Below, piece after piece: positions 1-64,000 of a stretch of DNA of 64,000 nucleotides (position 1 is the stretch's first letter; each line of letters starts with the position of its first letter). Source of the DNA: Psychrobacter sp. I-STPA6b. Its GTDB lineage: Bacteria > Pseudomonadota > Gammaproteobacteria > Pseudomonadales > Moraxellaceae. The position numbers and the translations under genes were made by a program. The stretch is taken from the NCBI RefSeq assembly GCF_020662265.1, contig NZ_VEWM01000063.1, positions 372,001 through 436,000 of the forward strand. Reading direction: 5' to 3'. A model generated the notes under the pieces. It searched no databases. It saw only the letters and a list, made by a program, of their open reading frames with translations, and was not told the origin of the DNA.

Positions 1-1083
1 ACTGCTTATACTCAGCGTTTTATTAAATCTATCACTAATATTCCCTATCATTACTACGAATATAACCAAGCACTCAAACTTGCCAGCACTCAGCCAGATC
101 ACTGGCAAATCAAAGCAACTTTGCCCAATTACCAAGCTTATGATAATTATGTCGTGGTGGTGGGTGAAAGCGTGCGTCAAGATTATCTATCTGTTTATGG
201 TTATCCACATCAGACCACACCCTTTTTAAATCATCATACTGGACAATTTTTTAGCAATATGTACTCAATGGGAGGTAATACTGTCACCTCATTAGAGCGC
301 ACACTGGCATTGACCAAAGATGCAGGCAATACACCACTACCCACTGAAAATGTCATGACCCTTGCTAATAAAGCTGACTATCAAACCTACTGGATTTCTA
401 ATCAAGGAAAGCTCAGCAAGTTTGACGCATCTACCTCGGCAGTCGCATTGCGTGCCGATACGCCTCTTTTTCTCAAAAAAGGTAAATATGATGATGTGAA
501 TTATGATGATGAAATGATGTTAGATATCTTACAACAACAATTAGATACTGAATCTAGCAATAACAACAAAAAATCTTCACGTGTCTTCTTTTTGCATATG
601 TACGGCTCGCATCCTGATATTTGTGAGCGCTTGCATGGTTTTGAGCGACATTTTTCCCTGAATATGGGCGAGCAGATGGATTGTTATCTTGCTTCAATTG
701 AAAAGACAGATCAATTTATCGCTCATTTATTACAAATACTGCAACAACACGGCTCATACTCAATGATTTATTTCTCTGATCATGGCTTATTTATAGATAA
801 AGAAAATATACATCATACTTCAAATATCCAAAATACTTATCATGTGCCTTTCTTTAAAATCAGCAGTGATGATACCAAGCAACAGTTTATTAAACAGCCC
901 ATTAGCCAACGTCACTTTTTAGACTTTTTTGCCAATTGGCTAGGTGTGGTCACTGATAAAACGGACCGCCGTTATGACTTTCAAAATCCACAAGAAATTC
1001 CAGCAGATAAAGATATTACTGTCTTTAATGGGGAAAAGATGGTGCCATTATCAAGTTTAGAGACACAGCCAATATTGCAATAA
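1..1083 (+). CDS. Phosphoethanolamine transferase, sulfatase fold (C-terminal part)
   Basis: The reading frame is open from base 1, so the gene starts upstream of the window; only the soluble periplasmic catalytic domain is present and the usual N-terminal membrane helices are missing. The VVVGESVRQDYLSVYGYP block is the metal-binding start of the EptA/OpgE-like alkaline-phosphatase superfamily. The probable nucleophilic threonine is in GGNTVTSLERT (Thr codon at 280-282), and YFSDHG (about 770-790) supplies the second metal site. In this family the enzyme moves phosphoethanolamine from phosphatidylethanolamine to lipid A or another surface glycan. The spacing cysteines typical of EptA itself (CGT...PC) are absent, so the acceptor may not be lipid A. 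A terminator follows at 1158. Confidence 0.8.
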   Translation, partial: TAYTQRFIKSITNIPYHYYEYNQALKLASTQPDHWQIKATLPNYQAYDNYVVVVGESVRQDYLSVYGYPHQTTPFLNHHTGQFFSNMYSMGGNTVTSLERTLALTKDAGNTPLPTENVMTLANKADYQTYWISNQGKLSKFDASTSAVALRADTPLFLKKGKYDDVNYDDEMMLDILQQQLDTESSNNNKKSSRVFFLHMYGSHPDICERLHGFERHFSLNMGEQMDCYLASIEKTDQFIAHLLQILQQHGSYSMIYFSDHGLFIDKENIHHTSNIQNTYHVPFFKISSDDTKQQFIKQPISQRHFLDFFANWLGVVTDKTDRRYDFQNPQEIPADKDITVFNGEKMVPLSSLETQPILQ

Positions 1084-1157
1084 TTATATATAGTTACAAT
1101 CAACGGCAACTAAAATATTCAATCAATTTTAAATTGATATTATCAGTTAATAAACTT

Positions 1158-1183
1158 GCCAATCCTAGGATTGGCATTTTTTT
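1158..1183 (+). terminator. Rho-independent terminator
   Basis: A perfect 18-bp palindrome GCCAATCCTAGGATTGGC (1158-1175) is followed by a T run to 1183. It lies 75 bp after the phosphoethanolamine transferase gene. Confidence 0.85.
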
Positions 1184-1380
1184 ATTGCTGATATCCACTT
1201 ATATAGTTGTCCTTTGACCATATCAATTGGCTATGCCAGTTGTTATTATAGTCTGCCTATTATGACCTCTTCTTTTCCCATAATTAGCCATAGTTTATAA
1301 AAAAAATAAAAATATTTTCTATTTAATATCAATAACTTATAAAAAATCACGCAATTAATTGCAAAAAAATCTAAAAAAGT

Positions 1381-1410
1381 TGTAAGAAATTACCCCTCTA
1401 CTGCGTCTAA
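1381..1410 (+). promoter_or_regulatory. Candidate ECF-sigma promoter of the metallophore locus
   Basis: TGTAA (1381-1385) and CGTCTAA (1404-1410) are 18 bp apart, 115 bp before the first precursor gene. A -10 of the CGTC type with an A-rich -35 is usual for ECF sigma factors, and the locus encodes one (5217-5846). The assignment is inference; I found no second copy of the pair in the locus to confirm it. The rest of the 1184-1512 stretch is AT-rich with nothing else recognised. Confidence 0.35.
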
Positions 1411-1524
1411 GTTATAACAGCACAATGATTTGCTTTATTAGCTAACTTAATAAAACACAGTTAGACATATAGCAAACCTGTAATAAGGACTGTTATCACT
1501 TTACTTTTAAATATGGAATTTTTT

Positions 1525-1818
1525 ATGAATAAGAAATCAATCCTTACCAGTTTGGCACTCGGCTCATTAGTTACTCTAAGCGGTTGCGCCAACAATCCTT
1601 TTTCTGCCGAGCCAATGCAAAATGGTTATCAAAATAATAGCACTGCACCTGAAGGCAAATGCGGTGAAGCAAAGTGTGGAGCCAATGGCAACAAAGTCGT
1701 AGATGGTTCATGCAGTGCTAATAAAATGGCAGACGGCTCATGCGGTGCTAATAAAATGGCAGACGGCTCATGTGGCGCTAATAAAATGGCAGATGGTTCA
1801 TGTGGTGCTAGTCACTAA
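1525..1818 (+). CDS. Variant bufferin/HvfA-like precursor peptide with a lipobox
   Basis: A 97-residue secreted small protein. I prefer the ATG at 1525 (MNKKSILTSL) over the one at 1513 because the paralogue at 2083 aligns from the same Met and has its ribosome binding site inside the upstream ATGGAG. The signal sequence ends in LVTLSGC, a lipobox, so this copy should be lipidated on Cys. After it come EGKCG and EAKCG, the classic core of HvfA/bufferin metallophores, then DGSCS and three ANKMADGSCG repeats. In this class the MNIO enzyme oxidises core cysteines into oxazolone/thioamide or related copper ligands. The DGSCG repeats depart from the EGKCG core and may be modified differently or not at all. 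Next to the MNIO operon, with a MITE and a second precursor between. Confidence 0.8.
   Translation: MNKKSILTSLALGSLVTLSGCANNPFSAEPMQNGYQNNSTAPEGKCGEAKCGANGNKVVDGSCSANKMADGSCGANKMADGSCGANKMADGSCGASH
1717..1806 (+). repeat. Three 30-bp in-frame tandem repeats
   Basis: Units at 1717-1746, 1747-1776 and 1777-1806 each encode ANKMADGSCG and differ only at a few third-codon positions. A longer degenerate unit precedes them (1681-1716, ANGNKVVDGSCS). Each unit adds one cysteine, so slippage would change the number of possible metal sites. Confidence 0.9.
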
Positions 1819-1868
1819 AAATCCATCCTAGTCTATCCCTAGTATTTAAATATCAATGCAAAATTTTT

Positions 1869-1988
1869 TAGGGTCTGTTGAACATTCATCTTCATAGGAA
1901 AAAGTTCGCCAATTTTTACATAAAAGTAAAAAGTAGCTATATCCCTTGTAGATATTAGTCTAACGGGGTGAAATTTCAACAGACCCTA
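1869..1988. repeat. MITE copy 1 (TA-flanked, 12-bp terminal inverted repeats)
   Basis: GGGTCTGTTGAA (1871-1882) is matched exactly by its reverse complement TTCAACAGACCC (1975-1986), with TA on both sides as a likely 2-bp target duplication. It has no coding capacity. Related copies lie at 23139-23265 and 26412-26537 in the opposite orientation, sharing the internal stretch around ATCTTCATAGGA, GCCAATTTTTACAT and TATCCCTTGTAGATATTAG. The TA flanks suggest mobilisation by a Tc1/IS630-type transposase elsewhere; that is inference. Confidence 0.85.
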
Positions 1989-2082
1989 GTCATTTGTATC
2001 ACTAACAAATGACTAGACAAACCCACTCAATACCATACTGGCTTTGAGTAACCCTTAAATCTATCACTATATGGAGTTTATT

Positions 2083-2325
2083 ATGAACAAATCTACAATC
2101 CTTACCAGTCTTGCCCTTGGTTCTTTAGTTGCAATGGGTTCTGCTCATGCGACTGGTCACAACCCATTTTCTGCTCAACAATTAAATAACGCCTACCAAA
2201 ATACCAGCAAAGCAAATGAAGGCAAATGTGGTGAAGGTAAATGCGGTGGTAGTGCAACGACTCCAGTTGTAAAAACCCCTACTGAAGGTAAATGTGGCGA
2301 AGGCAAATGTGGTGGAAGCCATTAA
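2083..2325 (+). CDS. Bufferin/HvfA-like copper-metallophore precursor (EGKCG core)
   Basis: An 80-residue protein starting at the ATG preceded by GGAG (2073-2076). It has an export signal MNKSTILTSLALGSLVAMGSAHA with a signal peptidase I type AHA end and no lipobox Cys. The mature part has two EGKCGEGKCGG blocks, i.e. four EGKCG motifs, separated by a short Ser/Thr/Pro/Lys linker. EGKCG is the recognised core of the HvfA and bufferin families, in which an MNIO enzyme converts cysteines to copper-binding groups. The N-terminus is near-identical to the upstream precursor (1525), so the two arose by duplication; they differ in lipidation and core repeat. Confidence 0.88.
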   Translation: MNKSTILTSLALGSLVAMGSAHATGHNPFSAQQLNNAYQNTSKANEGKCGEGKCGGSATTPVVKTPTEGKCGEGKCGGSH

Positions 2326-2361
2326 TCACTAAGGCTCAATAACAATCTAATAGATATTATT

Positions 2362-2391
2362 TTCCTCTTTAATTCTGACATTAAAGAGGAA
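2362..2391 (+). promoter_or_regulatory. Intercistronic hairpin between precursor and MNIO genes
   Basis: TTCCTCTTTAA and TTAAAGAGGAA form an 11-bp stem around an 8-nt loop, 37 bp after the precursor stop and 115 bp before the MNIO gene. There is no T run, so it is more likely a leaky attenuator or mRNA-stabilising end that would keep precursor transcript above enzyme transcript. That role is inference. Confidence 0.5.
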
Positions 2392-2505
2392 CTATCCATC
2401 AAATTAACAGCGCCCTTAATCCAAAATAAATTTACCATGAGTTGATTTTGCATTAAGGATGATTGCTTCAATCTTGCTACTAAATTACTACTCTAAGGAC
2501 AACCC

Positions 2506-3468
2506 ATGACAACGGCTAATACGTTATCTACAGCACACAATAGACCCACTGGAGCAGGCTTGGGCTTTCGCCGAGAGTTATTGCCTGCCATGCGTCAAGC
2601 GGATTTGTCAGCGATAGATTTTTTTGAAGTATCGCCTGAAAACTGGCTTAACTCTTCTGGGCAAATGGGCGGGCAATATGCCAAGCAATTACGAGAGTTT
2701 AGCGAGCGTCACCCGTTTATTTGTCATGGTTTATCGCTATCCATTGGTAGCACTGCCAAATTAGATACCCAGTTATTAAAAAACGTCAAAGCCTTTATGC
2801 AGGCTCATAATATCAGCCTTTATACCGAGCATTTATCATGGTGTAGCGATGAGATGGGGCATTTATACGACCTACTGCCCATTCCTTGTACCACCGAGGC
2901 GGTGCATTGGGTGGCTGATAGAATTAAGCAGGCTCAAGATATTTTGGGTCAGCAAATTGGCTTTGAAAATGCCTCATATTATTTTAATCCACCCAACAGC
3001 GAGATGAGTGACGCAGAATTTATCACTGCGGTGGCGGAGGAAGCAGACTGTTTGTTGCATTTGGACGTCAATAATATTTATGTCAATAGTCAAAATTTTG
3101 GTTTTGACCCACATCAGTATTTACGCCAATTACCCGTTGAACGCACCTGTTATTTGCATGTGGCAGGGCATTATGTCGAGGACGATGGCTTTTTGGTAGA
3201 TACACATGGCAATACGGTGATTGACCCTGTTTGGACGTTATTAACCGATGCGTATGCGTTGATTGAGCAAAAGACGGGTAAGCGGGCAAGCGATTTACCC
3301 ACCTGCCTTGAGCGAGATTTTAACTTTCCTGATTTTGCAGATTTGGTCGATGAGGTGAATCACATTCGAGCTTTGCAATCTGCAAGCCAGAGCCAATCTC
3401 AACAACAAACTCAAAAAACAGTCAGTCAAAAAGACAGTATAAAGGACAATCGCCATGAGCCTAGCTGA
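2506..3468 (+). CDS. MNIO (DUF692) multinuclear iron oxygenase, metallophore-modifying enzyme
   Basis: A 320-residue TIM-barrel protein of the MNIO/DUF692 family, the BufB/HvfB class that post-translationally oxidises precursor cysteines using two or three irons. Family landmarks are visible in order: FFEVSPENW near residue 40, CHGLSLSIGS near 73, YTEHLSW near 105, GFENASYY near 150, LHLDVNNIYVNSQN near 185, LHVAGHY near 212 and LERDFNFP near 267, which together carry the His/Asp/Glu iron ligands. The Gln/Ser-rich tail after residue 290 is not part of the fold. It follows the two precursors and overlaps its partner gene by 14 bp. Confidence 0.93.
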   Translation: MTTANTLSTAHNRPTGAGLGFRRELLPAMRQADLSAIDFFEVSPENWLNSSGQMGGQYAKQLREFSERHPFICHGLSLSIGSTAKLDTQLLKNVKAFMQAHNISLYTEHLSWCSDEMGHLYDLLPIPCTTEAVHWVADRIKQAQDILGQQIGFENASYYFNPPNSEMSDAEFITAVAEEADCLLHLDVNNIYVNSQNFGFDPHQYLRQLPVERTCYLHVAGHYVEDDGFLVDTHGNTVIDPVWTLLTDAYALIEQKTGKRASDLPTCLERDFNFPDFADLVDEVNHIRALQSASQSQSQQQTQKTVSQKDSIKDNRHEPS

Positions 3469-4348
3469 TTGTGAAACCAACCATCACCCTGCCAGCCTAG
3501 CAGAATTTCAACAGCAATTTGGGCAGTATCTACGCCATCAAAATGCTGACAATGCTAATGCTGATAACGATGAATTTGATAATAGTGAGCTTACTTATAG
3601 CAACAGCACCACTGCCATTTTACAACGGGTATCACAAGACATTCCCAGTCGCATTAGTAAACTGTATCAATCGCTAATTTTTAATAATTTGCGGGGTTTT
3701 TTAGACCAGTGCTTTCCTGTTTGTCAAAGCCTGATAGATGATGAGCATTGGCTGATGGTGTGTCAAGCATTTATGGCACAGCACCCTTGCCATAGCCCGT
3801 ATTTTACTGAGATTAATCAAAGTTTTGTGGATTTTTTGGCACAGCCTGAGCAGTTAGAAGCATTAAATTTGCCTGCTTATTTTGCCGAGTTAGCTCATTA
3901 TGAATGGGTAGAATTATTGGTCGATATTCACGGCGATGAGGCTAACACTGCTCTTGCTCAAAACCTAAAACCTAATGAAATTCAGTTAATCCTTAATCCC
4001 AGTTTACAAAATTTGCATTATCAATGGGCGGTACATTTAATCAGTAGCGATGAGCAACCTGATAGCCCTGAAGATAGCTTTTTTTTAGTATTTCGTAATG
4101 AGGAAGATAGGGTTGAGTTTATGCAGGTCAATGCGTTAACCCATGCCTTGATTGCGTATATTGCCGAGATTAGCAACCAAAATCCAATCATTGCAACGAT
4201 AGAGGATTTAACGGCTGTATTAACCAATCTGTTACAAGACTTTGCCGAAACGCTTGGGGCTGGAAATAGTGAGGTATTAGTGGAGTTTGGTTTGCCTTTA
4301 TTAAAACAGCTGATTGAAAAAAGCGTGTTACAAGGTGTGCAGAGCTAA
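3455..4348 (+). CDS. DUF2063 partner protein of the MNIO enzyme (BufC/HvfC type)
   Basis: A 297-residue protein whose N-terminal half (FQQQFGQYLRH, then ISKLYQSLIFNNLRGFLDQCFPVC) is the DUF2063 'putative DNA-binding' domain. In MNIO loci this protein is now understood to present the precursor peptide to the enzyme rather than to bind DNA. The ATG at 3455 has AAAGGA upstream (3441) and lies inside the end of the MNIO gene, so translation is coupled. A short Asn/Asp-rich insert (residues 30-45) separates the first helix from the rest. The C-terminal part, to residue 297, is less conserved and resembles the recognition domain of the family. Confidence 0.88.
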   Translation: MSLADCETNHHPASLAEFQQQFGQYLRHQNADNANADNDEFDNSELTYSNSTTAILQRVSQDIPSRISKLYQSLIFNNLRGFLDQCFPVCQSLIDDEHWLMVCQAFMAQHPCHSPYFTEINQSFVDFLAQPEQLEALNLPAYFAELAHYEWVELLVDIHGDEANTALAQNLKPNEIQLILNPSLQNLHYQWAVHLISSDEQPDSPEDSFFLVFRNEEDRVEFMQVNALTHALIAYIAEISNQNPIIATIEDLTAVLTNLLQDFAETLGAGNSEVLVEFGLPLLKQLIEKSVLQGVQS

Positions 4349-4489
4349 CCCCTCCCAAACCCTCCCCTTGAAATAAGGAGAGGACTTCAAAACCATTTGC
4401 TTTTGCAATAAAGGCTAGGATAACTCAATTTAACATAAGTTTTTTAACGACTTCATCACATTTTTTATTATTTTTAAAACAGGTATTTT

Positions 4490-5152
4490 ATGACTGTCAT
4501 TTCACAAATCACTCGCCCTTTTAATCGCTTAACCCAACGGGTTGAAAGTTTGGACTTTATTGCTCCCCTTGCCATTCGCTTGTATCTTGCACCAATTTTT
4601 ATCAGTGCAGGTTGGAATAAAGTCACAGGATTTGAGGATATTGTCAGTTGGTTTGGTAATAGTGAGTGGGGTTTAGGTTTACCCATGCCAACTTTGATGG
4701 CAGTATTGGTCATTATTGCCGAATTGGTCGGTGGTTTTGCCTTGTTATTTGGTATTGGTAGTCGTGGCTTTTCAGTGATGTTATTGGTAACCATGTTGGT
4801 CGCTATGTTTAGCGTGCATTGGGAAAATGGCTGGTTTGCCATCACTCCCACCGACCCAGAAACCAGTATTGCCAGTGTGATGAATACCATTAATTTTTGG
4901 GGCAGTGACGCCAGCCTTGCCAATTCGTATGAGGCAAGTTTGCGACTGGACAAAGCTCGTGAGATTTTACAGACACATGGCAACTACGACTGGCTCACTG
5001 AAACAGGTAATTTTGTGATACTCAATAATGGTATTGAATTTGCTGTCACCTATGCCATCATGTTATTGGTTATTATATTTTATGGCGGTGGGCGTTATGT
5101 CAGTTTGGATTATTGGCTAAACCCTTCATCGACAAAACGTCATTATCGTTAA
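4490..5152 (+). CDS. DoxX-family membrane protein of the metallophore locus
   Basis: A 220-residue integral membrane protein with four predicted helices. RLYLAPIFISAGWNKVTGFEDIVSWF near residue 30 is the DoxX/DoxD signature, followed by LMAVLVIIAELVGGFALLFGIG. DoxX proteins accompany many MNIO operons and are thought to take part in a membrane redox step; the reaction here is unknown. A soluble segment between helices 3 and 4 (residues about 110-175) is longer than in short DoxX proteins. It is 141 bp after the DUF2063 gene and 64 bp before the sigma factor, probably in one operon. Confidence 0.85.
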   Translation: MTVISQITRPFNRLTQRVESLDFIAPLAIRLYLAPIFISAGWNKVTGFEDIVSWFGNSEWGLGLPMPTLMAVLVIIAELVGGFALLFGIGSRGFSVMLLVTMLVAMFSVHWENGWFAITPTDPETSIASVMNTINFWGSDASLANSYEASLRLDKAREILQTHGNYDWLTETGNFVILNNGIEFAVTYAIMLLVIIFYGGGRYVSLDYWLNPSSTKRHYR

Positions 5153-5216
5153 TCATTAGTTGTTAACCCCGAATAATAAGGTGACGCCAATATCATTTTA
5201 AACCCATGGACATAAC

Positions 5217-5846
5217 ATGACCGACCAACATTCAGCCACACCAAAACCCTCTCATGAGCAAATATCGCCAGAGTTTATAGAAGCGGTACGAAAGCAGATG
5301 ATTGCGTTTGCATTTAATCAATTAAATGACCATCATTTGGCTGAAGACGTGGTGCAAGATGCGTTGATTTCTGCCTTGCAACACAGTGAGCAGTTTCAGG
5401 GTAACTCGGCATTTAAAAGTTGGGTATTTGCCATTTTAAAAAATAAAATTGTCGATTGTATTCGTAAAGACAGCAAATACACCAATCTATCGAGTATGCA
5501 CGACCATGAGGAAGGCAGTGAGGAAACCTTGCTCAACGCCTTATTTGATGAGGCAGGATTTTGGCAAAAAGGCAGTATGCCCAGCCAATTTGATAACAGT
5601 TGGTGTAACCCTGAGGTGCAAGTACATAGTGATGGCTTTTGGCAGGTGCTAGAAGTCTGCCTTACCAATCTACCCAGTGAGCAGGCTCGGGCGTTTTTAA
5701 TGCGTGAATATATGGAATTGGATACCGATGAGATTTGCCAAGAGCTTGAGATTAATACCAGCCATTATTATGTGTTAATGCACAGGGCAAGATTAAGATT
5801 ACAAACTTGCTTAACACTGCGTTGGTTTGAAGCCAAATCGGCTTAA
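5217..5846 (+). CDS. ECF-type RNA polymerase sigma factor
   Basis: A 209-residue sigma-70-like protein with region 2 (FAFNQLNDHHLAEDVVQDALISALQH, then KSWVFAILKNKIVDCIRK) and region 4 (LTNLPSEQARAFLMREYMELDTDEICQELEI ending in an HTH near residue 180). The linker of about 50 residues with WxKG and NSWCNPE is typical of the sigma subfamily found beside DUF692/DUF2063 genes. It probably controls this locus in response to metal or thiol stress. No anti-sigma gene is visible next to it, which is unusual; the regulator may be encoded elsewhere or the sigma may be controlled by its own level. Confidence 0.88.
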   Translation: MTDQHSATPKPSHEQISPEFIEAVRKQMIAFAFNQLNDHHLAEDVVQDALISALQHSEQFQGNSAFKSWVFAILKNKIVDCIRKDSKYTNLSSMHDHEEGSEETLLNALFDEAGFWQKGSMPSQFDNSWCNPEVQVHSDGFWQVLEVCLTNLPSEQARAFLMREYMELDTDEICQELEINTSHYYVLMHRARLRLQTCLTLRWFEAKSA

Positions 5847-5874
5847 TGTTAATCACCCTTTTATTATCAATTTC

Positions 5875-5952
5875 AACCCTCCCCCTAGCCCCCTCCCAGT
5901 GGGAGGGGGAACAGTTCCCTCCACCTTTGGGGGAGGGTTAGGGAGGGGGTAG
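5875..5952. repeat. Dispersed GC-rich repeat
   Basis: A C-rich then G-rich element that folds on itself: ACCCTCCCCCTAGCCCCCTC is followed by GGGAGGGGGAACAG and a G-rich end GGGAGGGTTAGGGAGGGGGT. A second copy with an internal insertion is at 51842-51972, and a remnant of the same sequence type is at 4348-4384 (CCCCTCCCAAACCCTCCCC). It lies between convergent genes. Confidence 0.8.
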
Positions 5953-6041
5953 TATACTTTTTAGAACACCCCCTAAAAAATAACCGCTTATTTTAACAAA
6001 ATTCCGTCATCTCTGTTAGGCAGTTAATTGGGCTAAATTAA

Positions 6042-6740
6042 CTAAATCGCCCAATCTTCCACTGCCCAATGATGAGCCAATGCATGAGCGTGTAAGGTAT
6101 CATCTGGGCTGATACACACTGGCACGTCCGCCCATTCTAATAAAGGTAAATCATTTTTAGAGTCCGAATAGGCATAAGTTTTGCTAAAGCTCACGCCAGC
6201 TTGCTTACGTCTGTCTAGCCACTTTTGCAAATGATATAGTTTACCTTCTTGAAAATTGGGCTTGTCAGCTAGTTTTCCAGTATAACGATTGTCTTTAACC
6301 TCCAAAGGCGTTGCCAACACATTGGCACTATCAATACCAAAACGCTGAGCAATTTCGCTGACAATAAAGTCATTAGTCGCTGAGATAATCACCACTTCAT
6401 GCCCTTGTGCCAAATGCTCCCGAATGGCTTTGACAGCTTTGGGTCGCATATGTGGCTCGATTTCATATTTGATATAATCTTCACGCAATGCGTGCAATCT
6501 ATCCATTGGCAAGGTGGTCAAAAAAGCACTGACAAATTCGTTATACTCCACTGGGTCAAGCGTACCTGCAATATACTGCTCATAAAAGCGTTGGTTGGCA
6601 GTGCGATATTGTGCCTCATCGACCAAACCATGTTTGACGATATATTCACCCCATAGGTAGTCACTATCGACATCAAGCAAGGTATGGTCAAGGTCAAAAA
6701 GTGCTAAGGTTGCTGTGTTAGTTGTGTTTTCGGATGTCAT
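6042..6740 (-). CDS. HAD-IB family phosphatase (SerB-like)
   Basis: A 232-residue HAD-superfamily hydrolase. ALFDLDHTLLD near residue 12 holds the nucleophilic Asp and general acid Asp, IISATNDF near 113 is motif II, and YAYSDSKNDLPLLEW near 185 is motif III/IV. It matches the HAD-IB group, which includes phosphoserine and histidinol-type phosphatases; the substrate cannot be told from sequence. I use the ATG at 6740 rather than the TTG at 6773, because the latter adds 11 unsupported residues. The gene is monocistronic and faces the metallophore operon. Confidence 0.82.
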   Translation of the reverse strand: MTSENTTNTATLALFDLDHTLLDVDSDYLWGEYIVKHGLVDEAQYRTANQRFYEQYIAGTLDPVEYNEFVSAFLTTLPMDRLHALREDYIKYEIEPHMRPKAVKAIREHLAQGHEVVIISATNDFIVSEIAQRFGIDSANVLATPLEVKDNRYTGKLADKPNFQEGKLYHLQKWLDRRKQAGVSFSKTYAYSDSKNDLPLLEWADVPVCISPDDTLHAHALAHHWAVEDWAI

Positions 6741-6831
6741 AGAGTTCTGCCCCAATATTTTAAGAGATATCAATTTTGCCTTATCTTATCATGTCATTAT
6801 CATAACGAGTGTTTAAATACTCAACAAGCAG

Positions 6832-6871
6832 ACAAAAAGAAAACCCAAGCCTAGGGCAAAGACTTGGGTTT
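6832..6871 (-). terminator. Rho-independent terminator (minus strand)
   Basis: AAACCCAAG (6841-6849) pairs with CTTGGGTTT (6863-6871); read on the minus strand it is followed by a T-rich tract ending near 6832. It serves the candidate small RNA and possibly the EEP-family gene above it. Confidence 0.8.
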
Positions 6872-7073
6872 TGGGCTTCAACACTTATATTGTTATTATT
6901 TCCTCATCGACCAATCCTCTGGTCTGGGTAAATTTACTGCAAGGGGTCATAGGGCAATAACCACTTGTTAGTACTTAACTTTTACCCATCAACACTGTTG
7001 TCCATATTCCTTGTGTTGATGGGGTCATTGTATGCTTGATACCTCATTATTCCTAGCCGATAAACACCTAAAA
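6832..7073 (-). ncRNA. Candidate small RNA
   Basis: On the minus strand a possible promoter (TTACAC, 18-bp spacer, TACACT) lies just before 7073. There is an 11-bp hairpin CCCATCAACAC / GTGTTGATGGG (plus-strand arms about 6983-6993 and 7012-7022). A strong terminator follows: stem 6841-6849/6863-6871 and minus-strand T-rich tail TTTTCTTTTTG. No open frame fits, and the terminator is too far (about 300 bp) from the stop of the upstream gene to be simply its own. Five GGA triplets are present, as in CsrB/RsmZ-type RNAs, but the match to ANGGA is partial. It does not match 6S, tmRNA, SRP or RNase P RNA as I know them. Confidence 0.4.
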
Positions 7074-7168
7074 TAGTGTAAGCATTTACTTACAATATGT
7101 GTAAGATGATTTTATTTGTCTCAATATAGCTTATTTTATAATGTATAAACCATCATTAATACTTAGGA

Positions 7169-8272
7169 TTATGAGGCATTTTCTGCAGAGACTCGCTGAC
7201 CTTCAATAATACCTTCTGCAATGGTTTCTTGTGTTTCAATTTTATCTTCAACACTGGCAGTTGGTGCATTCTGCTTCTGTTCCATCATCACCTCAGGTTC
7301 ATATTGTAAAGTAGTCAATACTGGAAAATGGTCTGAACCAATGCTCTCTAATCGCTCAATACTTACTAAGGTAAAACTAGGACTATGGAAAATATGGTCT
7401 AATGCCCAACGTAAAAAAGGATAGTCTACATGGAAGGTATTAATAAAATGTCTACCAATACGAGGGTCAAGCAAACCTGAGATACGTTGAAACATACGTG
7501 TGGTCTTTGACCATGCAACATCATTTAAGTCACCCGCTAATATCGCTGTTTGATTGTTCTCTTTAATATGACGACCCACCAATAATAGCTCTGCATCACG
7601 AGTTGTCGATTTTTCTGCCTCCGTTGGACTCGGTGGCATGGGATGCAAACAGTATAACCATATTACCTTATCAGCACTTAGACGTAGCTGAGTATGGATG
7701 GATGGAATATCATCTACGATTAAATATTTTACCTGAGGCTCAATCAGCTCAAACTTAGAATATAAGTGCATACCATATAAATTATCTAAAGGCACTTTTA
7801 CACTATAAGGATAATCTGATTCAATTTGTGTTAATGCTTGCTCCCACTTCTGATCACTTTCTAGAGTCATTAAAATATCAGGTTGTTTTTGTTGCACTTT
7901 ATCAATCAGTGCCTGAGTATTATCATTGGGTGTCAATACATTAGAAACCATAATTTTTAATTGAATGGCATCGGCTTTTTGCTGAGCTGTTTTGACCTCT
8001 TTTTTCCAAAATCGTGTATATGGTAATACCATACGTAATTGGAAAATCAGCGCTAAATTTAGTGCCACAAATAATAGCCACTGCACACCTTGCCAGTGTG
8101 TTGCAAAAACCACCATACCCAACCAAGCAACCACTGCTAGGACAATAAACTGAATACGAGGAAAATCAACACCCCGCACCCACCAATGATCCAAAGGTAA
8201 CCATCCCCACACTGTTACAAATACCATTAACCCTGCCAAATACTGCGCACAGTTATATAAAACAATCTCCAT
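7169..8272 (-). CDS. Membrane-anchored endonuclease/exonuclease/phosphatase family protein
   Basis: A 367-residue protein. Residues 1-85 form three membrane helices (YLAGLMVFVTVWGWLPL, FIVLAVVAWLGMVVFA, LLFVALNLALIFQL); the rest is an EEP (exonuclease III/DNase I-like) domain. Catalytic landmarks are LILAGDLND-like ILAGDLNDV near residue 245, WALDHIFHS near 290 and IGSDHFPV near 313. This arrangement is that of YafD-like proteins, whose substrate is not established. A Glu/Gln-rich tail follows residue 325. It stands alone, with 545 bp of AT-rich sequence upstream. Confidence 0.8.
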   Translation of the reverse strand: MEIVLYNCAQYLAGLMVFVTVWGWLPLDHWWVRGVDFPRIQFIVLAVVAWLGMVVFATHWQGVQWLLFVALNLALIFQLRMVLPYTRFWKKEVKTAQQKADAIQLKIMVSNVLTPNDNTQALIDKVQQKQPDILMTLESDQKWEQALTQIESDYPYSVKVPLDNLYGMHLYSKFELIEPQVKYLIVDDIPSIHTQLRLSADKVIWLYCLHPMPPSPTEAEKSTTRDAELLLVGRHIKENNQTAILAGDLNDVAWSKTTRMFQRISGLLDPRIGRHFINTFHVDYPFLRWALDHIFHSPSFTLVSIERLESIGSDHFPVLTTLQYEPEVMMEQKQNAPTASVEDKIETQETIAEGIIEGQRVSAENAS

Positions 8273-8844
8273 GGTACCTCTTTACATTTATGCCAATGCC
8301 TACAAATTAAATATAGTTGGTAGTTCAACACACCATATCCACCAATCATCCCCAGTCGTACCTAAACTCTGCTTCTTTCAAACTGCTGATTTAAAAGAAT
8401 GCACAATTCATCACAAACTTTATCTTTTCTAAATATACTGGGGCGCTAGACTAACACAAACGTAATTTTCTGTCCGTGGTTAACCCTATTTATTATGCTT
8501 AATATTAATATTTTAAATACAAAATCATATTTTTAATAATAATATTTTATATATTTTGCACAGTCTAACTCTCCATACTCACAAAATAGCGAGTATAAAA
8601 GCGTCTAAACAAGGCTATTTACAAATCCCATAATTTTTTTAATGATTTATAATTACCATCTATCTAAAAAAATGTTACATTTATTCTGATAAATCTTTAG
8701 GGTTATCAATTACTTTATGATTAAATTCAACTTACTGATAACCACAACTTATTAATATACTCAAGATAGTTCAGGCTAAATAATAGACAAGAAACCTGTC
8801 AACATCATCGCCTTATATTGAGTAATACAAAGCTGGGTGACACT
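8273..8844. other. AT-rich intergenic region
   Basis: About 570 bp between divergent genes, with long A/T runs. It presumably carries both promoters. I see no convincing RNA, repeat or terminator in it. Confidence 0.5.
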
Positions 8845-9663
8845 ATGAAATCTTTTATACTATATGATGATGGTCATCATAAATGCATCGCTTTTTCTAT
8901 GCTACAACAAGATGATAGCGTGCCGACCAATCAATTTTTAATCATTGATGGTGAAGATGGCGCTATCATAGACCCAGGTGGTGACTTAACCTTTACACCA
9001 CTTACCGTGCAAGTCAGCAAATATATCTCTATGGATAATGTCCGATATATCATAGGTTCACATCAAGACCCAGATATAATTGCTTCTATGCCACGTTGGC
9101 TTATTCATCTAGAGCATGCCAAACTACTGACACCAAAATTGTGGGAGTATTTTCTACCACACTATAACTCTGCTTTTACTAAAGAGCGTTTAAAAAAAAG
9201 CATCTCTGAAAGACTGCTAAGCATCCCAGATGAAGGGGGTTATTACACTCTTGGTAATAGTGGTATTGTTGCCATACCTGCCCATTTTTTACACTCTGTT
9301 GGTAACTTCCAATTTTATGACCCAGTCAGCCAGATACTATTTTCAGGAGATATGGGCGCATCATTGACTGGACATTCAGGTCAAGCAGTTACTAACTTTA
9401 AAACACATATTGACCAAATGGCAGGCTTTCACAGACGCTACATGAATAGCAAAAAGGCCACTCAATTATGGGCAAATGCGGTCAAAGACCTGCCCATATC
9501 AAAAATGGTGCCGCAACATGGGCTTAGAATAGATGGGCAAGAGATGTTTCATCAATTCTTAAACTGGATCAGTCAGTTAGATTGTGGGGTTGATTTGTTA
9601 AAGGAACAAGATTATGACTTTTGGCGGTTTATACCCGAGTTTTTTCCAGACTTGACCTCATAA
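8845..9663 (+). CDS. MBL-fold protein related to the oxygen-binding diiron (flavodiiron-type) domain
   Basis: A 272-residue metallo-beta-lactamase-fold protein. The ATG at 8845 is preceded by GGGTGAC; the TTG at 8818 would add nine residues with no better site. Metal-site landmarks are SHQDPDI near residue 73 (where flavodiiron proteins have HxExD), PAHFLHSVGNFQFYDP near 153, FSGDMGAS near 175 and PQHG near 230. This is the ODP branch of the family without a flavodoxin domain. Such proteins bind O2 or NO at a diiron site and are often sensory. No partner gene is adjacent. Confidence 0.75.
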   Translation: MKSFILYDDGHHKCIAFSMLQQDDSVPTNQFLIIDGEDGAIIDPGGDLTFTPLTVQVSKYISMDNVRYIIGSHQDPDIIASMPRWLIHLEHAKLLTPKLWEYFLPHYNSAFTKERLKKSISERLLSIPDEGGYYTLGNSGIVAIPAHFLHSVGNFQFYDPVSQILFSGDMGASLTGHSGQAVTNFKTHIDQMAGFHRRYMNSKKATQLWANAVKDLPISKMVPQHGLRIDGQEMFHQFLNWISQLDCGVDLLKEQDYDFWRFIPEFFPDLTS

Positions 9664-9767
9664 AATGACTCTTAATGAAAAAATCTTATTGATTTTTTGA
9701 TGAAATAAAGGCATGGTAAACGGTTCGAGTAATAACGTCATTAAATACAACTGTAAGGAGTGAGATA

Positions 9768-10949
9768 ATGGCTCAACCTGATAATGAGCAAGCAAATCAA
9801 CAAAACAGACTTGTCGTCGGCTTAGTTGGCTGGCGGGGCATGGTTGGTTCAGTATTAATGCAACGTATGCTAGAAGAGCAAGACTTTGATAGCATTACCC
9901 CTATCTTTTTTTCTACCAGTAATGCAGGCGGTCAAGCACCAACTTTTACTGGTGTCACATTAGATGACAATAGCAAAATACTAAAAGATGCCCATGACAT
10001 TAATGAACTTGCTAAGTGTGACGTTATTATTACCTGCCAAGGTGGTGACTACACCAAAGCTGTCCACCAGCCTTTACGTGACTCAGGATGGAATGGTTAC
10101 TGGATTGATGCTGCCAGTAGTTTGCGTATGACTGAAGATAGCACCATCATTCTTGACCCTGTTAATCTTTCAGTCATTGAAACAGCGCTCAAAGAGGGCA
10201 AAAAAGACTTTATTGGTGGCAACTGTACCGTCTCTTTAATGTTAATGGCAATCGGTGAGCTATTTAATCGTGGCTGGGTAGAGTGGGTCTCTGCCATGAC
10301 CTATCAAGCTGCCAGTGGCTCTGGTGCAAACAACATGCGTGAGCTAATCAATGGTATGGGGGTTTTAAGAGACTCCGTTGCTCAGCAACTAGATGACCCT
10401 GCCAGTGCTATTTTGGAGATTGATAAAATCATTGCCAATACACAGCGCAGTGATGATTTTCCAACACAATACTTTGGTGTTCCTCTCGCAGGAAGCTTGA
10501 TTCCATTTATTGACAGTGAGCTGGATAATGGACAGTCTCGCGAAGAGTGGAAAGGCAGTGTGGAAACTAATAAAATTTTAGGCAATAATGATGACACCGC
10601 TATTCCAATTGATGGTATGTGTGTCCGCGTTGGCTCAATGCGTTGTCATGCACAAGGTCTGACCATCAAACTAAAAAAAGATATCCCTCTACAAGAAATC
10701 GAAGATGCCTTACGTAACAGTGGTAACCCTTGGCTAGACGTGGTCGAAAACCACAAAGAGGAAACCATCACTCGCCTAACACCTGTTGCAGTAACTGGCA
10801 CACTGACCGTTGCTCTAGGGCGTTTACGCAAGCTCAATATGGGCGGCGAATACTTAGGCGCATTTACTGTTGGTGATCAATTATTATGGGGAGCTGCTGA
10901 GCCACTACGTCGTATGCTTAATATTTTACAAAAGCAACGCTCTGCCTAA
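9768..10949 (+). CDS. asd: Aspartate-semialdehyde dehydrogenase
   Basis: A 393-residue NADP-dependent enzyme that reduces beta-aspartyl phosphate to aspartate semialdehyde for lysine, threonine, methionine and diaminopimelate synthesis. It has the Rossmann motif [13 protein letters not shown] (residues about 18-30), the active-site cysteine in [10 protein letters not shown] (about 147) and the substrate-binding [21 protein letters not shown] lies 10 bp upstream. The order asd, fimV, truA matches other gamma-proteobacteria. A terminator follows immediately. Confidence 0.97.
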
Positions 10950-10971
10950 AAAAGACGAAATCAAATAACAC

Positions 10972-11000
10972 AAAAAAGACAGCTTCGGTTGTCTTTTTTG
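10972..11000 (+). terminator. Rho-independent terminator after asd
   Basis: AAAAAAGACA and TGTCTTTTTT enclose GCTTCGGT, a stable UUCG-type loop, 23 bp after the asd stop. Confidence 0.9.
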
Positions 11001-11726
11001 TCAACTCAAGACCATATTAAAGCTAAAAGAACTAAGAAAAAAATATCACATATTCAGTTAATAGCTATACTCAAGCATGACAAATATAAAAAATTTCCAT
11101 TCACCATTCTATCGGGCTACAAATATATAGTAATATATGGTTTGTTGGTCAGAGCATCAGATCCATAATCCATGCTAACAGAGTTGCAAACTATTCAACT
11201 ATCATTATCATCAAATACCATAATGAATTTTGGAACACATTGTACTTAACACCTTTAGCTTAACTAAGGCATTAGTAAGAGGATATATGATATTAACTTC
11301 GCAGCAGCGAAACTTGCTATAATAAATAATAGATAAAAACAGGATGTATAACGACACCTTATATATTATATAATAATGGATAATTAGGTAACGAATAACG
11401 ACATCACAGAAGGTCCGTCATATAACTATTATTGACTCTTAGCTGACTGTACCGACACCTAATCCATGCTATCTATGTAAAATATGTAAAAGTTGAATAA
11501 CTAATTTATCAAAAACTAATGTTTCAAAGATTATAGAACGTGAATCATCAAATCAAAGTACATAAATAAGTAAAGAATGATATGATATGTACCATTAGTC
11601 ATTTATCATCATATACATATAACCTATGGAACGAAATAAACTGGTAATTAAATCTTTATTTTGATATAAAAGTAACAGAATTCTATCTTTATAAAATTTA
11701 GCGTCTACCATTACTGAATATAAAGG
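11001..11726. other. Long AT-rich region upstream of fimV
   Basis: About 725 bp without a supported gene. It has a small hairpin TTCGCAGCAGCGAA near 11298 followed by TTGCTATAATAAAT (good -10), which might start a transcript. No terminator or second structured element supports a small RNA, so I leave it unnamed. Confidence 0.45.
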
Positions 11727-13295
11727 ATGCACATGTCTTGGCAACTACCCCGTCACTTTAACTTGGCAAAACTGTCTGCTGTTATTTCACTATTACTGAC
11801 AGGTAACACACTGTACGCTGCAAATATTGGCTCAACTCAGGTTAACTCCAATCAATACGAACCATTATCTGCCACAATAGATATTAGTGATATTGACCCA
11901 GATAACTTTTCTGTGTCTTTAGCAGATAATAGCACTTATCGAGAGCTTGGCTTAAATTCAAAATCTACAATGTCAGCACGATTTGTAAAAACTGGTGCAA
12001 ACTCTGGGCGTGTCATTATTACAACCTCTACTCCCTTAGCGGATCCTTTTGCTGACGTTGTACTGACAGTCAATGATAATGGTAATCAAAAAGTTATCCC
12101 AAAGACACTTCTATTACCGTTAGATAAGACATCAAAAAGTGTTTCTGCGCCACAAGTTGCTGCCCAGCCTAAAACGACAGGAAATACAGCTCAACCAAAT
12201 CTGCCTATGATTACTCCATTACCTGCCAAAACAACAGGTACTCCTTTAGTAGTGAATAAATCAGCACCACCACCATTGCAGACAGCGCCTATCTCTACGC
12301 CAAAACCAAGCACTGTAGAGACAACTGACTCTGAGATAATGGTCAAAGATAGTGCAACAAATACGACAGACTTTGCATCTAGTGCAAGTGGTACTGATGT
12401 ACAATCTGATATCCTAAAAATACAGATTAACCGTACCTATCGTACACCAACTGGTGAGACGATCGCCACACAGAATACTTTAACAGACTCTGATGATGCA
12501 CCTGCCACACAAACAGCCAGTCAACAAACAGAACAAGAAAGTGAAACAGTCATTGCTACAGCTACTACAGAAACAGAAACTACCAATGTAGAAGAAGGTG
12601 AACAGGTCACGGCGACAACCAACACTCAAAGTGATGATAACAATGCTAGTACTCCAAGCATTGCTGCTGGCAAGTCTACTTATACCGTACAACGCAATGA
12701 CAACTTATGGACAATTGCTAGTCAAATTGCAAAAGAAAACAACTTAGATGTACCAACGGTAATGAAGCAAATTCAAGCTCATAACCAAGATGCCTTTATT
12801 AATAACGATGTTAGCCTTCTAAAAGCAAATGCAACACTAACCTTGCCAGATTATGAAGTCATTCCATCTAAACTTGGTATCAGAGCAGCTACTGAAGCAC
12901 GGCAGTCACAACAAAATCAAAGTGCCAGAACTAGTAACCGTAGCAATAGACATAGTAGCAACCGACGCTCAAACCGTAATGCACGTAATAGTCACACACC
13001 AACACGCACAGCAAGAACTGCTCAAGCACTACCAAGTAAGCCACAAGTCACACTGGTTACTCCAGGTAACTCAGGCAGTGCTACGGGTAGCCAAACACGC
13101 AACAGTGCAAATGGTAGTGGGTTAAATAATGATTTAGTCAATAAACTACAAACAACCCGCCAACAAACTGCAAATAGAGCACAACAAGTGCGTAGTTTGA
13201 GTGGTCAACTATCTGAAAGTACAAGACAGATACAATTACAAAATAAACGCTTAGCTGAACTTGAGCAACGTCTAAAAAACTTACGTAATAATTAA
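11727..13295 (+). CDS. FimV periplasmic half (LysM-like, coiled coil)
   Basis: A 522-residue exported protein. It has a signal sequence (about residues 10-33), then a FimV N-terminal domain (ANIGSTQVNSNQYEPLSATI, RELGLNSKS), a Pro/Thr-rich linker, a LysM-type peptidoglycan-binding segment YTVQRNDNLWTIASQIA (about 318-375) and a basic Ser/Asn/Arg-rich stretch. A terminal coiled coil (about 475-522, LSGQLSESTRQIQLQNKRLAELEQRL) ends exactly where a normal FimV would enter the membrane. FimV/HubP proteins organise the cell pole and type IV pili. The stop at 13295 and a fresh gene start at 13368 split FimV into two proteins. Confidence 0.85.
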   Translation: MHMSWQLPRHFNLAKLSAVISLLLTGNTLYAANIGSTQVNSNQYEPLSATIDISDIDPDNFSVSLADNSTYRELGLNSKSTMSARFVKTGANSGRVIITTSTPLADPFADVVLTVNDNGNQKVIPKTLLLPLDKTSKSVSAPQVAAQPKTTGNTAQPNLPMITPLPAKTTGTPLVVNKSAPPPLQTAPISTPKPSTVETTDSEIMVKDSATNTTDFASSASGTDVQSDILKIQINRTYRTPTGETIATQNTLTDSDDAPATQTASQQTEQESETVIATATTETETTNVEEGEQVTATTNTQSDDNNASTPSIAAGKSTYTVQRNDNLWTIASQIAKENNLDVPTVMKQIQAHNQDAFINNDVSLLKANATLTLPDYEVIPSKLGIRAATEARQSQQNQSARTSNRSNRHSSNRRSNRNARNSHTPTRTARTAQALPSKPQVTLVTPGNSGSATGSQTRNSANGSGLNNDLVNKLQTTRQQTANRAQQVRSLSGQLSESTRQIQLQNKRLAELEQRLKNLRNN

Positions 13296-13367
13296 TAATT
13301 CATCATCGCTGTCATAGCATTGTCCTTATAAAAACAATTTAAAAACGGCGATGACGAAGGAGAAAAT

Positions 13368-15413
13368 ATGAATATTCTTTTATATATTATCATTGGTCTG
13401 ATTGTCCTATTGACAATTATCCTTTTTTTGATGCGATCAAAAAATTCTGCTAAACAAGCTTCTACTCAGACCGTTGCTCCTGTCTCACCGAAGCTAGAGC
13501 AAGAAACAAAGACTCCTGTACCAACACCAATACCAGAAAAAGACCCGATCACCGTTGCTCAAACTTACATTGACCAGCAGCGTTATGATGATGCCTCAGA
13601 AGTCTTAACAAAAGGACTGAGTACAGAGCCAAAAAATACAGGATATATGCTCAAGTTACTTTCTGTATATGCACTGAATAATAAGCAGCAAGACTTTGAA
13701 ACCTTATATCAGCGTATCCAATCAGAAGCTGACTTAAGTACCTTGCAACAAGCAAAAGAAATTAGATCTTCATTTATAGATCCAAGCCTTGAAGTTGCCT
13801 CAGAAACCATTGTCAATAGTGACTCTCCTGTTGTAGATAGCACACCAAATGACACACTCACTGATGATGAGTTGATGTTCTCACTTGATGATGATCTGGT
13901 ACTTGATGCAGAAGAATCTACACAAGACAGTCTATCAACTGAAGCACCTGCCCTTGATAATACAGCACTTGATAGCACAGATTTAACTTTGGACAGCACT
14001 GAAGAAGCACTATCTTTTGATGATTTAGAAAGTCAGCTTATTGAAGATGCAAAGCCTGAGCTAACAACCAAAGCAACAACAGACTCTCAAGTGGATGATG
14101 ATTTAGAGTTCTCATTTGATAATGAACTAGAACTAGATAATGCAGAAGGCTTGAATGACAATAACAATGATGCAATCAGTATAGAAACACCAACTACTGA
14201 AGATGATCTACTAGCAGACTTCAATATTGAAGAACCATTGGCAACACAACCAGAAGCCAATGCACCAGTAGTTGAAGATACAACTGATACAGACATTACC
14301 CTAACAGACGCTGATGTGTTCTCTTTAGATGCAGAAGAGTTTTCTCTAGACAGTAATAATACTCTAGATACTCATGACAGCTTAGATACGTTAGAAGTTG
14401 CAACTGATTCAGACGCAGATAGCTTCGATTTACAACTAGATGAACCCACACTCCAAGACACCGAACTAGAAGTGGGTGAAGAAGTCTCAGACATCTCCTT
14501 AGAGACATCTAATTTGGATACAATCAATACAGAGGCAACATCTGAAGTTACTGATCTTAGTGATGACTTTGAATTTGACTTTGAAGATGAGCCATCTACA
14601 CCAACACAAACTGAGACTGAAGAAGCTATAACTTCTGATACTGACTTTGAGCTAATAGACGAAGATGTTTCAGAGTTGGCACCTGTTGTTGAAACAGATT
14701 CACTTGATGTTGATTCAAATGTTGACATCGAAGATACCACACCAGTAACTACTGAAGATGCTACTAGCAGTCTACTAGATGACAACTTTGCTGAACTAGA
14801 CTTAGAAGATGAAAGCATCTCGACTCAAGAGAGCATTGTCAATGATACACCAGTGAATGATGCAGAGCTGGTAGAATCCATATCAGAGTTGGAAGATACA
14901 GAAACTGTAGACACTAATATTCAAGCTCTAGATATAGAGCAGAATCTAGAGCAACCAATAATCGAAGCAGATGCTGAACCTGAGCTGGTAGTACCAGAAG
15001 TAACAGAACACACACCTGCTGAGGCTGCTATCGAAGAGTCACCTATCGCTGATACAACAGATGAAATCTCTGTATTTAATCCAGATACCATCTCTCAGCT
15101 TGATGCACTAAACTTCGATATGTTTGATGCACCAGAAACAGCATCAGATATTGATCCAGCTCTAGCGCACGAGGTGTCTTCAGACGCTCCAGTAACTACT
15201 GAGACAGCAATGGTTGACGATGCTGTATTTACTGAAAACTTCAACTTTGTTAATGACTTGGATAAAAATCAAATCACACTTGATTTGGCAAAACAATATC
15301 TAGACTTAGGTGAATATGACAGTGCTAGAAGACTGATTAATGAAGTCATTTCTGCTCAAGCCAGCGCAGAGTATACAGCGCAGGCTCAGGCACTACTTGA
15401 GCGTATTCATTAA
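13368..15413 (+). CDS. fimV: FimV cytoplasmic half (membrane anchor, acidic linker, TPR)
   Basis: A 681-residue protein starting from its own strong ribosome binding site (AAGGAGAAAAT then ATG). It has one membrane helix at residues 3-24 (LLYIIIGLIVLLTIILFLM), then TPR-like repeats near 60-130 (AQTYIDQQRYDDASEVLTKGL). A very acidic Asp/Glu/Ser/Thr-rich stretch covers roughly 145-610, and a C-terminal FimV domain (ITLDLAKQYLDLGEYDSARRLINEV) follows. This is the cytoplasmic half of FimV, which in Pseudomonas binds polar and pilus regulators. The first half is the preceding gene, 72 bp upstream. Confidence 0.88.
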   Translation: MNILLYIIIGLIVLLTIILFLMRSKNSAKQASTQTVAPVSPKLEQETKTPVPTPIPEKDPITVAQTYIDQQRYDDASEVLTKGLSTEPKNTGYMLKLLSVYALNNKQQDFETLYQRIQSEADLSTLQQAKEIRSSFIDPSLEVASETIVNSDSPVVDSTPNDTLTDDELMFSLDDDLVLDAEESTQDSLSTEAPALDNTALDSTDLTLDSTEEALSFDDLESQLIEDAKPELTTKATTDSQVDDDLEFSFDNELELDNAEGLNDNNNDAISIETPTTEDDLLADFNIEEPLATQPEANAPVVEDTTDTDITLTDADVFSLDAEEFSLDSNNTLDTHDSLDTLEVATDSDADSFDLQLDEPTLQDTELEVGEEVSDISLETSNLDTINTEATSEVTDLSDDFEFDFEDEPSTPTQTETEEAITSDTDFELIDEDVSELAPVVETDSLDVDSNVDIEDTTPVTTEDATSSLLDDNFAELDLEDESISTQESIVNDTPVNDAELVESISELEDTETVDTNIQALDIEQNLEQPIIEADAEPELVVPEVTEHTPAEAAIEESPIADTTDEISVFNPDTISQLDALNFDMFDAPETASDIDPALAHEVSSDAPVTTETAMVDDAVFTENFNFVNDLDKNQITLDLAKQYLDLGEYDSARRLINEVISAQASAEYTAQAQALLERIH

Positions 15414-15493
15414 TATTGCTATCCTTATCAATATATGTGATAAGAGCATCCATTATTGGATAAAACAAAACTCATCCTAAATTGGATAACCTT

Positions 15494-15527
15494 AAAAGAC
15501 ATAAAGTTTCGGCTTTATGTCTTTTTT
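15494..15527 (+). terminator. Rho-independent terminator after the fimV genes
   Basis: AAAAGACATAAAG and CTTTATGTCTTTTTT pair around TTTCGG, a UUCG-type loop, with a T tract. Confidence 0.9.
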
Positions 15528-15573
15528 AACTGCTTCAGTTTAACTGCTTTATATTAATAAGTGACTTCTTCTA

Positions 15574-16653
15574 ATGTCTGCAAATACGTCTATCTTAAAA
15601 AACGCAACAAACCATAGCCCATCACCCATTCAGCTTATCTATGCGGGTGGAACATTTGGCAGTTACGGAAAGCCTCTGCAAGCGCTAGATGCAAAAACCT
15701 TTATCCCTTTATTACGCACACAAATCCAGCACCATCTAGCCACTTCTGTACAAGTATTAGCAAATGAATGTGTTAAAGATAGTAGCCAGCTAACGCCCAG
15801 TGACCTTGTCTATTTTTATCAGCTGATTTTACAAGCATATCAACAAAAGCAACGTCAGTTTGTTCTTATTACTGGCACAGATACATTAAGCTATCTGTCT
15901 GCGTTTCTAGCAGAAGCTTTTGCAGGTAGTGATATTTGTCTGATTCTTACTGCCAGTATGCGTCCATTATTTGCAGCAGATAATATCCATGAATATCAGT
16001 TAGACCCAAACAGCGACGCATGGCAAAATCTGAAAGATGCCATTGCACTAGCCAATCATGGAGAATCTGGTGTCAAAGTGACATTTTCTGGTGAAGCATG
16101 GGCTGCACAGAGTGTACAAAAAGTACATAGTCATGACCTGATGGCATTTACGGGTCATCAGCGTGTGGGCTACCCTGCCAGCAGTTATGTACAGTCCTTA
16201 TCTGCTAATAAACGGATAACATGGCTAGAAAAACATCTTGCATTACTCAACATCAAAGAGACAGCAAAACAAATCAATATCCCTGTCTTATACTGTGTAC
16301 CTAACCAAACAGCATGGCTAGCTACTGCGCTTGAGCAGACTTTAACCTTAGCACCAACAGGTATCATTCTCATAGGCTTTGGTGCTGGAAATATCCCTTT
16401 TGATACACAATTAGCACAGGTCATGGAGCAGGCATATAATCATGGACATATGCTGGTCTGTACCACACAATGTCCATTTGGTGGAGTCAGTGATACCTAT
16501 GCAGCCGGTAGCTGGCAATATGACCACCATGTCATCTCTGGTCAGCGTCTAACCATACCTGCTATTTATGCCCGCTTACTATGGTTGAATTTAACATTAG
16601 ATACACCCAGACAACGCCGTCAACGCTGGACACAAATCATCAAATTAGCATAA
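15574..16653 (+). CDS. Asparaginase/glutaminase-family protein
   Basis: A 359-residue protein of the bacterial L-asparaginase fold. The first catalytic threonine is in LIYAGGTFGSYG (about residue 27) and the second triad in VLITGTDTLSYL (about 104). These are the two signature motifs of the family. The C-terminal part (VLYCVPNQTAW, LIGFGAGNIP) fits the second domain, which normally contributes to substrate and effector binding. There is no export signal, so it resembles cytoplasmic type I enzymes. It lies between fimV and truA; no metabolic partner is adjacent, and the true substrate is not proven. Confidence 0.8.
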   Translation: MSANTSILKNATNHSPSPIQLIYAGGTFGSYGKPLQALDAKTFIPLLRTQIQHHLATSVQVLANECVKDSSQLTPSDLVYFYQLILQAYQQKQRQFVLITGTDTLSYLSAFLAEAFAGSDICLILTASMRPLFAADNIHEYQLDPNSDAWQNLKDAIALANHGESGVKVTFSGEAWAAQSVQKVHSHDLMAFTGHQRVGYPASSYVQSLSANKRITWLEKHLALLNIKETAKQINIPVLYCVPNQTAWLATALEQTLTLAPTGIILIGFGAGNIPFDTQLAQVMEQAYNHGHMLVCTTQCPFGGVSDTYAAGSWQYDHHVISGQRLTIPAIYARLLWLNLTLDTPRQRRQRWTQIIKLA

Positions 16654-16683
16654 TCATCTTTTTATTATATAAGCTATCTTATT

Positions 16684-17523
16684 ATGAGTAACTCAAAAGT
16701 AAACAATACTGTGACGTCACTAAGCCAACGTTATGCCATCGGTATTGAGTTTATTGGCACAAACTATCGTGGCTGGCAGAGACAACAAGAAGTTGAGTGT
16801 GTACAAGAAGTACTAGAAAATGCCTTTAGCAAGGTTGCTAATGAAAATATCGAGGTCGTGGCAGCAGGACGTACCGATGCAGGCGTACATGCAGGTAATA
16901 TGATAGCGCATTTTGATACCACAGCCACACGCAGTATCAATAACTGGATGCGTGGGGTTAATAGCTTACTTCCAGATGATATTGCTCTACGTTGGATTCA
17001 GCCTGTACCAACTGAGTTTCATGCCAGATTTGCAGCCATTGCTCGTCGCTATCGTTATATCACTCTCAATCAGCCTCAACGCCCTGCTCTTTTGCATCAT
17101 CAAGTCACTCACATTCATGAGCCACTAGATTTCCAGCGTATGTTAACAGCAGCTGCTTATATTGAAGGAACACATGACTTCTCTAGCTTTCGAGCAGCCG
17201 CATGTCAATCCAAACAACCCGTTCGACAAGTCAGCCATGCAAGACTGTTACAACATGGGGCATTTATTATACTAGATATCCAAGCAGATGGATTTTTACA
17301 CCATATGGTTCGTAACTTAATGGGGACATTATATGCTATTGGCACAGGTGAACTTTATCCAGAAGATTTTTTGACCATTCTGGCAAAAAAAGACCGCACT
17401 ATTGCACCACCAACAGCATCTGCCAATGGACTATATTTTGTCAATGCCTACTATCCTGAAGCATTACAGCAAATACTACCACAAATGCCTCTCACTCCTT
17501 TATGGCTGAATCTTCCTTCATAA
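16684..17523 (+). CDS. truA: tRNA pseudouridine(38-40) synthase
   Basis: A 279-residue enzyme that makes pseudouridine at positions 38-40 of the tRNA anticodon arm. The catalytic aspartate is in AAGRTDAGVHAGNMI (about residue 65). GWQRQ (about 33), RRYRYITLN (about 120), FRAAACQSKQPVR (about 170) and FLHHMVRNLMGTL (about 205) are family signatures. Start ATG at 16684; the extra N-terminal 15 residues before YAIGIEF are slightly longer than usual. It is the third gene in the conserved asd-fimV-truA order. Confidence 0.97.
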   Translation: MSNSKVNNTVTSLSQRYAIGIEFIGTNYRGWQRQQEVECVQEVLENAFSKVANENIEVVAAGRTDAGVHAGNMIAHFDTTATRSINNWMRGVNSLLPDDIALRWIQPVPTEFHARFAAIARRYRYITLNQPQRPALLHHQVTHIHEPLDFQRMLTAAAYIEGTHDFSSFRAAACQSKQPVRQVSHARLLQHGAFIILDIQADGFLHHMVRNLMGTLYAIGTGELYPEDFLTILAKKDRTIAPPTASANGLYFVNAYYPEALQQILPQMPLTPLWLNLPS

Positions 17524-17711
17524 GTAATATAAAAAATAAGAGGCGTTAATAGGTTGCTTATTTCAGTTACTGATATTGTATAGTTACTGAATGTATACAT
17601 TTATAAAGCATAGCTTGACTTTTATGTCAAGTATTGCCTGCCTTTTATGTTGCGTTTCTATAAGGGCTTGCGTATAATATCGGCTTATTTTCATTGTATA
17701 GACAACAGATT

Positions 17712-17936
17712 ATGGCAAAAAAAGACGACATTATTGAGTTTGAAGGGGAAGTCATCGACACACTACCCAACACCCTATTTAAAGTACGTTTGGAAAATGG
17801 GCATGAAATCATTGCACATATTTCTGGAAAAATGCGTAAACATTACATTCGCATTTTAACGGGTGATAAGGTAAAAGTAGAAATGACGCCTTACGATTTG
17901 ACCAAAGGTCGTATTACCTACCGTGGTAAAACCTAA
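17712..17936 (+). CDS. infA: Translation initiation factor IF-1
   Basis: A 74-residue OB-fold protein beginning [21 protein letters not shown] place the start at 17712, the standard MAKK N-terminus, rather than at 17694. IF-1 binds the ribosomal A site with IF-2 and IF-3 during initiation. The motifs [24 protein letters not shown] and [12 protein letters not shown] are intact. It is monocistronic and ends at a bidirectional terminator. Confidence 0.97.
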
Positions 17937-17987
17937 CGTTTCTCCAGAAGAAACGTCTATCAAAGACAGCCTTAGTGTCAAATATAC

Positions 17988-18020
17988 AAAAAGACCACTA
18001 CCAAACGTTGTGGTCTTTTT
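17988..18020. terminator. Bidirectional terminator between infA and the L,D-transpeptidase gene
   Basis: AAAAAGACCAC (17988-17998) pairs with GTGGTCTTTTT (18010-18020); both strands carry a T tract, and the flanking genes converge. Confidence 0.9.
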
Positions 18021-18044
18021 ATGTTGTGAGATACACATTACTTG

Positions 18045-19118
18045 CTAGTCTTGAAACTCCACCACGGCATCATCATCAATCACGGCATATAGTGCCTTAG
18101 CGTCCCAGTTTGTTAAGCGAATACAGCCAGAGGATGCTTGGCGACTGATACGTTCTGGATCAGGTGAACCATGAATACCATATGTTGGTTTAGTTAATCC
18201 AATCCATATCAGTCCAACAGGATTATTCGCACCTGGTGGCAAGATTGACTTACTACCATCTGGATGGGTATAAGTATAGTTTGGCTGATAAACTTTCACT
18301 TTGACCTGATGTGTACCAGAAGGTGATGGTGTGGCACTACTACCCACAGTTGTAGGATAACTTGCAATCAAGTTATCTTCACTATCATATATATAAAGAG
18401 TTTGTATGGATTTATCTGCAACCACTCGGCTGACCGCTTTGGTATTTGGATTACCCGGATTATAAACCGTTAATACCTCACCCACCTCAAACTGCGCTTC
18501 GGGATTAAGCTTTTGTAGATACTCTTGTGTCATATGAAACTTCTCTGCCAATGCTTCTAATAAAGTTTCATAATACAAGCCTTCTAACTGCGCCTTTTCT
18601 TGAGTATCATCAGGAATACTAACTAGATCAATATTCACGTCAGCATCTGTCAAAGCGTAATTAACCAATACTGGTTGCGTCGCTAGTATTGGGTTTTCTA
18701 ACAATGCTTGCCATGTCTCCTCATTCATTGTATCTGTTAGTGCTAAACCTTGAGACTGCTGAAATGCTTGCATGGCTTTGCGAGTGTTTTTTCCCCAATA
18801 TCCATCTACTGCACCCACACCATGATGGTTCCAATTAAGTAATGCTTGAATTTTAGTAGTAAGATTGCGATTTAAAGGCTTATTGGGTTGCCAATTACTG
18901 GTATTCACCGCTTCGGCGGTCTGCGATAGATTGTCAACATTATAGGCAATTTCTGGTAGTACTCGTCTTAACTCTTGATAAATTTTGCCCCGACCAGTGA
19001 AGTGTTGGCTAATGTTTGGTACTTCTTCCTGTATCTCTTTTTGTATTTCTGCCGCATGTGTTATCGTTAGTGGTAGCGTACAAAAACTAACCAGCATAAG
19101 CATTTGTATTATTTTCAA
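18045..19118 (-). CDS. L,D-transpeptidase (YkuD) with peptidoglycan-binding domain
   Basis: A 357-residue exported enzyme. It has a signal peptide of about 22 residues ending THA-A, a peptidoglycan_binding_1 domain (WNHHGVGAVDGYWGKNTRKAMQAFQQ, about 92-120) and a C-terminal YkuD domain. The YkuD active site is GIHGSPDPERISRQASSGCIRL, with catalytic His and Cys. It forms 3-3 peptidoglycan cross-links or attaches proteins to the wall. It lies downstream of leuB on the same strand, separated by a hairpin element. Confidence 0.92.
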   Translation of the reverse strand: MKIIQMLMLVSFCTLPLTITHAAEIQKEIQEEVPNISQHFTGRGKIYQELRRVLPEIAYNVDNLSQTAEAVNTSNWQPNKPLNRNLTTKIQALLNWNHHGVGAVDGYWGKNTRKAMQAFQQSQGLALTDTMNEETWQALLENPILATQPVLVNYALTDADVNIDLVSIPDDTQEKAQLEGLYYETLLEALAEKFHMTQEYLQKLNPEAQFEVGEVLTVYNPGNPNTKAVSRVVADKSIQTLYIYDSEDNLIASYPTTVGSSATPSPSGTHQVKVKVYQPNYTYTHPDGSKSILPPGANNPVGLIWIGLTKPTYGIHGSPDPERISRQASSGCIRLTNWDAKALYAVIDDDAVVEFQD

Positions 19119-19150
19119 CGTTTAGCTCCTGATATTATAGTTATGTTAAT

Positions 19151-19211
19151 AGAGGTTGCTCATACAATGTATAAATATACACTAATATGTATTTAGTATA
19201 AGGCAACCTCT
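19151..19211. repeat. Small inverted-repeat element between leuB and the L,D-transpeptidase gene
   Basis: AGAGGTTGC (19151-19159) and GCAACCTCT (19203-19211) are perfect inverted repeats around 43 bp of very AT-rich sequence. There is no T run for termination, so it may be a tiny mobile repeat or an RNA hairpin downstream of leuB. Confidence 0.5.
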
Positions 19212-19237
19212 AAACTACCACCATCAAATATTATAAA

Positions 19238-20344
19238 CTACTGTAACTTTAATTTTGCTAAGACAGCCTCACCCATCTGCTGGCAACCTACTGCTGTCAA
19301 TCCTTCTTCATTTCTATCTAAGATATCTAAGGTGCGTAGTCCATCATCCAGTACATCACTAACCGCCTGCTCAATGGCTTGTGCAGATGCTTCATGCTTA
19401 AAAGTATAACGCAGCATCATAGCAACAGATAAAATGGTTGCTAATGGATTGGCTTTGTCTTGACCCGCAATATCTGGAGCTGAACCATGACATGGCTCAT
19501 ACATACCTTTACCATTTTCGTCCAAACTTGCCGATGGTAACATACCAATAGAACCCGTTAACATCGCTGCTTCATCTGATAAAATATCACCAAACATATT
19601 GCCTGTGACCATCACATCAAACTGCTTTGGATTTTTGATAAGCTGCATACAAGCATTATCAGCATACATATGCGATAACTCAACATCTGGATAGTCTGCC
19701 TGCTGTATCTGATTCATGGTTTGCTTCCAAAGCTCTGTCACTTCCAACACATTCGCTTTGTCTACAGAGCATACTTTTGCGGGATTACCAGAAGCTTTTG
19801 CACGAGTCTGTGCCAAGTCAAAAGCAACTTTACCAATACGCTGTATTTCACTGGTTTTATAAACCATGGTGTTATAGCCTTGTTGCTCACCATTTTCAAG
19901 GGTACGAATACCACGTGGCTCACCAAAATAAATACCACCTGTTAATTCACGCACAATCAGTAAATCTAACCCAGAGATAATATCTGCTTTAATGCTTGAA
20001 GCATTGGCAAGCTGAGGATAGAGTTTTGCCACTCGTAAATTAGCAAATAGCCCTAATTCACTACGAATCTTTAATAATCCACGCTCAGGACGTTTGCTAC
20101 GCTCAATCTGGTCCCACTTAGGACCACCAACTGCACCTAACAAGACAGCATCTGCCTGTCTGGCTTTTTGTAGCGTTTCATCGGGTAGTGGCTCACCTGT
20201 GGCATCAACCGCCACACCCCCAATCAGCCCCTCTTCAATCGTCAAATTTAACTCAAACTTTTGGTTGACTTGTTGTAATACTGCAACCGCTTGCGCCATA
20301 ATCTCTGTACCGATACCATCACCGGCTAATGTTAAAACTTTCAT
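19238..20344 (-). CDS. leuB: 3-isopropylmalate dehydrogenase
   Basis: A 368-residue NAD-dependent decarboxylating dehydrogenase in leucine synthesis. It begins [20 protein letters not shown]; substrate-binding arginines are in [13 protein letters not shown] and [16 protein letters not shown], the metal site is [17 protein letters not shown], and NAD binding is [18 protein letters not shown]. It is downstream of leuD, separated by about 170 bp that hold a MITE-like repeat. Confidence 0.97.
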
Positions 20345-20418
20345 AGCATTTCCTTTTTGTATATTTAGAGCCTTTGTTTAATGACCTTATTTTAGGTTTT
20401 AAGATTATTTAGACTGTC

Positions 20419-20494
20419 AGGGCTGTTAAATTTTACCTTTATAGAGAAAGCTCATAAAAACATTAAATCTATAGATAAATATTTCACAGCCCCT
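20419..20494. repeat. MITE-like inverted repeat between leuD and leuB
   Basis: AGGGCTGTTAAA near 20419 and TTTCACAGCCCC (20482-20493) are imperfect inverted repeats. Read on the minus strand, GGGGCTGTGAAATATTTATC resembles the ends of the 120-bp MITE family (compare copy 2, ACTGTCAAACATTTATC). It is probably a shorter, diverged member. Confidence 0.5.
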
Positions 20495-20513
20495 AATTTA
20501 TAAATAACGCAAT

Positions 20514-21161
20514 TTATACCAACTCATTAAACACCCAAGGTGTTTTTTGTTGCATCTTCTGTTCATAGGCTTTGATGGCATCACTTTGTTGTAGTGTCAA
20601 ACCAATATCATCTAGTCCATTAAGCAAGCAATGCTTGCGAAACTCATCAACATCAAATGCGTATTCTGTGCCATCAGGTGTGATAACGACTTGTCGCTCA
20701 AGGTCAGTCGTTAATTCATAACCCTCATTGACAAAGACTTCTGTAAATAGTTTGTCAATAATCTCTTCAGACAGAACAATAGGTAACATACCATTTTTAA
20801 AGCAATTATTATAGAAAATATCTGCAAAACTTGGTGCAATCACGGTGCGAAAGCCATATTCTGATAATGCCCACGGCGCATGCTCACGGCTAGAGCCACA
20901 ACCAAAGTTTTTGCGTGCCAGTAGAATGGTCGCACCTTGATATTGTGGTTTGTTTAATACAAAATCAGGATTTACAGGACGTTTGCTGTTATCTTGCCCC
21001 GGATAACCTTCATCAAGATAGCGCCATTCATCAAATAAGTTGACACCAAAACCAGTGCGCTTAATGGACTTTAAAAACTGCTTGGGAATGATTTGGTCAG
21101 TATCGACATTTGAGCGGTCTAGCGGGCAAACGATACCTGTTTGGGTGTTATATGCTTGCAT
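20514..21161 (-). CDS. leuD: 3-isopropylmalate dehydratase small subunit
   Basis: A 215-residue swivel domain of isopropylmalate isomerase, which pairs with LeuC. Signatures are [12 protein letters not shown] (about 24), [20 protein letters not shown] (about 80) and [22 protein letters not shown] (about 108). The start is [22 protein letters not shown]. It follows leuC with one small gene between them. Confidence 0.97.
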
Positions 21162-21220
21162 GGGGTTTCCTTAATATTTAAATCTTTTAAAAATGAGTAA
21201 TACAGCAATGAAGAAAAATA

Positions 21221-21484
21221 TTATTTACTATGAAATCCTAAAATCACCTCAATGTCTTTGATGGTCAAATGACGCACTAGCTTTTGCTCTTCAGGTGACA
21301 AACGATTGCTATGCTCTTTAATCATCATATGTACCCCTCGCGCTACTTCACTTGTACTGGCATAGTACAAAGTCGGGTCATCATCAGATAATTTATGTAA
21401 AAACCGCTCAACAATTTTGCGAGTTTGCACGGCTTTGGTTGCTTCATTATCTTTATTGGTGTTATCAGTGTTACGAGAGGTCAT
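21221..21484 (-). CDS. Small unknown protein between leuC and leuD
   Basis: An 87-residue protein starting at 21484. It has a polar N-terminus (MTSRNTDNTNKDNEATK) and a helical remainder (TRKIVERFLHKLSDDDPTLYY, then HLTIKDIEVILGF). No family is recognised. It is charged, lacks membrane helices or a signal, and is transcribed with the leu genes, 53 bp after leuC and 59 bp before leuD. Codon use looks like its neighbours, so I take it as real. Confidence 0.65.
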   Translation of the reverse strand: MTSRNTDNTNKDNEATKAVQTRKIVERFLHKLSDDDPTLYYASTSEVARGVHMMIKEHSNRLSPEEQKLVRHLTIKDIEVILGFHSK

Positions 21485-21537
21485 AAAATACTCAATATTT
21501 AGACAATCGGTTTAGGATAGTTTGTTTGTCTTATCCA

Positions 21538-22956
21538 CTAAAACTCACGCACATCAACAAAATGACCTGCTAACGCGGCAGCAGCAGCCATCGCTGGACT
21601 CACCAAATGCGTACGTCCACCATTACCTTGGCGACCTTCAAAATTACGATTTGACGTTGAGGCACAATGTTCTTTTGGCTGTAGCTTATCGGCATTCATT
21701 GCCAAACACATAGAGCAACCCGGCTCTCGCCATTCAAACCCTGCCTGCGTAAATATTTTATCTAAGCCTTCTTCTTCAGCTTGCTTTTTCACTTGTCCTG
21801 AGCCAGCAACCACAATCGCTTCTTTCACATTATTAGCAACCGTGCGTCCTTTAATCACAGATGCAGCAGAGCGTAAGTCTTCAATACGCGAATTGGTACA
21901 TGAGCCAATAAATACACGGTCAACGGCAATCTCAGTAATTGGTTGTCCTGCACTCAATCCCATATATTCATAAGCACGCGCCCACGCTTGTTGCTGTACT
22001 TCATCTTGTGCCATGTCTGGTGTTGGGACAGCTTGTGTGACATCAACCACCATCTCAGGTGATGTTCCCCATGAGACTTGAGGGGCAATCTCACTACCAT
22101 CCATCTCAATCACTGTATCAAAAACAGCATCGTCATCTGTATGCAATGTATTCCAGTAAGCAACTGCCTGCTCCCATGCTTCACCTGTTGGTGCATATGG
22201 ACGACCTTTAACATACTCAATGGTTGTCTTATCAACCGCAACCATACCAACACGAGCACCTGCCTCAATCGCCATATTACAGACAGTCATTCGCCCTTCC
22301 ATACTCATATCAGAAAATACATCACCAGCAAACTCAATGGCATGACCTGTACCACCTGCGGTACCAATTTTAGCAATAATGGCAAGTACCACATCTTTAG
22401 GTGTCACCCCAGTACCCAACTTACCATCGACTTTAATCAGCATATTTTTCATTTTTGACTGTACTAGACACTGAGTAGCCAAAACATGCTCAACCTCAGA
22501 AGTACCAATACCATGTGCCAAACAACCCAATGCCCCATGTGTGGCTGTGTGTGAGTCACCACAAACGACGGTCATACCGGGTAATACAAGCCCTTGCTCT
22601 GGTCCAACCACATGAACAATACCTTGACGGTCATCATTAATAGTAAACTCGGTAATATTAAATGCCGTACAATTCTCGTCAAGTGTGGCAACTTGAAGAC
22701 GTGAAACTTCATCTTTAATACCAGCAACACCTTCACTGCGTTCTTTTTTCACTGTTGGTACGTTATGGTCTGGTGTCGCGACATTTGCTGATAAGCGCCA
22801 AGGCTCACGATTAGCAAGGCGCAATCCTTCAAATGCCTGTGGACTGGTGACTTCATGTAGTAAGTGACGGTCAATATAAATCAAACTTGAGCCATCATCA
22901 CGCTGACTAACTAAGTGCGCGTCCCAAAGTTTGTCATAAAGAGTTTGACCTGCCAT
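21538..22956 (-). CDS. leuC: 3-isopropylmalate dehydratase large subunit
   Basis: A 472-residue aconitase-family protein with a 4Fe-4S cluster that isomerises isopropylmalate. [15 protein letters not shown] (about 130) and [14 protein letters not shown] (about 345) with [16 protein letters not shown] (about 405) carry the cluster cysteines. [15 protein letters not shown] is near the C-terminus. It heads the leuC-leuD-leuB unit and is divergent from a LysR regulator. Confidence 0.97.
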
Positions 22957-23138
22957 AGTAATATTCCTTCTTCAATGGTGGCGTTTATGCTGCCATAATA
23001 AATATGCGAGACAAAACATGTGAGTTTGTACCTTGTGATTATAACAGGCAAGTCATATAATAATAATTGATGATTTTTATTATTTATCAAACTTTTTTTT
23101 ATTTTATAAGAATCTGACAAATTTCTAAATTTTTTGAT

Positions 23139-23265
23139 TAGGGGTTGTTGAGCATTCATCCTACTAAGCTAATACCTACAAAGGATATAGATAATTTGTA
23201 GGTATTATATCCATGTCAAAACTGGCTAATTTTCTCCTATGAAGATAAATGTTTGACAGTCTCTA
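23139..23265. repeat. MITE copy 2
   Basis: TA-flanked element in the leuC/LysR intergenic region, in the opposite orientation to copy 1. Read on the minus strand it shares CAAACATTTATCTTCATAGG, then GCCAGTTTTGACAT and CCTTTGTAGGTATTAG with copy 1. The ends have drifted (GGGGTTGTTGA / TCAAACTGTC-type). It sits in the likely control region of leuC and the regulator. Confidence 0.75.
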
Positions 23266-23427
23266 GTTTAATGCACTTTTTCAACTATAGTGAAGCAAAT
23301 ACAAGTCAATATAACTCCATACAAACCATATCAATACTCATTTTTAGTATTTGTTATAAGTTTGATGACAATCACATCTACTTGTCTTTGGTTCACATTA
23401 ACCCAGCTAATATAAAGTGAGGCAATA

Positions 23428-24300
23428 GTGAACACCACCAACTTAACCACCTTCATCACCGTTATGCAGACAGGTAGTATTTCTGGTGCAGCAGAAAAAC
23501 TTTTTATCACCCAACCTGCTGTGAGCAAACGCATCAAAAATTTAGAAGATGAGTTTAATGTCACCCTATTCGATACTCTAGGTCGAGGCATTGTGCCAAC
23601 ACAAGCTGCCAGTGAATTACTACCCCATGCAAAACGCTGGCTTGATGACTATGATAACTTTAAAATCAATATCCAAAACTCACAACAAACCGTTTCTGGT
23701 AAGCTGGTTATTGGTACAAGCCACCATATTGGCTTACATCATCTTCCACCTGTACTAAAGCAGTTTATCCAAATGTATCCTGCTGTACAGCTTGAGGTTC
23801 ACTTTGTTGATTCAGAAGAAGCACATAAAGCTGTATTAGATGGTGATTTATCATTAGCATTTTTAACCCTACCACCTGTCTACGACAAGCGTCTAACCTA
23901 CCATACTCTATGGTCTGACCCTTTATATTTTGTCACTGGGACGCTCTCAACTTTGGCAAAAAAATCTAATGTTACCCTAGAAGAACTGGCACACTATCCT
24001 GCTATTTTACCAGCAGCCAATACCTTTACTAGCCAGATTACTTTGGCTGAGTTTGCTAAGCAAAACCTCAAGCCCTATGCCACCATGACAACCAATCCTT
24101 TAGAATCTATCCGTATGCTAGTTTCTGTTGGTCTTGGCTGGTCAGTCCTACCGCAGACATTAATTAACCAAGACTTAGCCCGTATTGATATGGCAGAAAA
24201 TTTAGAATTGCAGCGCTACTTAGGTGTGGTTATTAATCCGCATCTTACGCGTTCAGCCAGTGTTGATACACTGATGCAGTTGCTTGCACCAATAGACTAA
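23428..24300 (+). CDS. LysR-type transcriptional regulator
   Basis: A 290-residue LTTR with a GTG start at 23428, needed to keep the full N-terminal helix-turn-helix (LTTFITVMQTGSISGAAEKLFITQPAVSKRIKNLE). The effector-binding domain follows from about residue 90 (GKLVIGTSHHIGLHHLPPVL). It is divergent from leuC with a 470-bp shared control region, so it probably regulates the leu genes, as LTTRs of this position often do. The effector is unknown. Confidence 0.9.
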   Translation: MNTTNLTTFITVMQTGSISGAAEKLFITQPAVSKRIKNLEDEFNVTLFDTLGRGIVPTQAASELLPHAKRWLDDYDNFKINIQNSQQTVSGKLVIGTSHHIGLHHLPPVLKQFIQMYPAVQLEVHFVDSEEAHKAVLDGDLSLAFLTLPPVYDKRLTYHTLWSDPLYFVTGTLSTLAKKSNVTLEELAHYPAILPAANTFTSQITLAEFAKQNLKPYATMTTNPLESIRMLVSVGLGWSVLPQTLINQDLARIDMAENLELQRYLGVVINPHLTRSASVDTLMQLLAPID

Positions 24301-24702
24301 AGTCTAAAAATATGAACTTTAAGACTCCAATCTAACATGTAGGACTAAAAGTCGCTTCTCAACCTACCAGCATCAAATAAAATATAGGGGTATGGGGTAT
24401 ATTGATAATAGATATGCCCCTTGACTTTATTCTATCGACAATCAAAGAATAACGTTAACCCAACGAATGTTTATCAACTGTTGTATATTAACTCTAATCC
24501 TTCCTAATATTAGCTATATGTAGCTTACTGTTAGCAATTTGTGTTTTCATCATTTATAATGGATACCTATTTTGTTAAGAATATAAATCTTTTTTTATAT
24601 TACACAGGATTTACTATACCTCATATATTGACTATATAAGCTTTATTGCCAACTGTAATCAATGCTTGAGTGAAGTCATTTTACGACGATGAACATATAG
24701 CT

Positions 24703-24740
24703 AAAAAGCCATTATGTAGCATTTGCCATAATGGCTTTTT
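24703..24740 (+). terminator. Rho-independent terminator
   Basis: AAAAAGCCATTATG pairs with CATAATGGCTTTTT around a 10-nt loop. It lies about 400 bp after the LysR gene, so it may end that transcript or a short unrecognised RNA in 24301-24700, where I see no gene. Confidence 0.85.
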
Positions 24741-24767
24741 ATTCATGTGTAATACCATTTTTAAAAT

Positions 24768-24820
24768 GTCAAATTTGAACGTATTTTGTGCTTCCTGCTA
24801 TGAATATGCTCAAATTTGAC
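24768..24820. promoter_or_regulatory. Inverted 11-bp operator-like pair before putP
   Basis: GTCAAATTTGA (24768-24778) and TCAAATTTGAC (24810-24820) are perfect inverted repeats; each half contains the palindrome CAAATTTG. The centres are 42 bp apart, i.e. four helical turns, just upstream of the putP start. This suits a dimeric repressor or activator binding on one DNA face. Inference. Confidence 0.4.
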
Positions 24821-24833
24821 TAAGGAAGTATCT

Positions 24834-26336
24834 ATGACTGGAGTATCTTCAGGCGTTCTAATTTCTTTAGGCGCTTATTTTGTATTAATGATCGGCATTG
24901 GTATTTATGCCTACTTTAAACAAGCCAATGACTCCGAGGGCTATATGCTCGGCGGACGAAACTTAGGCCCTGCTGTTACCGCATTATCTGCTGGTGCATC
25001 AGATATGTCAGGCTGGTTATTATTAGGTCTTCCCGGATATATGTATTCTTCGGGCATAGTCAGTATCTGGATTGCCTTAGGTCTGACCATTGGGGCATTT
25101 TTAAACTATATCATAGTTGCGCCTCGACTTCGTGTTTATACTGAAGTTGCAGACAATGCCATTACAGTTCCTGATTACTTTGCAAACCGTTTTGAGGATA
25201 AGTCGCACTTATTACGTGTGATTTCAGCAATTGTTATCATTTTATTCTTTACTGTCTATACAGCAGCCAGTCTGGTCGGTGGTGGTAAGTTATTTGTTAG
25301 CTCACTTAACTTATCTTATAGCATGGGACTATGGGTTACTGCTGGTGTTGTGGTTGCCTATACCTTATTTGGTGGCTTTTTGGCAGTATCCATGACTGAC
25401 TTTGTACAGGGCGTTATCATGCTCTTTGCCATGGTCATTGTACCCATTGTTGCCTTTACAGACTTAGGTGGTGTCACACCAACTGTTAATGCCGTACGTA
25501 ATATTGACCCTGAGCTATTAAATATTACCAGTGGTATGACCTTTATGGGGATTGTTTCACTAATGGCATGGGGATTGGGCTATTTTGGACAACCTCACAT
25601 TATCGTCCGCTTTATGGCAATTCGCTCAGTAAAAGACATTCCAACAGCTCGTAACATTGGTATGAGCTGGATGATTATTAGTTTAGTTGGTGCATTGATG
25701 GTTGGTTTTGCAGGTCGTGCGTATGTACAAAAAACTGCCATGACCATTGAGGACCCTGAAACCATTTTCTTGGTATTTACTCAGTTCTTATTCCATCCTT
25801 TAGTTTCTGGTTTCTTACTGGCGGCAATTCTAGCTGCGATTATGAGTACCATTTCCTCACAGCTATTGGTAGTATCAAGCTCACTAACTAAAGATGTTTA
25901 TAAATTATTTTTTGATAGAGATGCACCAGAAGCACGTCAGGTATTGGTCGGTCGTATATCTGTCATTATTGTTGCTATTGTTGCAATCCTACTTGCCTCT
26001 AACCCAGACAGCTCAGTACTAAACCTAGTATCTAATGCGTGGGCAGGCTTTGGTGCGGCATTTGGTCCATTGATTATCATTAGCCTACTATGGTCTCGTA
26101 TGAATCGTAACGGTGCATTGGCAGGTATGGTTGTCGGTGCTGTCACAGTTATCCTTTGGATTTATGGCGGCTTTGAACTATCTGATGGTACAGCGTTAAA
26201 TGACTGGCTATATGCCATCGTTCCGGGCTTTGTTTTAAGTTGTATTGCCATTGTGGTTGGTAGCTTAGCAACTGCTGAGCCAGCAGAAAAAGTGAAGAGA
26301 CAGTTCAAAGAGATGGAAATGAATTTACATCAATAA
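24834..26336 (+). CDS. putP: Sodium/proline symporter
   Basis: A 500-residue sodium:solute symporter with about 13 membrane helices. The start is the ATG at 24834 with AAGGAAG upstream. Family motifs are YMLGGRNLGPAVTALSAGASDMSGWLLLGLPG (about 35-65), VPDYFANRF (about 115) and GYFGQPHIIVRFMAIRS (about 255). The first matches PutP, which couples Na+ to proline uptake, better than acetate or pantothenate carriers. It ends with a polar tail and a terminator. Confidence 0.93.
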   Translation: MTGVSSGVLISLGAYFVLMIGIGIYAYFKQANDSEGYMLGGRNLGPAVTALSAGASDMSGWLLLGLPGYMYSSGIVSIWIALGLTIGAFLNYIIVAPRLRVYTEVADNAITVPDYFANRFEDKSHLLRVISAIVIILFFTVYTAASLVGGGKLFVSSLNLSYSMGLWVTAGVVVAYTLFGGFLAVSMTDFVQGVIMLFAMVIVPIVAFTDLGGVTPTVNAVRNIDPELLNITSGMTFMGIVSLMAWGLGYFGQPHIIVRFMAIRSVKDIPTARNIGMSWMIISLVGALMVGFAGRAYVQKTAMTIEDPETIFLVFTQFLFHPLVSGFLLAAILAAIMSTISSQLLVVSSSLTKDVYKLFFDRDAPEARQVLVGRISVIIVAIVAILLASNPDSSVLNLVSNAWAGFGAAFGPLIIISLLWSRMNRNGALAGMVVGAVTVILWIYGGFELSDGTALNDWLYAIVPGFVLSCIAIVVGSLATAEPAEKVKRQFKEMEMNLHQ

Positions 26337-26374
26337 TTAATTGCTATCTATAATTTCGCTATATTCTTAACAAG

Positions 26375-26407
26375 AAATCCCCTATCACATGATGGGGGAT
26401 TTTTTTA
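26375..26407 (+). terminator. Rho-independent terminator after putP
   Basis: AAATCCCC and GGGGGATTT pair around TATCACATGAT, followed by seven T. Confidence 0.9.
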
Positions 26408-26411
26408 TGGT

Positions 26412-26537
26412 TAAGCTTGTTGAACTTTCACCTCTTTCTCCTTTCTTTAGGGTAATACATACAAGAGATACAGCTATTTTTGACTTTCATGTAAAAATTG
26501 GCAAAATTTACCTTATTCTACATTAATGAACTTGTTA
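26412..26537. repeat. MITE copy 3
   Basis: Read on the minus strand, it shares GCCAATTTTTACAT, AAAAATAGCTGTATC and CTTGTATGTATTA with copy 1, and ends in AGTTCAACAAGCTT. The terminal repeats are diverged. It lies directly between the putP terminator and the decayed IS3-family element. Confidence 0.75.
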
Positions 26538-26604
26538 ATATCCTGCTTTAATAAACAAGCCACTGTAAATAGCCCATTTATAACACAACCTTCTCATAGA
26601 ATAA

Positions 26605-27676
26605 TTAAGCCACCTGTCTGTACTCAACAGGTGTCATATCATTAATTGAATCATGGGGTCTTTCGTGTTATAGACCTTGATCCAATCCTCAGTCAGTTGT
26701 TTGACTTCATGTAAATTATTAAACAAGTAGCAGTCTAAAACCTCATTACAATAACTGCGATTAAAGCGTTCAATATAAGCATTCTGATAAGGACAACCAT
26801 GCGCAATATAGTCAATATAAATATCATGAGCCGATGCCCAATCAGTAAAGACATGTGAGGTAAACTCACTACCGTTATCTACTCTTATTTACTTAGGATA
26901 ACCATGCCACTCAGCTGATCAAGGTAGCGAATCACTCTTAATGAGGGAATACTGGTGCCAATATCAATGCCTAGTACTTCACGGTTATAATCGTCAATGA
27001 CATCAAAGGTACGAAAGCGGAAGATTGTTATGTAGTTTGTCGCTCATGAAGTCCATTGACCATGTATGTCCTAATGTATCTGGTACAGTTAATGGCTGGG
27101 GATTACGTGCTGGTAGTCGTCTTTTAACCTTACGACGCAGGTTTAAGTTTAAAGCCGTATAAATACGATGTACTCTCTTGTCGTTCCATGAATAACCAAG
27201 CTTACGTATACGTTTAAAGCACTTTGGAAAACCCCAACGATTATGCTTGTCAGTGAGTTCATTTAAGATATCTATAATCTCACTGTCATCAGATAGTTTA
27301 GGCTTGTAGTAGTAAGCAGTTCGACTTATGCAGACTATCTGACAGCTAGCTGCAATACTGACTTTATACTGTACCTGTAGCTCTTGTGCCCAGACTTTGC
27401 GCTTAGCAACAGGTGCTATAGCTTTTTTATGATATCTTCCTGCATTTGTGCTTTGAGACTTAAATCAGCATACATCTGTTTGAGTCTACGGTTTTCATCT
27501 TCAAGTTCTTTTAGACGTTTGATGTCAGAAGCTTCCATTCCGCCATATTTGGAACGCCATTTATAGAAAGTCGAGCTAGCAACTCCGTATTTACGGCATA
27601 ACTCTTTAGCAGATATTCCTGCTTCTGCTTCTTTTAAAATAGATACTATTTAACTTTCAGTCATTCGTTTGCTCAT
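26605..27676 (-). pseudogene. IS3-family transposase OrfA/OrfB, broken
   Basis: OrfA starts MSKRMTES at 27676, then hits an in-frame stop before IVSILKEAEAGISAKELCRKYG, a typical IS3 helix-turn-helix. A leucine-rich coiled coil (IKRLKELEDENRRLKQMYADL) follows. OrfB's integrase core is recognisable as WASAHDIYIDYIAHGCPYQN and NAYIERFNRSYCNEVLD, ending TPVEYRQVA at 26605. Stops and frameshifts near 26890 and elsewhere break it, so it cannot move on its own. Confidence 0.88.
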
Positions 27677-27747
27677 GTTAAAACTCCTTATTGCTATTTT
27701 ATAAGAAATTCTACGTTTAAGCTGTGTTATTTTAGGGGATAGGTACA
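26605..27747 (-). mobile_element. Decayed IS3-family insertion sequence
   Basis: The minus strand encodes an OrfA/OrfB pair. The outer left end TGTACCTATCCCCT is at 27747-27734. The right end expected after orfB is missing, so the copy is truncated. It lies within an IS5-like remnant. Confidence 0.85.
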
Positions 27748-27949
27748 GTCTACCTGATTTGGGCTTTTGGGCTTCATGCTGTTGCATAGCTTCTTGCACT
27801 TCATAAAAGGTTGTTTTATGAATTTCTGTATAGGGTTTAAAGCTTGCTTCACTTTGGTTGAGTAGGTTATCTATATCTGGCATGTTTTCCTATCTGATAA
27901 AAGTGGGCTTGTTATTCTAAATCCCTACGCTACTTTTGCAAGAGGTCTA
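27748..27949 (-). mobile_element. IS5-like element remnant (left end and transposase N-terminus)
   Basis: On the minus strand the end TAGACCTCTTGCAAAAGTAG (27949 downward) resembles IS5/IS1031-type termini. It is followed by a start at 27883 and MPDIDNLLNQSEASFKPYTE ... AQKPKSGR, similar to the N-terminus of IS5-family HTH/DDE transposases. The frame is cut at 27747 by the IS3-family element, and the rest of the element is not found on the far side. Confidence 0.6.
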
Positions 27950-28357
27950 ATTTAAATCTAGCAAAAGTATTGTTTTAGTTATGTCTATATCTGTACAAAA
28001 GTATTTTTTATTTTTAAGGTTATATATGCTTAACTTACTGTTATATTTTATATTTCTAGTATATTATACTCTTTCGATTAGTCTAAAACTCTATATTACT
28101 TTTGAAAGATACCTATTATAGAAAAGCATAAAGTGTTATGGGTTACAAGCTTCTTATAAATTTAGGTTGAAATTTTTATAACATACTTAGGCTATTAACA
28201 GATTATTTAATCACTTAAAAATCCAATTTCTAATCAAACATTTATAACAACTCTTATCTTAAAATCATATTTAAATATTTTGAACACATATTGATATTTT
28301 TCTTATCGAAATTATAGATAATACCTATATATAACCTTATACTTATAGAATAACAGT
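27950..28357. other. AT-rich spacer downstream of the glycosyltransferase-like gene
   Basis: About 400 bp of very low G+C sequence between the IS remnants and the AT-rich gene. I find no reading frame, RNA or clear terminator. Confidence 0.5.
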
Positions 28358-30262
28358 TTAAATACACCCTAGTTTATTTTCATAGAAAGTATCTGTAATA
28401 TTCTCTATCAGTAATAAAGCTTGATAAGCTTCATTAAATCTTTTACATGCGACTGAGTATGAAAGATAAGTATCACTATTATTAATTTCCAATAACAAGC
28501 TCTTGGCTATTGAAAATCTTGGGATGTTAGGACTAATAACTTTCAAATAAATTAATGCAGAGGAACATAAGCTATAAACAGCATCAGGATTTAAAATACT
28601 AACTAAAAACTCTACTTTATACAATATATCAAAATCAAATATAATAATAACATCCTCCAACCCCAATTTTTTAATAAGTCTTATGACTTCATCCTTATAC
28701 TCTATATTTTTAGGTGATAATTGAAATAAAATCTTCTTCCCATTACAGTTTCTTAGTAATATTTTAAATATAGATGAATAAAAATCTATATTTGGAAATC
28801 CCCATACTTGATCTATATATATAATAAAGCCATTTTTTTTATCTATTTTTAGTGATTTTTGCACTTTGAATATATCTTTTATATGTTTATCAATATAAGA
28901 AACCAATGGATTAAAATATTCAGCACTAACAAAATTATTTAACACATTAGGAAAGGTTATATATGCTCTATCAAATTTTAAAAACCCATATATAGACTCC
29001 TTCATAACTTTTGAACCAAAACAATTTATTAAAGCATATTCATGATACTCATATGGCTTCAAATGCAGGGCTGTATTATAAGTTTTTGGATTTTTAAATT
29101 TTTGAATCTGAAGATAAGTTCCTAATCCTTCTTCCAGTAAATATACTAATGAATACTTTTTGCTTAAATTACCTAATATAGCAGTTCTGTTTTCCATGCT
29201 TGTTAGTACTACTATTTCAGGATTAATAACACTTAACAAATTATTATATTTTACTTCAAAATATAGATACCCATTAAAACTGACCTTATTAGACAAAGGT
29301 ATTTCAAAAAACAATATATTCATATTGTATTTTTCTCGTTGTTTCAAGAAATTCTCATATATTAATTGAGGCATATTTATATTTACAAAAGTATATTGAA
29401 CTATAATAACAAACTCATCTTTTATTTTATAATCATCAATCCATGATATAGCATTAAAGTACTGACTAATATTTGTTATGACAAATAAATACTTTGTATT
29501 ACTAACAGAAAACATATTAAACAAATTACTTCTAATAAAGCTATCTTTCTGTAAATTTGATATTTTACATAAAGTTTTTACTGAAGGTATATTGTTGTAA
29601 ATGCATTTTTTTGCCATCTCAAAATTATAAATTCTATTTTTAGACTTGCATTGTGCGTATACAATACTATTAAAGTTTAATGATACTGAAACTGATTTTT
29701 TCATAAAATAATTCATATCATCGCTATAAAAATTAACCTGAAATATTTCTATATCATACAGATCATCAAAATAAGTTTTATTTTTGTCTTTAGATACATA
29801 TACCGTGCCCCGAATAAATTTTCCAAACTTCTTTATAAAACTATTGAAGTCTATATATGGCTTTATTGCACTATAAATACTCCCAGTAATATTATTTACT
29901 TCCACCTGTTTCACAACATCAAGATATGGCTCAATACAAATAAACCTTACCGCTCCTTCCTTATTTTTATTTTTAAAAATTCTATTAAGAATCCCCGACC
30001 ATAATATAGCTGCATATGCAGAATAACCTGAACCAAATACAATTATATTATTTATTTTACTTTCACTTACAATATCATATATTTTCTTGCATGTTGATCC
30101 TATATTAAATAGAAACAAAGACTTCTTATTCTCTTTAATGCATAAGCTAGATATATTTAAAATAGGCGACTTTAGGTAATTTCTGCCTATAGATAAAGTA
30201 ATAATTACTGTTGAAGTATTTTTATTTTCATATTTACATTCGTACACATCAGATAGTTTCAC
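28358..30262 (-). CDS. Polysialyltransferase-type glycosyltransferase with N-terminal hydrolase-like domain (putative)
   Basis: A very AT-rich gene of 634 residues from a GTG at 30262 with AGAGG upstream; an ATG at 30307 would add 15 residues. Residues about 60-125 contain IIVFGSGYSAYAAILWSGIL and RFICIEPYLDV, like the degenerate alpha/beta-hydrolase domain of capsule loci (usually S-GGYAALLFG ... FSPQT). The C-terminal half has VYLLEEGLGTYLQI (about 375-390), LFQLSPKN (about 525) and YSLCSSALIYLKVI (about 575), the order seen in CPS/sialyl-type glycosyltransferases (D/E-D/E-G, HP-like, S-S). HP is replaced by SP. The family call is by pattern only. Base composition and IS flanks indicate horizontal transfer. 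Confidence 0.5.
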   Translation of the reverse strand: MKLSDVYECKYENKNTSTVIITLSIGRNYLKSPILNISSLCIKENKKSLFLFNIGSTCKKIYDIVSESKINNIIVFGSGYSAYAAILWSGILNRIFKNKNKEGAVRFICIEPYLDVVKQVEVNNITGSIYSAIKPYIDFNSFIKKFGKFIRGTVYVSKDKNKTYFDDLYDIEIFQVNFYSDDMNYFMKKSVSVSLNFNSIVYAQCKSKNRIYNFEMAKKCIYNNIPSVKTLCKISNLQKDSFIRSNLFNMFSVSNTKYLFVITNISQYFNAISWIDDYKIKDEFVIIVQYTFVNINMPQLIYENFLKQREKYNMNILFFEIPLSNKVSFNGYLYFEVKYNNLLSVINPEIVVLTSMENRTAILGNLSKKYSLVYLLEEGLGTYLQIQKFKNPKTYNTALHLKPYEYHEYALINCFGSKVMKESIYGFLKFDRAYITFPNVLNNFVSAEYFNPLVSYIDKHIKDIFKVQKSLKIDKKNGFIIYIDQVWGFPNIDFYSSIFKILLRNCNGKKILFQLSPKNIEYKDEVIRLIKKLGLEDVIIIFDFDILYKVEFLVSILNPDAVYSLCSSALIYLKVISPNIPRFSIAKSLLLEINNSDTYLSYSVACKRFNEAYQALLLIENITDTFYENKLGCI

Positions 30263-30506
30263 TGCACTAGACCTCTCAAAAAAACCAATAAAATATATTA
30301 TATACATGAAAATTATATATAATTATAATTCGTTACACATTAATAATACATTCAAACTAGTATACTTAAAAATAAACTCAAAACAAATCGCTTTTCAATT
30401 TAAAAATCATAGTTTTACTTACTTGTATAGGTCATGAGATTAAGCTCCTATTATAAAGCATCTCTAATGTTCATATTAGTAAAATTCAGACCACTATACT
30501 CCCCCC

Positions 30507-32228
30507 CTAACTCAAGTCCTCAAACTTTAAGCCAAACTTTAACAAATACTTACGCAATCTATCACTATCATTAGGATTTTTAAGTTTGTCACGAGAGTTG
30601 GCGTACAAATACCGTCCTGCCGATGCTTGTGACTTTTGCCCTTGACACACAGTAATGACATACGCCAACTGTACCGCTTCAAACGGGTCAATATCTTGGC
30701 GTACTTGTTTACTGACGTATTGCTCTAATATCTGCTCGGTGGACTGCTCTAATGACGTTGCTATTTGTTTGGGCGTTTGGCTATTTTTAGTTATATTATT
30801 TTTGTTTAATGAGCTTTTGCTTAGGCTATTTTTGGAAAAAGATAAAGAGGAAGATAGATTATCAGTCGGCAATTCCCATAAATCTATTAAGCGTCGGATT
30901 TCTGCTTTGACATCGGGCAATCGTATCACTTTGCTATCACTTAGCGTGGTCATACGAATCATACTAGCGGATAAATCCCGAAAGTTACCCTGCCATGTCG
31001 CCTCATGACTCATGGCAAATGCTTCATACAATCGTCTTGCCTCACGCTCAAAACGGTACTGCTGTTGTTGCTCACTGCCAAGCCGTGCCAACTCATAATC
31101 AATATTGGCAGGCAAATCCTCTAACCTATCTTTTAGCGACGGCAAAAAGAACGTCCATGTATTGAGCCGAGCAAACAAATCGGCACGAAACTCACCATCT
31201 GCCACCGCTTGACGCAAGTCCTTATTTGTCCCTGCCATCAGTTGAAACGACACAGATACTGGGGTATCACTGCCCACAGGATAAAATCGCTGTTCTTCTA
31301 ATGCGGTAAGTAACATCGCCTGTTCATCAAGCCCAAGCTCACCAATTTCATCTAAAAATAGAACCCCACCATCAGCTGACTTTAGCAAACCATCACGACT
31401 GCTATTTGCCCCTGTAAACGCCCCTTTAACATGACCAAATAATACACTCATGGCGGTATCGCCACGCAACGTAGCACAGTTGACTTCCACAAACTGACCA
31501 AGTGAAGCCCCTGCTTGCACACCTGCTTTGTCTTTTTTTAGGGTGTAAATTTGCGTTGCCAATTGCGACTTACCTGCCCCTGTTTCACCAATCAATAAAA
31601 TCGGTGCTGTTGAGCGTGTGGCAACTTTTTCAATATCACTAATCAGCTTTTGATAGGCTTCGTTTTGGGTAACCAGATTGGCTTGCAAAGTTTGCCAATG
31701 CTCGGCTTTTTCTGCCTCAAATCTTGCCCGTAGGCTGTCGTAACGGGACACATCAAGGTCAATAATTTGATAGCACCCTTGCGGGTCGGACTGCTCAGGC
31801 TTAGGACAAGGTGAGCTTTGAATCAGCTTAGCAGGAATAAACCCCGCCTCAACCAACAAAAACCAACAAATCTGTGCTACATGCGTACCTGTGGTCAGGT
31901 GCAATAAATACTGCGTATCCTCAGCAAAATCAAATCCTGTGACAAAATCATATAGCTCAGCATAGACTTGGGCAAAATCCCACGGCGATGCCAGCCTAAC
32001 TTGATGCCCCACCACCTGCGTAGTGGGGCAAACTTGGGTAATATCACCCGCCACCACATCATACATACGCTGGTCTTTGGGGCTATAGAGAATATGCAGT
32101 TCATCTACCAGCATATCATCATGTAGACATAGGCTCACCGTTGGTCGCCAGCGTTGCCAACGCTTATCATTAAAGCCTTTATCTAATGTCGTACCCAAAA
32201 AGCCAATGATGGCGGTTTTTTTACTCAT
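30507..32228 (-). CDS. rtcR: RtcR, sigma-54-dependent activator of RNA repair genes
   Basis: A 573-residue bEBP. Residues 1-180 form the RtcR regulatory domain of the CARF type (IIGFLGTTLDKG, ILYSPKDQRMY, HLTTGTHVAQICWFLL). RtcR is known to sense tRNA-derived fragments. The AAA+ domain spans about 185-430, with Walker A LIGETGAGKSQLA, the sigma-54 loop GAFTGANSSRDGLLKSADGG and Walker B GVLFLDEIGEL. The C-terminal DNA-binding region ends near 573 (QLAYVITVCQGQKSQASAGRYLY). A Ser/Asn/Lys-rich linker near 455-480 is a local expansion. It should activate the two sigma-54 promoters at 36294 and 40974, although it is 4-10 kb away and on the other strand. Confidence 0.93.
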   Translation of the reverse strand: MSKKTAIIGFLGTTLDKGFNDKRWQRWRPTVSLCLHDDMLVDELHILYSPKDQRMYDVVAGDITQVCPTTQVVGHQVRLASPWDFAQVYAELYDFVTGFDFAEDTQYLLHLTTGTHVAQICWFLLVEAGFIPAKLIQSSPCPKPEQSDPQGCYQIIDLDVSRYDSLRARFEAEKAEHWQTLQANLVTQNEAYQKLISDIEKVATRSTAPILLIGETGAGKSQLATQIYTLKKDKAGVQAGASLGQFVEVNCATLRGDTAMSVLFGHVKGAFTGANSSRDGLLKSADGGVLFLDEIGELGLDEQAMLLTALEEQRFYPVGSDTPVSVSFQLMAGTNKDLRQAVADGEFRADLFARLNTWTFFLPSLKDRLEDLPANIDYELARLGSEQQQQYRFEREARRLYEAFAMSHEATWQGNFRDLSASMIRMTTLSDSKVIRLPDVKAEIRRLIDLWELPTDNLSSSLSFSKNSLSKSSLNKNNITKNSQTPKQIATSLEQSTEQILEQYVSKQVRQDIDPFEAVQLAYVITVCQGQKSQASAGRYLYANSRDKLKNPNDSDRLRKYLLKFGLKFEDLS

Positions 32229-32285
32229 ATTGAGCCTTTAACTTGTAAATTAGTTAATCAAATCAGTGAATGACTCTATTATAAA

Positions 32286-33836
32286 TCATACAAATCCTGT
32301 ATAACTATCTCGCTCACTATCAAAAAATCCCCACATATCATCATATATAAAGGGGATAACCGTCTCATTATTAGCATTAATCGCCCCCCATTTTTCTTGC
32401 CCTTGCTCATTGATTTGACTGACAGGACAAAGTCCTAAATGAAAAATCTCTGTTTTATGATAAAGAAAGAGAATAATAAGACTACGTGTTGCCAAATCAA
32501 AAAACCCCCATTTATAGCCATTAAAAACCGCTATGATACTATGCTTATTATCAATACTATAATATTTTACATCTTGAAATGTGGCAATTACTCGTTTTGT
32601 GGTTAAATCAATAATATCCACTTCCACACACTTTTTTTGACCTTCATTATCTTGATAATTTTGAGCAATCGCTAGATTTTCAAAATCTATAAATCTAACT
32701 TTATCATAAACAAAATCAACTATGTTATTATTATTAACATCAACCACGTCATATTTTTCATTTTTTTGAAAAATAATATGGTTATCTTCTATATCACTAA
32801 TATAATCATAACTATCATCAAAGTTAGTTAATACCTCACCATGCTTATTTATTAACATCCAGTTTTTATTTTTTATGAAAAACTTATCTTCACTGGGAAT
32901 ACTTCCATTTTTGTTATAATAAATTATATTATAAATTACGGGTAAAACCTCTCCTCCTTTAAAATCAATCAGACCTTTTTTATTGCCTTTTTTTACCTCT
33001 ATTAATCTAGAGCCATTAATAACTCGCTCAATATCATAATAATTGCCTTTATCATATTTATTTTTACTATCTTCCTCATCAATATTGTTACTAATCAGGC
33101 ATATTTCTTTTCCATCTGTTGTTAGTATTCCTGCTTCTGAAATATTAGTATATACTTCAATCCCTCGGAATCTATCAAACAGAGTGCTTTTTTTACAATG
33201 ATATTTTTTATAAATAAACATCTTGTTGTCGTGATTCCAAATCAAATTATCATAGTTATAATCAGTTATCTTCTCACCTAAAATATAAAACAAAGCAAGT
33301 TTATCTTGTTTTTTTCTTATTATATAAGGAGCTTGGTAAGGAAAATTCAGATAGTTAGCTTGAATTATATACCCATCTTCTTCATTAAGATTAACAATTA
33401 GATTATCAAACTCATCTCGTAGGCTATATTTATATTTTTCATCAGAGCCTATATCATCATTCTGCCTTTTATGACGCACTAAAAACCATGTCTTATCTGG
33501 GTGATAAACCCTTCGAATAAGAGCATAACCTTGTAGCCGATGGTTGCCTTGTGTATCCACCACACAAGATAATCCATCTTGGTCAATAGCAATAGCCAAT
33601 CCATCTCGAAACTCATCATCAATATAACGATAGCGATGCGGTGTTATCTGCCCCTCTCCAACTTTATAAAAAGCATATAGATACTTTTTGGATAATGACA
33701 CAATATTTTCTAAACAACTCCACTCATTACTATATTCTTCATAAAAATCGTCAAAATCATCAAGCTCAATAACAACTTCATTACGCTGATTGATAAAACC
33801 TATTTTATTACCTTGTCTGACTAAAGCGATAAACAT
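32286..33836 (-). CDS. WG-repeat protein
   Basis: A 516-residue AT-rich gene. Repeats of the WG/KWG type are visible: NKIGFINQRNEVVIELDDF (start), KGLIDFKGGEVLPVIYNIIYY, NWMLINKHGEVL, KWGFFDLATRSLI and KWGAINANNETVIPFIYDDM (end). WG-repeat proteins are predicted beta-rich binding scaffolds with no fixed enzymatic role. No signal peptide. It lies between rtcR and three small genes on the same strand (32286-36021), the accessory set of this locus. Confidence 0.8.
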   Translation of the reverse strand: MFIALVRQGNKIGFINQRNEVVIELDDFDDFYEEYSNEWSCLENIVSLSKKYLYAFYKVGEGQITPHRYRYIDDEFRDGLAIAIDQDGLSCVVDTQGNHRLQGYALIRRVYHPDKTWFLVRHKRQNDDIGSDEKYKYSLRDEFDNLIVNLNEEDGYIIQANYLNFPYQAPYIIRKKQDKLALFYILGEKITDYNYDNLIWNHDNKMFIYKKYHCKKSTLFDRFRGIEVYTNISEAGILTTDGKEICLISNNIDEEDSKNKYDKGNYYDIERVINGSRLIEVKKGNKKGLIDFKGGEVLPVIYNIIYYNKNGSIPSEDKFFIKNKNWMLINKHGEVLTNFDDSYDYISDIEDNHIIFQKNEKYDVVDVNNNNIVDFVYDKVRFIDFENLAIAQNYQDNEGQKKCVEVDIIDLTTKRVIATFQDVKYYSIDNKHSIIAVFNGYKWGFFDLATRSLIILFLYHKTEIFHLGLCPVSQINEQGQEKWGAINANNETVIPFIYDDMWGFFDSERDSYTGFV

Positions 33837-33851
33837 AACTTTCCTTATTAT

Positions 33852-34319
33852 TTATTTTTGCCAAAAATCTTGGTGTGCATAACGGTCGCCGACAAAGTAT
33901 TCATCTTTTGACCAGACTAAATAATCTGCTTCTTTATCTTGTATCCATTGCTCTAACATACTACCCAATCTATTAATCTCAGCAACTTCTGCAATTAGAT
34001 AAAAATCTAAATTATAATTAAATGGTGGGCTTCCTCTATCTATACATATAAAGTGTAATGCTGTTTTATTTGTTGATTCAAAATATTTTACAGATAACGA
34101 AAGCTCAACACCCTTAAAATGGCAGGATTCATTATATTTACCAGAAAAACTCTTTAAGCCTTTAGCAATATTTAAAATATCCTCACTATCCATCATACTA
34201 GAAAAATCTACTATCACACTATCATTAGAAACTTTTAATAAATAGCTAACTATTAATGAATGATAATAATCACTACAATCATCTATATCTTGCTTTAATA
34301 TTTTTATATATCCATACAT
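33852..34319 (-). CDS. Unknown 155-residue protein
   Basis: Starts MYGYIKILKQDIDDC at 34319, 15 bp before the WG-repeat gene and 21 bp after the membrane protein gene, so co-transcribed. It is acidic, with no signal or membrane helix, and has mixed strands and helices (SVKYFESTNKTALHFICID, NRLGSMLEQWIQDKEAD). I do not recognise a family. The size and company of a WG-repeat protein and small membrane proteins resemble polymorphic accessory cassettes, but there is no direct evidence of function. Confidence 0.65.
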   Translation of the reverse strand: MYGYIKILKQDIDDCSDYYHSLIVSYLLKVSNDSVIVDFSSMMDSEDILNIAKGLKSFSGKYNESCHFKGVELSLSVKYFESTNKTALHFICIDRGSPPFNYNLDFYLIAEVAEINRLGSMLEQWIQDKEADYLVWSKDEYFVGDRYAHQDFWQK

Positions 34320-34340
34320 TAGCTATCTCTCAGTTTTATA

Positions 34341-35177
34341 TCAATCCATACAATTTTCAGACCATTTTTTTATATTAAAATTATAATAATAATGACAATA
34401 TGGACTATTCATTGGCTCGTTATAAGAAAGTATCGGATTATTTTCCTTATCAACATAATAACGCATACCTCTATCCTCATTGATAAAAACAGTCTCTTCA
34501 TCTGGATAACTGCCATGCTGTTGCTGATAAGCCAAGACTTGTTGTAAGGTTTTATTCGCTGATTCTTGAGTTAAAGATAGCTGATAATGTGCATAGGAAA
34601 ATAACATGGCATATAAAGCACAAGGAAAAATGATGCTAAATATAAAATATTTTTTATAACTTTCTGACCAGTCATCAATAAAAAATAATTGATATACCCT
34701 AACCACCAACATAGCAACTAGAAAAAATATCATAATTGCCTGCGTTGCTTGAATAGAAGCAATAAATATTAATAACCAAAGAAAAATATATTGCCAATAT
34801 TTAACATTGCGTGTAAAAGAAGGTTGATACGAGCTTATCGAAAAATTGGCAATAGACTGAAATAATATCCAAACAATGCTATTGCCTAGCACAGGAAAAT
34901 ATAGACTAACGGTTAAGTCTTGATAATCAAGCAAACTAACCAACACAGACCCAGCAACCCAACTTACTCCAATAAAAAATCTATGGGCAAGTAATTCCAC
35001 CTTAGCTGTTAATGCAACTGCACAGAAAGTCAGAAAAAAATATAGCAGTACATAAGAATGTCCATAACTCACTGACAAGCCAGCACAAACACCCAATACA
35101 AACACCACCAGCAAACGTACTGTCAATGGTAAGTGGTCAATTTTAGCTTTGTTACGTTTTAGAATATTATTTGTCAT
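34341..35177 (-). CDS. Membrane protein, paralogue 2
   Basis: A 278-residue protein from the ATG at 35177, where AAAGGA precedes it. The longer frame to 35345 is read through the upstream gene and is rejected. It begins NNILKRNKAKIDHLPLTVRLLVVFVLGV, almost the same as the next gene, then has about five membrane helices. A soluble C-terminal part follows (VLAYQQQHGSYPDEETV ... MRYYVD ... NSPYCHYYYNFNIKKW) like the periplasmic tail of small prepilin-like or DUF families. Function unknown. It overlaps its paralogue's stop by 11 bp. Confidence 0.7.
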   Translation of the reverse strand: MTNNILKRNKAKIDHLPLTVRLLVVFVLGVCAGLSVSYGHSYVLLYFFLTFCAVALTAKVELLAHRFFIGVSWVAGSVLVSLLDYQDLTVSLYFPVLGNSIVWILFQSIANFSISSYQPSFTRNVKYWQYIFLWLLIFIASIQATQAIMIFFLVAMLVVRVYQLFFIDDWSESYKKYFIFSIIFPCALYAMLFSYAHYQLSLTQESANKTLQQVLAYQQQHGSYPDEETVFINEDRGMRYYVDKENNPILSYNEPMNSPYCHYYYNFNIKKWSENCMD

Positions 35178-36021
35178 CAAAATTCCTTTTATATAAATCA
35201 CAATATCTATCCCAATTTTGTGTTTTAAAATTATACAGATAACGACAATAAGGTTCAGCGGGTATAAACTCCTTATAAAGTACATAATGTATATTATCCG
35301 AACCAATATAATAATATATTTGACTACTCTCTTTATAATCAGCAAAACTATCTATAGGCGGGTACTCACCATGTTTCTTTCCATAACTAATTATCTGCTG
35401 TACTACTTTATCTGCCAGCTCACGTTGCTCTGTATTTTTATAATAGGCATAACCAAATAAAGAAAAACCTAAAATATAAGGGAATAAAAAACTAAAAATA
35501 AAACCTTTGTTTTTAATCTTAGATAAGTCATCAGAAAAATATATTTGATAGGCTCTGACTAAAAGAACATTAAACAAAGCAAAGACCATAAGATACTTAA
35601 AGGATAATGAAAAATAAAATATCAACAACCAAATAATAATATATTTCCAATAGTTAAATTCCTTTTTATTTCTTGATATAGCATACTGAACAAGACATTG
35701 AAAAAACAACCAAGCAAGAAGATTAAAGAAAAAAACAGTAAATATACTTTCTAAAATTACGAAAATAATCGGTAAAGTTCCTCCAATAGCCCAACTAAGA
35801 CCTGCTAAGACTTTTTCTTTTTGTCGTTGCAAACTAGCAGTAATTAACACAGCCAGAAACAAGGGCAAACAATAGACCAATGCAGAATACAACACTGAGT
35901 ATTGAGTTAGCATTAGCACACTATTGGTACAAAATCCCAATACAAACACCACCAGCAAACGCACTGTCAATGGTAAGTAGTCAATTTTAGCTTTGATATC
36001 AGTGAACGTAGACTTGCTCAT
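35167..36021 (-). CDS. Membrane protein, paralogue 1
   Basis: A 284-residue protein with several predicted membrane helices after the shared N-terminus IDYLPLTVRLLVVFVLGF. The C-terminal tail (VVQQIISYGKKHGEYPPIDSF ... YCRYLYNFKTQNWDRYC) matches the tail of the downstream paralogue, so these are tandem duplicates diverged mainly in the helices. It heads the four-gene minus-strand unit divergent from ro60. Function unknown. Confidence 0.7.
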   Translation of the reverse strand: MSKSTFTDIKAKIDYLPLTVRLLVVFVLGFCTNSVLMLTQYSVLYSALVYCLPLFLAVLITASLQRQKEKVLAGLSWAIGGTLPIIFVILESIFTVFFFNLLAWLFFQCLVQYAISRNKKEFNYWKYIIIWLLIFYFSLSFKYLMVFALFNVLLVRAYQIYFSDDLSKIKNKGFIFSFLFPYILGFSLFGYAYYKNTEQRELADKVVQQIISYGKKHGEYPPIDSFADYKESSQIYYYIGSDNIHYVLYKEFIPAEPYCRYLYNFKTQNWDRYCDLYKRNFDDK

Positions 36022-36252
36022 AAAATAGAATATCCGTATGGGTGTTTTATAAATAATGCTAAATAATACGTCACAATCATTATAACTCTATCTAACCAGT
36101 TTTAAGCCCCTAAACTCACTTTTATTCTAACTCATGGTATTTTATTTTTATATAAATAATTATAAATTTATAGAAAAATAACTATATTTTACAGCCATAT
36201 TTTTTACTACCTGAACTTGAAAAATATTTTCATAAAAAATTTAATCATTAAA

Positions 36253-36265
36253 AATCAATAACTTA
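36253..36265 (+). promoter_or_regulatory. IHF-binding consensus upstream of ro60
   Basis: AATCAATAACTTA fits WATCAANNNNTTR exactly. Its start is 43 bp before the GG of the -24 element, identical to the spacing before rtcB. IHF bending between activator site and sigma-54 promoter is the standard arrangement for this promoter class. Confidence 0.7.
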
Positions 36266-36293
36266 TAAAATAATTTTGCTATAAAATCTAAAA

Positions 36294-36310
36294 TTGGCAC
36301 AGGGTTCGCA
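36294..36310 (+). promoter_or_regulatory. Sigma-54 promoter of ro60 and the Y-RNA array
   Basis: TTGGCACAGGGTTCGCA has GG at 36296-36297 and GC at 36308-36309, 12 bp apart as in the consensus TGGCAC-N5-TTGC. It matches the rtcB promoter (TTGGCACGCTGTTCGCA) in 13 of 17 positions. Transcription should start near 36321 and depend on RtcR. Confidence 0.88.
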
Positions 36311-36434
36311 ATATCTTAAGTACGGTCGCACAGCAATACTTTGATAAAGCATGATTAACAAAGTATTAGTTATCAAATAAGCAGTGCGAATGTCGCAGTT
36401 AAATATAGCTAAAACGCATAAAAGGAAACATGCC

Positions 36435-38147
36435 ATGAATACTGACCTAATTAACACTGATAAAAACAAAACCAACACCACCAACCAAGCAGGGGGCGTT
36501 GCCTATCAGCTATCGTCCAAGCAAGCGTTGGCTCAACTGGTCAATACTGGCACGCTCAATCACACCTTTTATGCCAATGCTCAAGACCACCTAAGCGAAG
36601 TGCTTGACCTTGCCAAACAGGTCGATAGTGAATTTTTGGCAAAGTTGGCAATTTATGCCCGTAAACACAGCCATATGAAAGACATGCCTGTATTGCTATT
36701 GGCGATTTTGTCCAATCGTGATGATGGTAAACGCTTGTTTGAATTGGCATTTTCGCAGGTGATTGACAATGGCAAACAGTTACGCAATTTTGTGCAAATC
36801 ATGCGTTCTGGGGTGACGGGACGCAAATCGTTGGGGTCATTGCCCAAAAAAATGGTCAATGGTTGGCTTACTTCTGCCAATGATTACCGTTATGTCAGTG
36901 CCAGCATTGGCAATACGCCAACCCTAAAAGATGTGCTAAAAATGACTCACCCCAAGCCTGAGGACGCTCGCCAAGAGGCGTTGTTTAAATGGACGCTTGA
37001 TAAAGAGTTTGATAACGACAATCTACCCGAATTGGTGCAACAACTGTTGGCATTTCAAGCAGATAACCGTCAGCCTTTGCCTGATGTGCCGTTTCAGCTA
37101 TTGATGGCGTTACCGCTGACCGATGAGCATTGGCAACAAATCGCCTCGCAAGGTAGCTGGCAAATGCTCCGTATGAACCTAAATACCTTTGCTCGTCATG
37201 GGGTATTTAAGGTCGCAGGTATGGCGGAACGTATCGCCGAGATGCTCACCGACCCGCAAGCCATCGCCAAAAGTCGTGTGTTTCCATATCAGCTATTCAC
37301 CACATGGTCGGCTTTAAATGACGATGTGCCAGAGGTGGTCAAAAACGCACTACGCACCGCCATGAATACTGCTCTTGCCAATGTGCCAAGCATTGCCGGC
37401 AATGTGGTGGTGGCTGTCGATGTGTCGTGGTCAATGTCATCGCCTGCCACTGGTCATCGACGTGGGGCGACATCAAAGCTACGTTGTGTGGACGTTGCCT
37501 CGCTGTTTGCCTCCGCCATTTATCAGGTCAATCCGCACACCCGTATTATTCCATTTAATACGCAGGTGTTAAAAGAGATTAATCAGCATACGGATAAAAA
37601 AATCAGTGTTGCAAAAAATGAGGATTCATCAAAAAGCACTGCTAAAACTAATGATAAAAGCAATGATAAAACCAACGCCATAGATGTCTTTAAAACCACT
37701 CAATATTTGTCCTCATTTTTAGGTGGTGGTACAGCGATTTCTGCCCCATTGGTAGAATTAAATAAAGAAAAGGCGGACGTTGATGTGATGATTTATTTTT
37801 CTGATAATGAATCATGGGCTGACCAGTTTACTGACCCTCGCCCTCGTTATGGTAGTACTGGACTGATGAAAGAATGGGAAAAACTAAAAAAACGTTGTCC
37901 CAATGCTAAGCTGATTTGTGTGGATATTCAGCCTTATACTTCTAGCCAAGCATTAGAGCGTAAGGATATTTTAAATATTGGTGGCTTTAGTGATACCGTT
38001 TTTCAATTAATTGACTGGTTTTGTCAGGGTAAACTTGATGGTAGCCATTGGGTTAATGAAATTGAAAAAATAGAAATTACTGATAAAGTCAGCCAAAATA
38101 ATCCTGATACAAAAGGCAAAGTAGAAAGCAATAAAAAAGCGTCATAA
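36435..38147 (+). CDS. rsr: Ro60/TROVE-domain protein (Rsr)
   Basis: A 570-residue Ro60 orthologue; the ATG at 36435 is preceded by AAAGGAAA and gives the expected N-terminus. The TROVE domain (HEAT-like ring) runs from about 15 to 330 with signatures FLAKLAIYARKHSHMKDMPVLLL, FVQIMRSGVTGRKSLGSLPK and FARHGVF. The von Willebrand A domain follows, with the MIDAS motif DVSWSMSS (about 332) and YFSDNES near 475. A Lys/Asn/Asp/Ser-rich insert (about 400-430) lies in the vWA domain. Ro60 binds Y RNAs and the ends of misfolded RNAs and, in bacteria, works with PNPase. It is directly followed by the Y-RNA-like array. Confidence 0.95.
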   Translation: MNTDLINTDKNKTNTTNQAGGVAYQLSSKQALAQLVNTGTLNHTFYANAQDHLSEVLDLAKQVDSEFLAKLAIYARKHSHMKDMPVLLLAILSNRDDGKRLFELAFSQVIDNGKQLRNFVQIMRSGVTGRKSLGSLPKKMVNGWLTSANDYRYVSASIGNTPTLKDVLKMTHPKPEDARQEALFKWTLDKEFDNDNLPELVQQLLAFQADNRQPLPDVPFQLLMALPLTDEHWQQIASQGSWQMLRMNLNTFARHGVFKVAGMAERIAEMLTDPQAIAKSRVFPYQLFTTWSALNDDVPEVVKNALRTAMNTALANVPSIAGNVVVAVDVSWSMSSPATGHRRGATSKLRCVDVASLFASAIYQVNPHTRIIPFNTQVLKEINQHTDKKISVAKNEDSSKSTAKTNDKSNDKTNAIDVFKTTQYLSSFLGGGTAISAPLVELNKEKADVDVMIYFSDNESWADQFTDPRPRYGSTGLMKEWEKLKKRCPNAKLICVDIQPYTSSQALERKDILNIGGFSDTVFQLIDWFCQGKLDGSHWVNEIEKIEITDKVSQNNPDTKGKVESNKKAS

Positions 38148-38203
38148 ATTTTATTACCTTTTTAAAAAATACTTGCCAAATTAAAAATATTGTATTACAC
38201 TAA

Positions 38204-38233
38204 ATTTAAATAAAACTTAGGTTTTATTTAAAT
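38204..38233 (+). promoter_or_regulatory. AT-rich hairpin between ro60 and the RNA array
   Basis: ATTTAAATAAAAC and GTTTTATTTAAAT form a perfect 13-bp stem around TTAG. With no GC pairs at the base and no clean T run it is unlikely to stop all transcription; it may be an RNA-processing or 3'-end protecting element for the ro60 mRNA. Confidence 0.5.
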
Positions 38234-38287
38234 AATTAAATTTTAAAAAATTAAGAGCGTGTAAAATACTAACACAATCTTAATATT

Positions 38288-38407
38288 GGTCAAAATGCAG
38301 GTGTGATTACATGGGGTCTAAAAACGCGGGCTTTATGTTAATTTCAGTAAAATGAACTGACATAATGCAACGCATTAGATTTAATCATACCAAACTTTGG
38401 TTTGACC
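38288..38407 (+). ncRNA. Y-RNA-like RNA 1
   Basis: Outer stem GGTCAAA (38288-38294)/TTTGACC (38401-38407). Internal loop: ATGCAG on the 5' side and CAAACTTTGG on the 3' side. Inner stem GTGTGATTA (38301-38309)/TAATCATAC (38382-38390), then CAT. The centre has a hairpin TTATGT...ACATAA with CAGT/ACTG inside, not an evident T-arm. It shares the plan of the other five but has lost, or never had, the tRNA-like module. Confidence 0.6.
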
Positions 38408-38518
38408 GTATTTAGAGGAATAATTTAAGAAATGCAACAAGGAAAGTGAGTGCAAGTACTACGACCTGTAGGCTAAACAAGCTTGACACCGTTACATGAA
38501 TTAAATTTTTCTCTAGTT
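38408..38518 (+). other. Spacer in the RNA array with possible remnant unit
   Basis: It contains an AATGCAAC motif near 38431 and a matching GTTGC at 38516-38520, GTTACAT near 38491, and a short hairpin CTAC/GTAG near 38459. These hint at a decayed unit, but no TTTTGG side or inner stem is found. The next spacer (38651-38733) likewise has AATGCAG and a GCAAATAA/TTATTTGC hairpin. Confidence 0.35.
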
Positions 38519-38650
38519 GCTAACAAAATGCGGTAACAGACTACATTGGTAAAGCGAAAGCGATGAGGTTCAAATCCTCAATTATTGGCACAAACACTGC
38601 TAATAATTTGTCTGTTACGGGTTTTTATAAGCCCACTTTGGTTTGTTAGC
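38519..38650 (+). ncRNA. Y-RNA-like RNA 2 (permuted tRNA-like, no D-arm)
   Basis: Outer stem GCTAACAAA (38519-38527)/TTTGTTAGC (38642-38650). 5' loop ATGCG; the 3' side ends CCCACTTTGG and carries an extra hairpin GGGTTTTTATAAGCCC. Inner stem GTAACAGAC (38533-38541)/GTCTGTTAC (38610-38618), then TACAT. T-arm GAGG-TTCAAAT-CCTC (38565-38579). A closed acceptor-like stem ATTATTGGCA (38581-38590)/TGCTAATAAT (38598-38607) follows. A mini GCGAAAGC hairpin precedes the T-arm. Confidence 0.75.
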
Positions 38651-38733
38651 CTCCCACTTTGGTGGGAACATTGTGATGGTAATAAATGGCAACAAATGCA
38701 GTAAATGCAAATAAAGTTATTTGCCAAACTAAT

Positions 38734-38870
38734 ACCTAATAAGGAATGCCGATAAGACTACATAGATAATTTATTGGTTGGGGGTTCGAGTCCCTCCTGT
38801 CTTTTTAGACAGTAGCTCAATTTGGTAGAGCAGTAAAAAATGTCTTATCACTTTTGGTCTTTATTCGGGT
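38734..38870 (+). ncRNA. Y-RNA-like RNA 3 (complete permuted tRNA-like module)
   Basis: Outer stem AATAAGG (38738-38744)/CTTTATT (38859-38865), extended by ACC/GGT. Loop AATGCC opposite ACTTTTGG. Inner stem GATAAGAC (38751-38758)/GTCTTATC (38842-38849), then TACAT. T-arm GGGGG-TTCGAGT-CCCTC (38780-38796). Acceptor CTGTCT/AGACAG closed by TTTT (38797-38812). D-arm TAGCTC...GGTAGAGCA (38813-38832). The order T-arm, acceptor, D-arm is a tRNA opened at the anticodon and sealed at its ends, as in YrlA. Confidence 0.88.
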
Positions 38871-38894
38871 GTTAAATTAACAAATGCTTTATTA

Positions 38895-39067
38895 CACAAT
38901 ATAAATGCAGGTTAAATTACATGATTGTCGGTGGTTCGACCCCACCTTAGTGAGTGGCGTCAGTCATTCATTAATAGCTCAGTTGGTAGAGCCTCAACCG
39001 TATCACCAAGCTGACTGCTAAGGCTGGCAAAGTGGTACAAATTTAACCCCCTTTTGGTTATGTTGTG
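38895..39067 (+). ncRNA. Y-RNA-like RNA 4 (permuted tRNA-like, long acceptor loop)
   Basis: Outer stem CACAATATAA (38895-38904)/TTATGTTGTG (39058-39067). Loop ATGCA opposite CCCTTTTGG. Inner stem GGTTAAATT (38910-38918)/AATTTAACC (39040-39048), then ACAT. T-arm GGTGG-TTCGACC-CCACC (38930-38946). 7-bp acceptor-like stem TTAGTGA/TCATTAA with a 14-nt loop. Consensus D-arm AGCTCAGTTGGTAGAGC (38976-38992). About 45 nt of extra sequence after the D-arm is unmatched in the other units. Confidence 0.85.
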
Positions 39068-39123
39068 ATTATATTGCAGTTGCTTTTAAGTTGTTTGACT
39101 TGTTTTATTATCTGTTTGCAAAT

Positions 39124-39275
39124 AGGGTATGCAGTAAAGAATACCGATAAGACTACATCGAATAGTACCGCACTGGTTTGAGCGCTCACTGTCTACTTTT
39201 ACTTAATGTAGGCAACAGCTCAAGCAGTAAAGCAGTACAATGTCTTATCACCTTTGGTCTTTAAGGTATGCCGAG
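39124..39275 (+). ncRNA. Y-RNA-like RNA 5 (diverged tRNA-like module)
   Basis: Outer stem TAAAGA (39135-39140)/TCTTTA (39258-39263). 5' loop ATACC instead of ATGC, opposite ACCTTTGG. Inner stem GATAAGAC (39146-39153)/GTCTTATC (39242-39249), then TACAT, identical to RNA 3. Acceptor TGTCTAC/GTAGGCA (7 bp with one G-U) closed by an 11-nt loop. Degenerate D-arm CAGCTCAAGCAGTAAAGC. The T-arm (GGTTTGAGC) no longer pairs well. GGTAT/ATACC can form an alternative 5' hairpin. Confidence 0.75.
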
Positions 39276-39328
39276 TAAGTAAATAAGATTGATAAAATAA
39301 ACAACATCATTAATCATCACAACCCTTG

Positions 39329-39436
39329 CCCCAATACTAGCAAATGCTGATAAGAGTACATCTAACTGTAAATTAGAATCCCTAACTTAGGGACATACTC
39401 TCTTATCAATTTTGGTTGCTGGTATTGGGGTTTTTT
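39329..39436 (+). ncRNA. Y-RNA-like RNA 6, whose outer stem is also the terminator
   Basis: Outer stem CCCCAATACTAGCAA (39329-39343)/TTGCTGGTATTGGGG (39416-39430), 14 of 15 paired, followed directly by TTTTTT (39431-39436). Loop ATGCT opposite AATTTTGG. Inner stem GATAAGAG (39349-39356)/CTCTTATC (39400-39407), then TACAT. The centre has two small hairpins, CTAA/TTAG and TCCCTAA/TTAGGGA, rather than a clear T-arm. It closes the array. Confidence 0.8.
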
Positions 39437-39489
39437 GTGTTTAAAATTTATGGTAAAAGGGTATTAAAATAATAAAACGGACTCTCACC

Positions 39490-40521
39490 ATGCCAAGCAA
39501 CGCCTATTTTTATAATCATATCGACCCACATGGGCAATGGCAGTTTACCCAAATTGAGGTAAGTAAAGACTTTACCCCCTATTACCGCTTGCTAACTGGT
39601 GGCACAAAACAACGGTATTTACTTGCCAATGATACTTCTACTAACAACCCAAATCATGGGCATACTCTCTATTGGGGGCGAGTGTCCGCAGATTATTATG
39701 ATATTTTCTTTTTGCGACACAATAAGCCTTTAGCTCGTGAATTTATGCCTGTGCGTCCGATTACCTCGAGTGATATTGAAACCTTTAAACAAGCCAACTC
39801 TGCAAATCCAAATCAATATTGGGCAGATTTTTATGCTCAAGCACTCATTGCCAGCCCTGCAACCATCTTACATCAAGGGCAATGGCGAATAACAACAGGG
39901 GTAACAGAAAAACTAGACAGATATGCCCCAATAGATTGGTGGCGAGAATGTGTTTATCAGTTTGAATATCACAATGAGCCAACAGCTTGCTTTAGGTGGG
40001 AAGACCATCACAATAACCCTTTCCCCCTAAAACCACCACCCAAAGCAGATGATGGTCGGGTTAAATGGTGGCGAAAAAAGATACGAGAAAATGCTTGTCC
40101 GCCAATATTATTATGGTGGCAACGCAATTTATTAAATCATATCGTCATTGATGGGCATAGTCGATGGCTGGCTTATCAATTAGAAAATAAAAAGCCTGAG
40201 GTGTTGGTTATCAGTGCCTTTAAAACCACCAATTATCCTTATATTGATGACCCTAAAAGACGCTTACAAGTCTTGCAAAGTTTAAAGCAATATGTGAGTA
40301 ATAAAAACAATGAAAAATTCATAAACATAAAGCATATCAATGACATATTAATAAAAACCTATCACACTAATATACCCGACCATGACGCCGTTACGGTTGG
40401 CAAACCCATCAAAGATTTAGACGAGCGTTGGGAAAGGGAAGCGACAACATTATTAAGTCATATCAACCCTAATGATGGTTTTGAAAAAGGCGATTTAGAA
40501 TATTTTTTGGCAGAGGATTAA
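39490..40521 (+). CDS. ParB/Srx-like domain protein
   Basis: A 343-residue protein. Residues about 205-235 (PPILLWWQRNLLNHIVIDGHSRWLAYQLE) match the DGHxR core of the ParB/sulfiredoxin fold, which can act as a nuclease, NTPase or ADP-ribosyl-type enzyme in different families. The N-terminal 200 residues are rich in Trp and Tyr and not recognised. It lies after the Y-RNA array terminator and before the rtcB promoter, so it is transcribed separately or by read-through. The initiation site is weak. Its place between Ro60/Y RNAs and RtcB suggests an RNA-linked role (inference). Confidence 0.7.
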   Translation: MPSNAYFYNHIDPHGQWQFTQIEVSKDFTPYYRLLTGGTKQRYLLANDTSTNNPNHGHTLYWGRVSADYYDIFFLRHNKPLAREFMPVRPITSSDIETFKQANSANPNQYWADFYAQALIASPATILHQGQWRITTGVTEKLDRYAPIDWWRECVYQFEYHNEPTACFRWEDHHNNPFPLKPPPKADDGRVKWWRKKIRENACPPILLWWQRNLLNHIVIDGHSRWLAYQLENKKPEVLVISAFKTTNYPYIDDPKRRLQVLQSLKQYVSNKNNEKFINIKHINDILIKTYHTNIPDHDAVTVGKPIKDLDERWEREATTLLSHINPNDGFEKGDLEYFLAED

Positions 40522-40532
40522 TTTTTTTATTA

Positions 40533-40697
40533 AGAACCTGTATTCATAATCCAAAATCAGGGGAGTTTTAAACTAAAATTGCGTAATACAAGGCAAATTT
40601 TGGGGCGAATAGTCACTCTATTTAACCCAAAATTTAACGCCGTAGTACGTCTATTTTAGGCAAAAAGCCACCATTATGGGTTGTGAATATAGGTTCT
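40533..40697. repeat. 165-bp inverted-repeat (MITE-like) element
   Basis: AGAACCTGTATTCATAATCC at the left and GGGTTGTGAATATAGGTTCT at the right are inverted repeats of 20 bp with three mismatches. It has no coding frame. It is unrelated to the 120-bp MITE family and I see one copy only. It lies between the ParB-like gene and the rtcB promoter. Confidence 0.75.
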
Positions 40698-40932
40698 AAG
40701 TCACCCACTTAGCAACAAAATATTAAAATAGTCTTAAACCACGAATCATCAAACCCTAACGATAACCACCATTACGCCATTGTATTAACAGTGGCTTTTT
40801 TATTGCCTGTTATATCCAATCTGTTTTTATATAAAATATTCTATTTATATAGATAATTATATAAATTCATCATAATATCCCATATCGCTAAATCCATCAC
40901 TAAAAACTTTATAAAATAAAAATAACCTTTAA

Positions 40933-40945
40933 AATCAATATTTTA
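40933..40945 (+). promoter_or_regulatory. IHF-binding consensus upstream of rtcB
   Basis: AATCAATATTTTA fits WATCAANNNNTTR. The shared block AAAATCAATA starts 45 bp before the -24 GG here and before ro60. The rest of 40698-41064 is AT-rich control sequence. Confidence 0.7.
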
Positions 40946-40973
40946 TAAAATACTTTCACTCATGTTCCTCAAG

Positions 40974-40990
40974 TTGGCACGCTGTTCGCA
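40974..40990 (+). promoter_or_regulatory. Sigma-54 promoter of rtcB
   Basis: TTGGCACGCTGTTCGCA, GG at 40976-40977 and GC at 40988-40989 (12 bp apart). TGGCACG matches the consensus -24 block exactly. Start of transcription should be near 41001, 64 nt before rtcB. Confidence 0.9.
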
Positions 40991-41064
40991 TTAGTATAAA
41001 TATCAAAGATAACAAGCAATATCTTTATATTGAAAATTTTAGCAAAGTAAATAAGGACAACCTC

Positions 41065-42297
41065 ATGCAACCAGCCAACCATAATGTTATCCAACAAGGT
41101 GGAACACCAATCCGTCTATGGACGCAAGGTGTGCCAGTCGATGAAAAAGCCCATGACCAGCTTATCAAAGCCTCAAAAATGCCATTTATCTATAAATGGT
41201 TGAGCGTAATGCCTGACGTGCATGTCGGTATTGGGGCGACCATAGGTAGTGTTATCCCAACCAAAGAAGCCATTATCCCATCAGCCGTTGGCGTGGATAT
41301 TGGTTGTGGCATGATGGCGGTGCAAACTACCTTAAACGCCAATGATTTGCCTGATAATTTGCATGGACTACGTTGCGAGTTGGAAAAAGCCATTCCGCAT
41401 GGACGTAGCAAATCACGTGGGCGTGGTTCAAATCGTGATAAGGGTGCGTGGTCAAAACCAACTGATACCGTACTAGACGGTTGGAAAACGCTAACCGACG
41501 ATTTTAACCTATTGTGCGAAAAACACCCTCGTCTAAAAAATACCAACAATCTAAATCACTTAGGAACACTGGGTACAGGTAACCACTTTGTTGAGATTTG
41601 CCTTGATGAGCATCAGCAAGTATGGATTATGCTACATTCTGGTTCTCGTGGTGTGGGTAATGCCATTGGGCGTTATTTTATTGAGTTGGCTCGTGAGGAT
41701 ATGCGTAAATGGTTTATCAACTTACCTGATAAGGATTTGGCGTATTTTCCTGAAGGCACACAGCATTTTGATGATTATTGGTTTGCGGTGGGTTGGGCAC
41801 AACGCTTTGCCTTTAAAAACCGTGAAATAATGATGGAAAATGCCATCAAAGCACTGCGAGAAGTGATTAACAAACCTTTTGACGCTAAAGTAAAAGCGGT
41901 GAATTGTCATCATAATTATGTGGCAAAAGAGGAACATTATGGCGAAGAAGTGTTTGTCACTCGCAAAGGGGCGGTACGAGCCAAAGTCGGTGAATACGGG
42001 ATTATCCCCGGTTCGATGGGGGCAAAGTCCTTTATCGTACGTGGAAAAGGCAATGAAGAGTCGTTTTGCTCTTGCTCACATGGGGCAGGTCGAGTGCTAT
42101 CACGTACCGAGGCAAAAAAACGCTTTACTGTCGCTGACCAAATCGCCCAAACCGAAGGCGTGGAATGTCGTAAAGATGCGGAAGTGATTGATGAAATCCC
42201 ATCGGCTTATAAAGACATTGAAGCGGTAATGCACGCCCAACGAGATTTGGTAGAAGTGGTGCATACGCTACGCCAAGTGGTGTGTGTGAAGGGGTAA
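41065..42297 (+). CDS. rtcB: RNA ligase RtcB (3'-phosphate to 5'-OH)
   Basis: A 410-residue GTP- and Mn-dependent ligase that joins RNA 2',3'-cyclic phosphate/3'-phosphate ends to 5'-OH ends, as left by tRNA-cleaving toxins. Metal and active-site motifs are intact: MPDVHVGIGATIGSV (about 50), VDIGCGM (about 78), GTGNHFVEI (about 172), LHSGSRGVGNAIG (about 192) and CSHGAGR (about 335), which carries the histidine that is guanylylated. RBS AAGGA is upstream. It is driven by its own sigma-54 promoter. Confidence 0.97.
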   Translation: MQPANHNVIQQGGTPIRLWTQGVPVDEKAHDQLIKASKMPFIYKWLSVMPDVHVGIGATIGSVIPTKEAIIPSAVGVDIGCGMMAVQTTLNANDLPDNLHGLRCELEKAIPHGRSKSRGRGSNRDKGAWSKPTDTVLDGWKTLTDDFNLLCEKHPRLKNTNNLNHLGTLGTGNHFVEICLDEHQQVWIMLHSGSRGVGNAIGRYFIELAREDMRKWFINLPDKDLAYFPEGTQHFDDYWFAVGWAQRFAFKNREIMMENAIKALREVINKPFDAKVKAVNCHHNYVAKEEHYGEEVFVTRKGAVRAKVGEYGIIPGSMGAKSFIVRGKGNEESFCSCSHGAGRVLSRTEAKKRFTVADQIAQTEGVECRKDAEVIDEIPSAYKDIEAVMHAQRDLVEVVHTLRQVVCVKG

Positions 42298-42306
42298 AAA
42301 AACTAC

Positions 42307-42564
42307 GGGCATGTAGGCAAACAGGGGACGCCACCACCCAAAACTTGTATGTTATTGGTGGTCTAGGTAAAACTAGGTGTAATGGGATATTTTTAATTTA
42401 ATAAATTAAAAACGAAGTGGGTTTGATAGTCGGGTTAAAAGTGCTTTGCTGGCTCTGAAAACGGGTCTACCATTGCACCAGTTTTGCCAATATCATTCTC
42501 GGCTGTACGACTAAAAACGGCAGTTATTACATTGATGCGGGTTCGACTCCCGTCATGTCCACCA
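42307..42564 (+). ncRNA. 258-nt tRNA-like RNA with encoded CCA, downstream of rtcB
   Basis: GGGCATG (42307-42313) pairs with CATGTCC (42554-42560) to make a 7-bp acceptor stem with one G-U, followed by A and CCA (42562-42564). TA at positions 8-9 and GGC...GCC (about 42316-42332) fit a D-arm. ACCACC/GGTGGT fits an anticodon-position stem with a loop of about 18 nt. The T-arm is GCGGG-TTCGACT-CCCGT (42537-42553). Between them lie about 180 nt with hairpins (AT-rich stem 42390-42412, AAAAC/GTTTT, GCTGT/ACGGC). It is not tmRNA (too short, no TGGATTCGACGGG block or tag frame) and not a normal tRNA. It starts 9 bp after the rtcB stop. Confidence 0.65.
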
Positions 42565-42590
42565 TATTTTTGGATACAAAAATTAAGACC

Positions 42591-43432
42591 ATGATGGATA
42601 CTTTTGATATAGGCACTTTTGATATAAATATAGACAAGCTTGATAATGAAATAGAGCAACTGATTGCACAGTTTTATACCACTTTTGCAAACTATAAAAT
42701 TTATGATATTACAGGTGTTGTACAAACTGTAGTTGTTGTCTATCTAAAGAAAATATCAAACTAATTAAAAGCAAGCCATTAAATAATCTTGATAACTTTA
42801 TCATTCATGATTATTTAGATGCAGTTATCCATGATAAAAATCCTGCTATCGATGAAATTAAATATCTGATTCCTAGAATAATCGAGCTATTTTATCATGG
42901 TGAAAATATTATATACGAATACGAACTTATTTTTGATAAGTTTTATTTAGATACTGCTGATAAATGGTCAAACCATGAGATAGAGCTAATCAAAAAGTTT
43001 GCAAAATTAAACTTACTAAAAATAATCATAGATAATGATAAATCCAAACTTTTAGATGATCTGCTTTTTATGTGGCATTTGGCAGGGTTAGAGATTGATT
43101 ATTTATTAAAAACTTGGCAACAAGCAATAAGCTATCCCAAAGCAGTCGATGATTATGCAAGTATCATTCATGGTTGGTTTGGTTATGGTCAATGTGGCTC
43201 ACTTACTGATATTAGTTACAATAACTACAGTGGCATGTTTATTACCAAAGAATTTTCCCAAAAAATGGTTAATTGGGCAACATCTAGAGAAGTAATAGAT
43301 ATATTTTTTAAGCAGGTAAGTTTAGCCATTGAAAATATTGATACATTAAATGAATGGCAGTTAGAAACTTATGACTCTGTACTTAAGTTAAAGGAAATCA
43401 GACGCCACCATGAAAAATCTAGACCTAGATAA
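42591..43432 (+). pseudogene. First copy of an unknown duplicated family, frameshifted
   Basis: Starts MMDTFDIGTFDIN at 42591 and is homologous throughout to the intact gene at 43410. One base is missing near 42714: the frame runs into VVVVYLKKISN and stops, while the next frame continues with TNCSCCL, matching CTSCCL of the intact copy. After the shift the protein continues through EIKYLIPRIIELF and FMWHLAGLEIDYLLKTWQQ to 43432. It may be a recent pseudogene or a translational-frameshift gene. The end overlaps the start of the second copy by 23 bp. Confidence 0.75.
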
Positions 43433-44201
43433 TATTAATTATAAGATAGAGCAACTGATTGCAGAACTTTATACTACTTTTAGTCAATACAAAATACAAG
43501 AAGTTAGGGGCGTATGTACTTCTTGTTGTTTAACAGGTGATAGTCCTGAACAAATAAAAAAAGCACCTGTTAATCAGGTTAGCACCCAAGCTATTTTTGA
43601 TTATTTAGATTCGGCAGAAAATAATCCCTATCATTTTTTAGAAGAAAAAGGAGAGATACCAAAAACTATGGTAATGGAAATTAAATATTTATTACCAAGA
43701 ATGATTGAGTTATTTAATAAAGATGCTTATATCCGCCATAGTATTGAGCTAATATTTGATAAGTTGTATCTTGATACTCCTCAATTATGGCAAGATAAAG
43801 AGATTGAACTAATAAAATGCTTTGCTAAATTACACTTACAAAAAACAGCCATTGAAAATGATTTATCCAAATATTTTTATTTAGATGAGTTTATTTTAAT
43901 GTGGTATCTAGCAGGGCTACGAGATATTGATTTTTTATTTAAAACTTGGGAAGGTATTACTGGACATCCGAAGGCAATTATTGATTATGTCAATCTTTTG
44001 CTCTACAAATTCCATAATCGGACTGGTAAATATAATAATGCCTTTAGCCCTGATGACTTCTCTATAAAAATAGAGCAATGGGCAAAGGCAGATAATACCA
44101 TTCAATTATTTAAAGAGAAGGTTTATTTATCCTTAGATAGTATAGACAATCTTACTCAAGCAGAAATTTTTTATTATGAGTATTTATTAGATTTTGTTTA
44201 A
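43410..44201 (+). CDS. Unknown protein, intact copy of duplicated family
   Basis: A 263-residue soluble, mostly helical protein. MKNLDLDNINYKIEQLIAEL is followed by a Cys cluster GVCTSCCL (about residue 33) that could bind metal or form disulphides, then EIKYLLPRMIELF, IELIFDKLYLDTPQLWQDKEIELIKCF and FILMWYLAGLRDIDFLFKTWEG. I do not recognise the family. Tandem duplication beside RtcB and the tRNA-like RNA is its main clue. It has no signal or membrane helix. Confidence 0.75.
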   Translation: MKNLDLDNINYKIEQLIAELYTTFSQYKIQEVRGVCTSCCLTGDSPEQIKKAPVNQVSTQAIFDYLDSAENNPYHFLEEKGEIPKTMVMEIKYLLPRMIELFNKDAYIRHSIELIFDKLYLDTPQLWQDKEIELIKCFAKLHLQKTAIENDLSKYFYLDEFILMWYLAGLRDIDFLFKTWEGITGHPKAIIDYVNLLLYKFHNRTGKYNNAFSPDDFSIKIEQWAKADNTIQLFKEKVYLSLDSIDNLTQAEIFYYEYLLDFV

Positions 44202-44247
44202 ATATATATCTTTAAAATATACCATATAATAAATCAAAGGAAAAGCC

Positions 44248-44694
44248 ATGTGTTACGAATTTGTGCTAAGTACTGATGCCCCATTAGATTTAACCACTTT
44301 AAATACAGAAACAGCATTTTTTGAGCCATCAGACGATAAAAGATATATTCATAATCCACAGCATAACTATAAATATCGTATTGCTACAGGTGCACCAAAT
44401 TGTTGCAGTTGTCATTTTCGTATTGTTGATTATGACTATAAAGATGAGAGTTTAGAAGATTTACAGCAATGGTACTTCGATGAGCAACCTGATGATATGT
44501 CGGTTATCAATACTCAGTGGTTACTGGGTATTATCAAAGACTTAGTCAATCAAGGGTATCAAGTGGACACTTATGTGATTCAAGGGTATATGGAATATGA
44601 CCCTGCTTTGGAACAACAGGTGATAAATATCAATGATGCCAATCTGGATAATTTTACATTTATTGAATGTATTTATTATTCATATCAGCCCTAA
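44248..44694 (+). CDS. Unknown 148-residue protein
   Basis: Starts MCYEFVLSTDAPLDLTTLNT with AAAGGA upstream. APNCCSCHF (about residue 51) is a Cys/Cys/Cys/His cluster that may hold a metal. The remainder is acidic (DYDYKDESLEDLQQWYFDEQ) without membrane segments. I do not know a function. It lies 46 bp after the duplicated family and 61 bp before the DIP1984 gene in an apparent rtcB-to-rtcA transcription unit. Confidence 0.72.
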   Translation: MCYEFVLSTDAPLDLTTLNTETAFFEPSDDKRYIHNPQHNYKYRIATGAPNCCSCHFRIVDYDYKDESLEDLQQWYFDEQPDDMSVINTQWLLGIIKDLVNQGYQVDTYVIQGYMEYDPALEQQVININDANLDNFTFIECIYYSYQP

Positions 44695-44755
44695 TATTGC
44701 AATAATCTCATAGCTTAAATAAAAACAAACCAAAGAAAAGACAAAGGAAACCAAT

Positions 44756-45214
44756 ATGAAACTTGCTGAAGCGTTATTAATCCGCAGTGATATGCAAAAA
44801 AAACTTGCCCAAATCAAAGGACGTATCCGTAATAATGTGAAAGTCCAAGAAGGTGATACACCAAGCGAAGACCCAAATGAGCTATTATTACAAGCCAGCC
44901 AAATTATTAGTGAACTTAATCAGTTGGTAGAGCGTATTCATCGCACCAATGCGACTGCCACCACTGAAAATGGACAGTCTATGCTGACACTATTGGTTGA
45001 GCGTGATATGTTAGAAACACGCCATAAACTGTTGCTCGATGCCATTGAAGCAACTCGACAAGAAGAAGACCGTTATAGCTATCGTGAAATTAAGTGGAAC
45101 GTGATAGTATCGGTATCTGCATTGCAAAAACAAGCTGATGACCTTGCAGTGAAAATCCGCCAGTTAAATTTGCTGATTCAAGCGAGTAATTGGCAAATTG
45201 AATTGCTTGATTAA
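44756..45214 (+). CDS. DIP1984-family (septicolysin-like) helical protein
   Basis: A 152-residue all-helical protein. MKLAEALLIRSDMQKKLAQIKGRI, NELLLQASQIISELNQLVERIHRTNA and EARHKLLLDAI-like ETRHKLLLDAIEATRQEEDRYSYREIKWN are the family signature. DIP1984 proteins form oligomeric coiled-coil assemblies of unknown role. AAAGGAAAC precedes the start. It is the fourth gene downstream of rtcB. Confidence 0.8.
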   Translation: MKLAEALLIRSDMQKKLAQIKGRIRNNVKVQEGDTPSEDPNELLLQASQIISELNQLVERIHRTNATATTENGQSMLTLLVERDMLETRHKLLLDAIEATRQEEDRYSYREIKWNVIVSVSALQKQADDLAVKIRQLNLLIQASNWQIELLD

Positions 45215-45313
45215 GCTTTTTAATGGTCATCATTTCATTATTCATTTTAAAAGTTTGGTTATTGTTGATAGTCAAATATTTAACTATTTAGTATCAATAA
45301 TAACAACCGCTTT

Positions 45314-45494
45314 GGAACCGATTGGGCGAATGTCAGACCCCGTATTACCTCCACAGCAGGGGGTTGAAAATATACTGTAGTGGCTTGGCAACACGTTGTG
45401 GGCAGGCGTATTTTTTTACTTTTCATGCCTCGCACTTGTTACCCTGTACAAGGTACTTTTTAGACCTTACTACCAGACATTGACAGTCGGTTTC
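45314..45494 (+). ncRNA. Candidate structured RNA before the AAA+ gene
   Basis: GGAACCGATTG (45314-45324) pairs with CAGTCGGTTTC (45484-45494), 11 bp with two G-U pairs. After a small internal loop, AATGTC (45329-45334) pairs with GACATT (45476-45481). About 140 nt between hold further short hairpins (CAACACGTTG, TACC/GGTA). The 356-bp gap between 45215 and 45570 has no reading frame. It may be a third RNA of the locus or a long leader element of the following gene. Confidence 0.5.
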
Positions 45495-45570
45495 ATTTTA
45501 TTTTTTTAATACATTATACATTGCTTATTAATAGGCAAGATATTGATTAAACCATTAGGTTATTTATTTT

Positions 45571-46716
45571 ATGAAGATTTTAGAGTCAAAATATTATCGT
45601 CCTCGTATGCTATTACAATTTGAAGAATATGGTAACACCATTCATGCTGTAGCTGATAAGGATATGTATCGCCAATCTAACAATCCTTTTGCTTATTTAT
45701 TAAGTGACTTATTGCCCAAAATTTATTTGTCTGGCGAAAAGATTGTTATTAATAAAGAGCAACTACAGGATTTTACGGAATGTACAGATTTTTATACAGT
45801 AGAATACTCTGCTGAATATAATATCTGCTATCAAGAAGAGCGTTGTTTTTATCATCCTACATTGCATATTTTTATTGTGACAGAAGAAGATTTGTCCGAC
45901 GAATATGGGCGGGATATGTTTAATCAAAATGTATTAAGAGTCAATAATGTTTATTACGATTCTACCAATCCTAAAAGCCTAGAATCTGTAAAATACTTCT
46001 TTGATGAGTATTTACAAAAATATGTTTCTAATGAGGCAAAAGTATCTATTTTATTAAAAGAGCGTCATGGCTTTGTGTTTAAAACTCAACGTATTAAACC
46101 ACTTACCATTAACTTAGATACCATGTATAACGATGATTTTTTACCTGTTCATCAACATATTAAGTCTCAACTAACCGATAGTAAAAAAGGTTTGGTATTA
46201 TTACATGGTATTGCAGGCTCAGGAAAAACTAATTATATCAAGTGGTTAACCAGCCAAGTGCCAAGCAAGCAGTTTATTTTTGTACCGACCAATATGATTG
46301 GCTATTTAACAGACCCTGAAATGATGTCTATGCTGGTAGACAATAAAAACTCTGTATTGGTGCTAGAAGATTGTGAAAATTATATTAGTGAGCGCTCTAG
46401 TGGTGATTTAAATACTGATGTGGTATCTACTATTTTAAATATCGCTGATGGTATGTTATCCGATATTTTAGAGTGTCAGTTTATTTGTACTTTTAATGCA
46501 GATATTTCACGGATTGATAGCGCATTATTACGTCAGGGACGTTTGATTGCTGAATATAAATTTAAAGAGCTGGATATTAAGAAAGCCAATGCTTATTTAA
46601 AATCACATGATATTGACAAAACGGTAGACAAACCGATGTCATTGGCAGAGTTAACCAATATTGACAATGCCAGCTATAAAGAACAGGTTAAGGAAAAGAA
46701 AATTGGATTTTTATAA
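45571..46716 (+). CDS. AAA+ ATPase associated with RtcA
   Basis: A 381-residue protein. The N-terminal 200 residues are unrecognised (alpha/beta, with YYDSTNPKSLESVKYFFDEY). The AAA+ core has Walker A LLHGIAGSGKTNYI (about 208), Walker B SVLVLEDCEN (about 265), sensor 1 FICTFNAD (about 307) and RIDSALLRQGRLIAEYKF (about 315) as arginine-finger region. It resembles the BCS1/proteasomal-type small AAA ATPases that remodel proteins. The last 14 bp overlap the rtcA start, indicating coupled translation. Confidence 0.82.
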   Translation: MKILESKYYRPRMLLQFEEYGNTIHAVADKDMYRQSNNPFAYLLSDLLPKIYLSGEKIVINKEQLQDFTECTDFYTVEYSAEYNICYQEERCFYHPTLHIFIVTEEDLSDEYGRDMFNQNVLRVNNVYYDSTNPKSLESVKYFFDEYLQKYVSNEAKVSILLKERHGFVFKTQRIKPLTINLDTMYNDDFLPVHQHIKSQLTDSKKGLVLLHGIAGSGKTNYIKWLTSQVPSKQFIFVPTNMIGYLTDPEMMSMLVDNKNSVLVLEDCENYISERSSGDLNTDVVSTILNIADGMLSDILECQFICTFNADISRIDSALLRQGRLIAEYKFKELDIKKANAYLKSHDIDKTVDKPMSLAELTNIDNASYKEQVKEKKIGFL

Positions 46717-47755
46717 GATTGACGGTGCATATGGTGAGGGTGGAGGACAGATTATCCGCTCGGCATTGTCATTATCTATGATAACGGGAACAGCGATTCA
46801 TATTCAAAATATCCGTGCAAAACGCAAAAAATCAGGCTTGATGCGTCAGCATTTGGTTTGTGTGCAGGCATCTCAGCGCATCAGTAATGCTCAAGTGACT
46901 GGAGCAGAACTTGGTAGCACAGAGATTAAATTTGCTCCACAAACGGTTTGTGCTGGTGAGTATCAGTTTGATATTGGCTCTGCGGGCAGTACTAGCTTGG
47001 TACTACAGACACTATTACCTGCACTATTATTTGCTGATACAGAGCAACCTTCAAATGTGACCATTCAAGGTGGCACGCATAACCCTCTTGCTCCCACTGC
47101 TGATTTTTTAATACATGGCTTTTTACCCATATTAACCAAACTAGGCATGCAAATAGATTATGAGTTAATACAAGCCGGATTTACTCCCATCGGTGGCGGT
47201 AAAGTACGTGCCACAATCCATCCTTTTATGCGTCGTACAAGTGATAAACCCTTTTGTTTGTTTGAGCGTGGCGAATTGCAGACAATCAAGTTGGTTGCTG
47301 ACTGTCTCAATTTGGATACAGAAATTGCCAAACGTGAGTTAAATAGCTGTCAGTCGAGTTTAGCAAGTCTTGTAGATGAGTCATTACTGAATAAAAAAAC
47401 CCGTAAATTACGTGGTATTGGTGAGGGAAATTGTTGTTTTGCATTGGTGCAGTCCAGCCAGCATCAAGAGGTATTCACGGTACTGGGAGAAAAACGAATG
47501 TCAGCAGAAAAGGTTGGTAATCGCTTGGCAGGGCTTATCAGGCGTTACCTTTGCGCCAGTGATAGTTGTGTTGATGAATATCTGTGTGACCAATTACTCT
47601 TACCTTTAGCATTAGCTGGTGGTGGTGAATTTAGCGCACGTTTTATTAGTCAGCATAGTTATACTCAAGCATGGCTTATTGAGCAGTTTTTGGATGTTCG
47701 TATTCATTTTAAAGATATTGCAAAAGATAAAGTACACGTTCAGGTGCTGTGCTAA
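46703..47755 (+). CDS. rtcA: RNA 3'-terminal phosphate cyclase
   Basis: A 350-residue enzyme that converts RNA 3'-phosphates to 2',3'-cyclic phosphates using ATP. I choose the TTG at 46703, eight bases after AAGGA, over the ATG at 46667 because it gives the standard start just before YKIDGAYGEGGGQIIRSAL. Signatures: RAKRKKSGLMRQHL (about 45), GSAGSTSLVLQTLLPALLF (about 98) and GGTHNPLAPTADFL (about 130). The usual catalytic histidine region is in the C-terminal third (about 310). It overlaps the AAA+ gene. RtcA and RtcB together restore broken tRNAs. Confidence 0.93.
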   Translation: MDFYKIDGAYGEGGGQIIRSALSLSMITGTAIHIQNIRAKRKKSGLMRQHLVCVQASQRISNAQVTGAELGSTEIKFAPQTVCAGEYQFDIGSAGSTSLVLQTLLPALLFADTEQPSNVTIQGGTHNPLAPTADFLIHGFLPILTKLGMQIDYELIQAGFTPIGGGKVRATIHPFMRRTSDKPFCLFERGELQTIKLVADCLNLDTEIAKRELNSCQSSLASLVDESLLNKKTRKLRGIGEGNCCFALVQSSQHQEVFTVLGEKRMSAEKVGNRLAGLIRRYLCASDSCVDEYLCDQLLLPLALAGGGEFSARFISQHSYTQAWLIEQFLDVRIHFKDIAKDKVHVQVLC

Positions 47756-47818
47756 AGGTTTTTTGTTAGAATATACCACTGTTTTTTTCGCTATTTTCAA
47801 TTTCTATTATTTGATGTA

Positions 47819-48571
47819 ATGAGTAATGTTATGACTGATATCAATGCCCCTAGCAACACACCATTAAAACAGCAAAATGCAGTTGTCTTACTTTCTGGGG
47901 GCTTAGATTCTGTCACCTGTTTATATTGGGCAAAAGACCGTTTTGCCAATGTGACAGCAGTTAGTTTTGATTATGGTCAACGCCATAATAGCGAGTTGAT
48001 ATCTGCCAAAGCCATTGCTGAACATGCTGGAGTTAGCCACCGTATTATTGATATTGATATCGCCCAACTGGGTGGCTCATCACTGACAGACCATAGCATG
48101 AGTGTGCCTGATGGTGATGCCAATAAGTTCCCTTCACATACAGATGATATTGATAATGATGCCATTCCCAATACCTATGTGCCTGCCCGCAATACTATCT
48201 TTTTATCGTATGCGCTGGCTGTTGCTGAGGTGACTCAAGCCAATCATATTGTGATTGGGGTCAGCTCAGTAGACTATTCAGGTTATCCAGACTGCCGTCC
48301 TGAGTTTATTGAGGCATTTGAACGCTTAGCAAACCTAGCTACAAAAGCAGGGGTAACGGGACATCACCTCCATGTGCAAACACCTCTACAAACCCTATCA
48401 AAGGCACAAACTATCGAGTTGGGCATCTCATTAGGTGTGGACTATTCACAGACCATTTCTTGCTACAAAGCAGATGATAAAGGGCGCGCATGTGGTGTAT
48501 GTGATAGCTGTACCCTACGCAAGCAAGGGTTTAAAGAAGCAGGGATTGCTGACCCAACCCGCTATCAATAA
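47819..48571 (+). CDS. queC: 7-cyano-7-deazaguanine synthase
   Basis: A 250-residue enzyme that turns 7-carboxy-7-deazaguanine to preQ0 in queuosine synthesis. It has the PP-loop [17 protein letters not shown] (about 22) and the zinc site [24 protein letters not shown] (Cys cluster, about 217-240). The ATG at 47819 is used; the ATG at 47831 is possible and the ribosome site of either is weak. It follows rtcA by 63 bp; both act on RNA but there is no known common pathway. Confidence 0.95.
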
Positions 48572-48596
48572 TCTTTTATCGTCTTTATACAAAACA

Positions 48597-48617
48597 GGGC
48601 ATATTTTACTATGCCCT
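48597..48617. terminator. Hairpin between convergent queC and the urease operon
   Basis: AGGGCATA and TATGCCCT pair around TTTTAC in the gap between convergent stops. There are only moderate T-rich stretches on either side. Confidence 0.6.
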
Positions 48618-48663
48618 TCCCTTCTGTCTTCTTAATCTTAAAACACCCTTCTAAAACAACCTT

Positions 48664-50961
48664 TTAAAACAAAAAGTATCGCTGTGCCATAGGCACAACA
48701 TCAACAGGCTCGCAAGTAAGCAGTTGACCGTCGGCTCGTACTTCATAAGTTTCGGGGTTAATGTCCATTTTTGGGCAATAGTTATTAAGACGCATATCGG
48801 CTTTACGAATTTGGCGAATACCATGCACAGGCTTGATGATTTTATTAAGTCCTAGCTCTTTTGCTACGCCTTCATCGACTGCCATTTGTGACACAAAGGT
48901 GATGCAGGTATCATGTACGCCATTAGCAAAGCTGGCAAACATCGGGCGGTAATGTACGGGCTGTGGGGTGGGAATAGAGGCATTAATATCCCCCATCGGG
49001 GCGGTGGCAATCAGTCCACCTTTGATGATGCAGTCTGGTTTTACCCCAAAAAAAGCAGGTGACCACAACACCAAATCTGCCCATTTACCCACTTCTACTG
49101 AGCCGACTTCATCGCTGATACCATGAGTAATGGCAGGATTGATGGTGTATTTGGCAATGTAGCGTTTGATGCGAAAGTTATCATTATCGCTGTCTTGGTC
49201 AGCTTGAGTCAGGCAAATCTGCCCTGCTTGTGCTTGCTGATGGGCAGAGTCGTCTGGGGCAAGGTGTCCTCGTTGCATTTTCATTTTATCTGCGGTTTGC
49301 CATGTACGCATAATCACTTCACCGACTCGCCCCATCGCTTGTGAGTCGCTGCTCATCATCGAGATTGCCCCGAGGTCGTGCAAAATATCTTCAGCCGCGA
49401 TGGTTTCTTGACGGATACGGCTTTCAGCAAAGGCAACATCTTCACTAATAGCTGGGCTTAGATGGTGACACACCATCAGCATATCGAGATGCTCATCAAT
49501 GGTATTAATGGTAAAGGGTCGTGTGGGATTGGTTGAAGAGGGCAAAACGTGTGGCTCACCAATGGCTTTTAGAATATCAGGGGCGTGACCACCGCCTGCC
49601 CCTTCGGTATGAAAGGTATGGATACAACGCTGTTTAAATGCCCCTAAGGTACTTTGCAGATAGCCACTTTCATTAAGGGTGTCGGTATGAATGGCGACCT
49701 GCACATCATGTTTATCGGCAACGCTTAAACAGTTATCAATGGCTTGCGGGGTCGTTCCCCAGTCTTCATGCAGTTTTAGCCCGATTGCCCCTGCTTTGAT
49801 TTGGCTCAGTATAGGCTCGGGCAAACTGACATTACCTTTGCCCAATAAACCAATATTCATCGGCACATCGTCTAAGGCTTTGAGCATATTTTGGATATGA
49901 TATGCCCCCGGTGTGCAAGTGGTGGCAAGTGTGCCTTGTGCAGGTCCTGTACCGCCACCGAGCATGGTGGTGACCCCCGACATCAATGCGGTTTCACACT
50001 GCTGAGGGGCGATAAAATGAATATGACTGTCAATGCCCCCTGCGGTCAAAATTTTGCCTTCACCAGCGATAATCTCTGTGCCTGCCCCAATATGAATAGT
50101 GACGTCAGGCTGAATATCAGCGTTACCTGCTTTGCCAATGCCACTAATACGACCTGCTTTGATGGCAACGTCAGCTTTAATAATGCCTGTATAGTCCACA
50201 ATTAACGCATTGGTAATCACCGTATCAGCGACTTTTTCATCACTAAGTTGTCCTTGCCCCATGCCATCACGAATGACTTTACCACCGCCAAATTTTACTT
50301 CTTCACCATAATGGGTAAAGTCCTTTTCCACTTTGAGCCATAAATTGGTATCAGCAAGGCGGACTTTATCGCCTACAGTTGCACCAAAATGTTCGGCATA
50401 GACCTGACGAGGGATACGTTTGTTAGAAATACCTGTTTTGCTTTTTTCGCCATTCTTATTGTGGCTATCAGCATTGTTAGAACTATCAGTCTTATCAAGG
50501 TTATCAGGACTATCAATCTTGTCAGAACTATCTGTCCTATCAGAAGAAATATCAGGCAACGCCCCCATAACATCACCACGAAAACCATAGACTTCACGCT
50601 TGCCCGCCAGTGCTACTAGCTCGACTTCTCTCGACTGCCCTGGTTCAAAACGCACAGCCGTTCCTGAGATGATATTTAGTCGAAATCCTGTCGCCAGTTT
50701 GCGGTCAAACTCAAGGGCATTATTGACCTCAGCAAAATGATAATGTGAGCCAATCTGAATCGGTCTGTCGCCTGTATTGGTGACGGTTAATGTCAGCGTT
50801 TGCCGTCCTGCATTGATGATAATATCCTCTTCAGCAAGTTGATAACCGCCAATCTTAGTGGTGTCAATCACATCAGGTTTTGGTTGCTGACTACTGACAA
50901 GTTGGGGTGTTGTGTCTGTTGTTTGTGAATTATTATTCTCTTGATTCGTATCGTGGCTCAT
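48664..50961 (-). CDS. ureC: Urease beta-alpha fusion (UreB-UreC)
   Basis: A 765-residue continuous frame. Residues about 35-135 are the beta subunit ([53 protein letters not shown]). Residues 136-185 are a low-complexity linker rich in D, S, N and K. The rest, from [20 protein letters not shown] (about 190), is the alpha subunit. Active-site motifs are present: [11 protein letters not shown] (nickel), [12 protein letters not shown] (carbamylated Lys and His), CHHLS (flap) and the C-terminal RYFLF. The beta part also carries an unusual Asn/Gln-rich 34-residue lead. Elsewhere beta is fused to gamma (Helicobacter) or separate; beta-alpha fusion is uncommon. Confidence 0.92.
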
Positions 50962-51023
50962 GATTATCTTCCTTTTATAGATTGATTTTATCCATTATAT
51001 TCCTTATTTCCCTGATTGATTTA

Positions 51024-51425
51024 TCAATCACCCCCACCCCCATCACAGCCACTATCAAAGCTACACTCATCTGGCGGTCCACCAAAATATGATTCTCTAA
51101 ATTCAGACCCAGCTATCGCAATAGTCGCAGGGGTAAAATGGATATTACCTTGAAAATGTTTATCAGCAACTTGATATCGTAGAGTTTCAAAGTCGTAAGT
51201 TTCACCTAATTCTTGATAGTAATCTTCAAATACAGGTTGCTCACAAAACATGGCAATGGCATAAGGCGTATAATCAGTGGATAGTTTTGAGCGCTCAATA
51301 CTTTTTGCCACTTGATGAGCCGTATAATATTGTGACTTACCATAGTCTTTAGCAAGTATGCGAGGTAATTGCACCATATAAGATTTAATGGCTCTGCCTT
51401 TTTTGATATCGGCTATCAATGACAT
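51024..51425 (-). CDS. Small protein in the urease operon (DUF6559-like)
   Basis: A 133-residue protein starting MSLIADIKKGRAIKSYMVQL. A helical N-terminal half (ILAKDYGKSQYYTAHQVAKSIER) resembles the DUF6559-type proteins I remember; the C-terminus is a Gly/Asp/Cys tail ESYFGGPPDECSFDSGCDGG. It sits between ureA and the ureB-ureC fusion with gaps of about 40 and 60 bp, so it is co-transcribed. A role in urease assembly or nickel handling is only suggested by position. Confidence 0.65.
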   Translation of the reverse strand: MSLIADIKKGRAIKSYMVQLPRILAKDYGKSQYYTAHQVAKSIERSKLSTDYTPYAIAMFCEQPVFEDYYQELGETYDFETLRYQVADKHFQGNIHFTPATIAIAGSEFRESYFGGPPDECSFDSGCDGGGGD

Positions 51426-51467
51426 AAAACTTCCTTATATTTTTTTATATTTGCTTATCATACCTAT

Positions 51468-51770
51468 TTATACAATGGGGTCATGTACCGTCACCAGTTT
51501 TGTTCCATCAGGGAAGGTCGCCTCAACCTGCACATCATGTATCATCTCAGGTACACCCTCCATGACCTCATCACGACTCAGATACGTATTACCCTCACTC
51601 ATCAGCTCGGCAACGGTTTTGCCATCTCTTGCTCCTTCTAACAGCATCATACTGATATAGGCGACAGCTTCGGGATAATTGAGTTTTACCCCTCGATTTT
51701 TTCGGCGTTCGGCAACCATGCCAGCACTAAATAATAGCAATTTGTCTTTTTCTGTCGGAGTTAATTGCAT
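51468..51770 (-). CDS. ureA: Urease gamma subunit
   Basis: A 100-residue subunit. [47 protein letters not shown] and [28 protein letters not shown] are the full-length family pattern. It heads the structural gene arm, 230 bp downstream of ureD with a GC-rich repeat between. Confidence 0.97.
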
Positions 51771-51841
51771 AATTTGTCCTTAATAATTTGTTAGGTGGTG
51801 TTTCAAAAAATATAATATGACTATTTTTAATATGGTCTCTA

Positions 51842-51972
51842 CCCTCCCCCTAGCCCCCTCCTTGTAGGAATTTCTATTTAAAGAAATTCCCTTGCGAGGC
51901 TAAAATTGCAGTGCAATTTTATAACGCCTCTCAGGGAGGGGGAACAGTTCTCTTTGCCTTTGGACGGAGGGT
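51842..51972. repeat. GC-rich repeat, copy with nested hairpins
   Basis: Same outer sequence as 5875-5952 (CCCTCCCCCTAGCCCCCTCC, then AGGGAGGGGGAACAG and GGACGGAGGG) but split by about 70 bp that make two hairpins: GGAATTTC/GAAATTCC and GAGGC-AAAATTGC/GCAATTTT-GCCTC. The insert looks like a second small repeat nested in the first. It lies between ureD and ureA and could affect their joint transcription. Confidence 0.75.
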
Positions 51973-52003
51973 TTGAGCTAGTTATCTAGGACAGACCCTT
52001 AGC

Positions 52004-52972
52004 TTAAGTCGCCCAAATACGTGGGTTATGTTCGGCTAACTGCCACCACTGCTCACGTAATAGATGACGCAATTGGCTAAATGCCGAAAAACAACTTGCC
52101 ACATCATCACCCAAATAACGAATGCAAATCGCATGTGGCGTATGGGTACAATAAACGCCTAATTCGTTAAGGTTTTCATCAATATAAGCTCTTAATTGCT
52201 TAACCATCTCTGCCAAGTCTAGCGTAGCATTTGCAGGCACTGCCCAAAATGTACCCATCACATGCTTATTATTCATCGCTAATGGCGATACAAACCAACG
52301 AGAGTCAGCCGATTGATTGACCTGTTCATAAACAATGAGCTTGCCTTCTCGATAAATCCGCAGTTGATTATGATACTGTCCTTGCACAAACTTTTCTTGA
52401 TACGCCTGCCTGCCAAACACCACAATATCCCACGTTAGCAAACTGCTGTTTTCTGCCAAATCAAACTGTGTCTGTGCCTGTAAATACGCCTGATTATAAA
52501 CAATGCTTTCTTGGGGCAACCATTCACAGCGGGCATGTTTATCAAGGTTTATCTGTACTTTTTGACTGGCGTAATTGCTATTGTGTTTGCTCTGATTATT
52601 AAGATTATCACTTTCTTGATTTCTGTCACTTCCTCGACCATACCATTTGCCTGCCCCTGTGGTGGTTAATAAGGCATGGGTATTGTCAGACAAATCAATA
52701 TTTATCTTTAGATGGTCACCCGTAGCAATACCTGCTGGGGGATATAACACCATCACATGACAAATCCCCGTTTGTTTTGTTGATAAAGTAGAGAATTCAT
52801 CATTCTGTGGTTCAGGATACTGTGGTTCGGGATACAAAGCCCGTTGTACCCGCAATGCCCCTGTATGCTGACGCTGGGTGAGTTGGGTTGTTTGCTGACG
52901 GTTGATAAACCCTAGCGTTAGCTGTGAATGCCAGTCATTTGCACGCTTATTCACAATCATGCCATTTGTCAT
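52004..52972 (-). CDS. ureD: Urease accessory protein UreD
   Basis: A 322-residue urease chaperone that binds apo-urease with UreF and UreG. RVQRALYPEP, CHVMVLYPPAGIATGDHLKI (about 70), TTTGAGKWYGRG (about 105) and CEWLPQESIVYNQA (about 145) are family motifs. Two low-complexity inserts, near residues 48-62 and 118-135, are local. It is the first gene of the minus-strand arm, divergent from ureE. Confidence 0.93.
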   Translation of the reverse strand: MTNGMIVNKRANDWHSQLTLGFINRQQTTQLTQRQHTGALRVQRALYPEPQYPEPQNDEFSTLSTKQTGICHVMVLYPPAGIATGDHLKINIDLSDNTHALLTTTGAGKWYGRGSDRNQESDNLNNQSKHNSNYASQKVQINLDKHARCEWLPQESIVYNQAYLQAQTQFDLAENSSLLTWDIVVFGRQAYQEKFVQGQYHNQLRIYREGKLIVYEQVNQSADSRWFVSPLAMNNKHVMGTFWAVPANATLDLAEMVKQLRAYIDENLNELGVYCTHTPHAICIRYLGDDVASCFSAFSQLRHLLREQWWQLAEHNPRIWAT

Positions 52973-53214
52973 TCATATTTTCTTGCCTTACTTCTTAATA
53001 ATTTTTTAACAACTTACTAAAAATAGTTTAAATCGTAATTAATACTATAAAGTAATTTAGAATAAAAATCGAAATGAAGTTTTAATTTAAATTAAGCTTT
53101 ATCATACCAAGATGGTCATAATTTTTGATACACTTATTTTTAGAGATTATAAAATAATCAATAAATCCTATTGCTTATAGACTGTTACTATCAGAAATTA
53201 TAGAGAATACCCAC

Positions 53215-53763
53215 ATGCCCCAACTATCCATTTTTACCCAGCGTCTTGAGCCAACACAGCTTAATGAGCAACAACATCAGCGAATCAAGCAACAACGGCA
53301 GACTGGCGATTATCTAAGTCTGGATTATGACACTCGGCAACGCTCTCGCTTTAAAGCCATGACTCAATCAGGTAAGCAGGTCGGTATTGATTTACCACGA
53401 ACCGACACCCTTAAAGATGGCAGTATTTTAAGCAATGATGAGGGGCGACTGATACAAATTGAGGCATCAAAACAAACCCTAACCCAAGTCACTGCCCCTA
53501 ATGATGACTTTTTTTTGCTGATGAAAGCATCGTACCATCTAGGCAATCGCCATGTGCCATTAATGCTGACAGCAACGGCGTTATATTTTGAGCCTGATCA
53601 TGTCCTCGATGATATGCTTCAACGGTTAGGCGTACAGACGGTTACGGTTGATGCTCCGTTTGAGCCAGAAACAGGGGCGTATCAACAACATAATACCCAT
53701 CATCATAACAACCTTAACCATTCACACGCTCATTCACACCCTCATTCACATGCCCACACATAG
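53215..53763 (+). CDS. ureE: Urease accessory protein UreE (nickel metallochaperone)
   Basis: A 182-residue protein. The N-terminal domain (RGRQRSRF-like DTRQRSRFKAMTQSGKQVGIDLPR) and the peptide-binding domain FLLMKASYHLGNRHVPLML (about 104), with the conserved GNRH metal site, are intact. The tail has about 11 histidines (HNTHHHNNLNHSHAH ...), storing nickel. It begins the plus-strand arm ureE-ureF-ureG, divergent from ureD across 240 bp of AT-rich sequence. Confidence 0.95.
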   Translation: MPQLSIFTQRLEPTQLNEQQHQRIKQQRQTGDYLSLDYDTRQRSRFKAMTQSGKQVGIDLPRTDTLKDGSILSNDEGRLIQIEASKQTLTQVTAPNDDFFLLMKASYHLGNRHVPLMLTATALYFEPDHVLDDMLQRLGVQTVTVDAPFEPETGAYQQHNTHHHNNLNHSHAHSHPHSHAHT

Positions 53764-53777
53764 CCACTGATAACACC

Positions 53778-54599
53778 ATGACTGCATCTACGATAAAGCC
53801 AGCACAAAATAGTATCAATGACCACCAATTTACTGGAGGGCAAGATGTAAGTGGGGCAGTATTAATGCTTGCTTCAAGTAACCTACCTATCGGCAGTTAT
53901 ACTTATTCGCAAGGGGTAGAAACCGCCATTGAAGTGGGTCTGATTAGTGATGAGCAAACGGCTTTAGCATGGTTAGAGGATTATTTAAAGTTGGCATTAC
54001 TGGGCTTTGAGCTACCGTTATTATTGGCACATTTTTTCTTATTGCAACGTGGTCATCACCAGCTTGCTGATACACTAGCTGAACATTATATGGCCAGTCG
54101 TGAAAGCCATGAGTTTTCCTTAGAAAGTAGTCAGCTTGCCCATGCCTTATCTGCATGGGTGGACGCTGTGTTACAAATGTCTGTTCCTAGCACCATACGT
54201 CAACAAGGATTTTTGCCATTATTCGTGCATACTTGTCAACATAGTGGACTAAGTATTCAGGCAACAGCGATGACATATGCGTTTGGGCAGTTAGAAAACA
54301 TGGTGTTGGCAACGGTCAAAACTGTTCCTTTGGGACAAATGGCAGGGCAACGTGTGCTGTGGCAATTGCAAGTGCGCTTAGAGTCAGCAATTCATCCACT
54401 TATTACACAGGTAGAAGACAAGCTCAATGATTGGTTAAATCGTCTTGATTCATGTCCAGCATCCAATAAACCATTAAGTGAGTTAAATGCACAATGTAAC
54501 GAGCTATTAAGTGAGATTTGTCCATCAGCTAATTTACCGAACCTTGCCATTTTATCGTGTCAGCATGAGCGTCAGTATAGTCGTTTATTTCGTTCATAA
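53778..54599 (+). CDS. ureF: Urease accessory protein UreF
   Basis: A 273-residue helical protein that acts with UreD and UreG on apo-urease. LMLASSNLPIGSYTYSQGVETAIEVGLI (about 33), YMASRESHEF and LWQLQVRLES are family signatures. The N-terminus is about 25 residues longer than usual (TIKPAQNSINDHQFTGGQDV). It starts 14 bp after ureE. Confidence 0.95.
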   Translation: MTASTIKPAQNSINDHQFTGGQDVSGAVLMLASSNLPIGSYTYSQGVETAIEVGLISDEQTALAWLEDYLKLALLGFELPLLLAHFFLLQRGHHQLADTLAEHYMASRESHEFSLESSQLAHALSAWVDAVLQMSVPSTIRQQGFLPLFVHTCQHSGLSIQATAMTYAFGQLENMVLATVKTVPLGQMAGQRVLWQLQVRLESAIHPLITQVEDKLNDWLNRLDSCPASNKPLSELNAQCNELLSEICPSANLPNLAILSCQHERQYSRLFRS

Positions 54600-54666
54600 A
54601 GTCAGCAAACTATCAATAAGTAACCAACAAACAATCATAAAATAGTCATTAAATTAAGGAAAACTT

Positions 54667-55329
54667 ATGAGCCAACTCACTGCCAAGCCTACTAATAGCA
54701 CAAATCAAAACACTGCTACATTATCCCCTTTACGCCTTGGTATTGGTGGTCCTGTAGGCTCGGGTAAAACCGCACTGACCCTAAGACTGTGTCAAAATCT
54801 GCGTGAGCATTACAACATGGCAGTAGTGACCAATGATATTTATACCAAAGAGGATTCAGAGTTTTTAACTCGAAATAATGCCATGCCTGCCGAGCGTATC
54901 GTTGGGGTTGAGACAGGGGGATGTCCACATACGGCGATTCGTGAAGATGCGTCAATTAATCTGACCGCCATTGATGAGTTGCAAGCCAAGTTTGCTGGGC
55001 TTGAGCTGATTATTATTGAGTCAGGTGGTGATAACTTGGCGGCCACCTTTAGCCCTGAGCTGTCTGACTTGACCTTATATGTGATAGATGTTTCTGCGGG
55101 TGATAAAATTCCACGCAAAGGGGGGCCGGGTATTACTAAGTCAGATTTGCTGATTATTAATAAAACTGACCTTGCACCAATGGTGGGTGCATCGCTTGAA
55201 GTTATGGCACGAGATACCAAAAAGATGCGAGGTGATAAACCATTTGTATTTAGCAATATGAAAACGGGTGAAGGATTGGAGCAGATTATTGCCTTTATCA
55301 AGGATAGAGGGATGTTAGCAGACATATAA
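54667..55329 (+). CDS. ureG: Urease accessory GTPase UreG
   Basis: A 220-residue SIMIBI GTPase that powers nickel delivery. Walker [19 protein letters not shown] (about 24), the CPH metal site in [19 protein letters not shown] (about 80), [11 protein letters not shown] (about 118) and NKTDLAP (about 170) are complete. The GTPase is last of ureEFG and ends before a weak hairpin terminator at 55465. Confidence 0.97.
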
Positions 55330-55464
55330 ACAAACAAGGATAAATTGTAGAGATAAATGAACGCCAACTGACCGTCGATTGACCATTATTACCACCAGAA
55401 AAATGCCCAACCCACGCACATAAAGGTAGAAATTTACCTCAGCGTAACATTTTCTTGCATCTTT

Positions 55465-55488
55465 ACACCATTTTATGGGTGTTCTTTT
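55465..55488 (+). terminator. Weak hairpin terminator after ureG
   Basis: ACACC/GGTGT around ATTTTATG with TTCTTTTTG following, about 135 bp after ureG. Confidence 0.45.
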
Positions 55489-55593
55489 TGTGCCTGACTT
55501 GTTATCGTAGGGCTTCGTTCTAGCCATTGACAGTATTTTGTCTGATTTATATTGCAGAACAAATCAATCATTTTTTATAAAAGAGTATATATT

Positions 55594-55935
55594 ATGCTAT
55601 CTAAATTATTGAAAGTTTTACCTTTAGTTGGTGCTGGTCTTTTTTTAGTACCTCAGGCCAATGCCATGGATATCAAACAAGAGTATATCAATACCTGTGT
55701 CCAAGATGCAGTTAATACCAAAATGGCAAACAATACAGATGCCAACAAGCTATGTAGCTGTATCGTTGATGTGCATAGCAAAAAAACACTGGGGCAAATG
55801 TGGGAAGTAGAAAGCTATAAACAAAGTGGCAAAGACCCTGCTACGCTACCCTTTGTACAAAAACTCCAAAGTGATTTGCAACAATGTGAACAGGGTTTGA
55901 CCATCAATCCACCACAACTCCCTGCTGGTCAATAG
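55594..55935 (+). CDS. Small exported protein, unknown
   Basis: A 113-residue protein from the ATG at 55594. A signal peptide (LLKVLPLVGAGLFLVPQANA) ends at ANA-M. The mature part is helical with four Cys (NTCVQDA, LCSCIVDV, LQQCEQG), suggesting two disulphides. No family is recognised. It follows the urease arm but has its own start region. Confidence 0.7.
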   Translation: MLSKLLKVLPLVGAGLFLVPQANAMDIKQEYINTCVQDAVNTKMANNTDANKLCSCIVDVHSKKTLGQMWEVESYKQSGKDPATLPFVQKLQSDLQQCEQGLTINPPQLPAGQ

Positions 55936-55982
55936 CTCATAGGCATACACCTAGACAAACAGAATAATCCTATCTATAAAAG

Positions 55983-56007
55983 GACTGGTGAAAGCCAGTC
56001 TTTTTTT
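55983..56007 (+). terminator. Rho-independent terminator
   Basis: GACTGG (55983-55988) and CCAGTC (55995-56000) with seven T following. Confidence 0.85.
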
Positions 56008-56041
56008 ATACCATAAAGGCTTTTGATTTAGGACAAATAAG

Positions 56042-56542
56042 ATGGCAAAACCTACCGATGAGGCACTTGCGTTACCTGACTTTAATGTTGCCATGGTACG
56101 CAAACTTAATGGGCAATTTATTGAAGATAGCATCAATTTAAAAGATTTTCTTCAGCACACCCATAAAGGTGTTATATTATATTTTTACCCCAAAGATAAC
56201 ACTGCGGGCTGTACCACTCAAGCAACTGATTTTACTCAAATGTTAAATGAGTTTGACCAGTTAGGTTACGACATTATCGGCGTCTCCCGAGACAGTATTG
56301 ATTCACATAAAAAGTTTATTGATCAACATCATTTACAAATTCGCTTGATTAGTGATACAGATGAACGTCTATGTCAGTATTTTGATGTCATTAAAGAAAA
56401 AAATATGTATGGCAAAAAAGTTTTAGGACTGGTGCGCTCTACTTTTGTTTTTGATAAACATGGAACATTAACCCATGCACAAAGAAACTTACGGGCAAAA
56501 GATTATACCCAGCGCTTATTACAAATATTATCAGAAACCTAG
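56042..56542 (+). CDS. bcp: Thioredoxin-dependent peroxiredoxin (Bcp/PrxQ)
   Basis: A 166-residue peroxiredoxin. The peroxidatic Cys is in FYPKDNTAGCTTQATDF (about residue 58). The usual second Cys five residues later (GCTxEAxxF/C) is replaced by Gln/Ala, so it may work as a 1-Cys or with a distal Cys (RLCQYFD, about 119). GVSRDSIDSHKKF and RSTFVFDKHG follow the family pattern. The enzyme reduces hydroperoxides. Preceded by a terminator and followed by the flavoprotein gene. Confidence 0.88.
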   Translation: MAKPTDEALALPDFNVAMVRKLNGQFIEDSINLKDFLQHTHKGVILYFYPKDNTAGCTTQATDFTQMLNEFDQLGYDIIGVSRDSIDSHKKFIDQHHLQIRLISDTDERLCQYFDVIKEKNMYGKKVLGLVRSTFVFDKHGTLTHAQRNLRAKDYTQRLLQILSET

Positions 56543-56653
56543 TTAACCTATAGCCTCATCTTAACAATAGAAAAATGACCAGATGGGTTGTTGTGATTGT
56601 ATCAACCAAAAACCATCATACTAATCACTTACCATAGAAGGTATATCAAAGTT

Positions 56654-58135
56654 ATGTCTCATTCTCCAACCCATCATATCCGTCAGGTTGACGTGGCTAT
56701 TATTGGTGCAGGTACAGCCGGACAAAATGCATTCGCACAAGTCAGCCAAGTTACGGACAATCTGGTCATTATCAATGATGGCTACTGGACAACTACTTGT
56801 GCGACGGTTGGCTGTATGCCCAGCAAACTATTAATTGCAGCCGCTGAGCGTGCATATCATGCCTGCCACTCTCAGCAATTTGGTATCAATACTCCCTGCT
56901 CTACTGATACAAAAGCGCATAGCATCATTGATGGTCAGCAAGTCATGCGCCGTGTACGTGCTGAGCGAGACCGCTTTACTCACTTTATCACAGAAAAAAT
57001 TGCTGGCTGGGATAATGCCCAGAAAATCTCTGGACGTGCCACAATTAATGCAGACGGCTATATAGTGGTGGGTAATCAGATTATCAATGCAACCCATATT
57101 ATCGTTGCTACTGGCTCAACCCCTTATATTCCTGATGGCTGGACAGATGCGCTGGGGGCAACCATGCTCACATCAGATACTGTCTTTGAACTGCCAGATA
57201 TCCCTCATTCATTAGCAGTAATTGGTGCTGGTGCAATCGGGCTAGAGCTGGCACAAGCATTTTCACGCCTTGGTAGTCAAGTAACTTTACTCAATCATGC
57301 ACACCGAATTGCTGGTATCAGCGACTCACACGTGAATAAAAAAGCCATTGCTTGTTTGACTCAGGCGCTAAATATGCAGTTGGGTGTTGAGATTACCGAA
57401 GTATCACAACAAGATGGGCAAGCAGTTATTCACTACCAAGATGCGGATAATGTTTCACACTGCTGGCAAGGCGATTATGTGCTAGTAGCAACAGGACGAC
57501 GCAATCATTTAGCCGAGATTGGTATTGAAAATCTTGGTGTTGTCTTAGATAAACATAACCGTCCACAGCAATTGAATGAAGTCACTGGACAGATTGCAGA
57601 TAAAAACGTCTATATCATTGGTGATGCCAATGCACATTTACCACTGCTTCATGTTGCTAGCAATGAGGGCTTTCACGCAGGACAATGTGTCAAAGACACA
57701 ATTATCAATGACAAGCAGACACAAACAGTACCACAACCAACCCTGCCTGCTATGGCAGTGGTATTTAGTGAGCCACAAATTGCCAATGTTGGTCTCTCAT
57801 TAACACAAATAGAGGAAGCAGGTCATCGGTATGTAGTGGGTGAAGTCAGCTTTGACAACCAAGGGCGTAGTCGAGTGATGGGGGTTAACTGTGGGTTGCT
57901 ACGGATTTATGCCAGTATGGATAAGCATCATCATGGCAAAATTTTAGGGGCAAGCATGGTTGCCCCTGATGCTGAATATATTGCCCATATTTTAGCAACG
58001 GCTATGAGTAACGATTTGACCATAAACGACCTGCTAAACTCACCCTTTTATCATCCAACCATTTTAGAAGGACTCAGAACGGCATTAAGAGCAACGCAAG
58101 CACAACTTGAGCAATCACAACATAAGCAACATTAA
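56654..58135 (+). CDS. Dihydrolipoyl-dehydrogenase-type flavoprotein
   Basis: A 493-residue FAD/NAD disulphide reductase. The ATG at 56654 is used. FAD site DVAIIGAGTAGQNAFAQV (about 14), redox site TTTCATVGCMPSKLL (CxxxxC, about 48), NAD site VIGAGAIGLELAQAFSRLGSQVTLL (about 188) and FAD site VYIIGDANAHLPLLH (about 317) are present. The C-terminal dimer domain ends SPFYHPTILEGLR, where the family's catalytic His-Glu pair lies (HPTxxE). It could be a free-standing lipoamide dehydrogenase or a relative; no E1/E2 genes are adjacent. Confidence 0.85.
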   Translation: MSHSPTHHIRQVDVAIIGAGTAGQNAFAQVSQVTDNLVIINDGYWTTTCATVGCMPSKLLIAAAERAYHACHSQQFGINTPCSTDTKAHSIIDGQQVMRRVRAERDRFTHFITEKIAGWDNAQKISGRATINADGYIVVGNQIINATHIIVATGSTPYIPDGWTDALGATMLTSDTVFELPDIPHSLAVIGAGAIGLELAQAFSRLGSQVTLLNHAHRIAGISDSHVNKKAIACLTQALNMQLGVEITEVSQQDGQAVIHYQDADNVSHCWQGDYVLVATGRRNHLAEIGIENLGVVLDKHNRPQQLNEVTGQIADKNVYIIGDANAHLPLLHVASNEGFHAGQCVKDTIINDKQTQTVPQPTLPAMAVVFSEPQIANVGLSLTQIEEAGHRYVVGEVSFDNQGRSRVMGVNCGLLRIYASMDKHHHGKILGASMVAPDAEYIAHILATAMSNDLTINDLLNSPFYHPTILEGLRTALRATQAQLEQSQHKQH

Positions 58136-58191
58136 CACCATATCCCAAAGCAATCCGTTGCTTTAAATACGACCATTTTTTAGGACATATC

Positions 58192-59361
58192 ATGGCAAGC
58201 TCACAAATCACTCAGTTTTTCCAAGAGATACTTCGTGATCTGTATACCAGCTTATATCTTGCCATTGGTGGTTCATTAGAGGAAGAAACCAGAGACTGGT
58301 CATCACGAGCTGTTGAGCTTGCTAGTACAGCCATTAAAATTTTGATTTTATTGGTTATTTTAGGTTTTTTTTATTGGCTAATTATTTATTTGGTCAAGCA
58401 CTACCAAGAGCGTCTACCTCTTAATAAGAAACGTATAAAAATCGTTCGAGCTGTACTGCGCTATTTTTGGGTAGTTGGTAGTCTGATAGCCGTCATGAGT
58501 CAGATTAATATCTCTCCTGATACCGTCAAAGCAACTGCTAAAGCCAGTATCTGGGCAGGAATTTATTATGTGCTGTGGGCAACTTCTGGTCATGTGATTA
58601 ACCGTATTTTGCATCACTACGGTCTAAATGCCTCTATTCAACAATTACTGCGTAATATTTTCTCGGTATTGATTGTGGTTCTGGGACTTGCCAGTGTCAT
58701 GGCACAGTTTGGCTTTGACATCATTTCACTGGTTGCAGGTCTTGGTATTGTTGGTTTGGCGGTTGGTTTTGCTGCTCAATCTACATTAGCAAACTTTATT
58801 GCTGGTATCACTATTTTATTAGAGCAGTCTTTTCAAGTTGGTGACTGGATTGGGATCGGTGATAAAGAAGGACGAGTGGTGCTGATTTCTTTACGTACTA
58901 CCCATATTCTAACCCGTGACAACATCACCATTATCATTCCAAATTCAACCGTTGCTTCTAGTGAAGTCATCAACCTCACCTCAAAAAACTTTATTCGCTT
59001 TGATATTAATGCTCGCATTGCATTAGAAGCAGATATTGCTGATGCACGCCAGATTATCTTGCAAGTACTGGAAGATACAGACGCCATTTTAAAGCGTCCT
59101 GAGCCACTGGTCACAGTCAAAGAAATCAGCGACTTTGGGGTTGTATTTATTGTACGGTTTTGGGTCACACCCGCGACGGTCTCTCGTATTCCCGTTATAA
59201 AAGAAACCTTACATGAAAATATCAAAACGCAATTACAAATTGCTAATATTTCTATTCCCTACCCACACATGCGCATATTAATGCCCAAAGATGTCGAACA
59301 GCCCATCCCGACCAAACCCTTTGAAGTCACCACCCATAAGGCCTCTGACTCATCTGGTTAG
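58192..59361 (+). CDS. MscS-family mechanosensitive ion channel
   Basis: A 389-residue channel. It has an N-terminal cytoplasmic or periplasmic lead, then about four to five membrane helices (about 45-195) with the pore helix LVAGLGIVGLAVGFAAQSTLANFIAG. The MscS beta domain follows (FQVGDWIGIGDKEGRVVLISLRTTHILTRDNITIIIPN) and a C-terminal alpha/beta domain ending PYPHMRIL. It opens on membrane tension during hypo-osmotic shock. Confidence 0.93.
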   Translation: MASSQITQFFQEILRDLYTSLYLAIGGSLEEETRDWSSRAVELASTAIKILILLVILGFFYWLIIYLVKHYQERLPLNKKRIKIVRAVLRYFWVVGSLIAVMSQINISPDTVKATAKASIWAGIYYVLWATSGHVINRILHHYGLNASIQQLLRNIFSVLIVVLGLASVMAQFGFDIISLVAGLGIVGLAVGFAAQSTLANFIAGITILLEQSFQVGDWIGIGDKEGRVVLISLRTTHILTRDNITIIIPNSTVASSEVINLTSKNFIRFDINARIALEADIADARQIILQVLEDTDAILKRPEPLVTVKEISDFGVVFIVRFWVTPATVSRIPVIKETLHENIKTQLQIANISIPYPHMRILMPKDVEQPIPTKPFEVTTHKASDSSG

Positions 59362-59527
59362 ACGACCCAACAACTGTGCCATCACCCATGATTTTAAATA
59401 AAGAGGTACAGTAAACCATTATCATGGGATGAAATGTATCACGACAACCCATCGCAATTTTAGAGAATTTAAGCTATCCTATCCCTGTATTTATTTTCCT
59501 ATTTTTTATTGTAAATTTGAGCCAACT

Positions 59528-62413
59528 ATGAGTAACCAGACAGCCAATACAACATCAACAAATCTTCACGCTTACAACCCAGAACATATTGAAGCTGAGC
59601 AACAAGCCAAGTGGCAACAACAAAAACGCTTTGAAGTCAGCAATGAGCCAAGCGACAAGCCAAGCCGTTATATGCTGTCTATGTTCCCTTACCCCAGTGG
59701 TAAACTACATATGGGACATGTGCGGAACTACACCATCTCCGATGTACTCAGTCGCTACAATCGTTTAAAAGGCTACGAAGTCATGCAACCAATGGGCTGG
59801 GATGCTTTTGGTATGCCCGCAGAAAACGCAGCCATTGCACATCAAGTTGCACCTGCCAAATGGACATTTGATAACATTGATAACATGCGTGAGCAGTTAA
59901 AAAAGTTGGGTCTATCTATCGACTGGTCACGTGAGTTTGCCACCTGTACACCTGAATACTACCGTTGGGAGCAGTGGTTTTTCTTACAGCTTCACAAAAA
60001 AGGGCTGGTCTATAAAAAACTGGCATCTGTAAACTGGGACCCTGTCGATAATACTGTACTTGCCAACGAACAAGTTGTAGATGGCAAAGGCTGGCGTAGT
60101 GGCGCACCCGTCGAAAAACGTGACATCCCCATGTATTACTTTAAAATCAGTGCTTATGCTGATGAGTTGCTTGATGACCTAGATAAGTTAGAGGGACAAT
60201 GGCCAAGCGATGTCATCACCATGCAACGCAACTGGATTGGGCGTAGTGAAGGTATGGAAGTTCATTTCCCTTATACCCTTAATGACAAGCAAAGCACATT
60301 ATCTGTTTTTACAACCCGTCCTGACACTTTAATGGGGGTAACTTATGTTGCCGTGGCAGCAGAGCATCCTTTAGCACGTCATGCTGCTGCACAAAATGAT
60401 GCCGTTGCAGCATTTTGTGATGAATGTCGCCAAGGCTCAGTTGCTGAAGCTGATATTGCAAAAGCTGAGAAAAAAGGTATGGATACAGGGCTAACGGTTA
60501 CCCATCCTTTAACTGGTGAAGATGTTCCTGTCTGGGTCGCTAATTATGTGCTTATGAGTTATGGCTCAGGTGCGGTCATGGCAGTACCTGCCCACGATAC
60601 CCGTGACTATGAATTTGCCAAAAAATATGACTTACCGATTAAACAAGTTCTAGAATACCCAAACTCCATTCTAGATGATATCAAGCATCTTTCAAAATTA
60701 AAAGAAATCTCTATTCACCTAAATAGTGACTTTGACTATAACAGACTACTTGATATCACTAAAACAAATAATATTTTACTTGATGATTTTCTAGAAGCTT
60801 TCAACCATAGTACAATTGCTCAGCTCTATGACAAACTAGATAATAAAGTACAAAATGAAATTAACGATATATTAGAGTATTTCAGAACTCGACAATCACT
60901 ATTTGAAAAAAGTCCACATACAAAATGTATTAACTCTGGTGAACTAGATGGGCTAAACTTTGAGCATGCTTTCAATAAAATACTAGAAAAACTAGAGCCT
61001 CAAGGTCTGGCATGCAAAAAAATTCAATACCGCCTACGTGACTGGGGGGTATCACGCCAGCGTTATTGGGGCTGTCCGATTCCAATGATTAACTGTGAGC
61101 ATTGTGGTAATGTTCCTGTGCCAGAATCAGACTTACCAATTGTACTACCAACAGATGTTGTGCCTGATGGGCGAGGCAACCCATTAAAACAAATCAAAGA
61201 ATTTGTTGATACTACTTGTCCTAAATGTGGTAATCCTGCTGAGCGAGAAACAGATACCTTCGATACATTTATGGAATCTAGCTGGTACTATGCCCGCTTT
61301 GTCAGCCCTAACGACACCCAGCAGATGCTTGATAAAAAAGCCGCTGATAAATGGCTACCCGTTGACCAATATGTTGGTGGTGTTGAGCATGCCGTGATGC
61401 ACCTTCTATATGCCCGCTTTTTCCATAAACTAATGCGTGATGAAGGCTTAGTATCAGGTGATGAACCGTTTGCTCGTCTATTAACACAAGGTATGGTTTT
61501 AGCTGGTACTTATCTACGAGAAAATACTGATGGTAGCACCAGCTACTATTTCCCACATGAAGTTGATATTGAGTTTGATGAGCGTGGTCAACCACTCAAT
61601 GCAACGCTCAAATCTGATGGAAAACCCGTCACCATTGGTAAAGTAGAAAAGATGTCAAAATCAAAAAATAATGGCGTCGACCCTCAAACTACCATTGACC
61701 AATATGGTGCAGATACAGTACGTCTATATACCTTATTTACTGCTCCTGCTGACCAAACGTTAGAATGGTCTGATGATGCCCTAAAAGGTCCTTATAACTT
61801 CTTGAAAAAAGTCTGGCGTATTGTCACCGAGCATCTACAAGGGCTAGAAACTAGCAAACTTTCTGCCAATGATGAAGCCTTGGACATCAAACAACTAGAT
61901 GTCAGTACACTAAGTACCTCTGCAAAAAATCTACGCCGCAAAACACATGAAACCATCGCCAAAATTGACCATGACCTTGGTGAGCGTCTATCACTGAACA
62001 CGCCTGTATCTAGCTTAATGGAGCTGACCAATGAGCTGGCAAGCTTTGATGTGAAGCCTAATGACACTCAAGCTTTGGCAGTGGCTCATGAAGCCATTGT
62101 TGCACTGCTTGACATGCTATCTGTGTATGCACCACATATTGGTGAATACTTATTAGAAATGTTGGGCTTTGACACACAAGCATTAAGCTATCCAACCTTA
62201 GATGAAAAAGCATTGGTACAAGACAGTATTACCATGGTTGTCCAAGTGAATGGTAAAGTACGCGGTAAAATAGAAGTCGCGCCAAATAGCGACCCTGAAG
62301 ACATTAAAGCTCAAGCCAAACAAGTCGACAGTGTACAGAAATTTTTAACGGGAGAAATTAAAAAAGAAATCGTTGTTCCTAATAAATTAGTCAATATTGT
62401 CGTTGTGGGCTAA
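59528..62413 (+). CDS. leuS: Leucyl-tRNA synthetase with long CP1 insertion
   Basis: A 961-residue class I synthetase; the family is usually about 860-880. The ATG at 59528 is used; an upstream ATG would add 33 unlikely residues. HIGH-type motif FPYPSGKLHMGHVRNYTISD, KMSKS (VEKMSKSKNNGVDP) and editing-domain TTRPDTLMGVTYVAV are intact. Residues about 376-467 (EYPNSILDDIKHL to the NSGELDGLNFEHAF block) replace a loop of about 22 residues in E. coli and are AT-rich and helical. The rest fits. It heads leuS-lptE-holA with 3 bp and 1 bp gaps. Confidence 0.97.
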   Translation: MSNQTANTTSTNLHAYNPEHIEAEQQAKWQQQKRFEVSNEPSDKPSRYMLSMFPYPSGKLHMGHVRNYTISDVLSRYNRLKGYEVMQPMGWDAFGMPAENAAIAHQVAPAKWTFDNIDNMREQLKKLGLSIDWSREFATCTPEYYRWEQWFFLQLHKKGLVYKKLASVNWDPVDNTVLANEQVVDGKGWRSGAPVEKRDIPMYYFKISAYADELLDDLDKLEGQWPSDVITMQRNWIGRSEGMEVHFPYTLNDKQSTLSVFTTRPDTLMGVTYVAVAAEHPLARHAAAQNDAVAAFCDECRQGSVAEADIAKAEKKGMDTGLTVTHPLTGEDVPVWVANYVLMSYGSGAVMAVPAHDTRDYEFAKKYDLPIKQVLEYPNSILDDIKHLSKLKEISIHLNSDFDYNRLLDITKTNNILLDDFLEAFNHSTIAQLYDKLDNKVQNEINDILEYFRTRQSLFEKSPHTKCINSGELDGLNFEHAFNKILEKLEPQGLACKKIQYRLRDWGVSRQRYWGCPIPMINCEHCGNVPVPESDLPIVLPTDVVPDGRGNPLKQIKEFVDTTCPKCGNPAERETDTFDTFMESSWYYARFVSPNDTQQMLDKKAADKWLPVDQYVGGVEHAVMHLLYARFFHKLMRDEGLVSGDEPFARLLTQGMVLAGTYLRENTDGSTSYYFPHEVDIEFDERGQPLNATLKSDGKPVTIGKVEKMSKSKNNGVDPQTTIDQYGADTVRLYTLFTAPADQTLEWSDDALKGPYNFLKKVWRIVTEHLQGLETSKLSANDEALDIKQLDVSTLSTSAKNLRRKTHETIAKIDHDLGERLSLNTPVSSLMELTNELASFDVKPNDTQALAVAHEAIVALLDMLSVYAPHIGEYLLEMLGFDTQALSYPTLDEKALVQDSITMVVQVNGKVRGKIEVAPNSDPEDIKAQAKQVDSVQKFLTGEIKKEIVVPNKLVNIVVVG

Positions 62414-62416
62414 CTT

Positions 62417-63070
62417 ATGAAGACGATTTCTTATCTTCAAAAAAACACACAGCCAAACAAACTTGCTAAGTATCAAAACAAGCGACAAAATAAACAGCGT
62501 CAAAGATACTTAGCAAACATCTGCTTGGCTCTACTTAGTGTGATGAGTGTTGCGACTGTAACACTTGTCACAGGCTGTGGCTTCCATTTGCGTGGCTATG
62601 ATGCCCCCATGAATATGGAAGTCAAACATGTTGCCATCAAACTTGATGATAGCCGAAATGCTTTTACATTAAAACAACCTCTGATACAACAGCTTGAATC
62701 TGTCGGTATCAATGTGGTTGATGATATTGAAAAGCAAATCCATCAGTCTCACCATTTAAACATAGCAAGTATTACTGTTAGTAATATCCGCTTCAAACGT
62801 TACGAGCTGGTGGGCGTTGTCACTGAAATACGCTTATTACTTGCTGCGGATGTCACCTATCAAACCCTACAAGGTGGCAAGCCCATACAAGTCAGCAACC
62901 CCATTGAAGTTGAGCGTAGCTATCAATTTAATAAAGCCTCTGTCAGTGTAGAAGACCAACAAGGTGAGCAAATCCGCGACTGGCTATATGACACATTAGC
63001 ACAACGTATAACCAACCAATATGTCGCCCTGAGCTTGCCTCGTGTTGCGCCAACTGCACAAACTCCGTAA
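62417..63070 (+). CDS. lptE: LPS-assembly lipoprotein LptE
   Basis: A 217-residue outer-membrane lipoprotein that plugs LptD. The lipobox LVTGC is at about residue 53 after an unusually long and basic lead (MKTISYLQKNTQPNKLAKYQNKRQ), and GFHLRGYDAP follows as in the family. A later start, or a longer signal, is possible; the hydrophobic segment ICLALLSVMSVATVTLV is correct. Between leuS and holA as in other gamma-proteobacteria. Confidence 0.92.
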   Translation: MKTISYLQKNTQPNKLAKYQNKRQNKQRQRYLANICLALLSVMSVATVTLVTGCGFHLRGYDAPMNMEVKHVAIKLDDSRNAFTLKQPLIQQLESVGINVVDDIEKQIHQSHHLNIASITVSNIRFKRYELVGVVTEIRLLLAADVTYQTLQGGKPIQVSNPIEVERSYQFNKASVSVEDQQGEQIRDWLYDTLAQRITNQYVALSLPRVAPTAQTP

Positions 63071-63071
63071 T

Positions 63072-64000
63072 ATGCAAGATACTTTTTTAAACAGCTACCC
63101 AAAGCTACTACAAGCCAATACACCCATCCTAACTGGATTATGGTTGGCACATGGTGACGAACCACTATTAACACAATGGCTCACTGATGCCATGCGTCCA
63201 CACTGGCGTAACCAAAACCTTGCCATCAAGCACATTGACCTTATATCTACTAAAACATGGCAAGACGTCCTAACAGAATTAAATAGCTTATCATTATTTG
63301 ATGATGCATCTGCAGTCATTATCACTGGTAACCATAAACCGGACAAAGACACCCTATTAGCTCTCACAGAATTTGCCAAGCAAGCCAATGCTCAAAATAA
63401 TCAAAATTGCCTATTATGGCTAATGCCAAAACAAGACAAACGCGCCCAGAAAGCAAAGTGGTTCAGTCCTTTTAGTCAATATGGTCATGTCATTGACTGT
63501 CACTTATATGATGAAGCACAACGCCAGCACCTACTACAAATCAAAGCCCAGCAATTTGGACTGTCATTGACAGCACCAGCATGGCAACTGTTAATGGCAC
63601 AAACAGAGCATCATCTTCTTAGCAGTTACCAAACCTTATGGCGTTTATCCTATTTATTTGCACCACAATTATCACAACAACATCAAACAGATAATGCCCC
63701 ACCTTTGATAGAAATTGACACAGATGCCTTACAAAATGCACTGGTCAGCCACTCTCAATATAGCGTCTTTGACTTATCAGATGCCATGCTTTCTGGTGAT
63801 TCCCCTCAAGTCGTGCGTATCATAGAGCAACTCAAAGCAACGGATGAACCCACACCTTTGGTTCTATGGGTTATTAGTAAAGAGATGCGCCTTATCATAC
63901 AGCTTCTTGCTGGTGAAGATGCCCAACAACTTGGCATTTGGCGTAGCAAGCAAAGACTCTATCATCAAGCTTGCCACCGTCATAATAGCGATAGCACCAG
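63072..64000 (+). CDS. holA: DNA polymerase III delta subunit (5' part)
   Basis: Frame open from the ATG at 63072, one base after the lptE stop, to the end of the window, about 309 codons. LANTPILTGLWLAHGDEPLL-like start (NTPILTGLWLAHGDEPLL), LSLFDDASAVIITGN (about 75) and CLLWLMPKQDKRAQKAKWF (about 112) fit the HolA clamp-loader delta. It opens the beta clamp for loading. The C-terminus is outside the window. Confidence 0.93.
   Translation, partial: MQDTFLNSYPKLLQANTPILTGLWLAHGDEPLLTQWLTDAMRPHWRNQNLAIKHIDLISTKTWQDVLTELNSLSLFDDASAVIITGNHKPDKDTLLALTEFAKQANAQNNQNCLLWLMPKQDKRAQKAKWFSPFSQYGHVIDCHLYDEAQRQHLLQIKAQQFGLSLTAPAWQLLMAQTEHHLLSSYQTLWRLSYLFAPQLSQQHQTDNAPPLIEIDTDALQNALVSHSQYSVFDLSDAMLSGDSPQVVRIIEQLKATDEPTPLVLWVISKEMRLIIQLLAGEDAQQLGIWRSKQRLYHQACHRHNSDST

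What the first reader, a model, noticed from the sequence alone, without database searches (positions are those of the whole stretch)
38288..39436. Tandem array of six Y-RNA-like ncRNAs after Ro60, with permuted tRNA modules
Seen: six units within 1.15 kb share one architecture: outer stem, internal loop with ATGC on the 5' side and (T)TTTGG on the 3' side, 8-9 bp inner stem, then (TA)CAT. The stem sequences differ between units but pairing is kept, which is covariation inside one genome. Units 3 and 4 hold perfect T-arms and D-arms, unit 2 a T-arm and acceptor, unit 5 a degenerate set, units 1 and 6 other hairpins. The order T-arm, closed acceptor, D-arm is a circularly permuted tRNA with the anticodon arm replaced by the long stem. 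Known: bacterial Y RNAs (YrlA) have a Ro-binding stem made by the two ends and a tRNA-like module. Inference: this is an expanded, diversified Y-RNA family, with the ATGC/TTTTGG loop as Ro60-binding site and different modules for different partners or targets.
Basis: partly seen in the sequence, partly recalled or inferred. Interest (0 to 1): 0.92.

Follow-up and report, generated by a model that had tools for sequence, protein, structure and literature searches.

The report
Six-unit Ro60 Y-RNA array
Next to a bacterial Ro60 gene lie six small RNA genes that share one stem but carry different, partly tRNA-like heads; they look like bacterial Y RNAs, a known kind, here in a longer series than usual.

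Summary
Six tandem units (38287-39431) follow a Ro60/Rsr gene in an RtcR-RtcB-RtcA locus of a Psychrobacter-like genome. All six have outer stem, internal loop and inner stem; unit 5 has ATAC, not ATGC. Shuffles gave at most one unit (0 in 991, 1 in 9 of 1000). Covariance models built without this locus find units 1, 3, 4, 5 and 6; the other genome hits listed are tRNA loci. Unit 2 is found only by the scan and is kept in a close relative. Unit 3 passes Rfam's YrlA cut-off (71.3 bits); the others do not. The order T-arm, closed acceptor, D-arm is that of Rfam's YrlA model, so it is not new. Eighty other Ro60 loci hold a median of 4 Y RNAs by model plus scan (11 of 80 have six or more) or 3 by model alone (9 of 80). 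The array is long but ordinary in kind. The closest locus (Ro60 97% identical) has eight units. Ro60 binding, PNPase tethering and separate partners for separate heads are inferred, not shown. Matching each head to one tRNA failed.

The parts
36295..36309 (+). sigma-54-like promoter TGGCAC-N5-TCGC upstream of Ro60
   Evidence: one of two such sites in the window, both strands
36435..38147 (+). Ro60/Rsr (TROVE and vWA_Ro60 domains)
   Evidence: Pfam; PDB 2nvo Rsr E 8.9e-17; NCBIfam Rsr equivalog matched below its cut-off
38287..38408 (+). Y RNA unit 1, hairpin head without tRNA arms
   Evidence: scan; model R2 33.6 bits, E 6e-8
38519..38650 (+). Y RNA unit 2: short hairpin, T-arm and closed acceptor, no D-arm; extra hairpin in 3' loop
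   Evidence: scan; counterpart at L045 8023-8157; not found by R2, and by R1 only at chance level (5.4 bits)
38738..38865 (+). Y RNA unit 3: T-arm, closed acceptor, D-arm (YrlA)
   Evidence: Rfam RF02553 71.3 bits; R2 97.4 bits
38895..39067 (+). Y RNA unit 4: T-arm, closed acceptor, D-arm, additional hairpin
   Evidence: scan; R2 47.9 bits; RF02553 28.1 bits, below cut-off
39135..39263 (+). Y RNA unit 5: degenerate tRNA-like head, ATAC in the 5' loop
   Evidence: scan; R2 46.9 bits
39328..39431 (+). Y RNA unit 6: short hairpin head; long outer stem followed by a T-run, probable terminator
   Evidence: R1 41.5 bits, E 1.5e-10; R2 36.6 bits; fold
30507..32228 (-). RtcR, sigma-54 activator
   Evidence: PF06956 E 2e-71
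40975..40989 (+). second sigma-54-like site, upstream of rtcB
41065..42297 (+). RtcB RNA ligase
   Evidence: PF01139
46670..47755 (+). RtcA RNA 3'-terminal phosphate cyclase
   Evidence: PF01137

Best explanation
This is an array of six bacterial Y RNAs, the RNA partners of the Ro60/Rsr encoded just upstream. Shown: the conserved stem-and-loop handle, the position, heads of different types, the Rtc operon context. Inferred: RtcR senses RNA damage and a sigma-54 promoter upstream of Ro60 drives a transcript through Ro60 and the array; the RNA is cut into single Y RNAs; each is held by Ro60 through the handle; heads with T- and D-arm act as tRNA mimics that tether or gate other machinery, as published for PNPase; heads without tRNA signature give Ro60 other partners or only gate it.
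For: Rfam YrlA hit over cut-off for unit 3. Window-free models hit units 1, 3, 4, 5 and 6; of 12 genome hits, 5 are in the array and 7 on tRNA loci (150 of 605 first-look candidates were scored). Scan: 214 plus- against 5 minus-strand hits in 80 Ro60 loci. RNAalifold on 57 units: 29 pairs, 22 with both-sided changes. Sigma-54-like sites within 700 bases upstream of Ro60 in 46 of 79 loci against 6 of 330 control windows. RtcR, Ro60, RtcB, RtcA present; one PNPase gene in the genome. Published: rsr-yrlBA-rtcBA is under RtcR and sigma-54 in Salmonella (PMC9879122, PMC7790460, passages).
Against: No expression or binding data. Unit 4 (28.1 bits) is below Rfam's cut-off and units 1, 2, 5 and 6 have no Rfam YrlA hit. 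R2 scores of units 4 and 5 (47.9, 46.9) lie below what one tandem tRNA pair reaches (49.2 bits). Unit 2 is supported by neither model. Between window and L045, 8 stem substitutions break pairs, 11 keep them on one side, none on both. The Ro60 is far below NCBIfam's Rsr cut-off (67.7 against 900 bits).
Confidence: 0.9

Rival explanations
1. Only units 3 and 4 (perhaps 2) are working Y RNAs; units 1, 5 and 6 are decaying duplicates that keep stems for a while.
For: Copy number differs between close relatives: L045 has eight scan-called units, of which three are tandem duplicates 76-78% alike where the window has one. Unit 5 lost ATGC and the T- and D-loop signatures.
Against: All six keep both stems and the 3' loop end. 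Units without T/D signature are common in other loci: 42 short and 45 other of 234 scan-called units. Unit 6 differs from its L045 counterpart by one substitution and one gap column.
Confidence: 0.2
2. The array is a remnant of a tandem tRNA gene cluster and only looks like Y RNAs.
For: RF02553 and R2 also score tRNA pairs (44.9 bits on two tRNA genes of G104; 49.2 bits), since the T-arm of one tRNA plus the D-arm of the next resembles the head.
Against: ARAGORN finds no tRNA in the window; heads are enclosed by the handle; units 1 and 6 have no tRNA arms yet match the models; all 241 R2 hits at E up to 1e-4 in 72 loci lie on the Ro60 strand.
Confidence: 0.03
3. The tRNA-like heads are decoys that occupy tRNA-cleaving or tRNA-modifying enzymes during tRNA damage, rather than tethers for PNPase.
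For: Operon context of tRNA damage; PMC7790460 (passages) raises competitive inhibition of the nuclease. Heads of units 3 and 4 keep T- and D-arm sequences.
Against: No anticodon arm in the heads. Heads do not follow single tRNA identities: T-arm and D-arm best matches mostly disagree. Cleavage of YrlA itself was not detected in that paper, which fits an inhibitor but not a cleaved decoy.
Confidence: 0.12

Closest known systems
YrlA (Rfam RF02553), bacterial Y RNA
   Same: Handle with AATGC and a CTTG-like 3' loop end, T-arm, closed acceptor, D-arm; next to Ro60
   Different: Only unit 3 passes the cut-off; units 1, 2, 5 and 6 have other, partial or degenerate heads
Salmonella rsr-yrlBA-rtcBA operon
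   Same: Rsr, Y RNAs, RtcB, RtcA, RtcR, sigma-54 control (PMC9879122, PMC7790460, passages)
   Different: Two Y RNAs there, six here; other ORFs lie between array and rtcB and between rtcB and rtcA here
Deinococcus radiodurans Rsr/Y RNA/PNPase (RYPER)
   Same: Ro60 relative (2nvo); Rsr on the lower stem of the Y RNA (PMC4726728, passages)
   Different: PNPase tethering untested here
Y RNA arrays of Psychrobacter sp. I-STPA10 (L045) and Acinetobacter (L046-L048)
   Same: Tandem units directly after Ro60
   Different: 7-8 units by model plus scan; 6-7 by model alone

Membership tests
bacterial Y RNA / YrlA (RF02553) | Score above the family's gathering cut-off (69 bits) | tested here: inconclusive
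   met by unit 3 (71.3); not met by unit 4 (28.1); units 1, 2, 5, 6 no hit at E up to 5. So by Rfam's own rule only unit 3 is YrlA
bacterial Y RNA / YrlA (RF02553) | Lower stem with conserved internal loop, formed by the two ends | tested here: met
   all six by scan; five of six by window-free models
bacterial Y RNA / YrlA (RF02553) | Encoded beside a Ro60 orthologue | tested here: met
   Ro60 36435-38147
bacterial Y RNA / YrlA (RF02553) | At least one Y RNA per species with a tRNA-like domain (recalled from the abstract of Chen 2014, not held) | tested here: met
   units 3 and 4
bacterial Y RNA / YrlA (RF02553) | Binds Ro60/Rsr; tethers PNPase | not testable with these tools
   only gene presence: PNPase
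Ro60/Rsr protein | TROVE and vWA domains over Pfam cut-offs | tested here: met
   37.0 (cut-off 23) and 44.1 (27.7)
Ro60/Rsr protein | NCBIfam Rsr equivalog NF041674 cut-off 900 bits | tested here: not met
   67.7 bits: a divergent relative, not an equivalog by that model
tRNA genes | Recognised as tRNA | tested here: not met
   ARAGORN 0 genes in the window

The most novel reading that the evidence does not exclude
Y RNA arrays are a standing, ordered kit of interchangeable adapters: one Ro60 is supplied under RNA damage with several RNA classes (short stem-loop, T-arm only, T-arm plus D-arm, degenerate tRNA-like) that route it to different partners, and the kit grows and shrinks by tandem duplication, up to eight in Moraxellaceae.
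Probability: 0.3. Interest if true: 0.75.

Novelty: new member of a known kind. Interest (0 to 1): 0.48.

Why it matters
Published work that I saw names bacterial Y RNAs in few studied species (Deinococcus, Salmonella, Mycobacterium smegmatis; PMC4726728, passages), and what units without a tRNA-like head do is open. A locus with six heads on one handle, and relatives with one to eight, makes that question directly testable by deleting units one at a time.

Tried and rejected
One head, one tRNA: heads were aligned to permuted tRNAs of the genome (38 distinct tRNA sequences found in the fetched stretches) or, for all Acinetobacter loci, of one Acinetobacter genome (38). The heads of units 3 and 4 are far above 60 shuffles each (z 10.6 and 12.2), unit 2 moderately (4.8), units 1, 5 and 6 not. 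In 13 heads the best T-arm and best D-arm tRNAs mostly disagree; rank correlations run from -0.39 to 0.27. Rejected. Two heads elsewhere look different by eye: a class II-like head in L046/L047 unit 5 and a Gln-like D-arm in L051 unit 4; too few to claim.

Last unit as general terminator: T-rich 3' flank in 30 of 72 last units against 43 of 163 others, median outer stem 8 against 9; weak as a rule, though unit 6 here looks like a terminator.

A seventh unit at 38411-38518 (absent from L045): no model or scan hit, no relative among the fetched loci other than this genome's own; not claimed.

Low Rfam YrlA scores as evidence: rejected, since a 44.9-bit match lies on two tRNA genes. The other matches of that size were not checked one by one.

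Literature: nine searches; in their listings and in the passages I opened I saw no paper on more than two tandem bacterial Y RNAs. Chen 2014, Sim and Wolin 2018, Wang 2018 and Burroughs and Aravind 2016 are not held under the ids I tried (those of the last recalled), so larger numbers may well be in print.

Full report
What is there. Downstream of Ro60 (36435-38147) and before an ORF at 39490 lie six units of one plan. The first scan (outer stem, ATGC-like 5' loop, inner stem) gave 34 plus- and 47 minus-strand hits in the window, mostly chance; with TTGG in the 3' loop five were left, all in this region. Allowing a longer 3' loop added unit 2, and also one lower-scoring plus-strand hit at 21018 and four minus-strand hits elsewhere. 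In 1000 dinucleotide shuffles of the region one scan gave no unit in 991 and one in 9, against six real; a second gave none in 985 and one in 15, against five real.

Independent models. I built two covariance models without any row from the window or its closest relative L045. R1, from 38 of 39 short units picked by the scan, finds unit 6 (E 1.5e-10); with filters off the next array unit, unit 1, has 9.8 bits and units 2, 3 and 4 are at chance level, since this short model does not fit long heads. R2, from 39 hand-picked units with T- and D-arms, finds in the window units 3 (97.4 bits), 4 (47.9), 5 (46.9) and 1 (33.6), and otherwise one 9.5-bit match at 42537. In the whole genome it lists 12 matches: five in the array, now with unit 6 (36.6 bits), and seven on tRNA loci (150 of 605 first-look candidates were scored). 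Unit 2 is supported by neither. As a control I gave R2 52 of the 56 fetched tRNA stretches; the best scored 49.2 bits, so the scores of units 4 and 5 alone would not separate them from tRNA pairs; their handles, and the absence of tRNAs from the window, do. Rfam's YrlA gives unit 3 71.3 bits (cut-off 69), unit 4 28.1 and the rest nothing.

Covariation. 57 units were aligned, chosen by me from the 111 T/D-motif hits: tRNA genes, near copies and variant D-arms were left out, and for the Moraxellaceae rows the ends followed the scan, so those rows are not independent of the pairing. Predicted structure: outer stem, inner stem, T-arm, closed acceptor, D-arm; 22 of 29 pairs have both-sided changes. 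The 3' end of window unit 4 is misaligned there. Between window and L045, which are close, there are 11 one-sided pair-keeping changes, none on both sides, 8 breaks and 5 pairs with gaps: no added support.

Comparison. The strict scan gave 214 hits on the Ro60 strand and 5 on the other; a looser scoring gave 304 against 65 at its lowest threshold, so scan-called units include some false ones. R2 on 72 loci gave 241 matches at E up to 1e-4, all on the Ro60 strand; 39 of its own training units come from these and the other eight loci. Units per locus by R2 alone: 1 in 5 loci, 2 in 15, 3 in 24, 4 in 20, 5 in 7, 6 in 6, 7 in 3, median 3. By R2 plus scan: 1 in 1, 2 in 7, 3 in 24, 4 in 24, 5 in 13, 6 in 5, 7 in 3, 8 in 3, median 4 (hits at E up to 1, and 8 of 287 hits dropped as tRNA-type). 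The longest are Psychrobacter sp. I-STPA10 (8; 6 by R2), Acinetobacter L047 (8; 6) and L048 (8; 7), L046 (7; 6), Labrys L053 (7; 7) and an acidobacterial MAG L056 (7; 7, dispersed). In the family sample, 10 of 199 genomes have a Ro60 match, one of them weak, and of the sampled genomes of the window's genus only the window's own.

Head types. By motif, 234 scan-called units of 78 loci (the window's six included, heads over 150 bases left out) split into 80 with T- and D-arm, 67 with T-arm only, 42 short and 45 other; 62 of 78 loci have at least one with both arms. Where both occur, the first short unit precedes the first T+D unit in 29 of 30 loci, and the first T-only unit precedes it in 29 of 41; related species (many Variovorax) are counted apart. 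The window's series is other, T, T+D, T+D, other, other. L045 carries three tandem duplicates (76-78% alike) where the window has one unit, and lacks a stretch of about 110 bases found between units 1 and 2 here.

Context and mechanism. RtcR, Ro60, RtcB and RtcA are all here. The only two sites in the window fitting a strict sigma-54 pattern lie upstream of Ro60 and of rtcB; a looser pattern occurs upstream of Ro60 in 46 of 79 loci against 6 of 330 control windows. [quoted passage not shown] passages). Reviews (PMC4726728, PMC8394870; passages) state that Rsr binds the lower stem and that the tRNA-like domain holds PNPase in RYPER. From this I infer co-expression of Ro60 with six RNAs and binding of each by its handle. 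Processing, binding and partners are not shown.

Verdict. A real, longer-than-average array of bacterial Y RNAs; known kind. What remains interesting is the variety of heads, their repeated order in other loci and the change of copy number between close relatives.

Noticed in passing
window 42419-42564 (+): tRNA-like stretch ending in a T-arm and CCACCA just after rtcB; weak tmRNA match (15.4 bits, below cut-off 47), no ARAGORN tRNA; nearly identical at L045 12160-12305. Could be the tRNA-like RNA of RNA-repair operons (recalled, not checked).
   Followed up: partly
window 38411-38518 (+): About 110 bases between units 1 and 2, absent from L045, with an imperfect stem and an ATGC; no relative found among fetched loci of other genomes.
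   Followed up: partly
window 39490-40521 (+): 343-aa ORF between array and rtcB with no Pfam or NCBIfam match; its DNA is about 95% identical in L045.
   Followed up: partly
window 44756-46716 (+): DIP1984/DUF6847 protein and an AAA ATPase between rtcB and rtcA.
   Followed up: no
L050 8129-8270, L051 8111-8242: Two Acinetobacter loci share a head with T-loop TTAGA and D-like arm CGCTTAAAGCAAAAGCG, without the usual tRNA signatures, somewhat like window unit 5.
   Followed up: no
L077 7852, L101 8042, L124 7852, L086 8076: Y RNA-like units with a shared variant D-like arm GCTCTCTGGCACGAGC.
   Followed up: no
L156 123-292; L187 (G104:C5:191300-191660): Tandem tRNA genes match the YrlA model and R2, which hints that the permuted head could have arisen from a tandem tRNA repeat (inference).
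   Followed up: no
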